Shown: piece by piece, positions 1 to 47,195 of the stretch
Layout: the number at the start of each line of letters is the position of its first letter
Position numbering within the stretch: the stretch's first letter is position 1
Assembly: GCA_022564295.1 (NCBI GenBank)
Contig: JADFLR010000031.1
Location: 1 to 47,195 of the forward strand
Source: Bacteroidota bacterium
Lineage (GTDB): Bacteria > Bacteroidota > Ignavibacteria > Ignavibacteriales > Ignavibacteriaceae
Direction of reading: 5' to 3'
Length of the DNA stretch: 47,195 bases
Notes under the pieces: model-generated
Seen by the model: only the letters and a program-made list of their open reading frames with translations
What the model was told of the DNA's origin: nothing
The model's database searches: none
Made by a program: the position numbers and the translations under genes

Positions 1-120
1 CTTCCACATAATCATACTCCTAATCATAATCATACTCCTAATCATAAACTTGAACGTGAACTTGAACTCAGAAGTAGTTCAGGTGCAAGTTTAAGTTCAG
101 GTTTAAGTACAGGAAACTCC
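1..120. repeat. Low-complexity direct and inverted repeats
   Basis: Positions 8-47 contain two near-identical copies of an 18-base unit (TCATAATCATACTCCTAA). Positions 47-110 contain alternating CTTGAAC/GTTCAGG/TTTAAGT words that form an imperfect inverted repeat around position 75. No reading frame is apparent. Function is unknown; it may be slipped-strand expansion in an intergenic spacer. Confidence 0.5.
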
Positions 121-624
121 CGGTCATTCAGTTAGAATCCTGTTATCACAATGAAAATGCAAAAAACGTAAGTAATGTTAAAATACGACGAAGATAAATT
201 GCCCAACAACAATTGAGATTAACCGGACATTGTTTTAATTTGTAACTGTCTGCCGTAAAAGGATGTGTTTAGAACCGTTAGGCAGGAGTGATTATATGTA
301 GTCCCCTTTCTCAACTACAATACTGGCTGGGGCGTGTCTTGATGTTGGTGGTAATGGATAGGCAGGAGATGATTATCCAAGGACTCATATCTTGCATTTT
401 AGTTAAACCATATATCCTGCAACCTTTGCGGGATATTAGCTAATGAACATTTTGTAAGGATGCTGATTTCTTTACTTTTTTGATAATAATTAATGGAATT
501 GATATAATAATTACAAACAAACAAAGTACTTATATTAATATTCTTGCAAGATATCAATCTAAAACAGTTAATAATCTTGCAGCTTAATAATATGTTCGGT
601 CATCAACAAAAATTGGAGGTAACA
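121..624. other. Intergenic leader upstream of first cassette gene
   Basis: I see no gene here. It holds a weak attC-like candidate (201-283), two related words GTTAGGCAGGAG (277-288) and GATAGGCAGGAG (357-368), and a hairpin at about 412-436 (TCCTGCAA pairing with TTGCGGGA, one T-G wobble) that lacks a T tract. The stretch just before 625 is AT-rich and could hold the promoter of the gene at 625. Confidence 0.4.
201..283 (+). other. Weak attC-like candidate
   Basis: GCCCAAC at 201-207 fits the RYYYAAC R'' consensus and GTTAGGC at 277-283 fits the GTTRRRY R' consensus, in the same orientation as the two better sites downstream. Only a short inner complementarity is visible (TTAACCGGACA near 219 against TGTCTGCCGTAA near 247), so the stem is poor. 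It may be a decayed site bounding the first cassette, or chance. Confidence 0.25.
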
Positions 625-1110
625 GTGAGTTTTTTTAAGAAACTTTTTGGGAAAAAAATACAAACTGCCGAGTCAAATAATGCCCTACTGTCTAAACTTC
701 GGACTCTTCCTGACAATGATTTGTAGGCGCTTGTTGAAGCTCAAAAATATGGTGATGGAGCCGGGCTTTTCAAAGGTTTTTCCTTAGCCTACGGTCGTTT
801 AGAGGAAATCCATTTTTTGACAAGCGCACCATACTGCAAGAGCTTACTTGGCTTCCAAGGCAACAAATTCGTACAGGTAGGGCGAGGTTCCTTTTGCTCC
901 ATCCTTACTTTCGGCTATCAAGGACAAGGGCCATCTGCTTTCTCAGTCTTTTTGAAGTGTGCGGGATTCACCTCAACCGATGCATCGTCCATTGAAGCAC
1001 CCACTATCCTTAAAAAAGATGGTACTACGATAACTGGCAAAAAATCAGAAGAACTGATCATTTGGGATGACGGAACTCAATCAGACATACCAGAAGATGT
1101 CGCAATTTGA
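625..1110 (+). pseudogene. Cassette hypothetical protein gene interrupted by TAG
   Basis: A GTG start at 625 follows a GGAGG ribosome binding site (615-619). The frame runs 33 codons, meets TAG at 724-726, then continues open in the same frame to TGA at 1110, about 160 codons in all. Residue use on both sides of the stop looks like protein: a basic amphipathic start (SFFKKLFGKK), a Gly-rich middle (FGYQGQGPSAF) and an acidic tail (IIWDDGTQSDIPEDVAI). I recognise no family. It precedes an attC-like site by about 90 bases, as a cassette gene would. A nonsense mutation, sequencing error or amber readthrough would all explain the stop; decay is simplest. Confidence 0.55.
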
Positions 1111-1201
1111 CACATCGACAGACTGGGAGTCAAGGTAACCAGACAAAGAGCAAGACCGCCTTGGTGAGGATGAATCCCTAATCGACTATAATCTTAGAAA
1201 G

Positions 1202-1261
1202 GCCGAACAATTGCGTGCAGCCGACGCGGACAAGCCGCGCGGCTGACGCAAGGCGTTAGGC
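1202..1261 (+). other. attC: attC-like integron recombination site 1
   Basis: The R'' box is GCCGAAC (1202-1208, one mismatch to RYYYAAC) and the R' box is GTTAGGC (1255-1261, exact GTTRRRY). Between them TTGCGT (1211-1216) pairs with ACGCAA (1245-1250), CAGCC (1218-1222) with GGCTG (1241-1245 region), and CGCGG (1225-1229) with CCGCG (1235-1239), leaving unpaired GA bases as in the extrahelical bases that orient IntI on folded attC. It is GC-rich inside an AT-rich region. The length of 60 bp is classic for a 59-base element. Confidence 0.8.
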
Positions 1262-1291
1262 AAAAAAAATATTTAAGAAACAAACCAAAAA

Positions 1292-2293
1292 ATGGATAAT
1301 ACTCAAAAAGTAAAATGGGGTATCATAGGAGCAGGAAACATAGCTAAAAAAATGGCTAATGCCCTCAAGATAGTTCCAAACTGTCAATTATGTGCAGTGG
1401 CGTCCAAAACAACATCTAAAGCAAGAATGTTTGCGGATGAAAATGGTGTTGAGAATGTTTATAGTTATCAAGAGATAGTAAACAGCAGGGAGATTGATGT
1501 AATTTATGTTGCCACCACTCATAATTTTCATTTCGATAATGCTAGACTGGCTTTAGAACATGGCAAGCATGTGTTGATAGAAAAATCATTTACAGTCAAT
1601 GCAAAGGAAGCCAGGGAACTTGTGCGCATAGCCCGGGAAAAGAATCTTTTTTTGATGGAAGCCATCTGGACAAGATTCCTGCCGAGCATGAAGATGTTGA
1701 AAAACAAAATTACAAACCATGAAATAGGTGATGTAAAGCAATTTAATATTTCCTTTGGTGGGTTTGTTGGAACCGAATATGAAAAAAGGCTCAAAGACCC
1801 AGCATTAGCAGGAGGTGTTACTTTGGATATGGGAATTTACCCAATTTCTTTTGTTTGCTATTTACTTGGAGAACTTCCAACAGATATTAAATCTATGACA
1901 CGTTTCAGTGATCTGGGTGTGGATGAAATATCAAATTACATGTTTCGATTTCCATCTGGGTGTTTAACTAACATATGTACAAGTTATAATCTGAAGATGA
2001 CGAATGAGGCAATAATTTATGGAACAAAGGGATTTATAACTTTTCCTCAATTCTCGACAGGACAACAATTTACTATCTATAAACATGAGGGTACAAATGA
2101 TATAAAGGATACGATAGAGGTTCTTGAAAATAATCATGACAATGGATTTATTTATCAGGTGGAAGAAGTAGCTCGTTGTATTCAGGAAGGCAAACTGGAA
2201 AGTAAGATTATACCCTTGAACGAGACAATAGGCATCATGGAAGTGATGGATAAGATGCGAGGTGAATGGGGTTTTAGTTATCCATTTGAATAA
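1292..2293 (+). CDS. Gfo/Idh/MocA family NAD(P)-dependent oxidoreductase (cassette gene)
   Basis: A 333-residue cytosolic dehydrogenase. The Rossmann loop is GIIGAGNIA (residues 10-18). The usual EKP motif is EKS (97-99), followed by EAIWTRFLP (123-131) and LDMGIYP (178-184). These are the landmarks of the dihydrodiol dehydrogenase-like branch (DHDH family), which oxidises sugars or trans-dihydrodiols with NAD(P). The substrate cannot be read from sequence. The length is normal and the frame is intact. The ATG lies 30 bases after attC-like site 1 and the stop about 80 bases before site 2, both in the same orientation, so this appears to be the payload of one integron cassette (about 1256-2424). 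No Shine-Dalgarno is visible before the ATG. Confidence 0.88.
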   Translation: MDNTQKVKWGIIGAGNIAKKMANALKIVPNCQLCAVASKTTSKARMFADENGVENVYSYQEIVNSREIDVIYVATTHNFHFDNARLALEHGKHVLIEKSFTVNAKEARELVRIAREKNLFLMEAIWTRFLPSMKMLKNKITNHEIGDVKQFNISFGGFVGTEYEKRLKDPALAGGVTLDMGIYPISFVCYLLGELPTDIKSMTRFSDLGVDEISNYMFRFPSGCLTNICTSYNLKMTNEAIIYGTKGFITFPQFSTGQQFTIYKHEGTNDIKDTIEVLENNHDNGFIYQVEEVARCIQEGKLESKIIPLNETIGIMEVMDKMRGEWGFSYPFE

Positions 2294-2373
2294 TTTCACT
2301 TATAGTTAATATAGTTTTTTAAAGCAAATATTTTGAAGCTCGTGCTGGATCAAATAGAATTGAGAAAAGTAAG

Positions 2374-2430
2374 GCATAACAATCAAATGCACCAGACGCT
2401 TAGCATCGTTGGTGATTTGGGCCGTTAGCT
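2374..2430 (+). other. attC: attC-like integron recombination site 2
   Basis: R'' is GCATAAC (2374-2380) and R' is GTTAGCT (2424-2430), each one base off consensus. CAAAT (2384-2388) pairs with ATTTG (2415-2419), and CACCA (2390-2394) with TGGTG (2410-2414), followed by unpaired GA and a short CG pair, which is the same architecture as site 1. The orientation is the same and the gap between sites equals one cassette carrying the dehydrogenase gene. Site 2 is a different attC subtype, as expected for cassettes of separate origin. Confidence 0.75.
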
Positions 2431-2468
2431 ATTTTTTTGAAAAAGACAAACATAGAGGATAGTAGACT

Positions 2469-2969
2469 GTGGAAAATCTAGTACAATATTTTCTTGACGA
2501 ATCGACTCTTTGGGTGCCGAGAGTAATCGGAGTTGTAGTGATTTTCGTTGTTTTCTTTATCCTTGCGAAAATAATGAAAAGAATAATCACTAGTGCCGCC
2601 GAGCGATTGAAATTTGATGGGAATCTCACTTCGCTGCTTGCTCGTACAAGCAGTATTACACTTATTATCTTTGGCTTTGTTACTGCGCTCGGAACGTTAG
2701 GTGTTAATGTATCCGCGCTTGTAGCCGGTCTTGGGTTAACTGGATTTGCACTTGGCTTCGCTCTGAAAGATACTATCTCCAATCTTCTTTCTGGCGTCCT
2801 CATATTGCTATATCGCCCATTCGATAAAGGAGACCGTATATAGATATCGGGCTACGAGGGCATTGTAATTTCTATTGACCTGCGATACTCGGAGCTTGAT
2901 TCCAGGTGGAATAAGATATTCATTCCGAATTCAAAATTATTCACTGATCCAATCACTGTTCTTAAGTAG
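2469..2969 (+). pseudogene. MscS-family mechanosensitive channel, interrupted by TAG
   Basis: The frame starts at GTG 2469, 38 bases after attC-like site 2, and reads a transmembrane helix (about residues 15-32), a second helix (about 55-75), then the Gly/Ala-rich pore helix (VNVSALVAGLGLTGFALGFA) and LYRPFDKGDRI. TAG at 2841-2843 replaces one residue. The same frame then reads ISGYEGIVISIDLRYSEL and FIPNSKLFTDPI, the MscS beta domain, to TAG at 2967-2969. Even read through, it is 166 codons and lacks the C-terminal alpha-beta domain of E. coli MscS. It is therefore a nonsense-mutated and truncated gene, probably the last cassette in the tract. Confidence 0.75.
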
Positions 2970-3342
2970 CCGGCAATCGATAATTTTATGATCCGGAGAG
3001 AAATAGCTGAGCAGACGCTGCACATGACCTCTTACGCCGATGGCTAAACATGATCGTCACACCTTTTTCAGGATTCAGCCTGAGATAAATTCCGCATTGT
3101 GGAAAAATCCCTTCCTCTCATTTAGATTGAGATGGGATATTTTCCGAAAGCTAAATTATTGTAGAGGGCGAATCAAATATCTTAATTTTTGATCTTAAAT
3201 GAGTTTTGGTTTATCAGACATCGGGCAAAGAAATAGATAAAATTAAATTAAACGAAATTTTGGCATCACTTAGGAAATTGAATAACTAGAAACATAGTTG
3301 AGAGTGCATCGGTAGTAACTACAATTACTATTCATTTTTATT
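2970..3342. other. Decayed tract after the last cassette gene
   Basis: I see no intact gene. On the plus strand, 3155-3289 reads as protein-like sequence (residues IIVEGESNILIFDLK, then TGA at 3200-3202, then VLVYQTSGKEIDKIKLNEI and on to TAG at 3287). The tail is Lys/Leu-rich and coding-like, but I recognise no family. This may be the end of a lost cassette gene. No convincing attC follows it. Confidence 0.35.
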
Positions 3343-4581
3343 TTATTCAATTATAGGTCCAATATCCATCCCCTGGGGATACATAATAAAAGCAATTGCA
3401 AAAGCGATTATTGATATTATTATTCCATACATAAAAAATGTATAACAGTATCTAAGCTGTTTATATTTTTTCCCGAGTACCTGCCCTAAGAAATAAAAAT
3501 CTTCTATCATTGTATCATAAAGATATTCTTTATTATTCATCATTTCTTTCATTCCCCAGCTAAAATCACCCAGATCCATATTATAAAAATTACCGAAGAA
3601 CAGAAGATTTGCTTTTTTATTATGTATATCATCCTTTGTGAATGTACCTGATGTTACTTTCGGTCGGGTAACTAAAATTGCATATATCAGTGCTACTAAA
3701 CTGGTTACTGTTAAGAGTGCAGTTGGAATAATAAGTTGAGGGTTTGTATCTAATTTTCTTACCATAATACTTACTATAATAGTAAGAACCAAAGTATTCA
3801 CAGTGATCATAATGTTTGCTTTATTGTCTGCCATAGAACTGAAGCTAACATGCGTACGCATAATATTGCGGAACATGGTCTCCACTCCCCTGCCGCCTTC
3901 CTTTTCAAGTTTCTTTTTGGTCTCAACTTTCTGTTTGTCTAATTCTAGTTTGGTTTCTCTCAGCCGGGAATCCTTATTTTTTTTCTTCAGCTTTTTTAGT
4001 TGCTTCTCAATCTTGATGAAGTTTATATTTTTTTGTATTCCAAACTTTTCTTTTGCGTAACTTGTATAGAAAGGATGTTGATTTAAAAACTCTAAAGAGA
4101 TTTCCAACCACTCCTGATCTGTACATACTTTATCGTCTCTTTTTTCGCGTTCCAAACGCAAAAGATCGCCCTTTTCTTCAAAACCCTTCAAACCGATATG
4201 GTGAAGATCGGCATCACATAGTATTTCTTCCAAATGATTATTAGGACTTTGAGGCATTTTTGTGATAGCTATTAACGATTCAATTTTCTTAATTTTATCT
4301 TCCGGATAATTAATTGATTGAAGAAATTCTTTAACATATCCTACACTTACATCTTCATGTCCTTCACAAGTTTTAACATAACCCGAATCGTGAAACCATG
4401 CTGCTATTAATAATAATTCCAAATCATCATCACCAACTCCTTCGGCGGCGGCAATCTCTTTAACTGCAGAAACAACTTCTGTGGTATGACTCAGGTTGTG
4501 ATAAACATTTTCGGGTGGGGCATGTTCGTTAAATAATTTTTGAACATATTGATGAGCTTTGTTAATAATCTCTTCATTCAT
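3343..4581 (-). CDS. HD-domain protein fused to Pycsar-type membrane effector (PycTM/DUF5706)
   Basis: A 412-residue protein if the ATG at 4581 is used; an in-frame TTG lies six codons upstream. Residues 1-170 form an HD phosphohydrolase domain with the metal ligands visible: H32 (NLSH), H64-D65 (WFHD) and D123 (CDAD). Residues about 190-228 are a highly charged Lys/Glu coiled coil. The C-terminal part has the SMADNKAN motif (about 249-256) leading straight into transmembrane helices near 256-274, 283-305 and 382-401, the layout of the Pycsar effector family. In Pycsar defence such a protein binds cCMP or cUMP and damages the membrane. Here no nucleotide cyclase is adjacent, so an HD-regulated or self-degrading signalling role is an inference. 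The domain calls are firm; the function is not. Confidence 0.8.
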   Translation of the reverse strand: MNEEIINKAHQYVQKLFNEHAPPENVYHNLSHTTEVVSAVKEIAAAEGVGDDDLELLLIAAWFHDSGYVKTCEGHEDVSVGYVKEFLQSINYPEDKIKKIESLIAITKMPQSPNNHLEEILCDADLHHIGLKGFEEKGDLLRLEREKRDDKVCTDQEWLEISLEFLNQHPFYTSYAKEKFGIQKNINFIKIEKQLKKLKKKNKDSRLRETKLELDKQKVETKKKLEKEGGRGVETMFRNIMRTHVSFSSMADNKANIMITVNTLVLTIIVSIMVRKLDTNPQLIIPTALLTVTSLVALIYAILVTRPKVTSGTFTKDDIHNKKANLLFFGNFYNMDLGDFSWGMKEMMNNKEYLYDTMIEDFYFLGQVLGKKYKQLRYCYTFFMYGIIISIIAFAIAFIMYPQGMDIGPIIE

Positions 4582-4915
4582 TTTTATAATTACACTCAAA
4601 TTGTTTCTTTGAAAGCATTCTAATTATTAATTCAAAATTAAAAATAATACTGTTTAAAAAACAGAATCGCATTAGTATTTTTAGTATTATTCTTCATCAG
4701 TTTTAACTATTTTATTTTAGTATTAATTAAATATATGATTATCTAATTAACAATGCAGTGATTATTATCACATTTTAATACAGGTTTTACGATTTAATCC
4801 TGCGTATTTATATCATTACTTATGTCATTTTCTTTACTTCAAAAATCCCAAAAATTGTAAACCTTTAAATCGAATTTGAAATTATTCATATTATATATAT
4901 CACATTAAAATTATA
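4582..4915. other. Divergent AT-rich intergenic region
   Basis: This 334-base spacer separates the minus-strand HD-PycTM gene from the plus-strand sixA-ppk1 pair, so it should hold promoters for both. It is very AT-rich. I see no RNA gene, coding remnant or strong hairpin, and cannot place a promoter with confidence. Confidence 0.5.
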
Positions 4916-5410
4916 ATGAAAACTTTATATCTCGCAAGGCATGCAAAATCGAGTTGGAAACATCCGGAATTATCAGATATTGAAAGACCATTGAACAAGC
5001 GTGGTAAAAGAGACGCTCCAATTATCGGCAATTTATTAAAAGAGAAAGGTGTGAAACCCGATAAACTAATTTCAAGTCCTGCTGTAAGAGCAAAAAAAAC
5101 TGCTGCAGTTATTGCAGAAATAATAGGTTATCCAAAAAATAAAATTTTAATTGATAAAAATATTTACGAAGCATCATCAACCGAATTGATCAATATCATA
5201 CAAAGTTTTGATGATAAATACAATTCTGTAATGATGTTTGGGCACAATCCCGGCTTTACCTTGGTAAACAATTTTCTTACGGATAGTTTTATAGATAATA
5301 TTCCAACTTGCGGTGTTGTTGGGATTCGCTTTAATTCATCGTGGAAAAAAATAGAAAATACTTCCGGGAAAGCATTCTTTCTTATTTATCCAAAATTATT
5401 TATAAAGTAA
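4916..5410 (+). CDS. sixA: SixA-type phosphohistidine phosphatase
   Basis: A 164-residue histidine phosphatase superfamily member. The catalytic RHA triad is R8-H9-A10, with R58 (SSPAVRAKKT), the likely general acid E85 (IYEAS) and the second catalytic His H110 (FGHNPG). The length matches SixA, which removes phosphate from phosphohistidine on HPt domains or the PTS protein NPr. It is followed after 10 bases by ppk1 on the same strand, so the two are probably co-transcribed. That pairing suggests a role in phosphate or polyphosphate signalling, but the substrate here is unknown. Confidence 0.85.
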   Translation: MKTLYLARHAKSSWKHPELSDIERPLNKRGKRDAPIIGNLLKEKGVKPDKLISSPAVRAKKTAAVIAEIIGYPKNKILIDKNIYEASSTELINIIQSFDDKYNSVMMFGHNPGFTLVNNFLTDSFIDNIPTCGVVGIRFNSSWKKIENTSGKAFFLIYPKLFIK

Positions 5411-5420
5411 AATTATAAAG

Positions 5421-7511
5421 TTGGAAAAGGTAAACCTTAACAAAGATATTTTTTTTAATAGAGAACTAAGCTGGCTTTCCTTCAACTACAGAGTATTGCA
5501 GGAAGCAAAAGATAAAAACGTTCCGCTTCTTGAAAGATTAAAGTTTTTGGCTATTTATTCTTCCAACCTTGATGAATTCTTCCGCGTTCGAGTTGCATCA
5601 TTACGGAGCCTGCTTGCCCTTAAAACAAAGACTCGGAAAAAACTGCAGTTCGATCCTCAAATACTATTGGATGAAATAAAGCAAACAGTAAATAAACAGC
5701 AGGATGAATTCGGCAGGATTTATCGCGAAGAAATTCTCCCTGAATTAAAAAAGAACAACATTTACATTGTTGATGATAAAAACTTTCCTAAATATTCTAA
5801 AAAATATTTGCAATCATATTTCTCTGACAAAGTATTTCCTTTTATTCACACTCTTCTATTGGATAAAGATAAGCATTCAACATTTCTGCAGAATAAAGCA
5901 TTATTCTTTGCTGTATGTTTAATCGAAAAAGATCAATCAGATATAAAAAATAAAAATGTTAATGTTGAATATGAATATGCAATTGTAGAAATACCATCTG
6001 AAAAGCTTGGCAGATTTATTACACTGCCTACGAACAATGATAAAAATTATGTGATGTTTTTAGATGATGTGATAAAATTATTCCTTCCTGATATTTTTCC
6101 TTCTCATAAAATTGATTCCTGTTATTCCATAAAACTTACACGCGATGCTGAGCTTTATATTGATGATGAGTTTACTGGAAATTTACTGGCTAAAATAAAA
6201 AAGGGATTGTCGAAAAGAAAAACGGGTGTACCTTCAAGATTTCTTTACGATAATAAAATGCCAAAGTCCTTCTTAAAATTTTTAAGGGAAACATTAAACC
6301 TTAAAAAAGATGATTTGATTGAAGGCGGAAGATATCACAACTTTAATGATTTTTTCAGCTTCCCGAATTTTAATCTTACCAAATTAGAATATGAACCTCT
6401 GCCGCCAATAGTAAGCAAGGATTTTGATAAACATAATTCAGTCTTCGATGCTATTTCGGAAAAAGATCTTTTGCTTAGTTTTCCATATCAATCTTACGGA
6501 TATGTTTTAAAATTTCTTGAAGAGGCAGCTAACGACCCTGATGTAAAATCAATAAGGATAACTTTATATAGAGTAGCTTCAGAATCGTTGGTAATTCGTT
6601 CTTTATTAAAAGCGGTTGAGAATTCTAAAAAAGTTACGGCTTTTGTTGAACTTAAAGCAAGGTTTGATGAAGAATCTAATTTCTCTTCAGGCGAAGCACT
6701 GCAAAACGGTGGTGTTAATGTGCTGTATAGTTTCCCCGGATTAAAAGTACATTCAAAGCTCTGCGTTGTTGAAAGAGTTGAAAAGGGCAAAACAAATTTC
6801 TATACATATTTAGGTACAGGTAACTTCAACGAAAAAACTGCACGTATTTATTGTGATCATGCACTATTCACTAAGGATAAGCAGATTGCTAAAGATGCAA
6901 ATAATGTTTTTAAGTTTTTATTGAACAAGGATGACGAACAATCGTTCGATAAATTACTTGTTGCGCCGTTTAATTTACGCAGCACTTTTGTGCAATTGAT
7001 TGATAGTGAAATTACAAATTCAAGAGAGGGTAAAAAAGCGGAGATAACTATTAAGCTGAACAGTCTGGAAGACAGAAAAATGATAAAAAAACTTTACGAG
7101 GCATCACAAGCCGGAGTAAAGATAAGAATAATAGCAAGGGGAATTTGTTGTTTGATTCCCGGCAAAAAAGGATTGAGTGAGAATATTTCAGTTATCAGCA
7201 TAGTTGATAGATTCCTTGAACATGCCAGAATTTATGTATTTCATAACAATGGTGAAAAGCTAATGTTCGTTGCGTCCGCTGATTGGATGAGAAGAAATTT
7301 AAGCCGAAGAATAGAGGTGGGATTCCCTATTCTTGATAAAAAAGTAAAAGCACAGTTACTTAAACTGATTGATCTTCAATGGATTGATAATACAAAGGCG
7401 AGAAAAATTGACGCCGCTCAAAAAGATAAATATAAAACTTCAAGGCGTAAAAAGAAGATCAGATCGCAATATGAGATTTATGATTATATTAAGAAAATTA
7501 ATTCAGTATAG
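5421..7511 (+). CDS. ppk1: Polyphosphate kinase 1
   Basis: A 696-residue PPK1 of normal length, which reversibly makes inorganic polyphosphate from ATP. The start is TTG at 5421, giving the conserved N-terminus FFNRELSWLSFNYRVLQEA. Domain order is N (1-105), head (about 110-320), then two phospholipase D-like C domains. The autophosphorylated His is H444 in KVHSKLCVVER and the second catalytic His is H601 in HARIYVFHNNG. It lies 10 bases after sixA. It converges with the next minus-strand gene, leaving only 7 bases between the stops. Confidence 0.95.
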   Translation: MEKVNLNKDIFFNRELSWLSFNYRVLQEAKDKNVPLLERLKFLAIYSSNLDEFFRVRVASLRSLLALKTKTRKKLQFDPQILLDEIKQTVNKQQDEFGRIYREEILPELKKNNIYIVDDKNFPKYSKKYLQSYFSDKVFPFIHTLLLDKDKHSTFLQNKALFFAVCLIEKDQSDIKNKNVNVEYEYAIVEIPSEKLGRFITLPTNNDKNYVMFLDDVIKLFLPDIFPSHKIDSCYSIKLTRDAELYIDDEFTGNLLAKIKKGLSKRKTGVPSRFLYDNKMPKSFLKFLRETLNLKKDDLIEGGRYHNFNDFFSFPNFNLTKLEYEPLPPIVSKDFDKHNSVFDAISEKDLLLSFPYQSYGYVLKFLEEAANDPDVKSIRITLYRVASESLVIRSLLKAVENSKKVTAFVELKARFDEESNFSSGEALQNGGVNVLYSFPGLKVHSKLCVVERVEKGKTNFYTYLGTGNFNEKTARIYCDHALFTKDKQIAKDANNVFKFLLNKDDEQSFDKLLVAPFNLRSTFVQLIDSEITNSREGKKAEITIKLNSLEDRKMIKKLYEASQAGVKIRIIARGICCLIPGKKGLSENISVISIVDRFLEHARIYVFHNNGEKLMFVASADWMRRNLSRRIEVGFPILDKKVKAQLLKLIDLQWIDNTKARKIDAAQKDKYKTSRRKKKIRSQYEIYDYIKKINSV

Positions 7512-7518
7512 ATTACTC

Positions 7519-10149
7519 CTAATATGCCATGGCAAAACCAAAACTGAATGTGAAACGATCAGGCGATACCGCTATATATGTACTTACAACTACAGTCTCC
7601 TCCAAATAAGAGAGCCATAATCCACCTCCGTATGATGGATGCCATTTATCAGAATCCTGTCTATCGCCTTCTACAAAAACTCTACCTGTTTCTGCAAATA
7701 GATTTATACCAAAGTTACTTTTAAAAAGTACTTTCATCTTAGTAAGCCATATTCTTGCTTCTGCCTGCCCGAATACAGAAGCATCACCTGCAAACCTCCA
7801 CCTATTGTACCCTCGTAAATTTTCAATTCCTCCAAGAAATGCTGCCGCATAAAACGGATATTTACCCCACACTTTTTCACCACCGGCACGTAAAGCTAAT
7901 GTAGCTCCATTGAAAATACTAAATGGAAGATAACCCCTAAGATCAATACCGGCTCTGTAAAATGTTTCATCAATATCAAATACTTTTGGAAACACTGCAC
8001 CACGAATATCTGCATAAAAACCACTTGAGGGCACGACTGCATTATCACGTTTATCTATTTCAAAACCTCCGTGCAGACCCAACGGATTAAGCTCTCCGAG
8101 TCCATACGTTCCATAAGTAAAATCATCCAGTAATTCTACGTTATTCATTTTAGTGTTTGTATGAATGAAAGAAAAACCAACTCTGCCTACGAAGTTTTGA
8201 GAAAAGCTAAAGTAAAACATCGGGAAAATTGTAAACAATTCCTGGTCAATCCTGAAAAAATCATTTGCATCAAGTTCATCATCAAAAGATGTTTCGTTGC
8301 CGAACCCAAAATATCTTGTAGCAAACAAAGTGGAATAGATTACTCTTAAATTTAGTCTGCCGTTCCTTACCAGCGAATAAAAATCTCCGCTATAATTGAT
8401 TGTACCGCCTCCAATACTTGAGTAGCTGCCAATTATCTGCTGAACATATTCCACGGGTCTTTCTCTGAAATTATATTTACTGAGTTGAGTTCCTGCACCA
8501 AGAGTAATTCCATTGTCTGTATCAAAACCAAAAACAGGAATTGGAAGCCAACGATGACCACGATCAATAAAGATCGGTTCATATTTTTCTCCATCATCTT
8601 TTGGTTCAGGTTCGGGATGATCATCATAATCAGTACCGGCGCCAGCACTTACAATTGTATTTTCATCACTATCATAAAAATATGTTCTTCTTTGAACAGC
8701 AGTAAAAGGAGTAATCGAAAGAAAATATCCGTGGACTACAGATTCATCAATTAATTCATCTTCGCCTTTTCCGCCAATAATTCTGATAAGAGGACTATAA
8801 TCACATTCCCCTCTAACAACTACTTTATCATTACCATCATTTAGAAATATTCTTATATCAATTGTGATTTCATTATCGAATACTTTATGAAATAATGGTT
8901 TGCCTTTTTTATCACCCGTTTTCTTAGCCTTTTTATAAACAGTTACTTCCGTTGTAAGATCATCCAACCGGTTTACTACAACGTAATCATCTTTGGCACT
9001 GCAATAAACATCTGCAAACTTATTAACCAACCGGTAATATTCATCCGAAGCATTTTGAAGATTATTTCTTCTTGATTTTAATTTTGAAGTTAATTCTTCC
9101 GCATTTATTGGGTAAGCTTCGGAAGGCAGTTCATTAACAGCTCTATCTATAGCATCATCCGTAATTTTGCCCTGAATTACGGTTGCTATAGAATCCCATG
9201 TAGGTTTATCTAGTTCTGCTAGTATTCTGCGATCTAAAAATCGACCATTCCAGGTTAAGTCTTTCAATTGAGGATAATCATAACCGAAATTATTTAATTG
9301 CGGAATCAAGTAAGCGGCTATATAAGGAAAAAAGCCATCATATCTTGAGAATGCCTGATCTCTATCGCGAGGGATGGGATACCAGCCGTCTATTTCATCT
9401 TCATTATACTTTGCCCATCTCCATTGATCCATGTGCCTGTCCCAATCATTGAGAAGAATATCCATTAACCTTGCTTTAAGAAATTCCTTTGCATTAATTT
9501 TTTCACTTCTTTTTTTCTCAAGATAATTTAATAGTTTATAAGTTCCTTTTACATCTATGGCTCCTGCAAATCCCGGTTCATCATCTTCACCCTCATCAGG
9601 ATGCACTTCTATAAATCCGAGCATTCCTCCAAACTCATCTCTAAACTCACCAAGCTTTTCATTATCGGGAAGGTAAACTAATTTGGCTTTAGCTTCTGTT
9701 AGATCAGCCGCTTCTAGTAAGGGAAATACTACCAGAGGGGCTAGAGGATTTGATGTACTGATCTGATCCTTCACAATATCTTCGGCAATCGATTCCTGCA
9801 AATCGAGAGGTAATACTTTTGAAGGATCTTTATTTACTGAACGAAATTTCCAGGACTGACCATCGGCACCAATAAAACGTAAAGACTTTGTCTGATAACC
9901 TCCGCCTTTCTTTAAGGGTGTAAGCCCACCCGCAAAATTATTAAGATTAAGAATTTCAACTTTTAAAGGAGTGGTCCATAAATCCCGCCAATGAGATCCA
10001 AAAAAAACTTCATGCAGCCATCCAGCTTCGTACTCAGCACCTGGTACTATGGTTATGTAATTTACCGTCGTATCAGTTTGAGCAAATGCTAAATGAAACA
10101 TGCTGAACAAAACCATCAACACTATTTTAATAATTGAACTGAGGTTCAT
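7519..10149 (-). CDS. Outer-membrane BamA/ShlB-type barrel with kinase-like periplasmic domain (paralogue 1)
   Basis: An 876-residue exported protein with a signal peptide ending near AFA-Q24. Residues about 85-290 carry motifs arranged as in atypical kinases: SWKFRSVNKDP (K101, possible ATP Lys), LQESIAEDI (E119/E123, possible helix C Glu), LLNDWDRHMDQWRW (D235-H239, catalytic-loop-like) and PIPRDRDQAF (259-267, metal-loop-like). Residues about 540-876 form an outer-membrane barrel of the surface-antigen/BamA class, with FGFGNETSF, DKRDN..PSSGFY, GGIENLRGY and FAETGRVF motifs. I know the architecture from Bacteroidota proteins annotated only by the barrel or an N-terminal phosphoesterase, which is absent here. 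The kinase reading is an inference. A tandem paralogue lies at 10401. Confidence 0.75.
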   Translation of the reverse strand: MNLSSIIKIVLMVLFSMFHLAFAQTDTTVNYITIVPGAEYEAGWLHEVFFGSHWRDLWTTPLKVEILNLNNFAGGLTPLKKGGGYQTKSLRFIGADGQSWKFRSVNKDPSKVLPLDLQESIAEDIVKDQISTSNPLAPLVVFPLLEAADLTEAKAKLVYLPDNEKLGEFRDEFGGMLGFIEVHPDEGEDDEPGFAGAIDVKGTYKLLNYLEKKRSEKINAKEFLKARLMDILLNDWDRHMDQWRWAKYNEDEIDGWYPIPRDRDQAFSRYDGFFPYIAAYLIPQLNNFGYDYPQLKDLTWNGRFLDRRILAELDKPTWDSIATVIQGKITDDAIDRAVNELPSEAYPINAEELTSKLKSRRNNLQNASDEYYRLVNKFADVYCSAKDDYVVVNRLDDLTTEVTVYKKAKKTGDKKGKPLFHKVFDNEITIDIRIFLNDGNDKVVVRGECDYSPLIRIIGGKGEDELIDESVVHGYFLSITPFTAVQRRTYFYDSDENTIVSAGAGTDYDDHPEPEPKDDGEKYEPIFIDRGHRWLPIPVFGFDTDNGITLGAGTQLSKYNFRERPVEYVQQIIGSYSSIGGGTINYSGDFYSLVRNGRLNLRVIYSTLFATRYFGFGNETSFDDELDANDFFRIDQELFTIFPMFYFSFSQNFVGRVGFSFIHTNTKMNNVELLDDFTYGTYGLGELNPLGLHGGFEIDKRDNAVVPSSGFYADIRGAVFPKVFDIDETFYRAGIDLRGYLPFSIFNGATLALRAGGEKVWGKYPFYAAAFLGGIENLRGYNRWRFAGDASVFGQAEARIWLTKMKVLFKSNFGINLFAETGRVFVEGDRQDSDKWHPSYGGGLWLSYLEETVVVSTYIAVSPDRFTFSFGFAMAY

Positions 10150-10177
10150 CTGTTATAATTTTAAATTTTTGTCAGAT

Positions 10178-10209
10178 GGAACTCGTTCCGATTTATCGGG
10201 ACTAGTTTC
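10178..10209. repeat. Near-perfect palindrome between barrel paralogues
   Basis: GGAACTCGTTCCGAT and ATCGGGACTAGTTTC are complementary apart from G-T wobbles, around a two-base TT centre. It is followed by no T tract on either strand and lies over 190 bases from the upstream stop codon, so it is not an ordinary terminator. It may be a dispersed palindromic repeat or a leader hairpin of the downstream minus-strand gene. Confidence 0.5.
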
Positions 10210-10400
10210 ATAATTATTACAATTAAATAGTTTTGGTAATAACAAACATTACATAGTGATTAATATAATGAATTCTTCAGTAAGGAAGAATCTTATTATA
10301 CTATCAATATAATAAATTTAGAGTTGAGAACGTTAACTTAAAAGGATTTATTCTGAATGACTTTTCCTTTGTGGAATCTGAATGGAAAATTAATGTTCAT

Positions 10401-13028
10401 TTACAATCCCATTCTCGCTCTTAGATAAAAAGTAGTTCTTTCGGTCGATTTACCAATAGTAATGGAAGTGTTCAGCGTCCTTCCTATTATAGATAGCCAA
10501 ACACCCCCACCAAAAGCAGGATGCCACTTTGTAGAATTTTCCCCATCAACAAAAACTCTTCCTGTCTCACCAAAAAAGTGTATGCCGAATTCTCCAGGTA
10601 AATATATACTGAATTTGGATACTAGTAAACGTAACTCAGCTTGTGTAGATAAGGAGGCGTCTCCTGAGAATCTTTCCCTCGAATATCCACGTAGATTATT
10701 TTTACCGCCACGGAAAGCTGCAAACTGAAACGGATATTTTGAACCCCAAACTCCTTCTCCGCTTGTTCGCAACGACAAAGTATAATTCGTTAAAATTCTT
10801 CCGCTGAAATAACCCCTTAGTTCAAATCCTCCCCTTGAAAAGAACTCTTCATTATCTAACATAGCAGGATATAATGAGCCATAGAATGAAACTAAAAACC
10901 CATTTTTCGCATTCCTGATAACGTCACGACTGTCTATCGAAAAAGCAGTATTAATTTTAAATATTTTTAAGTGACCTAATCCATACCCGGGATTATGAAA
11001 GTCTTTCAAAAGTATTTCATTCTTCATGCTTGTATTATACACGTTGTATGAAAAAGCAAACCTTATTGTGTTATACTTAAAGAAATGAAAATCTACTGAA
11101 GGTTCAATATAAAACAGATTCTGTTTCACTTCGTTAAAACCGTTATCCTCCAGTTCTTCACTATAAGGAGTTTCATTACCAAATCCATAATATTTTACCA
11201 GGTGTAATTGAGTGAAGCTCACTTCAATATTACTTTCTGCTCCTCTTATCCACGATTTTGATATCAACTTATAAAACAAATTAGCACTGTTAAGTTTTAT
11301 TGAATACGCCGCAGTAAACGTCATCCAATATTCATACGGATCCATTAAAAAATCATATACAAGCAAGGTTGGTCCGCCGCCGATAGTTATTCCATCATCA
11401 GAGCTAAGATTAAACACGGGGTTAACCTCAATTTCGTGAAATCTGTTTTTAAAATGGGGTTCATATTTATCTATATCATCTATAGGTTCAGGAATTATAC
11501 TCTTATTAATAACTGTTCCCGGTCCGGTTTTGAAAACAGATTTATTTCCGCTGTCGTAAAAAACAGCAGCATGTTCTGTATTAGGAATTGGTAAGAAGCT
11601 AAAAAGATTACCGTTTACTTTTGAGTTATCAACAAATTCATCTTTTCCATTACCGCCGATAATTCTTATTATTGGGCTTGTCTCAACTACACCATTTACA
11701 ACTGCTTTATCATCTCCATCCATTAAAAATATTCTTACTTCTGCGGTAAGTTTATTATCGAATATTTTATGATAAATAGGGGCGTCTTTTTTCTTACCGT
11801 TTTTTTTAGCTCTTCGATAATAAGAAACTTCCGTTTCATCGTTGCTCAATCTTATAACTTCAACAAAATCATCTTTATCGCTGCAATAAATATCTACAAC
11901 ATCATTAATGAGATTGTAATAATCCTCAGAGAAAGTAAAGAGTTGATCACGACGGGATCTTAATTTAAATAATAACTCAGCACCAACAATCTTTTTAATT
12001 TCAGGTGGAAGTACATTAACTGCATCTTCAATAACCTCGTCTGTTAATCTGTTCTGTACAAATGCAGTAACTGAATCCCATTGTTCTTTAGTTAGTTCAG
12101 AAAGATAACGGCGATCGAGCATCCTGCCGCTCCACGTTAAGTTTCGAGCATTAGGAAAATCAGCAGCAAAATGATTTAGTTGCAATACAAACATTTCACC
12201 AAGAGAAGGAAACACACCATCATATTTTGGGAATGCCTGGTCACGGTCACGCGGAATGGGTCGCCACAACTCTTTACCCTTCACATCATACCTTGCCCAG
12301 CGCCACTGATCCGTGTGTCTATCCCAATCACCAATATAATTATCCATCAAACGTGCTTTAAGAAATTCTTTTGAGTCTACTCTTTCGCTTCTTTTCTTTT
12401 CAAGCCGGTGGAAAAGTTTATAAGTGCCGACTATTTTTTCAGCCCCCTCAAAACCCGGCTTGCCTTCTTTGCCTTCATCGGGATGAATTTCAATCATTCC
12501 TAACATTCCTCCAAATTCTTCCCTGAATTTACCAAGCATTTCATCATCTGGGAGCACAACCAATTGCGGTTCTGCTTGAAGAACATCGACAGCATTTAAT
12601 AGAGGTGCTACTACCAATGCACCTAAAGGATTAGCGGAACTTATCTGGTCTGTTAGAACATCTGCAATTAATGATTCCTGTAAATCCGACTCTAATACTT
12701 TTGTAGGATCTTTATTGATTGAACGGAATTTATAGATGTTTCCATCCTTACCGTTAAATCGAAGCGATTTTGTTTGCAACCCACCTCCAACTTTTGTAGG
12801 TGTTATTCCCCCGGCAAAATTTTTCAGATCAAGAACCGGAACTTGCATAGGAGTTGTCCATATATCTCTCCAATGCTTTCCAAACCAGAAATTGTGGAAC
12901 CAACCAGCATCAAACTGTTTACCTGGAACTACTGTAACAAAATTAGTAGAATCGCTTTGTGAATAAGTGAACTGTAAAATACCTAATGTAAGTACAAGAA
13001 TTATTTTGATAATTGAGAGAGGTTTCAA
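10401..13028 (-). CDS. Outer-membrane barrel with kinase-like periplasmic domain (paralogue 2)
   Basis: This 875-residue paralogue of the 7519-10149 product is collinear over its whole length. The start is TTG at 13028, fixed by the signal peptide that begins immediately (IIKIILVLTLG, cleavage near TYS-Q24). The same motif set is conserved: IYKFRSINKDP (K100), LQESLIADV, GDWDRHTDQWRW (D234-H238) and PIPRDRDQAF (258-266), then the C-terminal barrel with FGFGNETPY, RGGKNNLRGYSRERF and FGETGRVFV. Conservation of the Asp/Arg/His residues while loops diverge suggests they are functional. The 250-base gap and no clear terminator allow co-transcription or separate promoters. Tandem duplication is the simplest origin. 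Confidence 0.75.
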   Translation of the reverse strand: MKPLSIIKIILVLTLGILQFTYSQSDSTNFVTVVPGKQFDAGWFHNFWFGKHWRDIWTTPMQVPVLDLKNFAGGITPTKVGGGLQTKSLRFNGKDGNIYKFRSINKDPTKVLESDLQESLIADVLTDQISSANPLGALVVAPLLNAVDVLQAEPQLVVLPDDEMLGKFREEFGGMLGMIEIHPDEGKEGKPGFEGAEKIVGTYKLFHRLEKKRSERVDSKEFLKARLMDNYIGDWDRHTDQWRWARYDVKGKELWRPIPRDRDQAFPKYDGVFPSLGEMFVLQLNHFAADFPNARNLTWSGRMLDRRYLSELTKEQWDSVTAFVQNRLTDEVIEDAVNVLPPEIKKIVGAELLFKLRSRRDQLFTFSEDYYNLINDVVDIYCSDKDDFVEVIRLSNDETEVSYYRRAKKNGKKKDAPIYHKIFDNKLTAEVRIFLMDGDDKAVVNGVVETSPIIRIIGGNGKDEFVDNSKVNGNLFSFLPIPNTEHAAVFYDSGNKSVFKTGPGTVINKSIIPEPIDDIDKYEPHFKNRFHEIEVNPVFNLSSDDGITIGGGPTLLVYDFLMDPYEYWMTFTAAYSIKLNSANLFYKLISKSWIRGAESNIEVSFTQLHLVKYYGFGNETPYSEELEDNGFNEVKQNLFYIEPSVDFHFFKYNTIRFAFSYNVYNTSMKNEILLKDFHNPGYGLGHLKIFKINTAFSIDSRDVIRNAKNGFLVSFYGSLYPAMLDNEEFFSRGGFELRGYFSGRILTNYTLSLRTSGEGVWGSKYPFQFAAFRGGKNNLRGYSRERFSGDASLSTQAELRLLVSKFSIYLPGEFGIHFFGETGRVFVDGENSTKWHPAFGGGVWLSIIGRTLNTSITIGKSTERTTFYLRARMGL

Positions 13029-13198
13029 CTTTGTTTTATATAATTATTATTAAAGGAAATAATATATAAAACTTTTTTAAAAAATAACCCTACTATTTTA
13101 CTTTAATTTCTCAAGATCATCACTACTGTTTACAATACTCAAAATCATTTTATAATATTTTATAAATCATTTATACACCTATACACATCAAGAAGAAA

Positions 13199-15058
13199 TC
13201 AAAATGGAAGTGTAACGCCCCCGGTAAAAATGAGTCCATCCTGTCCAATAGCAGCATTGCCAATTATTCCAAGGTTTGGAGGGTTAAGTATTCTTATGCT
13301 CATTCCAGGATTAACATTAAATCTTCCGGTAAAACCATCATTGTTAAAAACCTGTCCGGCATCTAAAAACGGTGCCATTTGAACATCCATCGGCATTCCT
13401 AAAAATACAATGTGCATCATTTGAAAACGAACTTCCATACTTGCAAACACAGAGTGCTGTCCATAAAACCTTCCGATATCAAATGCTCTGTCAGAAAAAT
13501 CACCGCCAAAAGTTGCCTGGTCAAAAAACGGTACATTCCGGTCAGTTGTAAATGTCCAGCTATTTCTTAAAAGTAAAGTTAATATCTGATCTCTAGTGGA
13601 AAAATATTGTCTTAGGTCGATAGAAAATTTACCATAATTTGAAACAATGTCAGAAGTTGGCACAACCTGTTCATCAACACTATTGTACTCCGCAACAAAT
13701 TTTCCGTAGAAACCGGCAGAAGGTGTAAACTCTGAATTCCTGCTGTCAAACACAAGATTAACTCTACCACCATAAACAGTTGCGCCATGAATTCCAGGAA
13801 CTTTAGCAAATTTTTCACCCGGGGATGTAAATTCTGTTGTCCATGGCATTATATCGTGTATCTTGTCATTACCATCTGAAACATCAACGTTTCGAACCTT
13901 TCCACCAACACCAAATCTCCAGTGGTTAACAGGCATCCAATAGAAGTCGAGTATACCGCCAAATTCCTGGTGGGTATAATTAGTTTTATCTTCCTCTACT
14001 GTTTCTGAACCGATGCCATAAAATCTAAAACGAGGATCCTGAAACGCATCTGCTATTAATTCATAACCAAATCTGTGTTTTTTTCCTAAAGTAAGATTTT
14101 CAACATGAGCGCGTATTCCTGCATTTTGCCCATCGGTTGATACTTGTGCAGATACCCAGTAATTAAAATACGCAGCCGGACAACTCACAGCTTCAACTGC
14201 AATTGTTGGACCTATAAACTCGTTATAAAATGCGCGAAGCTGAACCTGACCTGTCATGATGCCCTCACGTGTAACATCTAATAGAGAAACACCTAATCCA
14301 AGAGTAGCTCCGTTGTTTTCTGTAAACCCAACAAAAGGGACCCAAACGGTTTGAATATGTTTTCCATGATTATCAGGATCTATGAACAACCAATGCAGGA
14401 AGTCAGGGATTGCTGTTCCTTCGGGCCACCTGTACATAATGCTGCTCCATGGTTCAGGCAACAGATCTTCCTCATCAATAACCAGATAATCTTTTGGTAC
14501 TTCGCTTATATATGGTTCGGGAATTTCACTCTGTGTGATCTCTCCTTTTGAACTTATTGTAATTGTAGTTGTATATTTTTCGTGAACGTGTGATGAAAGA
14601 TGACCTGCATTTAATCCCGGTGTATAAGTTGCGTAAGCAGTTATTGTGTATTCACCCTCAGGAATGGAAGCATCAGTAATGAAAGGTATGATTACATGAA
14701 CCTTGCCTTCAAAAATCCGTGTTTTACCTTTATGAACAGGTACACCTCTTTCTTTTGGATTCGGAAAAAGTGCATCCCCAAATTCAAAATCTTCAATTGA
14801 TTTCATCGTAATATAAGTGGGCGGCGGAATTGTTGCAGAGGGATCATTATCACCAAGCCAAAATCCACGCGGAACTTTAAATACCATTTCCAGGGCGGAT
14901 TGCTGTCCAGGGATTACTGTTGTATTTAACGGTTTGATTGAAATATCAATTGGGTTTTCAACTGTTTGTGAAACTATTGCCGTAGTAAATAAAAGAATTA
15001 TTAACGAGATTATTAAGTGCAGTGAAATGCCTGAAAAAATGTTGATTGTTCTGTACAT
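13199..15058 (-). CDS. Outer-membrane barrel with DsbD-N-like front domain
   Basis: A 619-residue exported protein. AAGGAG lies seven bases before the ATG, and the signal sequence (IISLIILLFTTAIVSQ) spans residues 15-31. Residues about 35-170 resemble the immunoglobulin-like N-terminal domain of DsbD (VIPGQQSALEMVFKVPRGFW, then IPEGEYTITAYATYTPG), but without the Cys pair needed for electron transfer. Residues about 235-619 are a surface-antigen/BamA-type barrel with VPFVGFTENNGATLG, FYGIGSETVEEDKTNY, DSRNSEFTPSAGFY and PFLDAGQVF. It resembles the barrel of the two neighbours but lacks the kinase-like part. The role is unknown: an envelope assembly or secretion pore, or a lone barrel with a binding domain. 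Confidence 0.7.
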   Translation of the reverse strand: MYRTINIFSGISLHLIISLIILLFTTAIVSQTVENPIDISIKPLNTTVIPGQQSALEMVFKVPRGFWLGDNDPSATIPPPTYITMKSIEDFEFGDALFPNPKERGVPVHKGKTRIFEGKVHVIIPFITDASIPEGEYTITAYATYTPGLNAGHLSSHVHEKYTTTITISSKGEITQSEIPEPYISEVPKDYLVIDEEDLLPEPWSSIMYRWPEGTAIPDFLHWLFIDPDNHGKHIQTVWVPFVGFTENNGATLGLGVSLLDVTREGIMTGQVQLRAFYNEFIGPTIAVEAVSCPAAYFNYWVSAQVSTDGQNAGIRAHVENLTLGKKHRFGYELIADAFQDPRFRFYGIGSETVEEDKTNYTHQEFGGILDFYWMPVNHWRFGVGGKVRNVDVSDGNDKIHDIMPWTTEFTSPGEKFAKVPGIHGATVYGGRVNLVFDSRNSEFTPSAGFYGKFVAEYNSVDEQVVPTSDIVSNYGKFSIDLRQYFSTRDQILTLLLRNSWTFTTDRNVPFFDQATFGGDFSDRAFDIGRFYGQHSVFASMEVRFQMMHIVFLGMPMDVQMAPFLDAGQVFNNDGFTGRFNVNPGMSIRILNPPNLGIIGNAAIGQDGLIFTGGVTLPF

Positions 15059-15176
15059 ATTATTTCTCCTTACAAAATCGATGCATCGCTATTTACAAAA
15101 TATTATAAATCACTATTTGGAGTCATGATTTTGAAAAATCACATTTTCAGTATATGAATGTTTGGGAAAGAAATAT

Positions 15177-15194
15177 GTCGTCAATGAGACAACA
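15177..15194. repeat. Direct repeat, copy 1 (partner 16612-16629)
   Basis: GTCGTCAATGAGACAACA matches 16612-16629 at 17 of 18 bases. Both copies lie just beyond the 3' end of an SdiA-regulated-type frame, intact at 16640 and decayed at 15214. The repeat is therefore part of a larger diverged duplication rather than a stand-alone element. Confidence 0.75.
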
Positions 15195-15213
15195 GACGAG
15201 AGACCTATTTAGA

Positions 15214-15324
15214 TTAATTCCGAACGGGAATGATGGTTAACTTTGCATTTTTATGATTAGCCTAATCCGAAATTAAAAGTTATAAATTAGGTAAAAAAGT
15301 GATACCTTCCGGCTGGCGATGATT
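15214..15324 (-). pseudogene. Remnant of an SdiA-regulated-type gene (C-terminal end)
   Basis: The minus frame from 15324 reads NHRQPEGITFLPNL, stop, LLISD, stop, ANHKNAKLTIIPVRN, stop. The intact gene at 16640-17503 ends NHRQPEGIAFLSDLSLLISD followed by EGKEGKAKVTFITL. The homology is obvious and collinear, with two internal nonsense codons. Only the last 37 or so codons survive. At its upstream end the sequence changes abruptly into a porin fragment. Confidence 0.8.
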
Positions 15325-15360
15325 TTCCTTTATCAATTTCCTGTTTATTACTTGAACCGT
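15319..15360 (-). pseudogene. Porin gene fragment fused to the SdiA-type remnant
   Basis: These 42 bases match 22845-22886 inside the porin gene with a single mismatch. On the minus strand they read GSSNKQEIDKGKS, the same residues and frame as the porin. They join the SdiA-type remnant across shared bases (TGATTTT on the plus strand), a microhomology junction. The fragment is too short to be functional. Confidence 0.8.
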
Positions 15361-15366
15361 ATTACA

Positions 15367-15768
15367 TTATTTAATTTCCACAAGACAGTAATTATGTTGA
15401 TTCTCATCATCATAAGGATGAAGAAAAAAGTTCCTTAAATCTGCATTAAGATTATCATTAACACAGACTTTTCCACCTCTATAATGTGATTGATCTCTAT
15501 TCACATTGTAAGTTTGAAATGATGAAGCATCTGTTAACATCACTCCGAATTTTATTTCACCTTTTTCGATATTTCTATCCAATGGCGATAATGATATTTT
15601 CCCGTTCGAATCGACTACTTTAGCGATACCGTCAGCAGTAACGATTATTGTATTTTTACTATCGTCCTCTACACTTCCAGCATAAGCAGTTTGTAAAGCA
15701 ACTAACGTAAATAGCACTGAAATTAATAATTTCCATAAGATCCGGTTGATTTTATTTATTGTAATCAT
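15367..15768 (-). CDS. Small secreted protein of unknown function
   Basis: A 133-residue protein. AAGGAGAATAGAG precedes the ATG. A signal peptide covers residues 1-31 with a likely cleavage after AYA. The mature part of about 100 residues is hydrophilic and has two cysteines near the C-terminus (KVCVNDN and HNYCLVEIK), which could form a disulfide in the periplasm. I recognise no family. Its stop codon lies seven bases from the composite pseudogene scar, so it may once have been part of the same transcript. Confidence 0.65.
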   Translation of the reverse strand: MITINKINRILWKLLISVLFTLVALQTAYAGSVEDDSKNTIIVTADGIAKVVDSNGKISLSPLDRNIEKGEIKFGVMLTDASSFQTYNVNRDQSHYRGGKVCVNDNLNADLRNFFLHPYDDENQHNYCLVEIK

Positions 15769-16014
15769 CTCTATTCTCCTTAAGAGTAGTTATCATTTAG
15801 TTAGTTATCGTATCAAATATTATGTTATATATTTCCCTCATTAGATAATATTAAACGCAAAGAATCACATTTTTCCATTCACTTAAAATGTATCTTGTAT
15901 TATAATCTATTGTTCAGTATATGATCTGGTTTAACAAACATTTGAATATCTACAAATTTTTTATCAGTCGTACCAATAAATAGCAAGCTGTGTAATATTA
16001 TTTATTGGAATATT

Positions 16015-16377
16015 CTAGCAACACTCCTGCAGTCTTTCTTCAAACCAATTTCTATCTACTAAATTCATTGATGCCGTACTTTTCAGCCAATTTATTTTTT
16101 CGTTGCTCAAATTCTTATTTGCTCCGGCAAGATTTATTGCATCTATCAAAAAATGTTTTGCAAGATTTGCTGAATCAAACATGATTGGTTCGTTATCTAT
16201 GTAATCATTTCTCATAAATGTATTTAATATTGTTTCATAAAAATCGGGGGCATATCCAAGATGTTTTGCTGTATTAATAATAATTGTCCTGTCCATCTCT
16301 GAAATAACCTCATCCATTTTTACCATAATTAATAATCCCCTCAAATATTTACCTCGATCCTCTACTGGAATCTGCAT
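16015..16377 (-). CDS. TerB-like all-helical protein, hypothetical
   Basis: A 120-residue protein if the ATG at 16377 is used, which has GGAGAGG at a suitable distance; an earlier ATG six codons upstream overlaps that site. It has no signal peptide or membrane segment. The segment LIMVKMDEVISEMDRTIIINTAKHLGYAP resembles the acidic helix pairs of TerB-fold proteins (DGxISxxE pattern), and the rest is helical. TerB-fold proteins are linked to stress and metal sensing, but assignment here is only by pattern. The final residues are a Cys-Cys pair. Confidence 0.6.
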   Translation of the reverse strand: MQIPVEDRGKYLRGLLIMVKMDEVISEMDRTIIINTAKHLGYAPDFYETILNTFMRNDYIDNEPIMFDSANLAKHFLIDAINLAGANKNLSNEKINWLKSTASMNLVDRNWFEERLQECC

Positions 16378-16611
16378 CTTTACCTCTCCGATCAATTGAT
16401 AAAAAGATTTAATTACAGTAACGATTTAACTCTATTTTCTAACTCCTTTCTTAAAATAACACCTGCTACCTTTGGTAACAGTTTATTTAAAAGCTTCCTC
16501 CTGATTGATCAAATAATTGTGGACAAGCTTTTAGTAGTTCAGTTTTGTGCTATCGCATTATTTTAATAATTTATTACTGACCAACTATAGATATTTGTAA
16601 CTCAGAAATGT

Positions 16612-16629
16612 GTCGTCAATAAGACAACA
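16612..16629. repeat. Direct repeat, copy 2 (partner 15177-15194)
   Basis: GTCGTCAATAAGACAACA, one base different from copy 1, lies just past the stop of the intact SdiA-regulated-type gene. It marks the downstream edge of the duplicated segment. Confidence 0.75.
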
Positions 16630-16639
16630 AAGAGGAGAA

Positions 16640-17503
16640 TTAATGGCGGTTACTATTTAAAGTGATGAAGGTCACTTTCGCTTTTCCCTCTTTACCCTCA
16701 TCAGATATGAGTAAGGACAAATCTGAAAGAAAAGCTATTCCTTCCGGCTGACGATGATTTTTTGATTTCAGCTTAACAGCGTTTAGTAACTCACCATCAG
16801 ATGATAATTCAACAATCATTTTCTCATGTGATGATAGAATATAAATATTAGCACTGTTAGGATGAACTTCAATTCCTGTTGGAGAAAAGTTATTGATATT
16901 GAATTTATTTTTTAGAGAATCAAGATTTATTAAAAACCTTGGTTCTTCATTTAGAATATACGTAGATAGATCAAATGCATAAATTGCTTTGTATTCTGTT
17001 AAGTTTTTTCCTGCATAATCTTTACAAGCAAGTAAAAGAGAATTTGTCGCTTTATCATAACATAACCCTTCAACATTAAATTTTGCGGAAAGAAAGGTTT
17101 TGACTTTTATGTATTCAACATTTCGTTCATCATCTGGATAATTAAATTTATACAAAACACCTGAACTCGTAACTAAAAAGAGTGAATCGTTAACTGCAGC
17201 AATTCCTTCAAAATCTTTCTTTAATTTTTTCTTACCCAAATAAAATTGATACAGGATTTTACCGGTTTTAATATCAACTTCATAAACAGTTCCTATTTCA
17301 TCATTATGTGCAAATAACCTGTTATCCCCGGTGATTGCTAATCCAGATATTTCATTTAATTGTTTTGGGAGAGTTATTGTTCTCGAATGCTCTTCTGAAA
17401 AATTATAGTTAGGTAATGTCCCTTCATTTAGAGCATTTTGTTGTGCTATTGTAAAGCATAAGAAAACGAGAGATGAGGAAACAAATTTTGAAATACTATT
17501 CAA
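16640..17503 (-). CDS. Exported SdiA-regulated-domain protein (beta-propeller)
   Basis: A 287-residue protein with a TTG start at 17503, fixed by the signal sequence (SSSLVFLCFTIAQQ). The body shows repeated propeller blades: EISGLAITGDNRLFAHNDE, FEGIAAVNDSLFLVTSSG, VEGLCYDKATNSLLLACKD, PTGIEVHPNSANIYILSS and PEGIAFLSDLSLLISDE. This is the SdiA-regulated/esterase-like propeller pattern, seen in secreted or outer-membrane-associated proteins of unclear activity. It lies 30 bases downstream of the cyclase gene on the same strand and is probably co-transcribed. A decayed paralogue of its 3' end lies at 15214-15324. Confidence 0.8.
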   Translation of the reverse strand: MNSISKFVSSSLVFLCFTIAQQNALNEGTLPNYNFSEEHSRTITLPKQLNEISGLAITGDNRLFAHNDEIGTVYEVDIKTGKILYQFYLGKKKLKKDFEGIAAVNDSLFLVTSSGVLYKFNYPDDERNVEYIKVKTFLSAKFNVEGLCYDKATNSLLLACKDYAGKNLTEYKAIYAFDLSTYILNEEPRFLINLDSLKNKFNINNFSPTGIEVHPNSANIYILSSHEKMIVELSSDGELLNAVKLKSKNHRQPEGIAFLSDLSLLISDEGKEGKAKVTFITLNSNRH

Positions 17504-17533
17504 TTATATCTTTGCCTGGAATTAATAGTAAAT

Positions 17534-19471
17534 TTAAGCATTAGGTAAATTCATACGTTTTAATAAATCAATATAACGCGGATCGTTTTGAATTTCTTTC
17601 CAGTGTGGGTGTGCTATAAATATCAAACTGCCAAGTTTTTCCTCATACGCTATATCAAGCCTCTCGAATGCTTTATCAAGATCATTTAATCCTATATAAA
17701 GAACAGCGAAATCCATATGAAGTGATATATCTTTCTCCTCAGTTTCTCTTATTATTAACTTATTCAAGCATTCCTTTGCTTCTTCAATTTTTCCCATACG
17801 TGCATAAATGTAACCCAAAGATGATGTCCCTTTAAATTCACTTCCAATCAGCTTTTGTACTTTCAGGAATATATCGAGGGCTTTTTCAGTATCGCCCATT
17901 CTATAATAAACCCATCCCAATCCGTTTAGTGCTTCACGGAAATTAGGATCAAGTTCCAATGTTTTTTGGTATTGCTCCTGTGCCTGACCAAGTAGATTTG
18001 CCGAAGCATAAGCTCCGGCAAGAGCAGAATTAACTGGTATAGACAGCGGATCTAAATCGAGTGCAGTCTCTGCTTCTTTAATTGCTTTTTTATAATCACC
18101 CATAGCAATTAGATACATTGTGTAATACTGGTGAGCATCTGCGGAATTTGGATTTAGCTCTAAAGCTTTAAAAAATCTTTTTTGGGCAGCATCCCAATCC
18201 CATTCATAAAAGAAGTGTACCATTGCTAATGAAATATGACATTCTGCAAGTGTATCGTCTAATTCAAGCGCTTTTAATGCATTCTCTTTGGCTTTAGGGT
18301 AAGCGATTTTTGTTGGCATCTGACCGATAGCTCCAAGATATACATAACCGGATGAGAGTCCTGAATAAGGTAAAGCAAATTGGGGATCCAGTTCAATGGC
18401 TCTCTCCGAAAATTCAATAGATCTGCGAACATCAGCCGGAGTCCACTTGCTCCAACAAAATTTAGCTTTTAGATGAAGATTATAAGCTTCTAAATTTTCA
18501 GTTGGTGCTTTTATAGTGTGGTGAGAAGCTTTTGGAAAACTTAATGTTTTCTTTAACTGTTTTGCTATTGAAGAAGCAATTTCATCCTGGACGGCGAAAA
18601 TATCTTCTAAATTTCTATCGTAAACATCAGACCACTTATGATATCCATCCTCTACACTAATTAACTGTGCGGTTATACGAACTTTATTCCCATGCTTTCT
18701 CACACTTCCTTCCAACACATTCTTAACGCCAAGTTGCTTCCCAATCTCTCTGATATCTTCATTTTTTCCTTTAAACGCGAAAGCTGAGGTTCTTGATGTG
18801 ACCATCAACCCATCTACTTTAGCCAATGTGTTTAGTATTTCTTCTGTTATCCCATCACTAAAATATTCGTTCTCCTTATCCGCACTAATATTAACAAAAG
18901 GTAAAACGGCTATAGAATGCTCCGCAGTGTTAATTTTTCCAGCTACTTGATCAGGAGTTGGTACAGTTATCCCATGAGAACTTACGGAATAAACACGTAA
19001 AGGATAGCGAACATTTTTCAGCTTAAAAGTTCCAAGCTCCGATGTGGAAACATCTGTTTGATTTTTTAATTCTTCATTTACTTTATCTGAGACAAGAACG
19101 CTGCCGGGAAGAGCAAGATTTTCAATCCGTGATGCAACATTGACACCATCGCCATATATTCCTTCATCATCATAAACAATATCACCTGCATGAATTCCAA
19201 TTCTTAGCGGTACTTTTGGATCCCTCTGTAATTCTTGCTGGATTCTTGCACCGCAGATTGTTGCTTCAATTGCACTACCAAAAATTGCCAACGTCCCGTC
19301 ACCATAGTATTGCAAAATTTGTCCGTTATGCTCTAAAATAAGATTTTGCAGAACCTCCCGATGCCGGTCTCTTAATGCTTTTGCTTTCCTTTCATCTTCC
19401 TGCATCATTATAGTATAGCCCACCATATCAGTAAACATGATGGCAGCAAGCATTCTAATTTCTTTTTTCAT
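17534..19471 (-). CDS. Class III nucleotide cyclase with TolB-like and TPR regions
   Basis: A 645-residue protein without a signal peptide. Residues 1-170 form a class III cyclase domain: FTDMVG with metal D15, YYGDG with metal D58, and NVASR with N111 and R115. The position that is Lys in adenylyl cyclases (KTIGD) is Gln54 (QYYGD), and the partner Asp before VN is absent (GIYGDGVN), so substrate choice is not predictable. Residues about 186-305 match the TolB-like N-terminal domain (SIAVLPFVNIS..FSDGITEEIL..LLEGSVRK-type). Residues about 330-640 are tandem TPRs. This architecture is common in Bacteroidota and usually has no known product. It precedes the propeller gene. Confidence 0.88.
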   Translation of the reverse strand: MKKEIRMLAAIMFTDMVGYTIMMQEDERKAKALRDRHREVLQNLILEHNGQILQYYGDGTLAIFGSAIEATICGARIQQELQRDPKVPLRIGIHAGDIVYDDEGIYGDGVNVASRIENLALPGSVLVSDKVNEELKNQTDVSTSELGTFKLKNVRYPLRVYSVSSHGITVPTPDQVAGKINTAEHSIAVLPFVNISADKENEYFSDGITEEILNTLAKVDGLMVTSRTSAFAFKGKNEDIREIGKQLGVKNVLEGSVRKHGNKVRITAQLISVEDGYHKWSDVYDRNLEDIFAVQDEIASSIAKQLKKTLSFPKASHHTIKAPTENLEAYNLHLKAKFCWSKWTPADVRRSIEFSERAIELDPQFALPYSGLSSGYVYLGAIGQMPTKIAYPKAKENALKALELDDTLAECHISLAMVHFFYEWDWDAAQKRFFKALELNPNSADAHQYYTMYLIAMGDYKKAIKEAETALDLDPLSIPVNSALAGAYASANLLGQAQEQYQKTLELDPNFREALNGLGWVYYRMGDTEKALDIFLKVQKLIGSEFKGTSSLGYIYARMGKIEEAKECLNKLIIRETEEKDISLHMDFAVLYIGLNDLDKAFERLDIAYEEKLGSLIFIAHPHWKEIQNDPRYIDLLKRMNLPNA

Positions 19472-19565
19472 TCTTAGAACAAATTAGGATTGAATAATTT
19501 TCATATTGGAAATTACACGTAGATTAGTTAAAAGACAATTAGAGTGTGATTAATGGCACTTTCAC

Positions 19566-19604
19566 AAATAAAAAATGGATGAACTATTATTAAATAATTC
19601 ATCC
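19566..19604 (-). terminator. Probable rho-independent terminator after yhhQ
   Basis: On the minus strand GGATGAA and TTCATCC (19598-19604 and 19577-19583) form a seven-base stem followed by ATTTTTT. It lies about 60 bases past the stop at 19664. A second hairpin closer to the stop (AAACAGG at 19632-19638 with CCTGTTT at 19644-19650) lacks a T tract. Confidence 0.6.
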
Positions 19605-19663
19605 GTTAATGAAAATGTAAATATCAGAAGTAAACAGGTTTCCCCTGTTTTAATAGATTTGTC

Positions 19664-20434
19664 CTAACGTGAACGTGAAGATTTTGCAGCTTCATCAATT
19701 AATTTATACGACAGTTCTTTGCCGAGGTAGAGATCGATGAAATAATGAAGAACATAGAGCATTGGCGTTAAAAATACTGCTACAAAAAATTTATAAATAT
19801 AATTTACAACACCAATTGCCAAAACCAATTTTAAATCCCATCCTGCACCAATATAAAATGCTATGAACAACACAACAAAGCTATCTATAAACTGAGAAAC
19901 CAAAGTTGAGCCGGTTGCTCTTAGCCATATTTTTGAACTCCCTGTAAAACCTCGTAAATAGTGAAATACGGTTACATCAACAATCTGCCCGATTAAAAAT
20001 GCTACCAACGAACCAACGATTATCCACAAGCCTTGCCCAAAAATTGTATTGAATGCCAAATCCATATTTAAAATTCCTGATGGTGTTGCTCGTTCAATCC
20101 AAAAGTCTGAAGGGGTAAGGCCAATTGAAAAGTAAACCATCAAAAAGGCATAGGCAATTAAACCTGCTGCTGTGATCGACATAAACCTTACACCTTGTCT
20201 TCCAAAATATTCATTAATAATGTCGGTCATTATGAACACAACGGGCCAAAGAAGTACGCCTGTTGTTAAATTAAAGGAAAGATTATCAAAACCGAACAAC
20301 GAAAGGTTAATAGGATCAAACCCAAATGTTTCTTCCAACGAAAATATTTTAACACCAAGAAACTCAGCTAAAATAGCATTGGCTACAAAAAAAGTTCCGA
20401 GGATAAAAAACAGAATACTGCTTTTGTTTTTCAT
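19664..20434 (-). CDS. yhhQ: Queuosine precursor transporter, YhhQ/VUT family
   Basis: A 256-residue inner-membrane protein with six or so hydrophobic helices. Family landmarks are LLWPVVFIMTDIINEYFG (about 63-80), IGQIVDVTVFHYLR (about 148-161) and the C-terminal VVNYIYKFFVAVFLTP. YhhQ imports preQ0/preQ1 for queuosine tRNA modification. The length is typical. It stands alone, with a terminator-like hairpin before and after it. I looked for a preQ1 riboswitch in its short upstream region and saw none. Confidence 0.88.
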   Translation of the reverse strand: MKNKSSILFFILGTFFVANAILAEFLGVKIFSLEETFGFDPINLSLFGFDNLSFNLTTGVLLWPVVFIMTDIINEYFGRQGVRFMSITAAGLIAYAFLMVYFSIGLTPSDFWIERATPSGILNMDLAFNTIFGQGLWIIVGSLVAFLIGQIVDVTVFHYLRGFTGSSKIWLRATGSTLVSQFIDSFVVLFIAFYIGAGWDLKLVLAIGVVNYIYKFFVAVFLTPMLYVLHYFIDLYLGKELSYKLIDEAAKSSRSR

Positions 20435-20472
20435 TAAGTATTATTAAAATTTTTAAGTAGTTGAATATATAA

Positions 20473-20508
20473 AAAAGCGGTACCAAATAAATTATTGATA
20501 CCGCTTTT
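20473..20508. terminator. Bidirectional-type terminator hairpin
   Basis: AAAAGCGGTA (20473-20482) pairs with TACCGCTTTT (20499-20508), a ten-base stem with A and T tails on both strands. It lies 33 bases past the stop of the minus-strand gene at 20541 and separates it from yhhQ. Confidence 0.8.
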
Positions 20509-20540
20509 GCGTGTGGAGAGAGATGAACTGAAACTTCTAA

Positions 20541-21851
20541 TTATCTTCTTGATCGATTTTTCTTTTTGTTATCGTTACTTCCCCTGTTGGTTTTAACTAT
20601 TGTTTTTTTAACGTTGTTAGTGTTTTTATTAACAGTTGTTTTTTTATTCCTTTCAGAAAAAGTTTTATCAACCCGTTTTTTTATATCAGATTTTGTTTGA
20701 ACATTTTTATTCTTTTTTCTGTTCACCTTCACTTCTTTCTTCTGTTCATTTCTTCCCGTAATGCGGGAATTGTTCTTTTTGATATTTTTCTTTTCAACCT
20801 TTTTATAATCTTTCTCGCGAAGTTTTCTATCATTTACTTTTCCTGTTTTCTTTTTTATTTCAACATCGTTACCTGATTTTTTACGAACATCAGAAGTTTT
20901 AATTTTTCTTTCGTTATTTGTTCTTTTCTTTTTTGTATAGGAATATTTTTCTCTTTCATTTTTCTTGAACCGTTTTGTTTTATCTTTATCAACAAAGGTT
21001 TTAACATTCCTATCTTTCATCCTTCCAATTTTCACTCTGGAAACATCAAGCGATGAATTACGGCTGCTTTTTGTTATCTGAACATCCTTTACTTCATTCC
21101 TTGTTAATTCATCACGACTTTTATAAAACGTTCTGATCTTTTTATTGTTGTCCCTGTTTCTCGAATCGAGCGAAACTGGATCGGAAACGTGCAGTAAATC
21201 ACGCTGCCTGATATTTTGACCGCTTCTTTTTCTAACATCACGAATATCCACGCCGTTATTTCTTATCCTACCGTTATGATAAACATAATTAGTTCTGTAA
21301 CGAGTGTTTGAGTAAACACGATATTTATAGCGTGGACCTACACAATGGTTATAAACATAAGGATCATAAAAATGGTTGTACCCAACAAAGTTCCAATGAT
21401 AATAGGGAGTATAGTAATGGGTTGTAAAATGTATTCCTATCGAAATTGAAAATACTGCATAAGGATGTAACGGAGCCCAGCCGATATAGTCATCATCGTA
21501 TCTCCATTCAACCCAGGCGGGAGCCCATTCATAATCGGGATACCATAACCATCCGTAATAGTCATCAAAGTACCATCTACCGTAATGATAAGTTATGTAT
21601 CCGAAAGGTTCATACGATTGCCAATACCAGCCGTCCGAAGTCCAAATCCATCTGCCGTCTCTATAAGGAGACCAATCCATTCTCATAATTGTAGGACGCC
21701 AGACTACTACACCGTAATCAATTTCTATCCAGCTTCCATATGGTGATAAACCGGTATAGAAATATCCGCTTACCCGTGGATGAGCAGTTATTTCACTAAC
21801 TCCAACGAATCCCCAAAAAATTAATACGAGTATTATAATTAGCTTTTTCAT
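20541..21851 (-). CDS. Secreted DUF6600-type protein with long basic tail
   Basis: A 436-residue protein from the ATG at 21851, which has GAGGTGT upstream and opens the signal peptide KKLIIILVLIFWGFVGV. Residues about 25-180 carry aromatic YxxWxP-type repeats (YTGLSPYGSWIEIDYG, YYGWLWYPDYEWAPAWVEW, YIGWAPLHPY) of the DUF6600 family, exported proteins of unknown role. Residues about 190-436 are an extreme Lys/Arg/Asn/Asp-rich, apparently disordered tail ending NKKKNRSRR. A basic tail of this length on an exported protein could bind polyphosphate, nucleic acid, lipopolysaccharide or other polyanions, which is only an inference. A strong terminator follows. Confidence 0.8.
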   Translation of the reverse strand: MKKLIIILVLIFWGFVGVSEITAHPRVSGYFYTGLSPYGSWIEIDYGVVVWRPTIMRMDWSPYRDGRWIWTSDGWYWQSYEPFGYITYHYGRWYFDDYYGWLWYPDYEWAPAWVEWRYDDDYIGWAPLHPYAVFSISIGIHFTTHYYTPYYHWNFVGYNHFYDPYVYNHCVGPRYKYRVYSNTRYRTNYVYHNGRIRNNGVDIRDVRKRSGQNIRQRDLLHVSDPVSLDSRNRDNNKKIRTFYKSRDELTRNEVKDVQITKSSRNSSLDVSRVKIGRMKDRNVKTFVDKDKTKRFKKNEREKYSYTKKKRTNNERKIKTSDVRKKSGNDVEIKKKTGKVNDRKLREKDYKKVEKKNIKKNNSRITGRNEQKKEVKVNRKKNKNVQTKSDIKKRVDKTFSERNKKTTVNKNTNNVKKTIVKTNRGSNDNKKKNRSRR

Positions 21852-22362
21852 GATACACCTCTTAATGTGTTTATGCTGAAAACGCAATGTTGGTGCCAGT
21901 AGAAAATCTTATGTTTTTTAAGATTTTTGAAAGAAAACAAAAGAAATATGTATAGTTTTTTAGACAGAAAAAGACAAGAGGAGGACGAATTGAGGTAATT
22001 GATCATATAAAAAAACACTTACGCAAATGTGTTTGTTAACGCCAATCTTCGTACAATATCTTAAAACTGTGAAACGACTATTCCCAGAATTCTTATGGGA
22101 TAACCGCTCCGGTAGCTTTTTATTTAAAATAATCCACTTAATTAAAACCTGCCTGCTTAAGATAATCCAGGATGATAATGCGAAAGACAAATATTAATTG
22201 ATAATCCCAAAAATTTACTTATCGAAAGAGATAACCCTTTAAAAAGACCTCTAGAAATATCATATAAAAAAACCTGTCATTTTGAATTTATTTCAAAATC
22301 CCATAAAAGATGCTGAAATGAATTCAGCATGACCTTGAAGTTTGAATTTTTGAGAAGCCTCT
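21852..22362. other. Long intergenic region with twin-hairpin repeat
   Basis: Apart from the twin-hairpin element at 22275-22334 I see no gene in these 511 bases. Short open frames here have no ribosome binding site or protein-like composition. It should contain the promoter for the DUF6600-type gene on its left side and the 3' end of the porin transcript on its right. Confidence 0.5.
22275..22334. repeat. Twin-hairpin palindromic element
   Basis: Two adjacent eight-base stems, ATTTTGAA/TTCAAAAT and ATGCTGAA/TTCAGCAT, each with a five-base loop, are bounded by TGTCAT and ATGACC. This resembles the dispersed palindromes beginning TGTCATTCTGAA that are frequent in intergenic DNA of this bacterial group. 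A decayed relative may lie at 33509-33600. Confidence 0.65.
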
Positions 22363-23400
22363 TTAATTAAATCCCCAGAAAAATGTGATCCTTCCGATGA
22401 TATCACTTACCGGTGTTATGCCATCATCATTTTCATCGTATTTAACAAATTCAACATTAGGCATAAACCTAACTTGTTTTACTGGATGCCAATCCACTCC
22501 TCCAACAAAGAATATATTTGATGCCGTTGGATCAAATGGGATGAAGGGAATATCATCACCCTGGGGATTCGGATCGAAATTTCTATCAGCTCTTCCGAAT
22601 AATGAAAATTGTTCGGACACTTCTCCAACAATAAACAATGAGGCAACTCTCATCTTCTGATCTTCAACATCTTCACTTTGTCTTGTTTGATCAGCATACA
22701 TTATTCCAGCTCTGACAGTTTTTGTTTTGTAACCTAAAAATGCCTGCAGCGTGTACCAATCAGTGCTGCCTTCATGATCCGCATAATCTCCATAAACTTC
22801 AATTACAAATTCTTTTACAGGATAAAATGCTAACGAAAGTAGTCCTGATTTTCCTTTATCAATTTCCTGTTTATTACTCGAACCGTTGGAAAACATTATA
22901 TTATACTTAAACATTCCCTTCTCATCTAATTTACCTTTTAATGCGAGACCAAAATCGCGCGAACTTGCCATCCTCTGAAGATCCAAAGGGGTTTTTTCAA
23001 CAGCTCTGTAACCCCAAATTTTTTCCATTATTTGAAATGTGGGTGTCGGACTGATTCCGATTATGAGCGCCTGATTTGAAAATTTATATTTGAACCACGC
23101 ATCTTTTACAAATGGAATCATCGTTGTAGCTTCTTCAAAATTAAACTCGTTACTCATTTCTAATCTTAATCGTGTAGAAAAGCTGCTGTTTATTTTATAA
23201 TCATAAGTGAAATAAATTCTTCTGAACCAAATACCACGCTGGTCATTAAGTCCCGGTTTGTGGTCCTTGAAGAAATAATAATAATCACCAAACATATATC
23301 CGCTGAACTTACCGCTGCTTTCTTCTTCTTTTTTATCCTGCCCAAGTGTGTTTATCAGCAAACTTAAACTGAATAAAATGAAAAGTAACCTGTTTAACAT
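22363..23400 (-). CDS. Outer-membrane porin, phosphate-selective porin-like
   Basis: A 345-residue protein from the ATG at 23400 (GGGAGAT upstream), opening a signal peptide that ends near NTLGQ. The body alternates beta strands and turns (GYMFGDYYYFFKDH, RRIYFTYDYKIN, LRLEMSNEF, KYKFSNQALIIG) and ends with the C-terminal Phe-rich strand ITFFWGFN typical of outer-membrane barrels. It resembles the porin O/P superfamily by pattern; the solute is unknown. A 42-base piece of this gene is found almost unchanged in the pseudogene scar at 15319-15360. A broken Crp/Fnr regulator gene lies next upstream. Confidence 0.78.
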   Translation of the reverse strand: MLNRLLFILFSLSLLINTLGQDKKEEESSGKFSGYMFGDYYYFFKDHKPGLNDQRGIWFRRIYFTYDYKINSSFSTRLRLEMSNEFNFEEATTMIPFVKDAWFKYKFSNQALIIGISPTPTFQIMEKIWGYRAVEKTPLDLQRMASSRDFGLALKGKLDEKGMFKYNIMFSNGSSNKQEIDKGKSGLLSLAFYPVKEFVIEVYGDYADHEGSTDWYTLQAFLGYKTKTVRAGIMYADQTRQSEDVEDQKMRVASLFIVGEVSEQFSLFGRADRNFDPNPQGDDIPFIPFDPTASNIFFVGGVDWHPVKQVRFMPNVEFVKYDENDDGITPVSDIIGRITFFWGFN

Positions 23401-23589
23401 TTTATCTCCCAATGGTTATGAAAATAATTACGTTTCAAACATAAAAAATTTATTCAGGTAAGTATAACCAAAAGATTAAAACTGTGTTAATTTAATGTTA
23501 AGTTGGTTTGCTGAAAAGGAAATAAAATATGAAAGCCGATGATTTTTTCTGGCTATTAAATAATTTAAGTTGGGAATGTATTTTGGGTT

Positions 23590-24034
23590 TGTTGAGAGAT
23601 ATTATATCACTCACACATTCTGAAACAAGATTAAATATAAATTTTTGCCAAACGATATATTTTTTTATTCACTCAGAAAATAAAACGGAAGGCACGCTAA
23701 ACACTTCCACATCTGTTTCTGCTACAGAAAATGCAGGAAATGTTGAATTGCTTACAATACACGATGCCGTAAGAATACAGGAATCACCTTCATATAACCT
23801 GTACAACGTTATTTCGCGACCAGTCTCCCCTATTTTATAAACTCTTACAACTCCAGAAATCACAAAAGATAGATAACCACAGCTATCACCTTCTATACTG
23901 ATAATTTTACCTTGCGGTATTTTTGAATTAATTACATTGTTTTTGAATACATCGAATTCGGGAAAATCTTCTTCATTTATAAATGGAAAAAGTTTACTAA
24001 TTTTGGAATGAAATATGTTCTCATTATGTATCAT
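23590..24034 (-). pseudogene. Crp/Fnr-family regulator, nonsense-truncated
   Basis: The first 121 codons encode a normal cyclic-nucleotide-binding-type domain (GKIISIEGDSCGYLSFVISG, YRLYEGDSC, VEVFSVPSVLFSE). TGA at 23669-23671 falls where relatives have the Trp of SEW. The same frame continues with family-like KKYIVWQKFIFNLVSE and VSDIISL to about 23590, then homology is lost, so the helix-turn-helix DNA-binding domain is missing. The gene has therefore lost its output domain through both a nonsense codon and a deletion. It diverges from the sigma-factor gene and lies upstream of the porin on the same strand. Confidence 0.8.
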
Positions 24035-24308
24035 ATAATATTAGCATTAAATAATGTAAAAAAACTAACTGCTATTGGAGAAATTATGTAATTTTTTCGT
24101 TAGAATCATTACTTTTTATCCGGGTAAAATGTTACTTTCCATTTATTAGTGAGAAATTTCTGTGTAACTATCGCTGTTCTTAACAAACTATTACAATTTA
24201 AGTTATTTGTTTAATGATTCTAATTAAATCATTAACTTTGTGCAATTTATTATTATTCATTCAGTTACGATTCAATTGAATTAGTGACAAAAAACAGAGA
24301 GGAAAAAA

Positions 24309-24851
24309 ATAGAATACCTTGAATATACAAAATCGGAGCTTGACGAATTACTGATAGAAGCCCAAAAGGGATCTTATTACGAATTTGGTGAACTTTCCCA
24401 GTACGTTAGGGATATATCGGAATCTTATTTCCTAACTAAATACAAACAAAAGGACGTTACAAAAATTGGAGATGTTGAGGACCTTACAAACAGCGTTTTT
24501 TTAGCTTTTGCTGAAGAATATAAGAATATTGAAAATTTGGATTATTGGCTTAGGAGAATGTTGTTTATAACTTTCATCAGATGGTATAAACAAAAGAAAA
24601 TTCGTACTTCTAAGAAGCTAAATTCAATAATGAGTGCTGGAAATAATGGAACTGATGATAAAGAATTGTTGTCTGCACAGGTTATAAAAGTTTTAAATAC
24701 TGTAACCGAGGAAAAACAAAAAATAGTTCGACTGAAATTTTGGGCTCATCTGGATTTTAAACAAATAGCAGACTATCTAAATAAAAGTGAAGCTGTTGTA
24801 AGAAAATCGTATTATAACACTTTACTAGCATTAAAAAACAGGTTAAGATGA
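24309..24851 (+). CDS. ECF-like sigma-70 family factor with probable ATA start
   Basis: The frame is open from 24288 to 24851. Region 2 is DVEDLTNSVFLAF..DYWLRRMLFITFIRWYKQKK and region 4 is VTEEKQKIVRLKFW..LDFKQIADYL..VVRKSYYNTLLALK, together a complete 180-residue ECF-type sigma factor. There is no ATG, GTG or TTG in frame before 24537, and starting there would remove most of region 2. ATA at 24309 follows AGAGAGG with a six-base spacer. I take ATA as the start by this logic; a sequencing error or mutation of ATG is the alternative. The next gene looks like its anti-sigma factor, 66 bases downstream. Confidence 0.75.
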   Translation: MEYLEYTKSELDELLIEAQKGSYYEFGELSQYVRDISESYFLTKYKQKDVTKIGDVEDLTNSVFLAFAEEYKNIENLDYWLRRMLFITFIRWYKQKKIRTSKKLNSIMSAGNNGTDDKELLSAQVIKVLNTVTEEKQKIVRLKFWAHLDFKQIADYLNKSEAVVRKSYYNTLLALKNRLR

Positions 24852-24917
24852 TTACCATACAATAAAAAAAATTATTTTGTTAATTTTTATATGTTGTCTG
24901 TTAAGTGATTGATCGAA

Positions 24918-25916
24918 ATGGAAAAATTCGAAAAAGTAATTCACATATTAGAACGAGAAGTAATACCTTACGAAGATAAGGAATATTTAAAACGTATTGC
25001 GGCTGAAGATATTGATATAAAAAATTTCATCAGTGTACATTCAAAGCTGAAACGCATTTTAAACTCTTCCTGCCATTTGGATATGGAAATTCTTGCCGAA
25101 TTTATTCTCTATTATGATGGCGACCTTGGTGCTGCCGAATATATACCACAAATAACCGATAAGATAGAAGATCATTTAACAGAATGCAGTGTTTGTAATA
25201 ACCTTTATTTATCATTCACTGAAGAGTTACAACGAGTAGATGATTTTGTATTTAGCGCAATAAACGATGATGAAGATATTGAATTTCCAAAAAAGCCACC
25301 AGTTTTTTCTAGAATTAGAAAGACTAATTTCAGAGCTGCTTTCACAGCAATTATCCTGCTTTTAATTACATACCTTGGCATGATGATAACATCTTATTAC
25401 GGGACACCATCTTACAAAAAAAATGTTTTTGAGTTTGAAGCAATCAACATTTCCTTAATACAAAACAGGGATAACGAATTATATAAACAGGGTTTGACAG
25501 CTTTTATAAGGGATGATTATGATAGAGCGATAGGTCTATTAATGGAAGATATCATTCTAAATCAGAATGATAGTACGGTATACCACTCCCATCAGTTGTT
25601 GGGAATAGCATACCTTAAAAGTTCTGAGAATAACATACTTGGTACTTTCAAATCCTACAATCATTTAAGAGTTAAAGAAGGGATTGAAAATCTAACGACG
25701 TTCATTGAAAAAAATGAAAGCGGAGTTAATGACCGTGCAAGTATCGATGCCCACTACTACATTGCAAAAGCATATTTATCGATTGATGAATTAGAAGAGG
25801 CGAAAAAACATTTGCAAATTGTAATGGAAAAGAGGGGGAAATACTACTCAGATGCTGTGGAGATTTTAAATGGTTTTGAGAATATTGAACAATTCAAATC
25901 AGCAAACAAAAAATAA
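24918..25916 (+). CDS. Membrane anti-sigma factor-like protein with zinc finger and TPR
   Basis: A 332-residue protein from the ATG at 24918. Cytosolic residues 1-135 contain a Hx3CxxC zinc anti-sigma motif (H86, C90, C93 in DHLTECSVC) in the context of a putative sigma-binding domain. One transmembrane helix spans about 140-159 (AAFTAIILLLITYLGMMI). The periplasmic part, about 165-332, has TPR-like helices (YKQGLTAFIRDDYDRAIGLL and YYIAKAYLSIDELEEAKKHL). It is probably co-transcribed with the sigma gene and regulates it; a TPR sensor part would bind an envelope partner. That mechanism is inferred. Confidence 0.75.
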   Translation: MEKFEKVIHILEREVIPYEDKEYLKRIAAEDIDIKNFISVHSKLKRILNSSCHLDMEILAEFILYYDGDLGAAEYIPQITDKIEDHLTECSVCNNLYLSFTEELQRVDDFVFSAINDDEDIEFPKKPPVFSRIRKTNFRAAFTAIILLLITYLGMMITSYYGTPSYKKNVFEFEAINISLIQNRDNELYKQGLTAFIRDDYDRAIGLLMEDIILNQNDSTVYHSHQLLGIAYLKSSENNILGTFKSYNHLRVKEGIENLTTFIEKNESGVNDRASIDAHYYIAKAYLSIDELEEAKKHLQIVMEKRGKYYSDAVEILNGFENIEQFKSANKK

Positions 25917-25949
25917 ATAGTAAGCGTTAAATTTTAGAAACTATTGGCT

Positions 25950-26288
25950 ATGTTTAAGCATTATATCACATCAAAATATTTTATTTTCTCTACTAAGCTA
26001 TTATTAGTTGTGACATTTTTCTTATTCATAAATTTTTTCAATTCATCTGAAATAATACACATGGCAATTTCACGTCAAATAATTGTTATCGAAAACAATC
26101 AAATGGTGACTGCAAAATTTATTGGTAATGAATTTTTTAATGCGGGCGATACTTCTTCGAGCATTACAAATAAAGAGGAAAAGTCAGATTTATTTTATTA
26201 CTTTTTAGGTATAATTATTCTTATTGCAGCAGGTTTCATCCTTAAACAAAGATATGAACAATACTTAAAACAGCGCGATAATTTATAA
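25950..26288 (+). CDS. Small two-helix membrane protein
   Basis: A 112-residue protein from the ATG at 25950 (a TTG lies two codons upstream). A hydrophobic helix near 14-32 (LLLVVTFFLFINFF), an external segment with IIVIENNQMVTAKFIG, and a second helix near 83-98 (FYYFLGIIILIAAGFIL) are followed by a short charged tail. No family is recognised. It follows the anti-sigma-like gene by 33 bases on the same strand, so it is probably the third gene of that operon. Confidence 0.65.
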   Translation: MFKHYITSKYFIFSTKLLLVVTFFLFINFFNSSEIIHMAISRQIIVIENNQMVTAKFIGNEFFNAGDTSSSITNKEEKSDLFYYFLGIIILIAAGFILKQRYEQYLKQRDNL

Positions 26289-26656
26289 TAAGACTTCTGA
26301 TAAATTCAACATATACATATTGAGCGAAGGAAAATATCTCGATTTTTTATTATAATAAAGACTCTTCACACCCGACTTCCGTTAAGAGAGTCGTTCAGAG
26401 TGATAGCAAAAGAATAATTCAGCAGTCTCTATAATATAAATTTCATAGTATTTTAATATTTATTCCCGCCACAAACAACCAGTATTGTTCTGAACAAGAA
26501 TATTACCAGGCAAAGCTACAGATGCAAAATTATACACATTATTTGCTGATACAAAATTATTCCATCCGGTAACATATAATTTAATGTTTTTTGAAATACA
26601 GAAGGTAATGGTGAGTATAGTTGAATAAAATCGATATAAGGTAAAAGCGTAATAAA
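26289..26656. other. Intergenic region with probable coding remnant
   Basis: The minus strand reads a protein-like tail ending at a stop at 26460-26462: residues LYVTGWNNFVSANNVYNFAS then VALPGNILVQNNTGCLWRE. It has no start or upstream partner and looks like the end of a lost gene. The rest (26289-26459) shows no gene. There is no clear terminator for either flanking operon. Confidence 0.35.
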
Positions 26657-28132
26657 TTATTTCGTTAAAATCATTTTCTTTGTTACAACAAAATTACCTA
26701 CCCGCAATTGGTAGAAATATACTCCGCTTGGGAGGTTTTGATGAATCAATTTATTACCGAATACAACCTCGTATATCCCGGCAGTTTTTTCTTCGTTTAC
26801 GAGAGTAGCTATTTCAATTCCTAATATATCGTAAACCTTCAAGCTAACAAATTGCCCACTGCTTACTGCATACTGAATACTGGTGCTTGGGTTAAAAGGA
26901 TTCGGATAATTCTGAAATAGTTGAATTTCATCCGGAATGATATCAGTCGCATCTTCTACTCCACTGATACTCATCTTAAACAACGATACTACACCGCCAT
27001 CGGGTATTATATTTGCCAATACCACTTTTCCTGAATCGTTTGTAAATACATTAAGAGTATCAATGGTTTCACCCTGGATCTTCAAAGCAAATTCCCAGCT
27101 CTTAGGAACTTTTATAAAAACTGATAACGGATAATTAAAAATTTCATTATCAAGGTTATCAAAAATATTAAATTTTATTTGTGTTTCATCATAAGTTAAA
27201 ATACTGTAAACATAATCATCTCTTTCTTTAATATAACGAGTAACGTTGGCTATGGTTTCAACCCAAACATCTTTGTTGTCAGATTTATTCAAAAGCCATT
27301 CACTCAAAACAGTAAACCATTCATTACTGAAGGGCTGGTACGCACCAGCGGCAAGTAAACCTGGTAAAGAATCTTGAGGAACAACTTCGTGGCCCAAAAG
27401 AATTCCCCAATCTTCTTTTACAATTAATGAATCAATCCAATCCTGGATAAATTGTAATTCTTCCAGATCATCATCCAAAGAATTTCGAGGTTCGTTAAAA
27501 AGTACATCAACGGCACTTAGCGCAAACCATTGCTCGTTCGTAAGAGATGAAGTATTGAAGAAATTACCGTCAGCACGTGCTGATTCATAAAATAACGAAG
27601 TAAGCGAATCAATAAGAAGATTATGTTCAGCAAAAGGATAAGCTAAAGTAATACATTTTTGATTTGGTAGTCTTTGATTAATTAACTCTCTTGCCTGATA
27701 AATCTCGTAAAGAATTGTTCCTTGAGTAATTGTATCGCCAATTTCCAGTTCAGGTAAATGAAGGTGGTTCATTGTGTGCGAACCTATTTCATGTCCTTCG
27801 ATTGCCATTACCTGAAACATGGGCCACGTTCCATAACGAAAAATACCAGGCAGACTATCAGTTAAAAAAGGGGGCATAATGTAAAATGTTCCACTAAAAT
27901 TAAATTGATTCAGTATTGGTCTAACATTCTCATAATGGGAAATAAAACCGTCATCAAATGAGAATGAAAACGCAGAATTTTTATCATCAAACCACTTTGC
28001 TGCCCAAACTAACTCACCCAGTTCAGCATTGTTCTTTGGCGATGAATAAACGGATACTTGACAATATACATCAAAATATGATACAGATAAAAAAATAATT
28101 ACTATCAATATTTGGCGAGCAAAATTCTTCAT
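26657..28132 (-). CDS. Secreted polysaccharide deacetylase with type IX sorting domain
   Basis: A 491-residue protein with a signal peptide (ILIVIIFLSVSYFDVYC). The NodB-type deacetylase domain spans about 40-270: metal and catalytic D60-D61 (FSFDDGF), zinc ligands H119 and H123 (SHTMNHLHL) and AYPFAEHN as the third motif. Such enzymes remove acyl groups from chitin, peptidoglycan or surface glycans. The last 80 residues are a Por secretion (T9SS type A) sorting domain with FQNYPNPFNPST, SLKVYDILG, SGVYFYQLRVG and a basic end (KKMILTK), so it is exported and surface-anchored or released. It stands alone on its strand. Confidence 0.9.
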   Translation of the reverse strand: MKNFARQILIVIIFLSVSYFDVYCQVSVYSSPKNNAELGELVWAAKWFDDKNSAFSFSFDDGFISHYENVRPILNQFNFSGTFYIMPPFLTDSLPGIFRYGTWPMFQVMAIEGHEIGSHTMNHLHLPELEIGDTITQGTILYEIYQARELINQRLPNQKCITLAYPFAEHNLLIDSLTSLFYESARADGNFFNTSSLTNEQWFALSAVDVLFNEPRNSLDDDLEELQFIQDWIDSLIVKEDWGILLGHEVVPQDSLPGLLAAGAYQPFSNEWFTVLSEWLLNKSDNKDVWVETIANVTRYIKERDDYVYSILTYDETQIKFNIFDNLDNEIFNYPLSVFIKVPKSWEFALKIQGETIDTLNVFTNDSGKVVLANIIPDGGVVSLFKMSISGVEDATDIIPDEIQLFQNYPNPFNPSTSIQYAVSSGQFVSLKVYDILGIEIATLVNEEKTAGIYEVVFGNKLIHQNLPSGVYFYQLRVGNFVVTKKMILTK

Positions 28133-28247
28133 TGATTATAGTGTTAAATTCGTTTCTAAAAACTGATTTTTTAATGCGTATAAAATGTTATTGAAATTAA
28201 AATTAAATCGAAAATGATTCAAATCCCGTTCCAAAAATAAATGATTG

Positions 28248-28964
28248 TTACTTAGAATCAGGATTAGACAATAGCTTGCCTACAAGCATAGCAATAAGGA
28301 TGACAAGGTATAGCTGCCCTGAAATACTCACTAATATAGTAATGGATTTAGCTAATGATGAAACCGGTGTTATATCACCATAACCAAGAGTCGTCATTGT
28401 AACGAAACTGAAGTAGATGAAATCGTGGAAATCATTACCACTGCCTGCTGCAAAATGTATTGCTCTTGTGGTATATCCTAAAATATAATGATGAACTAAC
28501 TCTGTTATTGCGAATAAAAATGAACCGATAATACCCATTAATAAATAACTATTGATCGCATTTAAAATAATAACAGCAGTCACTTTTCTGCTTTGGGCAA
28601 TATGTTTTATCATATTTAATGTGATATAAATAATAAAACAAACAACCATAATGAATGTTATCATTTTTATTATTTCGAAGTTTGTAATGCTATTAATCCA
28701 AATTGACAGAAGGGTACTAGCCCCAAAATATGATAATCTCCTCATCGTTTTCTTATCGAACTCTAACGAAGAAACACCAGCAATAATTATTAATGATAGA
28801 ATTATATCCACTAACCAATGCGTTGCATCCCCAGAAATCCCTGGTAAGAAAAGGATAAGAATTATCAGACAAGTTAATAAGATAAGATTGTTTCTCTTCA
28901 ACACTTCTGGTGAAAAAAAACTTTTATAATTTGGATCGTGACCGGGGAAAATTCTTTTGAACAT
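28248..28964 (-). CDS. Potassium-type ion channel protein
   Basis: A 238-residue inner-membrane protein. Hydrophobic helices lie near 26-42, 50-66, 76-92, 100-118, 128-157 and 203-230. The pore selectivity filter is TTLGYGD (191-197) in FSFVTMTTLGYGDITP, a Leu variant of the canonical TVGYGD, followed by a final helix. It has no regulatory RCK domain. The filter indicates K+ conduction (established for this motif); gating is unknown, and I see no Arg-repeat voltage sensor helix. Neighbours give no context. Confidence 0.85.
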   Translation of the reverse strand: MFKRIFPGHDPNYKSFFSPEVLKRNNLILLTCLIILILFLPGISGDATHWLVDIILSLIIIAGVSSLEFDKKTMRRLSYFGASTLLSIWINSITNFEIIKMITFIMVVCFIIYITLNMIKHIAQSRKVTAVIILNAINSYLLMGIIGSFLFAITELVHHYILGYTTRAIHFAAGSGNDFHDFIYFSFVTMTTLGYGDITPVSSLAKSITILVSISGQLYLVILIAMLVGKLLSNPDSK

Positions 28965-29027
28965 AAATTAAATATCCTTAACCATGCTATACTTAACTTC
29001 TACTAAATAGAAAATCATTTTAATATT

Positions 29028-29714
29028 TTAAAACCTATAATTAATGCCTGCCATAAAAGTAAAAAATGCCAGGTCTCCTTTAACACCATAAATAGTAGTA
29101 GGATCTTCTGGATCATAAACCTGGTCCGGTTCATTAATTGAAAACGAATTTGTAATAACATTATACTTGGAATGTATTTCTAAATACCAGTGTTTACTTA
29201 ATTTATGGAAATAGCCAAGTCCAAGGGCAAGAGTAGATTCGGTGCCCGTCTCTTTTTGGTCCGGAATTGGAACTCTTGGAATATCTGCTCCTTGAATAGT
29301 ATTTACAACATTTCCAACTAATTTAAATTCATAAGAATATCCTCCAAAATCAAAAGAGAAGAATGGACGATGTTTCCCCTTCGTTATATAATATCGTGCG
29401 CCAATGTAAAATGGAATTATTCTGAAATGCGAATCAATATCTAAACGAAAAGTTTTATCCTGATCTTCTAATTTTTTATTTAATGCATCCTGATCAACAT
29501 CCCAAATATCATATCCAACTGTAAGGATTACCATAAAATCTTCACTAAATGCATACATAAACTGTCCGTTTCCGCCATAACCAGATAAATAAAATTCAGT
29601 TAATTGACCAACAGGAAGTGATAATCCACCATTAACACCAACTGCAAATTTACTTTGGCTGTAAATTGATGAGAAGAATAATAAGGATAGAATAATTGAA
29701 GAAAATGTTTTCAC
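29028..29714 (-). CDS. Outer-membrane beta-barrel protein
   Basis: A 228-residue protein. I choose GTG at 29714, which has GGAG seven bases upstream and opens the signal peptide KTFSSIILSLLFFSSIYSQ; a GTG four codons earlier would overlap that site. The mature part has alternating strands (FAVGVNGGLSLPVG, FMVILTVGYDIW, IIPFYIGARYY, FFTFMAGINYRF) and a terminal aromatic residue, typical of small OmpA/OmpW-like eight-stranded barrels. No ligand or function is suggested. Confidence 0.75.
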   Translation of the reverse strand: MKTFSSIILSLLFFSSIYSQSKFAVGVNGGLSLPVGQLTEFYLSGYGGNGQFMYAFSEDFMVILTVGYDIWDVDQDALNKKLEDQDKTFRLDIDSHFRIIPFYIGARYYITKGKHRPFFSFDFGGYSYEFKLVGNVVNTIQGADIPRVPIPDQKETGTESTLALGLGYFHKLSKHWYLEIHSKYNVITNSFSINEPDQVYDPEDPTTIYGVKGDLAFFTFMAGINYRF

Positions 29715-29993
29715 AAATAACTCCACAATAAAAAATATTTTGAAAGAATTTCCTTTACAACAATATCTTTATTTTTTAATAAATTCAAATGAATAACGAA
29801 TTTTACTCTTAATGGAGAGAAGAATGCGTTCAACATTATTATAAGGAAATGATTATAATTGCTAAATTACATTTCAGCAAGTATATTCCCATTCCGATTC
29901 TGATAAATTTTCGAATCAGTAATTTTTTTTAACCAAGGGATTTTATGTAACTAACAAATTCCATTCTTCATAAAATACAGTTAAGGAGGTAGA

Positions 29994-30362
29994 ATGTTTA
30001 AAGAAATGTTTTCGAACAGGGAGAAAAACGAAAAAGCTAATGCCGTTGAAAACGTTGATGCAGAAAATTTTGAAAAGATGATAAAGGAAGATGAAAACTG
30101 TGTGCTGCTTGATGTAAGAACTCCTATGGAAAATAAATTGTTACGAATTCCAAATTCATTATTGATCGACATTGCAAGTCCATTTTTTATTCCTGAACTT
30201 GATAAACTTGATAGAAATAAAAATTATTATCTTTACTGCCGAAGCGGTAACAGGAGTTTTCAAGCAGGAAATCAGATGCTGAAAATGGGCTTTAATAACG
30301 TTTGCCATCTACAACCAGGAATTATTGGCTGGAAAGGCGAAACAGAGCAAAATAGTTTTTAA
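29994..30362 (+). CDS. Rhodanese-like domain protein
   Basis: A 122-residue protein with AAGGAGG seven bases before the ATG. A single rhodanese domain covers about 20-115, with the active-site loop CRSGNR (C82) and LLDVRTPMENK. The catalytic Cys is present, so sulfur transfer or a phosphatase-like role is possible. Typical rhodaneses read RTPxEY at the second motif; here it is RTPMEN. It stands alone, between a minus-strand gene and polA. No signal peptide, so cytosolic. Confidence 0.85.
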   Translation: MFKEMFSNREKNEKANAVENVDAENFEKMIKEDENCVLLDVRTPMENKLLRIPNSLLIDIASPFFIPELDKLDRNKNYYLYCRSGNRSFQAGNQMLKMGFNNVCHLQPGIIGWKGETEQNSF

Positions 30363-30730
30363 CTTTTATTTCTAGAATCTTGTTTTAAAAACATGCTATG
30401 TTTATTCCTTCCAATATATTTTGCTTACTAAAATAGTTCTCCAAAACTGAATTAGTAGTCTGGTATTCAATATCAGTCAATTTTTTTCTTTCTGAAAATC
30501 AAATATTTTATCATTACTTGCTTCTGGCTCAATAAAATTATCGAGTTTAACATTTTTTAGTTATAGAAGAAGATAAGGATTTTAGTCCTCTACGAACCGT
30601 TTCTTCCTAAGTGTCCTTTCCAATGGAATTCTTTGATTATGACAACGGTATTTAGTATTAATAGCATTTCTTTTATATAACCCTTATTTTCAATTGTTTC
30701 TTTTGTTTAACTATTCAATACTTAAAATTT
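30363..30730. other. Intergenic region upstream of polA
   Basis: This is 368 bases with no visible gene, RNA or strong hairpin. It should hold the polA promoter near its right end, which is very AT-rich. No convincing coding remnant is seen on either strand. Confidence 0.45.
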
Positions 30731-33496
30731 ATGAAGAATAAAAAATTTGTAATTATTGATGCGCTTGCAATGGCATACAAAGCATACTATGCATTCATTA
30801 ACCGTCCGCTTGTAACAAGTAAAGGAGAACCGACTTCTGCAGTATATGGTTTCATTGCTCAACTGCTCAAAGTTCTTGATGATCATAAACCCGATTACAT
30901 TGCTGTTGCATTCGACTCAAAAGAAAAAACCTTTCGCCATGAAATGTATGACGGATATAAATCCTCACGAGCTGTAATGCCCGATGATATGATACCTCAA
31001 ATCCAGAGAATTAAAGAAGTTGTTGAATACTTAAATATGCCTGTGTGGATAAAACCCGGTTACGAAGCAGATGATATTGTTGGTACCGCTGTAAAAAAAG
31101 CTGAGGAAAAAGGATTACTTTCATACGCTATTACTCCCGATAAAGATTACTTCCAGCTTGTTACTGATAAAGTTACAATCATTCGTCCCGGAAGAGCAAC
31201 AGATGATCCGGTTGAGTATGATGTAGATAAAGTAAAAGAAGAACTTGGTTTTAATCCGCCGCAGATGATTGATTACCTTGCTCTTATCGGTGATAGTTCG
31301 GATGATATACCCGGTGTTGCAGGAATAGGACCAAAAACTGCTCTGCCTTTAATACAAAAATATAAATCCATCGAAGATATATACGAACATATAGATGAAA
31401 TTGAAAAAGCCGGGGTGAAAAAGAAATTAATTGAGAATAAGGAAAATGCCTTCCTATCAAAGAAACTTGCGACAATTCACTGCGCTGTACCGATGGAGAT
31501 AGATTTTGAGCAAGCAAAGTTTGAAAATCCAAAATTCGACTTAATAAAAGATCTATTCCTCGAATTGGAATTTAAAACACTTTATAACCGTTTATTAAAA
31601 GTTTATAACAACACGTCCGAAGAAACAATTGACGATTCTTCATCAATAAAAGTAGACTCCTTCGATAAAAGTAAAACAAAGTATAAACTTATTAATAATA
31701 TAAAAGATGCAAAACAATTAGCCGATAGTTTAAAAAAGGAAGAGTTGTTTGTCTTCGATACTGAAACAGATGGACTGGATTCATATCAATTGAAAATTGT
31801 CGGTGCTTCATTCTCAACAAAAGCCGGAGAAGGATTTTATATTGCAGTTGATCCTTCTGATGAAAAAGATAAGTTTGAGTTTAAAGACGGTAAACAAAGA
31901 CTTCCGGTACACGACTTTGTTAAAATATTTAAACCTGTTTTTGAATGGAAAAACACTAAAAAGGTTTGTCAGAATGGAAAGTTTGATATATCAGTATTAA
32001 GAAGCATCGATATAAAACTCAATAACTTCTACTTCGATACAATGCTTGCAAGTTATGTTATCGATCCCGATCAGAAACATGGAATGGATGCGCTTGCAGA
32101 AAAGTTTCTGAACTATAAACCTATTCCGCTCTCTGATTTATTAGGGAAGAAAAAGGATCCGTCGCTTATATACGATGTTGATGTTGAAACACTTTCAAAT
32201 TATGCAGGTGAGGATGCCGATATAACTTTTCGCTTATACGAAAAGCTGAGTAAAGAAGTTGAGAGAGAAAATCTTCATAAAATTGCATTCGATATTGAAT
32301 TCCCACTCATTCCTGTTTTAGAGGATATGGAATACACGGGAATTAAAGTTGATGCAAAAGTTTTAAACAAATTCAGTGATGATCTGGAAATATTATTAGA
32401 TAATTATACAAAGCAAATTTACAGTGTTGCCGGTGAAGAGTTTAACATTAATTCGCCAAAGCAGCTTCAGGTAATTTTGTTTGATAAGTTAGGATTAAGC
32501 ACAGGCAGAAAAACAAAAACCGGTTTCTCAACCGATGCACGTGCTCTTGAATATTTAAAAGGTCAACATGAAATAATTGTGATGATACTTGATTACAGAC
32601 AAGCAGCAAAATTAAAATCAACATACGCAGATGCATTGCCAAAACTCATCAATCCAAAAACCGGCAGAATACACACAAGCTTTAATCAAACCATAGCATC
32701 CACTGGAAGATTATCGAGTATCGATCCCAATTTGCAAAATATTCCCATTAGAACCGATATGGGAAAGGAAATAAGAAGAGCATTTGTACCGCGAGATAAA
32801 GAGCATATTATTTTAAGTGCAGATTACAGCCAGATTGAATTAAGAATAATGGCATCAATTTGCGGTGATGAGGGATTAACCGCAGCATTCAAAAAAGGTG
32901 ATGATATTCATCGTAATACAGCAGCGCTTGTGTTTATGGTTGATCCGGAAGATGTTACAGAAGATATGAGACGTAAGGCAAAAGAAGTTAATTTCGGAAT
33001 TCTATACGGCATCGGACCATTTGGATTAAAAACAAGATTGGGTGTTACACAATCTCACGCCAAAGAAATTATTGAAACCTACTTTAACAAATTCAAACGT
33101 GTGAAAGAGTTCATGGATAATTCGGTTTTAATCGCACGCGAAAAAGGTTACGCAGAAACTTTAATGGGAAGAAGAAGATTCTTAAGAAACATAAACAGTA
33201 ATAACCGGGTTGTGCGTCAGTTTGAAGAAAGAGTAGCAATTAACATGCCTATCCAGGGTTCAGCAGCAGATATGATTAAACTTGCAATGATAAAAATCTA
33301 TAAAGAATTGGAAAAGAGAAAAGCAAAAACAAAAATGGTTTTACAAGTACACGATGAGTTGGTTTTTGATGCCCACAAAGATGAAGTTGATGAACTGATT
33401 CCAATGATCAAAAACAAAATGGAGACCGCTATGCCGCTAAATGTTCCTGTAGTAGCTGATGTAGGAATTGGGGATAACTGGCTGGATGCACATTGA
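30731..33496 (+). CDS. polA: DNA polymerase I
   Basis: A 921-residue polymerase of normal length. The 5' nuclease domain is at 1-300 (YEADDIVGT, ITPDKDYFQL, GDSSDDIPGVAGIGPKTA). The 3'-5' proofreading exonuclease keeps all its ligands: D343 and E345 (FDTET), D419 (NGKFD) and Y491/D495 (YAGED). The polymerase domain has motif A with D698 (DYSQIELR), motif B (RRKAKEVNFGILYG) and motif C with D875 (VHDELVFD). It fills gaps and removes primers in replication and repair. It stands alone at the head of the envelope glycan region. Confidence 0.97.
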   Translation: MKNKKFVIIDALAMAYKAYYAFINRPLVTSKGEPTSAVYGFIAQLLKVLDDHKPDYIAVAFDSKEKTFRHEMYDGYKSSRAVMPDDMIPQIQRIKEVVEYLNMPVWIKPGYEADDIVGTAVKKAEEKGLLSYAITPDKDYFQLVTDKVTIIRPGRATDDPVEYDVDKVKEELGFNPPQMIDYLALIGDSSDDIPGVAGIGPKTALPLIQKYKSIEDIYEHIDEIEKAGVKKKLIENKENAFLSKKLATIHCAVPMEIDFEQAKFENPKFDLIKDLFLELEFKTLYNRLLKVYNNTSEETIDDSSSIKVDSFDKSKTKYKLINNIKDAKQLADSLKKEELFVFDTETDGLDSYQLKIVGASFSTKAGEGFYIAVDPSDEKDKFEFKDGKQRLPVHDFVKIFKPVFEWKNTKKVCQNGKFDISVLRSIDIKLNNFYFDTMLASYVIDPDQKHGMDALAEKFLNYKPIPLSDLLGKKKDPSLIYDVDVETLSNYAGEDADITFRLYEKLSKEVERENLHKIAFDIEFPLIPVLEDMEYTGIKVDAKVLNKFSDDLEILLDNYTKQIYSVAGEEFNINSPKQLQVILFDKLGLSTGRKTKTGFSTDARALEYLKGQHEIIVMILDYRQAAKLKSTYADALPKLINPKTGRIHTSFNQTIASTGRLSSIDPNLQNIPIRTDMGKEIRRAFVPRDKEHIILSADYSQIELRIMASICGDEGLTAAFKKGDDIHRNTAALVFMVDPEDVTEDMRRKAKEVNFGILYGIGPFGLKTRLGVTQSHAKEIIETYFNKFKRVKEFMDNSVLIAREKGYAETLMGRRRFLRNINSNNRVVRQFEERVAINMPIQGSAADMIKLAMIKIYKELEKRKAKTKMVLQVHDELVFDAHKDEVDELIPMIKNKMETAMPLNVPVVADVGIGDNWLDAH

Positions 33497-33614
33497 AATA
33501 TAGCCGAGTTGGTCATTCTGAAGGATAGGAGTAACTGAATAATCTTTTGCTCAAATGGAAGAATATTTTCTTCTGTTTTTAAGCTGAAATCATAATGACG
33601 TAAGACTAATAGTT
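33497..33614. repeat. Decayed palindromic repeat between polA and glycosyltransferase
   Basis: GGTCATTCTGAAGGA near 33511 and GAAATCATAATGACG near 33588 echo the TGTCATTCTGAA...ATGAC ends of the twin-hairpin element at 22275, but the internal stems are eroded. No gene is present. Confidence 0.35.
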
Positions 33615-34640
33615 ATGCAACTTAACAAAATAGAAATAAACAAAATCCTGCTAATAAAACCACGTGGAATTGGTGATATTGTTCTATCTACAATCGTTCT
33701 TGATAATCTTAGTTCCTACTTCCCTGCTACTAAAATTCATTATCTTGTTGAAGAATTTGCAAAGCAATCAGTTGAAAATAATCCACTCATTAAAAAAATT
33801 CATACAATGCAAAAAACCGAATTTGCATATTTTGTTGCGCGTAGAATCAGAAAAGAAAAATATGACTTGATAATTGATTTGTGGTCCAATCCGCGAAGTG
33901 CACAGATAACGTTTCTATCCGGTGCAAAATATCGTCTGGGATATTCGTACAGGGGAAGACGATATGCTTACAACATAAAAGCTAATGCAGGCAGGGGCGA
34001 TGTACATTCAGCAGAACATAATCTCGAATTACTTAAAGCGATTGATGTTCCAATAACATCAAAAAATATTCATTATCATATAAATAAAAACTCTCAGGAA
34101 AATGCTGATGGATTTATCAAGGAATTGAAATTAAATAACAACGCTATAATAGGTATAATTCCTTCAGGCGGATGGGATTCAAAAAGATGTGATGCTGAAA
34201 AGTGGATTGAAATATGCATAGCACTCAATAATAAATTTGATGTATTCTTGTTACTGTTATGGGGTCCCGGTGATGAAAAAGATGTCGAGAAAATAAAAAG
34301 TGAATTGAAGGATGAGATTGTTGTTGCTCCTGAAACTAATGTGGATGAAATGGCAGCATTAATTAATAATTGCGATGTGATTATTGCAAATGATTCCGGT
34401 CCTATGCATATTGCTGCTGCACTTGATATTCCAACACTTGGGATATTCGGTCCAACCGACCCTAAAAAACACGGACCTTACAGTGCAAATTCTGATTATA
34501 TTATTAAAGATGATTTACACTGCATAATTTGTAATAAACTCACCTGCCCTTATGATCACGAATGTATGAAAGAACTGCCAGTAGATGAAGTAATACTAAA
34601 GGTGGAACAGCTTGGGAAAAGTTTTCTTAAGTGGATGTGA
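33615..34640 (+). CDS. Glycosyltransferase family 9 (heptosyltransferase-like)
   Basis: A 341-residue GT-B enzyme. N-terminal LIKPRGIGDIVLSTIVLDNL binds the acceptor-side nucleotide-sugar cleft; the C-terminal donor motif is NDSGPMHIAAALDIPTLGIFGPTDP. A Cys cluster near the end (HCIICNKLTCPYDHEC) is common in GT9 proteins. GT9 enzymes add ADP-heptose to the lipopolysaccharide core or related sugars to glycans. Heptose specificity is not proven here. It converges with the next gene, leaving two bases between stops. Confidence 0.85.
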   Translation: MQLNKIEINKILLIKPRGIGDIVLSTIVLDNLSSYFPATKIHYLVEEFAKQSVENNPLIKKIHTMQKTEFAYFVARRIRKEKYDLIIDLWSNPRSAQITFLSGAKYRLGYSYRGRRYAYNIKANAGRGDVHSAEHNLELLKAIDVPITSKNIHYHINKNSQENADGFIKELKLNNNAIIGIIPSGGWDSKRCDAEKWIEICIALNNKFDVFLLLLWGPGDEKDVEKIKSELKDEIVVAPETNVDEMAALINNCDVIIANDSGPMHIAAALDIPTLGIFGPTDPKKHGPYSANSDYIIKDDLHCIICNKLTCPYDHECMKELPVDEVILKVEQLGKSFLKWM

Positions 34641-34642
34641 TA

Positions 34643-35737
34643 TTAATCTGACTTTAGAGCGGACATTAAATAATTATCAAGATTTGTTGCATAGTTTTCG
34701 TGTATAAATTTATTCAACACTTTCTCGTGCGCATTCATTGCAAGTTTTTCAGCTAATAGTTTATCGCCGGTTAATTTAATTATTCCATTTAATAATTCAT
34801 GGGGTTTTCCCAGTTCAAACAGAATCCCATTCTCTCCGTTAATAATAAACTCATTTGTTCCGGGTATGTTTGAAGCTATTATCGGCAGCTTTGCTGCGGC
34901 AGCTTCCAGCAAAGCCAAAGAGAAGCCCTCCGAACGCGAAGGCAGTAAAAAAATATCCATTGCTTTATAATATTCCCAAATGTTATCAACGTAACCGGGC
35001 ATAATTATCTTATTTCTGGGAATGTTAAATTCCTTTGCATAATCCAAAACGTTTTGTTTATCAGATTCCGGAATTCCCACAAGAAGTAATACAAACCTAT
35101 CATTTAATTTTGAAAAAGAATTAAACAAAATATCAAATCCTTTTCGTTCCTTATGAAACCAGGTTGATAATCCAAGAACAATTTTACCACTTAACTTAAA
35201 ATTCTTTCTTACCAGTTGACCGCTAATTTCATTGATGTTATTGGGAATTGAAATCCCATTGTATATAACTCTCACATTATTTTTATTAATACCTGATGAA
35301 ATGAGACTGTTCGCGACCCCTTTACTGCAAGCTATTAGATAATCGAAATAACTGTTATACAGTAATGGACCAATAATCGGAGTACTTTTTGAAATATTAT
35401 GTCTGTATCCAATATTTAAAAATTGCTTGCGATATTTTCGCTTTAGTTTCATTCCAACTTTTCTATCAAGAGAGTGATGCGAAATTATAACATTCGGTTT
35501 TATCCCCAGATAATATTGGTCTGTTTCATTAAAAATAGTTTTAAATTTTTTAGTTGTATCAATTGCAAAAAGCTTCACTCCTCTTTCTTTTGCTCTCTGC
35601 TCTGTTAATGAATTCTTAGATACAATCAAAGTTACATCATAATTTCTTTTTGAAAGAAGATCTGAACTTAGTATCGCTATTTTTGCACTTCCAGCATATC
35701 CATCACCAAAACTTAATTGAAGTAATCTGATTGCCAT
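34643..35737 (-). CDS. Glycosyltransferase family 4
   Basis: A 364-residue GT-B enzyme. The acceptor side begins QLSFGDGYAGSAKIAILSSDL; the donor side has VLGLSTWFHKERKGFDIL, and the E-x7-E signature EGFSLALLEAAAAKLPIIASNIPGT. GT4 enzymes are retaining transferases in lipopolysaccharide, capsule or lipid glycosylation; donor and acceptor are unknown. It is on the minus strand between two GT9 genes and diverges from the second one, sharing a 108-base AT-rich promoter region. Confidence 0.85.
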   Translation of the reverse strand: MAIRLLQLSFGDGYAGSAKIAILSSDLLSKRNYDVTLIVSKNSLTEQRAKERGVKLFAIDTTKKFKTIFNETDQYYLGIKPNVIISHHSLDRKVGMKLKRKYRKQFLNIGYRHNISKSTPIIGPLLYNSYFDYLIACSKGVANSLISSGINKNNVRVIYNGISIPNNINEISGQLVRKNFKLSGKIVLGLSTWFHKERKGFDILFNSFSKLNDRFVLLLVGIPESDKQNVLDYAKEFNIPRNKIIMPGYVDNIWEYYKAMDIFLLPSRSEGFSLALLEAAAAKLPIIASNIPGTNEFIINGENGILFELGKPHELLNGIIKLTGDKLLAEKLAMNAHEKVLNKFIHENYATNLDNYLMSALKSD

Positions 35738-35845
35738 TTTTCTATTAAGCTATTTTAAAAGAAATTGATTTTTTATATTTATTTTTGATTTGTAAATATA
35801 ATTTAATAAAGACATTTTAAATCTAATTATAATTAAAATTACAAA

Positions 35846-36967
35846 ATGAGTAAAGAAATACCTTCTTGTAAACGGTTCACAGGTTACAAACCATGCTATC
35901 CTGATCATAATTGTTGGAAAGATGGTTGCAAAGATAACATTGCAATCGGAACAAAAATATTGATCATCAATCTTGATGCAATGGGCGATGTTTTAATGAC
36001 AACTGCGCAGCTTCCCGGGTTAAAAAGAAAGTTCCCTGAGTCAACAGTTATTTGGATCACACTGAAAAATGCAGCACGGCTCTTACTTAATAATCCTCTC
36101 ATTGATCACATTTTTGAATACAACACTGAATCAATTTCAATTATAAACAAGATAAAATTTGATTATGTGATGAATGTCGATAAATCACAAAAATCCTGTG
36201 CTTTGTTAAATTCTGTTAATGCAAAAAACAAACTTGGTTTTGGTTTGAACGATGATGGTAAAATTATTCCTGTAAACGAGGGAGCTTATTACAATTATAA
36301 TTTAGGAATGGACGATCATTTTAAATTTAAAGTTAATGAAAGAACAGGACAAGATTATTTAGCAGAAACTTTTGAATTAGAATACAAAAATGATGGATAC
36401 ATTTTCAATTTTACAGAAGAAGAGAAGAAATTTATTTCCAATTATAAAAAGAATGTAGGTATATCAGCAAACGATTTTGTAGTTGGATTTAATACCGGAT
36501 GTTCGCTTTTATATCCTAATAAAAAAATGACAATTGAGCAGCATATATATTTAATTGAAGAACTTATTTATAAAAAGGAATATAAAATAGCACTCTTTGG
36601 CGGACCTGAAGATAAGGAAAGAAACGAGGAAATTTATTCTAATTTTAAAGGAAAAATAATTAAAACTCCGACAAATGACGGTGTTCGTAAGGGAGCATGT
36701 TATGAAGATATTGCTGATGTTGTTATTACAGGTGATTCATTTGGAATGCATCTGGCAATAGCACTTAAAAAATATTTAATTGTTTGGTTTGGCGTAAGCT
36801 GCTGGAACGAGATTGATTTATACGGAAGTGGAATAAAATTATACCAGGAAAATTTGGAATGTTCCCCTTGCTGGAAAAAGAAATGCCCGTATAATCTTGA
36901 ATGCATAAAAATGATTGATCTTGATCGTATTTTAAATGAAGTCGATCTGTATTTCAAAAAATCATGA
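35846..36967 (+). CDS. Glycosyltransferase family 9 with extra N-terminal Cys cluster
   Basis: A 373-residue GT9 paralogue. Residues 1-35 form an added Cys-rich segment (C8, C17, C23, C28 in CKRFTGYKPCYPDHNCW and KDGC). The GT9 body starts LIINLDAMGDVLMTTAQLP, and the donor region is TGDSFGMHLAIALKKYLIVWFG. A second Cys cluster (CSPCWKKKCPYNLEC) lies near the end. The two clusters could bind metal or form disulfides if exported, but no signal peptide is present. It is followed by a homocysteine methyltransferase-like gene after nine bases. Confidence 0.8.
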   Translation: MSKEIPSCKRFTGYKPCYPDHNCWKDGCKDNIAIGTKILIINLDAMGDVLMTTAQLPGLKRKFPESTVIWITLKNAARLLLNNPLIDHIFEYNTESISIINKIKFDYVMNVDKSQKSCALLNSVNAKNKLGFGLNDDGKIIPVNEGAYYNYNLGMDDHFKFKVNERTGQDYLAETFELEYKNDGYIFNFTEEEKKFISNYKKNVGISANDFVVGFNTGCSLLYPNKKMTIEQHIYLIEELIYKKEYKIALFGGPEDKERNEEIYSNFKGKIIKTPTNDGVRKGACYEDIADVVITGDSFGMHLAIALKKYLIVWFGVSCWNEIDLYGSGIKLYQENLECSPCWKKKCPYNLECIKMIDLDRILNEVDLYFKKS

Positions 36968-36976
36968 TTTACGTTT

Positions 36977-37855
36977 ATGAACAATTTTAATGTGAACATA
37001 TTTTCAGAAGCAAGAAAAGCCGGAAGACCACTAATTCTTGATGGAGCCATGGGAAGTTTGCTTCAGCAAAAGGGATTTGAAAGTTGTGGAGCATCCTGGA
37101 TGACTGAGGTAAATGAAAAAAAACCTGAAATAATTGTTAAAATTCACAAAGAATACATCGATGCTGGAGCAGATATAATAACAACAAACACATTCAGAAC
37201 GAATCCCAACGCATTTGATGAAACAGAAGCAGTAAATATTTCTGAATATGTAAAAAATGCTGTAAAATTAACAAAGGAGTCAGCTGGAAATTCATTCATT
37301 ATTATTGCTGGTTCGAATCCACCTGCTGAAGATTGTTATCAATCTGAGAGATTAATAACCAATAAAATACTTGAACTAAATCATCATAACCATATTGATT
37401 CACTGATGAATAATGGAGTTGGTTTCATTCTAAATGAAACACTTAGTCATTTAGATGAAATTATAATAGTTTGTAATTATTGTTCATCAAAAAACATCCC
37501 CTATATTATTAGTTTATATTTAAATGGTGACTTACGTCTTTTATCTGGTGAAACTTTGGAAGATACACTTAATCTAATCAAGGAGTATAATCCTTTAGCA
37601 GTTGGGTTAAATTGCATATCACCGGAGCACTTCGGAAAAGCATTCGAAAATATGGATATAAATTACAACTGGGGATTTTATTTAAATTGTGGTTTTGATG
37701 AATATAATGTTAATGATATTAAATGCAGAGTTTCACCCAAAACGTATGGAGAAATTGTAAAGAAATACCTTAAATACCAGCCATCATTTATAGGTGCATG
37801 TTGTGGTTCTACACCTGAACATATTAAAAAAATAAAAAAAGTACTAGATGAGTAA
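36977..37855 (+). CDS. Homocysteine S-methyltransferase family protein
   Basis: A 292-residue TIM-barrel enzyme. The N-terminus LILDGAMGSLLQQKG, then TNTFRTNPNAF, and the zinc Cys residues in GLNCISPEHF and GACCGSTPEHI fit the family (MmuM and the Hcy-binding half of MetH). It would move a methyl group from S-methylmethionine or another donor to homocysteine. Its last codons overlap the ispE start (ATGAGTAA), indicating translational coupling with a gene of unrelated pathway. The true methyl donor cannot be read. Confidence 0.85.
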   Translation: MNNFNVNIFSEARKAGRPLILDGAMGSLLQQKGFESCGASWMTEVNEKKPEIIVKIHKEYIDAGADIITTNTFRTNPNAFDETEAVNISEYVKNAVKLTKESAGNSFIIIAGSNPPAEDCYQSERLITNKILELNHHNHIDSLMNNGVGFILNETLSHLDEIIIVCNYCSSKNIPYIISLYLNGDLRLLSGETLEDTLNLIKEYNPLAVGLNCISPEHFGKAFENMDINYNWGFYLNCGFDEYNVNDIKCRVSPKTYGEIVKKYLKYQPSFIGACCGSTPEHIKKIKKVLDE

Positions 37856-38702
37856 AATAACATTAAAATCACCAGCAAAAATTAATATCGGTTTAAACAT
37901 CATACGAAAACGTAACGATGGTTACCACGATTTGGAAACTATTTTCTACCCTCTTCTTCTTAATGATATCCTAACATTTGAAAAAGCAGATGAAACAAAT
38001 CTTAAATCAAATTCTAATGAAATTAATTCACTTCAGACAAACCTTATTTCCACAGCTATAGAATTCCTCGAAACTATTGTTGATAGAAAACTGAATGTTA
38101 AAATTTATCTTGAGAAAAATATTCCTATAGGTGCAGGACTCGGAGGTGGAAGTTCGAATGCTGCTGTAACATTAAAAGCTCTTAATCAACTTTTCGAATT
38201 AAATTTAACTTACGATAAGTTATCAGAAATAGCATTAAAACTTGGTTCCGATGTTCCGTTTTTTTTAGAACCATTTCCTTGCTTTGCTTCATCAAGAGGA
38301 GAAATAAGAAAAAATATTCAACTTTCATTAAGTCAGCCGATATTAATAATTAATCCCGGAATTCACATTTCAACAAAATGGGCATTTCAGAATTTAGAAT
38401 TAACATCTCATAAAAAAAGTTTAATAGAATTATGTGAGCACAGTTCCATTACGATTGATGACATTAAAGATTATGCTACAAACGATTTTGAAAATATCGT
38501 ATTCGAAAAATATCCTGAAATTAAATCGATCAAAGATAAACTTGATGCTTCAGTAGCTGATTTTGTTTCAATGACCGGAACGGGATCTACCGTTTATGGT
38601 GTGTTTTCAAATCTGCAGAAAGCACGATGGGTAAAGGAAGATTTTGATAGAAGCTATTTTACTTATATAAATTTTCCCGTAAATCAGGGTTCGATTACTT
38701 AA
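37848..38702 (+). CDS. ispE: 4-diphosphocytidyl-2-C-methyl-D-erythritol kinase
   Basis: A 284-residue GHMP kinase. It has the family start SPAKINIGLNI, the ATP loop PIGAGLGGGSSNAA (about 92-105), GSDVPFF, and the C-terminal GTGSTVYG. It phosphorylates the 2-hydroxyl of CDP-methylerythritol in the MEP isoprenoid pathway. The start overlaps the previous stop by eight bases. The 3' end overlaps the convergent LD-carboxypeptidase gene by eight bases. Confidence 0.95.
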   Translation: MSKITLKSPAKINIGLNIIRKRNDGYHDLETIFYPLLLNDILTFEKADETNLKSNSNEINSLQTNLISTAIEFLETIVDRKLNVKIYLEKNIPIGAGLGGGSSNAAVTLKALNQLFELNLTYDKLSEIALKLGSDVPFFLEPFPCFASSRGEIRKNIQLSLSQPILIINPGIHISTKWAFQNLELTSHKKSLIELCEHSSITIDDIKDYATNDFENIVFEKYPEIKSIKDKLDASVADFVSMTGTGSTVYGVFSNLQKARWVKEDFDRSYFTYINFPVNQGSIT

Positions 38703-39636
38703 CGGCACTCTCTAAATATTCTACAAATCCTTTTGATGCATTCATTTTTATATTTATACCAAAAGGAACTGTGACCTTATCTTTTATATGTCCGTGCGGA
38801 AAAGTGTATAAGACAGGAATCTTTAAATCCTTCATATAATCTTCCATTACTTCGCCCAAAGTAAGGGTTCTCTTAGAAGTATCATGCTCAATACAATCAA
38901 CAAACCGACCGAGAATGATTCCTTTGATTTGCTTAAACAATTTTAATAATCTCAACTGATTAAGTAATCTATCAACTTTGTACGGAAGCTCATCAACTTC
39001 TTCAAACATCAAAATCCTACCCTTCAATTCAGGAAAATATTCTGTACCAGTTAATGCTGCGAAAACCGATAAATTACCTCCGATAATTCTTCCCGAAGCA
39101 CTACCTTTGGTAATCGCTACTAATTTGTCATTATCAGGATATTTTAATCTTCCAATTTTTTTATTAGATGAGACTATTCTCCAAAAAAAATCTTCGGTGT
39201 AAGAAGTAACTCCGTTACCAAAATCTGTTGCAATCATCGGACCTGCAAATGTAACAAGCCCTGTTTTTTGCAGGATTGCCATTTGTAATGCTGTGATTTC
39301 ACTATAACCTACCAAAATCTTCGGATTACTTCGAATCAGTTTAAAATTTATTTTATCAAGAATTCGCGAAGCACCGTAACCGCCTCTTAAACAAATGATC
39401 GCTTTTACATCCTTATTTTTAAACATTGAGTTTAAGTCGTCTGCTCTTTCCTGATCGGTTCCGGCAAGGTAGCCATTAATTTTACTAACATTTTTACCGA
39501 GCTCAACTCTATATCCATTCTTCTCGATATATCGAATACCATTTTCCAATTTTGTTGGATCAACAGGTGCTGATGCGGGAGCAATTATTCCAACGACATC
39601 ACCAGTTTTAAGTTTTGCAGGTTTAATTATTCTCAT
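38695..39636 (-). CDS. LD-carboxypeptidase, peptidase S66 family
   Basis: A 313-residue cytosolic enzyme. The S66 catalytic triad is visible as S112 (VGYSEITAL), E212 or E213 (LMFEEVDE) and H283 (PHGHIKDKVTVPFG). N-terminal GDVVGIIAPASAP and ICLRGGYGASRIL are family hallmarks. LdcA members trim the terminal D-Ala from recycled muropeptide tetrapeptides; MccF members cleave microcin C-like toxins. The housekeeping-like setting favours LdcA. No signal peptide. Confidence 0.9.
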   Translation of the reverse strand: MRIIKPAKLKTGDVVGIIAPASAPVDPTKLENGIRYIEKNGYRVELGKNVSKINGYLAGTDQERADDLNSMFKNKDVKAIICLRGGYGASRILDKINFKLIRSNPKILVGYSEITALQMAILQKTGLVTFAGPMIATDFGNGVTSYTEDFFWRIVSSNKKIGRLKYPDNDKLVAITKGSASGRIIGGNLSVFAALTGTEYFPELKGRILMFEEVDELPYKVDRLLNQLRLLKLFKQIKGIILGRFVDCIEHDTSKRTLTLGEVMEDYMKDLKIPVLYTFPHGHIKDKVTVPFGINIKMNASKGFVEYLESAVK

Positions 39637-39950
39637 TTTTTTTATTAGATTTTATTCATACTAAAGATTAATTTTCGCTAACAAATAGTAGGAAATGTTT
39701 AATTTCCCTGATAATGACGGAAGTGTTTGAACGAAAACATTCGAATTTAATTAATCATAAACACTTTGACAAATGTACGAAATACTATTAAATCGGAATA
39801 AATGTGATTTGAATCATGAATTGTTCAAAAACACACTGAATGTTAACTCTCACGATAGTTTTAATGATGTTAGTTTGAACAAATTTTTATAAATTTAAAT
39901 TATCTTTTTTATATTACATTAAATTAATCATTGTAAATTTTATTCTATTT
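39637..39950. other. Divergent promoter region of the nonulosonate cluster
   Basis: 314 AT-rich bases between the LD-carboxypeptidase gene and the first gene of the glycan cluster. No gene or clear hairpin is visible. Promoters for both directions are expected but I cannot place them. Confidence 0.45.
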
Positions 39951-41018
39951 ATGGCAAAACAAAAAATCTTATATATTTGTGGTTCTTTAAATCAAACCAC
40001 ACAAATGCATCAAATCTCCAAAGAGTTGCCGGAGTACGATGCCTATTTTGCTCCTTACTATCCTGATGGTTATGGCTATATTGTGTTTGTTACAAACGCC
40101 GGTTTACTTGATATGACAATTTTAGGAGGTCAGGCAAAACAGAGAACTTTAAATTATTTAAGTAAAAATAATCTCAATATCGATGCGAATGGTTCTCAGC
40201 ACGATTACCATCTTATCTATACTTGCAGCGATTTATTAATTCAAAAAAATATTAGAGATAAAAAGATAATTCTTGTCCAGGAAGGAATGACCGATCCGGA
40301 AAACTTTGTTTACTATCTTGTTAAAAATTTTAAACTTCCAAGGTGGATTGCAAGTACATCGGTTACGGGGCTTTCTTATGCTTATGATAAATTTTGTGTT
40401 GCTTCCGAAGGTTATAAAGAATTATTTATTAATAAAGGTGTGAACCCGGATAAACTTGAAATAACAGGAATCCCAAACTTCGATAATTGCAAAGAGTTTC
40501 TTGATAATGATTTTACATATCATAATTTTGTTTTAGTTGCAACATCCGATATGAGAGAAACCTATAAATATGAAAACAGAAAAAAGTTCATTAAAAAAGC
40601 ATATGAAATAGCAGATGGACGTCAGCTTATATTTAAACTTCATCCTAATGAAGACTACAAAAGGTCAGCTGCTGAAATCGAAAAATATGCACCGGGTTCG
40701 ATTGTTTTGCAGAAAGAAAAAATTGAACCGATGATAGCAAATTGCGATGTGTTAATCACAAGATATTCAACTGTTGTTTATGTAGGGCTTGTTCTTGGGA
40801 AAGAAGTGCATTCAGATTTTGATATAAATGTATTAAAACGCTTATTGCCGATTCAAAACGGCGGAAGGTCTGCTCTCAATATAGCGCATATCGGTCGTCG
40901 TTTATTAGCAGAAACGGAGAAGGAAAAAGTTTATTCATTTTATAACAAACCTTATAAAAATGTTACTTTAAAAGAACGTTTTAAGATTAGAAAAAAATTA
41001 GTAAAAGTAAAACATTAA
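39951..41018 (+). CDS. GT-B fold glycan transferase, CDP-glycerophosphotransferase/capsule-like
   Basis: A 355-residue protein. C-terminal motifs LIFKLHPNEDYKRS and MIANCDVLITRYSTVVYVGLVLGKEVHS match the donor domain of CDP-glycerol glycerophosphotransferase, UDP-GlcNAc 2-epimerase-fold and capsular polysaccharide transferases. The N-terminal half (ILYICGSLNQTTQMHQI) is the acceptor domain. No signal peptide; it has a basic C-terminal tail. It is the first gene of the compact cluster ending with the NeuB-like synthase, so it may transfer the nonulosonate sugar. The substrate is unknown. Confidence 0.7.
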   Translation: MAKQKILYICGSLNQTTQMHQISKELPEYDAYFAPYYPDGYGYIVFVTNAGLLDMTILGGQAKQRTLNYLSKNNLNIDANGSQHDYHLIYTCSDLLIQKNIRDKKIILVQEGMTDPENFVYYLVKNFKLPRWIASTSVTGLSYAYDKFCVASEGYKELFINKGVNPDKLEITGIPNFDNCKEFLDNDFTYHNFVLVATSDMRETYKYENRKKFIKKAYEIADGRQLIFKLHPNEDYKRSAAEIEKYAPGSIVLQKEKIEPMIANCDVLITRYSTVVYVGLVLGKEVHSDFDINVLKRLLPIQNGGRSALNIAHIGRRLLAETEKEKVYSFYNKPYKNVTLKERFKIRKKLVKVKH

Positions 41019-41070
41019 GATTTTAATAAGCATACCGATATTTCTAATTCTGTATTGAGGACACAGATTT

Positions 41071-41880
41071 TTGAACAAACCAATCAAAATCGTCACAATT
41101 ATTCAAGCACGTATGGGTTCATCCCGTTTACAAAGCAAAGTTTTGATGCCCTTGGCAGGTAAACCTTTATTGTTAAGAATGTATGAAAGAGTTGATGCCG
41201 CCATTTACACAGATACAATAATAATTGCAACTACTGAAGAAGAAAATGATGATCCGGTTATAAGTTTGTGCAAAGATAATGGTATAAAATTTTATCGCGG
41301 AAATTCAACCGATTTGCTCGATAGACATTATAAAGCAGCTTTACCATTTAATCCTTATGCAGTTGTAAAAATCCCATCCGATTGCCCCCTTATCGATCCG
41401 GGTATAATTGATAAAGTTTTAAAGTATTATATTGATAACAAAAAATTATTTGATTTTGTAAGTAATTTACATCCTGCAAGCTATCCGGATGGAAATGATG
41501 TTGAAATATTTTCTGCGGGTGCGCTTAAAGATGCATGGCTAAATGCGAAAAAAGAACTTGAGCGTGAACACACAACACCATACTTTTGGGAAAACCAGGA
41601 TAAATTTAATGTGGGTAATGTACAGTGGGAAAGCGGAAAAGATTATTCAATGAGCCACAGATTTACAATAGATTACATGCAAGATTATGAGTTCATCAAA
41701 AGAATTTATGAAGAATTATATACTGAAGATAAGATTTTTTCTTTGCAAGATATATTAATTTTGCTGGATGAAAAACCTGAAATTAAAAATATAAATGAAA
41801 AATACGCCGGTGTAAACTGGTATCGTAATCATCTTGATGAATTAAAAACTATAACAAAAAAAAATACCAGAAATACATAA
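41071..41880 (+). CDS. spsF: SpsF-type cytidylyltransferase
   Basis: A 269-residue nucleotidyltransferase with TTG start at 41071 (TGAGGA upstream). The CTP-binding P loop is IIQARMGSSRLQSKVLMPLAGKPL, followed by VKIPSDCPLIDPGIIDKVL and the metal-binding DGNDVEIF. This family activates nonulosonates or similar acids to CMP sugars (as in the Bacillus subtilis sps and related clusters). It sits between the GT-B gene and the aminotransferase on the same strand, which supports that role. Confidence 0.85.
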   Translation: MNKPIKIVTIIQARMGSSRLQSKVLMPLAGKPLLLRMYERVDAAIYTDTIIIATTEEENDDPVISLCKDNGIKFYRGNSTDLLDRHYKAALPFNPYAVVKIPSDCPLIDPGIIDKVLKYYIDNKKLFDFVSNLHPASYPDGNDVEIFSAGALKDAWLNAKKELEREHTTPYFWENQDKFNVGNVQWESGKDYSMSHRFTIDYMQDYEFIKRIYEELYTEDKIFSLQDILILLDEKPEIKNINEKYAGVNWYRNHLDELKTITKKNTRNT

Positions 41881-41915
41881 TTGTTAATACTGTAAAATGA
41901 TAGGACTTATAAAAT

Positions 41916-43256
41916 ATGCCAAATAAAGTAGCTTTTAATAATAATTATCCGGCAATTGATAAATCGGATGAATTATATAAAATTGCTTTAGATCTCATTC
42001 CTGCCACCACACAAACATTGGCAAAAGGACCCCAGCAAAATGTAAAAGGAATCGCACCAAAATATCTTGAAAAAGGAAATGGTTCGCATGTGTGGGATGT
42101 TGATGGGAATGAATACATCGATTTTAACATGGGCATCGGTCCCCTTTCGCTTGGCTATGCTTATCCCAAGGTTGATAATGCAATAAAAAGACAACTTGAA
42201 AACGGAATAACTTTTTCTTTGATGCATCCGCTGGAAGTTGAAGTTGCTAAATTGATACATGAAGTTATACCAAATGCAGAATCGGTGAGATACAGTAAAA
42301 CCGGAGCTGATGTTACTACGGCAGCAATACGTGTGGCAAGGGCTTACACAGGAAGAGAAAAAATTCTATGCTGCGGTTATCATGGATGGCACGATTGGTA
42401 TATTTCAGTAACCGATAAGAATAATGGAATACCAAAAGCAATAAACGATCTTACATTTACAATAAATTACAACGACATTCAATCAGTAAAAGATTCAATC
42501 GATTCTGATATTGCTGCAATAATTTTAGAGCCATTTGTCTTCGAACCGCCAAAAGATAACTTTTTACATGAGTTAAGAAAACTGTGTGATGATAACGGCA
42601 TCCTATTAATTTTTGATGAAATGTGGACAGGATTTAGAATTGCTCTTGGTGGTGCACAGGAATATTTTGAAGTGAAAGCCGATATGGCAACATTTTCAAA
42701 AGCAGTTGCTAACGGAATGCCTTTATCAATTTTAACAGGACGTAAAGAAGTGATGAAGGTACTTGATAACGATGTTTTTTTCTACACAACTTTTGGTGGC
42801 GAAGCACTATCACTTGCGGCAGCAAAAGCAACAATAGAAGAACTACGTGATAAAAATGTTCCGGCTTATCTTGCAGCGCAAGGGAAAAAATTAAAAGATG
42901 GTTACAATCAAATTGCAAATGACCTTGGGATGGATTTTACAAAATGTATTGGCTACGAATGCAGATCTTTAATAACATTTGATGCTGAAGCCGGGAACCC
43001 TCTTGAAATAAAAGCTCTTGTACAGCAGGAAATGATAAAGCGTGGAATACTTTGGGGTGGATTTCATAATATGAGTTTTTCACACACTGATGCAGATATT
43101 GAATATACATTAAAGGTTTACCGCGAAGTGCTGCCAATCCTTAAAAAAGCTGTCGATGAAAATAGTGTGATGAAATATTTAAATGGTGAACCGGTTGCAC
43201 CTGTTTTTAGAAAAGTGAGTAACTTTCATACTAAACCAAAACAAAAATTTGATTAG
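41916..43256 (+). CDS. Class III aminotransferase, glutamate-1-semialdehyde aminomutase-like
   Basis: A 446-residue PLP enzyme. It has DVDGNEYIDFNMGIGPLSLGYA, RYSKTGADVTTAAIRVARAYTGR, IIFDEMWTGFRI-type (LLIFDEMWTGFRIALGG) and the PLP Lys K262 in TFSKAVANGMPLS. The closest resemblance is to HemL-like aminomutases, but the cluster setting makes a sugar aminotransferase likely: it probably places the amino group in a nonulosonate or its precursor. HemL itself would not sit here. The frame is intact. Confidence 0.85.
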   Translation: MPNKVAFNNNYPAIDKSDELYKIALDLIPATTQTLAKGPQQNVKGIAPKYLEKGNGSHVWDVDGNEYIDFNMGIGPLSLGYAYPKVDNAIKRQLENGITFSLMHPLEVEVAKLIHEVIPNAESVRYSKTGADVTTAAIRVARAYTGREKILCCGYHGWHDWYISVTDKNNGIPKAINDLTFTINYNDIQSVKDSIDSDIAAIILEPFVFEPPKDNFLHELRKLCDDNGILLIFDEMWTGFRIALGGAQEYFEVKADMATFSKAVANGMPLSILTGRKEVMKVLDNDVFFYTTFGGEALSLAAAKATIEELRDKNVPAYLAAQGKKLKDGYNQIANDLGMDFTKCIGYECRSLITFDAEAGNPLEIKALVQQEMIKRGILWGGFHNMSFSHTDADIEYTLKVYREVLPILKKAVDENSVMKYLNGEPVAPVFRKVSNFHTKPKQKFD

Positions 43257-43264
43257 ATATTTTC

Positions 43265-44080
43265 ATGGGCTCTTTTCCTCAAATATTTTCGCTTAAAAAC
43301 AAAGTTGCTATTGTAACCGGCGCACTTGGTTTAATCGGAAAGAATCATTGTGAAGCACTTGCAGAAGCAGGAGCCAAAGTTGTTGTTTGCGATTTAGATC
43401 AAACCGAATGCAATAATTTTGCAGGAAACCTTCCACAAAAATCTGTCGGAATTTCATCTGATATTACACACAAAGATTCGGTTATTGAATTAAAAAATAG
43501 AACCTTAAAAGAATTTGGAAGAATAGATGTTCTAGTTAATAATGCAGCGATAAATGATATGTTTGAAAATCCGCAAGCAGCAGCAGAACAATCCAAGTTT
43601 GAAAATTATCCGCTTGAAATGTGGAAAAAATCTTTGGATGTAAATTTAACTGGAATGTTTCTTTGTTCGCAGGTAATTGGAAGCGAAATGGTTAAACAAA
43701 ATAAGGGGATTATAATTAATATTGCATCAACTTATGGAATGGTCGCACCTGATCAATCGCTTTACATCAATCCGGACGGAACACAATCGTTTTATAAATC
43801 TGCTGCTTATCCTGTTACTAAAGGTGCTGTGATCTCATTTACAAAATTTCTCGCTGCATATTGGGGTGAAAAAAATGTTCGTGTTAACACACTAACCCCC
43901 GGCGGAGTTGAAAATAAACAGGATGATTACTTTATTAAAAATTATTCGAACAGGACACCATTAAAAAGAATGGCAAAACCAAATGATTATAGGGGGGCGC
44001 TAATATTTCTTGCAAGCGATGCTTCGGATTATATGACAGGGGCAAACTTAGTTGTTGATGGGGGTTGGACAGCATGGTAA
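43265..44080 (+). CDS. Short-chain dehydrogenase/reductase
   Basis: A 271-residue SDR. It has the NAD(P) loop VTGALGLIGKNH (about 18-29), NNAA, the catalytic Ser in NIASTYG, and Y182-x3-K186 (YPVTKG). SDRs in such clusters oxidise or reduce sugar intermediates (for example PtmA in legionaminic acid synthesis). It is followed by a 7-base overlap with the HAD gene. Substrate unknown. Confidence 0.88.
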   Translation: MGSFPQIFSLKNKVAIVTGALGLIGKNHCEALAEAGAKVVVCDLDQTECNNFAGNLPQKSVGISSDITHKDSVIELKNRTLKEFGRIDVLVNNAAINDMFENPQAAAEQSKFENYPLEMWKKSLDVNLTGMFLCSQVIGSEMVKQNKGIIINIASTYGMVAPDQSLYINPDGTQSFYKSAAYPVTKGAVISFTKFLAAYWGEKNVRVNTLTPGGVENKQDDYFIKNYSNRTPLKRMAKPNDYRGALIFLASDASDYMTGANLVVDGGWTAW

Positions 44081-44604
44081 CTGATGAAAAACTGAAACAA
44101 AAGAATAAACATCTAAAAAAGAAAATTGAAAAAATTAAAATTGTTGTTACTGATAGCGACGGAGTCTTGACTGATACGGGAGTTTATTATTCGGATAAAG
44201 GTGAAGAGTTCAAACGGTTTTCAATTCGCGATGGTATGGGCGTTGAAAGATTACGAAAGCACGTCGGAATCGAAACGGTTATAATAACGGGTGAGAATTC
44301 TGGTTCAGTTAAAGCACGAGCTGAAAAACTAAAAATGAAAGAATATTATCTTGGTGTTACAGATAAGCTTAAAGTATTGGAGGAAATAAAACGAAAAAAC
44401 AATATTACAGAAGAAAATATTGCATACATCGGGGATGATGTAAATGATATTGCTATGATGAAATTAGTTGGTTTAACTGCTACTCCGGCAGATGGAACAT
44501 TCTTTACTAAAGATTTTGTTGATTTCATTTGCAGCAGTAATAGCGGTAACGGTGCATTCAGAGAATTTGCCGAATTGATAATAGCTTTTAAAGTAAATAA
44601 GTAA
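44074..44604 (+). CDS. KdsC-like HAD phosphatase
   Basis: A 176-residue HAD-superfamily enzyme starting at the ATG 44074, which overlaps the SDR stop (ATGGTAA). The nucleophile motif is D27-x-D29 (VTDSDGVLTD), with TGENSG and IGDDVNDIAMMK as motifs II/III-IV. The family hydrolyses Kdo-8-phosphate or nonulosonate-9-phosphate after the synthase step. The short C0 type cap supports KdsC-like tetramer behaviour. It works with the NeuB-like gene that follows. Confidence 0.85.
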   Translation: MVTDEKLKQKNKHLKKKIEKIKIVVTDSDGVLTDTGVYYSDKGEEFKRFSIRDGMGVERLRKHVGIETVIITGENSGSVKARAEKLKMKEYYLGVTDKLKVLEEIKRKNNITEENIAYIGDDVNDIAMMKLVGLTATPADGTFFTKDFVDFICSSNSGNGAFREFAELIIAFKVNK

Positions 44605-44650
44605 TAGATAAAATATTTTTTAATTACAATTGTTTTTGTTGAGGAAAATA

Positions 44651-45550
44651 ATGGGAAACAAAAGAGAAATAATAGTTGGTAACAGGATGATAGGTGATGA
44701 TCATCCAACATTTGTTATCGCTGAAATAGGTATTAACCATAATGGTTCGGTTGAAATTGCAAAAAAGATGATTGATGGAGCAAAAGCAGCAGGATGCGAT
44801 GCAGTTAAATTTCAGAAACGAACTCCTGAAGTTTGTGTTCCGAAGGAGCAATGGGATATTGAAAGAGATACTCCCTGGGGAAGAATGACCTACATCGATT
44901 ATAGGTATAAAGTAGAATTTGGTAAAGATGATTATGCAGAGATTGATAAATACTGCAAAGAGTTGGGCATCATCTGGTTTGTTTCCTGTTGGGATGAAGA
45001 ATCAGTTGATTTTATTGAAGATTTTGATCCATCACTCTATAAAACTTCTTCAGCATCTTTAACTGATAAAGATTTATTGTTAAGACTTAAGAAACTAAAC
45101 AAACCAGTAATGATTTCAACAGGAATGTCAACAATAGAAGAAATTGAAAATGCTATAGAAAATATTGGATTGAAAAAATTATTGATTGCACATTCAACTT
45201 CATCTTATCCCTGCAAATACGAAGAGCTAAACTTAAGAATGATCACAACACTCAGAAATAAATATCCCGGAACACCCATTGGCTATTCGGGACATGAAAC
45301 AGGATTGGCTCCTTCCTGGGCAGCAGTTGCACTTGGTGCAAATTTTGCGGAAAGACACATTACTCTCGATCGAGCTATGTGGGGAACAGACCAGGCAGCT
45401 TCTGTAGAAATTGAAGGTTTTCATAGATTAGTTAGGAATATTAGGGATATTGAGTTGGCTTTAGGAGATGGGATCAAAAAAGTGTATGATAGCGAACTGA
45501 GTTCCCGAGAAAAGCTCAGAAGAGTGAAATCATTTGAAGAGATAAAATAA
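44651..45550 (+). CDS. NeuB/SpsE-type sugar acid synthase lacking the antifreeze-like domain
   Basis: A 299-residue TIM-barrel synthase from the ATG at 44651 (GAGGA upstream). Motifs are FVIAEIGINHNGSVEIAKKM, AVKFQKRTPE, and GYSGHETGLAPSWAAVALGANFAERHITLDR, the condensing core that joins phosphoenolpyruvate to a sugar. Canonical NeuB has an added C-terminal SAF domain (about 350 residues in total); here the protein stops after SREKLRRVKSFEEIK. It is therefore shorter, like Kdo-8-phosphate synthase. Its neighbours suggest a nonulosonate pathway; the sugar is not identified. Confidence 0.88.
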   Translation: MGNKREIIVGNRMIGDDHPTFVIAEIGINHNGSVEIAKKMIDGAKAAGCDAVKFQKRTPEVCVPKEQWDIERDTPWGRMTYIDYRYKVEFGKDDYAEIDKYCKELGIIWFVSCWDEESVDFIEDFDPSLYKTSSASLTDKDLLLRLKKLNKPVMISTGMSTIEEIENAIENIGLKKLLIAHSTSSYPCKYEELNLRMITTLRNKYPGTPIGYSGHETGLAPSWAAVALGANFAERHITLDRAMWGTDQAASVEIEGFHRLVRNIRDIELALGDGIKKVYDSELSSREKLRRVKSFEEIK

Positions 45551-45865
45551 CTTATTTTATGAAAAACTGCTATTATAAATCCCGGCCAGGCGAAACAGGT
45601 AGATATATATAGATGTCAGTTCCGAAGGTCGGAAGGACTCCTTTAGAGAATGCCTTAGGCAAAGGACTCTCTAGTAGGGATACCTCTACAGTACTTTAGA
45701 GAAGAATCTCACTTCTTTAAATGTAATTAATTTTAAATATATTTAGTTTCTCGTTACTAATAAAAGAGAGTTCAATAAGACAATGAGTAAGATTGCGTAA
45801 TATGAATAAATAATACTTAAATCAATGAATATATATTTATAATAAAATATATTTATGAGTACATA
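45551..45865. other. Intergenic region with palindromic block
   Basis: 315 bases without a gene. Around 45644-45673, TAGAGA and TCTCTA flank GCC/GGC in GCCTTAGGC, making a hairpin; words GGACTCCTTTAGAG and AAAGGACTCTCTAG are related in inverted and direct form. This looks like a dispersed structured repeat. The right part is AT-rich and may hold the promoter of the next gene. Confidence 0.5.
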
Positions 45866-46693
45866 ATGGTAACAATTTTAACTGAATATTGGAATAACAT
45901 ATCTGCTGCAGAACAACAATCATTCATAATAATTTTTGCTTCAGCAATTCTCTTCATTATTTTAGAAAGAATATTCCCTTATGCAAAAGGACAACGAGTT
46001 TTACGTGAAGGATTTTTTGATGATCTCGCTTTGTACACTATCGCACAGAGTTACGTACTCGGAATAATTGTGTTTGGCTTTATTATAAGAGGAATAGATG
46101 AATCTACCGGCTTATCGAGGTTAAATTTATTTGCTGATGTGCCTATATGGCTGCAATTAGTATTCTTTGTAATAACGCATGATATTTACATCTACTGGAT
46201 GCATCGGTGGCAGCATAAAAATAAATATCTCTGGAGGATTCATGAAGCCCATCACTCACCCAAAAAAGTTGATTGGCTTTCAGGTTCACGATCTCATGCA
46301 CTTGAAATTCTTTTGAATCAGACAATTGAGTTTCTTCCAATAGTTTTATTAGGCGCACCTGTTGAAGTACTTGCTTACAAAGCAACGATTAGTGCAGTAT
46401 GGGGAATGTATATTCATGCTAATCTAAATGTTAATACTGGAAATCTTCAAAAGATAATTAACGGTCCGGAAATGCACAGATTGCATCATACACCTGGTAA
46501 AGGCAGAAACAGAAATTTTGCAACAAAACTTGCAATTTGGGATTGGATTTTTGGTACGGCGTACTTGCCCGAAGGTATAAAAGCAGAAAAGTATGGAATA
46601 AAAACTTATTTTCCTGCACACTACTTTATGCAGACTCTTTATGCATTTAGAAGCTTTAAGTCAAAGAAAAAATTGATGAGCCGGGAATTGTAA
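45866..46693 (+). CDS. Sterol desaturase/fatty acid hydroxylase family membrane protein
   Basis: A 275-residue integral membrane di-iron enzyme. His boxes are HDIYIYWMHRWQH, HEAHHS and HRLHH, with HANLNV nearby as an additional ligand. Two or more helices precede and separate the boxes. The family hydroxylates or desaturates sterols, fatty acids or hopanoid-like lipids. Substrate unknown. The gene is alone on its strand, with a hairpin after its stop. Confidence 0.88.
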   Translation: MVTILTEYWNNISAAEQQSFIIIFASAILFIILERIFPYAKGQRVLREGFFDDLALYTIAQSYVLGIIVFGFIIRGIDESTGLSRLNLFADVPIWLQLVFFVITHDIYIYWMHRWQHKNKYLWRIHEAHHSPKKVDWLSGSRSHALEILLNQTIEFLPIVLLGAPVEVLAYKATISAVWGMYIHANLNVNTGNLQKIINGPEMHRLHHTPGKGRNRNFATKLAIWDWIFGTAYLPEGIKAEKYGIKTYFPAHYFMQTLYAFRSFKSKKKLMSREL

Positions 46694-46721
46694 ATAAATC
46701 AAAGTTATTAAAATGTAGGGA

Positions 46722-46756
46722 CAGGTGTTAAAGTTTTGTTTTTATCTTAATACCTG
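46722..46756. terminator. Hairpin between convergent genes
   Basis: CAGGTGTTAA (46722-46731) pairs with TTAATACCTG (46747-46756), ten bases with one G-T wobble, around a T-rich loop. It lies between the stops of the convergent desaturase and pilin-like genes. The T tract after it is weak, so it may be a bidirectional terminator. Confidence 0.5.
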
Positions 46757-46791
46757 GTAGAGTTTTAATTTAAAATTATTTTTTTTGGTAT

Positions 46792-47184
46792 TTAATTTTT
46801 CACAGTAAACTTAGTTTCACTAATAGTAATTCTGATTTCAATTTTTATGGGATCAGTACCGTCTTCTCCCAGCTCTTTTCCTGTTGCTGTAAAATGGATA
46901 TGATCTTTATTATGGCCTGTTTGTGTGTGTTCAAGTGTTCCATTCGCAGTCTCTAGAAGAGCAGTTGGAATTTTGAAATTTGCAAAACTATTTCCACCTC
47001 CTCCTAATTCAGCCGGTTTCTTATAGTGAGCCCGAGCAAAGGCAGAAATAAAGTTTAAGTCTGAAATAATCGCATCACGATTTGCTTCAACTGCTGATGT
47101 TGAAAATTGAGTTATTCCTACTACAACTGCAATACCCACTATAATAATTCCCAATACAATTAACAGTAACTGTTGCTGCCCCAT
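46792..47184 (-). CDS. Pilin-like single-helix exported protein
   Basis: A 130-residue protein, complete at the window edge. The N-terminal run QQQLLLIVLGIIIVGIAVVV forms one helix directly after MG, giving a very short leader compared with normal type IV prepilins and without the usual Phe+1 or Glu+5. The rest (FARAHYKKPAELGGGGNSFANF, then LEHTQTGHNKDHIHFTATG) is soluble and beta-rich. Pilin-like secretion or a membrane-anchored protein is inferred. No neighbour is visible to its right. Confidence 0.65.
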   Translation of the reverse strand: MGQQQLLLIVLGIIIVGIAVVVGITQFSTSAVEANRDAIISDLNFISAFARAHYKKPAELGGGGNSFANFKIPTALLETANGTLEHTQTGHNKDHIHFTATGKELGEDGTDPIKIEIRITISETKFTVKN

Positions 47185-47195
47185 ATTTTTACCTT

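Follow-up and report, generated by a model that had tools for sequence, protein, structure and literature searches.

Two tandem genes of an Ignavibacteriaceae bacterium encode outer-membrane barrel proteins with long N-terminal regions that match no annotated family, which raises the question of what these regions are and what they do at the outer membrane. The genes, P1 and P2, lie on the reverse strand of the window (the whole stretch of DNA analysed, 47,195 nucleotides), behind a third Omp85 gene. In both proteins the sole Pfam family above its cut-off is the C-terminal Omp85 barrel (PF01103; 5.3e-12 in P1, 1e-5 in P2). NCBIfam adds barrel families only, every one under its cut-off, and no family in either library covers the first ~530 residues. 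Both N termini look like signal peptides by eye, and the N-terminal domains are 55% identical; a genome search found no third copy in the same genome. Between positions 7000 and 16700, promoter-like (35 vs a shuffle mean of 40.1) and terminator-like signals (6 vs 6.0) show no excess. The features of the pair are as follows, with residue counts from the 81-sequence alignment described below.

7519..10149, reverse strand: P1, 876 aa, ATG start; kinase-fold domain, beta domain and Omp85 barrel (open reading frame, Pfam, AlphaFold2 models)
9016..10059, reverse strand: predicted kinase-fold domain of P1, residues 31-378 (AlphaFold2 model; PI4KII/CotH/CtkA matches)
9892..9906, reverse strand: glycine-rich loop GGGYQ of P1, residues 82-86, between N-lobe strands 1 and 2 by strand order in the model (G82 78/81, G83 80/81, Q86 79/81)
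9823..9849, reverse strand: KFRSVNKDP of P1, residues 101-109, on strand 3 of the N-lobe (invariant at R103 and K107 but not at K101)
9415..9447, reverse strand: putative catalytic loop DWDRHMDQWRW of P1, residues 235-245 (D235 81/81, H239 80/81, D237 66/81, Q/N242 81/81)
9349..9378, reverse strand: PIPRDRDQAF of P1, residues 258-267, putative DFG-equivalent metal site (D262 and D264 81/81, R263 79/81)
8560..9015, reverse strand: beta domain and linker of P1, residues 379-530, joining the kinase-fold domain to the barrel (strands in the AlphaFold2 models)
7522..8559, reverse strand: Omp85 barrel of P1, residues 531-876, 16 long strands counted in the model, no POTRA (PF01103; BamA Z 25.2)
10401..13028, reverse strand: P2, tandem paralogue, 875 aa, TTG start, probably of the same architecture (open reading frame, Pfam, sequence comparison)
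12297..12329, reverse strand: putative catalytic loop DWDRHTDQWRW of P2, residues 234-244 (motif position)
12231..12260, reverse strand: PIPRDRDQAF of P2, residues 257-266 (motif position)
13199..15058, reverse strand: third Omp85-barrel gene, upstream, 619 aa, without the kinase-fold domain (PF01103 3.8e-12)

A previous, sequence-only reading had proposed that the N-terminal domain resembles atypical kinases, and left the choice between a kinase fold and any other fold to structure prediction. Residues 26-530 of P1, modelled by AlphaFold2 from 81 sequences, gave a high-confidence model (mean pLDDT 93.1, pTM 0.93) of a two-lobed kinase fold of the PI4K/CotH/HipA/FAM20-like superfamily. Its N-lobe runs through a strand, the glycine-rich turn (82-86), a second strand, the strand bearing R103, the helix bearing D128 and a hinge strand; a long helix, the DWDRH loop (from 235), two strands, RDRD (261-264) and further helices follow. 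The model agrees with the proposed order of a catalytic loop and then a metal Asp: DWDRH lies between the long helix and the strand pair and RDRD comes right after, in the order of a catalytic loop and DFG. By VIA, the best PDB matches are PI4KIIalpha (Z 15.1, rmsd 4.3 A, 256 aligned), CotH (Z 14.5, 4.2 A, 251) and CtkA (Z 14.2, 4.4 A, 239), which are tied, with HipA at Z 11.6 and FAM20C at Z 11.1; going by title, each of the 50 entries listed is a kinase, if the HipA entries named 'MDT protein' or 'persistence regulator' are counted. Foldseek likewise places CtkA (1.9e-5), PI4KIIalpha (2.4e-5), PI3K (6.9e-5), CotH (1.1e-4) and Fam20C (2.5e-4) first, but it superposes them loosely (by-query TM 0.17-0.33 and rmsd 5.5-18.5 A over 28 rows with E <=0.001), which counts against the kinase reading. 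The N-terminal domain of P1 and P2 is therefore predicted to be an atypical-kinase fold of the PI4KII/CotH/CtkA type with conserved catalytic residues.

Likeness to these kinases is a matter of fold: by sequence or profile the domain has no significant match among Pfam families, CotH and HipA included. CotH, solved as 5jd9 and 5jda, has WD and PxDxD motifs that a weak profile alignment lines up with DWDRH and PIPRDRD of P1. However, PF08757 matches neither P1, P2 nor any of 26 members, which rules out CotH membership by sequence, and the CotH profile scores 27.9 in hhalign against 12.8-20.8 for eight unrelated controls, at a non-significant probability of 6% (0.7% against a single CotH). HipA membership is rejected on similar grounds: PF07804 matches one of the 26 members, at E 0.22 only, with an hhalign probability of 3%. 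Alignment A2 comprises 26 of 29 sequences, L008, L031 and L032 being left out, and the bacterium's own genome has no match to either Pfam family. A profile search of 177,635 PDB sequences ranked CtkA first, its LGNFDRHNGNW aligned with the family's GDWDRHxDQW and the DRH loops in register, at non-significant E values of 0.096 and 0.18. The PI4KII/PI3K-like lipid kinases and FAM20C have catalytic loops of the D-R-H/D-R-G type; they are eukaryotic, have no detectable sequence-family match to the domain, and their likeness does not imply a lipid substrate. CotH is not known to carry an outer-membrane barrel, nor are CtkA/HipA-type kinases known to have an outer-membrane anchor. The domain represents a kinase-fold family that is new, as is its setting.

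Relatives are numerous. A scan of genome contigs confirmed at least 585 of at least 593 candidate stretches, and the best 80 of these at least 585 were analysed as genome-contig loci. Alignment A3 (n=81) comprises 79 of the 80 loci, L097 being too short, and both window domains. R103, K107, R227, D230, D235, D262, D264, D306 and R360 are invariant in all 81 sequences; H239 and W245 (80/81 each), R263 (79/81) and D128 (78/81) are nearly so, and position 242 is Q in 64 and N in 17. This invariance across 81 homologues places the motifs far beyond chance. KFRS[V/I]NKDP, DWDRHxDQWRW and PIPRDRDQAF occur in identical order in both paralogues, as had been noted from the letters, and the motif residues D235, D262 and D264 (invariant) and H239 are as conserved as that reading would have them. 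Its 'Lys strand' K101 and 'Glu helix' E119 fared differently: both are common to P1 and P2 but occur in only 17/81 and 20/81 of the family, so they are rejected as a conserved Lys/Glu pair. In the alignment, R103 and K107 (invariant) and D128 (78/81) would be candidates for a third-strand Lys/Arg and a C-helix acid. A catalytic-loop Asp/His, a metal-binding Asn/Gln and a DFG-like Asp are all found, although D237, which corresponds to the customary catalytic Asp, is replaced by Ser in 8 and by Gly in 7 of the 81, which counts against the kinase reading. CotH retains counterparts of PKA D166, N171 and D184 (PMC12189002). On the weak profile alignment, these would correspond to D237 (or D235), Q or N242 and D262. 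P1 and P2 have the full residue set, D237 included, and the putative catalytic and metal acids, as aligned, are intact in both.

Many relatives couple the domain to a calcineurin-like phosphoesterase. N-terminal extensions longer than 300 aa occur in 35 members of the best 80 of at least 585, and ten of these were scanned for PF00149, with five above the cut-off, three below and two without a match. Among 43 unfused loci, including L058 and L094 with cut 5' ends, eight encode such a phosphoesterase no more than four genes away, that of L058 lying in a second, fused copy. At L172 three adjacent genes divide the parts among them: one encodes the kinase-fold protein, which resembles a lipoprotein, one the phosphoesterase (PF00149 2.3e-8) and one an Omp85 barrel of 395 aa (7.7e-13). 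No calcineurin-like phosphoesterase was found in the bacterium's own genome, by a search run without a positive control and so of unproven sensitivity. All 15 D237 variants fall within the 35 fused members (0/44 unfused relatives vary) and form one clade (15/15 tips, support 0.999). Metal-ligand motifs have been lost from the fused phosphoesterase of each of these 15 and of L024, GDxG becoming GNxx or a gap and GNHD becoming GDxD/E, while 17 of 20 fused members with D237 keep all five phosphoesterase motifs checked; the exceptions are L066, L099 and, partly, L106. That both active sites are altered together suggests that the kinase-like domain and the phosphoesterase share one joint function, although the loss, being confined to one clade, is a single event.

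The same clade bears on the best-surviving rival reading, that the kinase fold carries out other chemistry (AMP transfer, glutamylation or hydrolysis of phosphate esters) or is that of a pseudokinase which binds ligands and senses nucleotides or polyphosphate. With both active sites altered, the D237 variants may be non-catalytic; SelO and SidJ are kinase-fold proteins with switched chemistry, and a donor nucleotide is not expected outside the cytoplasm. However, R103, K107, D235, D262 and D264 are kept in the D237 variants too, H239 is lost once in 81, P1 and P2 retain the full set, and even the copies without a barrel keep DWDRH in 7/8 (L171:10439 has DWSRR) and DRD in 8/8. We consider this reading unlikely.

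The C-terminal outer-membrane barrel assigned by the sequence-only reading holds as a member of the Omp85 superfamily, by PF01103 above its cut-off and by a BamA-like model: residues 376-876 of P1 (pLDDT 92.8, pTM 0.85) form a barrel with 16 long strands that superimposes on BamA (Z 25.2, rmsd 4.2, 320 aligned). Pfam and NCBIfam detect no POTRA in P1 or P2, where the N-terminal model is instead kinase fold and beta domain, and BamA, TamA or ShlB proper are thereby ruled out. Alignment A4 covers 62 of the 80 loci and P1, leaving out seven cut at a contig end, three of odd length and eight near-duplicates. The nearest described group is the 'Metallo' Omp85 subfamily, which similarly combines a PF00149 domain, there read as a metalloprotease, with a POTRA-less Omp85 barrel (Heinz & Lithgow 2014, PMC4104836). 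Relatives with a fused phosphoesterase, L063 among them, are very probably members. P1 and P2 cannot be placed there by an N-terminal PF00149, as the domain is absent in both and present in relatives. The 'Metallo' passages describe neither a kinase-fold domain between phosphoesterase and barrel nor a phosphoesterase-free form like P1 and P2, and the word 'kinase' is absent from the main text (PMC4104836). Searches of open-licence PMC papers, judged by title and start of abstract, likewise turned up no description of a kinase-fold/Omp85 protein.

A second rival assigns the main work to the barrel, which would act as an Omp85 insertase or translocator whose clients the kinase-fold domain modifies or gates. 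The Omp85 fold, the LRGY motif at its usual place in the family barrel and the third Omp85 gene adjoining P2 would fit. We nevertheless find it quite improbable, given that P1 and P2 have no POTRA family and that five loci (L168-L171 and L173) carry copies with no barrel, either fused or, by the family barrel HMM, in other open reading frames of their 20-kb stretches. By eye, the N termini of these barrel-less copies resemble a membrane anchor in L168-L170, a lipobox in two of the three of L171 and an ordinary signal peptide in L173.

The genes around P1 and P2 point towards phosphate and polyphosphate. Four neighbours stand out:

5421..7511, forward strand: polyphosphate kinase 1 (PPK1), convergent, 7 bases from the end of P1 (TIGR03705 783.8 bits)
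4916..5410, forward strand: SixA-like histidine phosphatase (PF00300 1.5e-9)
3343..4599, reverse strand: HD and PycTM protein, recurrent neighbour (PF18967 5.2e-34, PF01966 9.2e-6)
16640..17503, reverse strand: SdiA-regulated/phytase-like protein, recurrent neighbour (PF06977 3.8e-13)

The window thus carries all four together; the genome has two PPK1 genes, this one and a second on contig C5. Neighbourhoods were read at 78 of the 80 loci (best 80 of at least 585), many with incomplete flanks. They contain SdiA-regulated/phytase-like genes in 31, HD-PycTM in 23, PPK1 in 22, SixA in 16, DUF4956 in 13, PAP2 in 9, Ppx/GppA in 6 and CotH (within four genes) in 3, shares that are biased because the 78 loci are the best-matching relatives. 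By record title, the PPK1 neighbours divide into 9 in Bacteroidota, 8 in Ignavibacteria, 4 in Gemmatimonadota and 1 in KSB1. In a sample of 148 genomes drawn evenly across the phylum, 52 bear the domain, own genome included. At least 15 of these 52 have PPK1 no farther than 20 kb away and at least 3 have it within 10 kb, G166, with a further PPK1 ~6 kb away, making a fourth. A HipA control (98 matches entered, at least three fragment rows left out) gave, among the matches listed, 0/65 genomes with PPK1 within 20 kb and 2/65 within 30 kb. Against the link counts that PPK1 is present in 136 of the 148 genomes and the family in only 52.

On this evidence the proteins might instead belong to a phosphorus-scavenging complex for extracellular organic phosphate, the polyphosphate link reflecting shared phosphate regulation only. 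The SdiA-regulated/phytase-like and PAP2 phosphatase neighbours (31 and 9 of 78) speak for this, as does a Porin_O_P gene at L177, barely above its cut-off (21.8 vs 20.9 bits). Yet a kinase fold would be an odd tool for scavenging and Pfam names do not show activity, and we hold the idea to be rather doubtful. Coincidence or vertical inheritance of the neighbourhood, with the domain serving an unrelated envelope process, is comparably improbable in our estimation. Twelve of the 15 linked even-sample genomes come from one family, at distances of 11.0-14.2 kb, which counts against an independent association, and among the matches listed 37 of the 52 have no PPK1 within 20 kb (36 with G166 added). 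However, Ignavibacteria, Gemmatimonadota, KSB1 and Bacteroidota all show the linkage, in differing gene orders, and G123 has two family genes on two contigs, each with its own PPK1.

Taken with the computed fold, barrel, residue conservation, phosphoesterase association and gene linkage, the reading we prefer, at a probability of roughly 0.6, is that an exported atypical-kinase-fold domain on a POTRA-less Omp85 barrel acts as a phosphotransferase tethered to the outer membrane and, paired with a phosphatase, serves the metabolism of phosphate or polyphosphate in the envelope. From these data we infer an activity, location, donor, acceptor and cooperation with the phosphatase along the following lines. 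The barrel would tether the kinase-fold domain to the outer membrane, and Omp85 topology in general makes the periplasmic side the most likely one. D262/D264 and Q242 would bind a phosphate donor with metal, and D235 or D237 and H239 of the DWDRH loop would aid transfer to an envelope acceptor. The calcineurin-like phosphoesterase, fused or next door in many relatives, could catalyse the reverse reaction or process the donor or product. The donor is the main puzzle, because ATP is not expected in the periplasm. Polyphosphate would be an attractive candidate; the full proposal of a nucleotide-free outer-membrane system, in which a kinase-phosphatase module on an Omp85 barrel phosphorylates envelope molecules from exported polyphosphate rather than ATP, strikes us as very unlikely.

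If the preferred phosphotransferase reading is correct, the proteins may form the 'new envelope phosphorylation system' that the sequence-only reading proposed, and a kinase-fold enzyme of the outer membrane that has conserved catalytic residues and works with a phosphatase would make envelope phosphorylation a new subject of study in Gram-negative bacteria. The genes would provide a testable set for phosphate and polyphosphate handling outside the cytoplasm in Bacteroidota, Ignavibacteria and Gemmatimonadota. These data also correct the domain picture of a large protein group, in which Pfam sees the Omp85 barrel alone, with or without a metallophosphoesterase. The pairing of kinase fold and barrel is widespread, frequently with phosphate-storage genes, and may serve to move phosphate groups outside the cell interior.

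Of 59 genomes of near relatives, 24 carry the domain, a count that takes in the bacterium's own genome and also G004, where it is represented by just an end fragment. By record title, the best 80 of at least 585 loci span Ignavibacteria, Gemmatimonadota, Calditrichota, KSB1, Latescibacterota, Poribacteria, Acidobacteriota and Bacteroidota, the last including Pedobacter, Hymenobacter, Pontibacter, Dyadobacter and Zobellia. Several locus numbers denote the same DNA from two collections (L177/L035; L033/L005/L030; L034/L014), and such loci are therefore not independent. The L177 (L035) locus additionally has a CotH gene beside its Porin_O_P gene.

In one clade of the family members fused to an N-terminal calcineurin-like phosphoesterase (loci L060, L073, L074, L076, L084, L085, L087, L088, L091, L100, L103, L104, L105, L109 and L110), Ser or Gly stands in place of D237 of the predicted catalytic loop (P1 numbering), and metal-ligand motifs are missing from the phosphoesterase. 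Judged from sequence, the predicted kinase-fold and phosphoesterase active sites are altered jointly in this clade.

The modules also occur as separate genes. Three adjacent genes at L172:9051-13097 encode a kinase-fold lipoprotein-like protein, a phosphoesterase and a POTRA-less Omp85 barrel, and L171:7126-12151 holds three neighbouring kinase-fold genes without a barrel, the third of which has DWSRR in place of DWDRH. The genome of L171 additionally carries two phosphoesterase-fused copies (L174, L175) near two polyphosphate kinase 1 (PPK1) genes.

Three further genes of the window are of note:
3343-4599, HD + PycTM protein
13199-15058, third Omp85 gene
17534-19471, 645-aa protein combining an adenylate/guanylate cyclase domain and TPR repeats

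Because the family has PycTM, the 'Pycsar effector' domain of Pfam, as a neighbour at 23 of 78 loci, the HD + PycTM protein may have a role here other than phage defence. The N-terminal region of the third Omp85 gene is of no recognised kind, its DsbD_N match being weak (E 0.14). The cyclase-TPR gene lies immediately upstream of the window's SdiA-regulated protein gene (16640-17503); at L053, L054, L057 and L064, the family gene is followed directly downstream by a DUF4956 membrane-protein gene and then by an SdiA-regulated/phytase-like gene.
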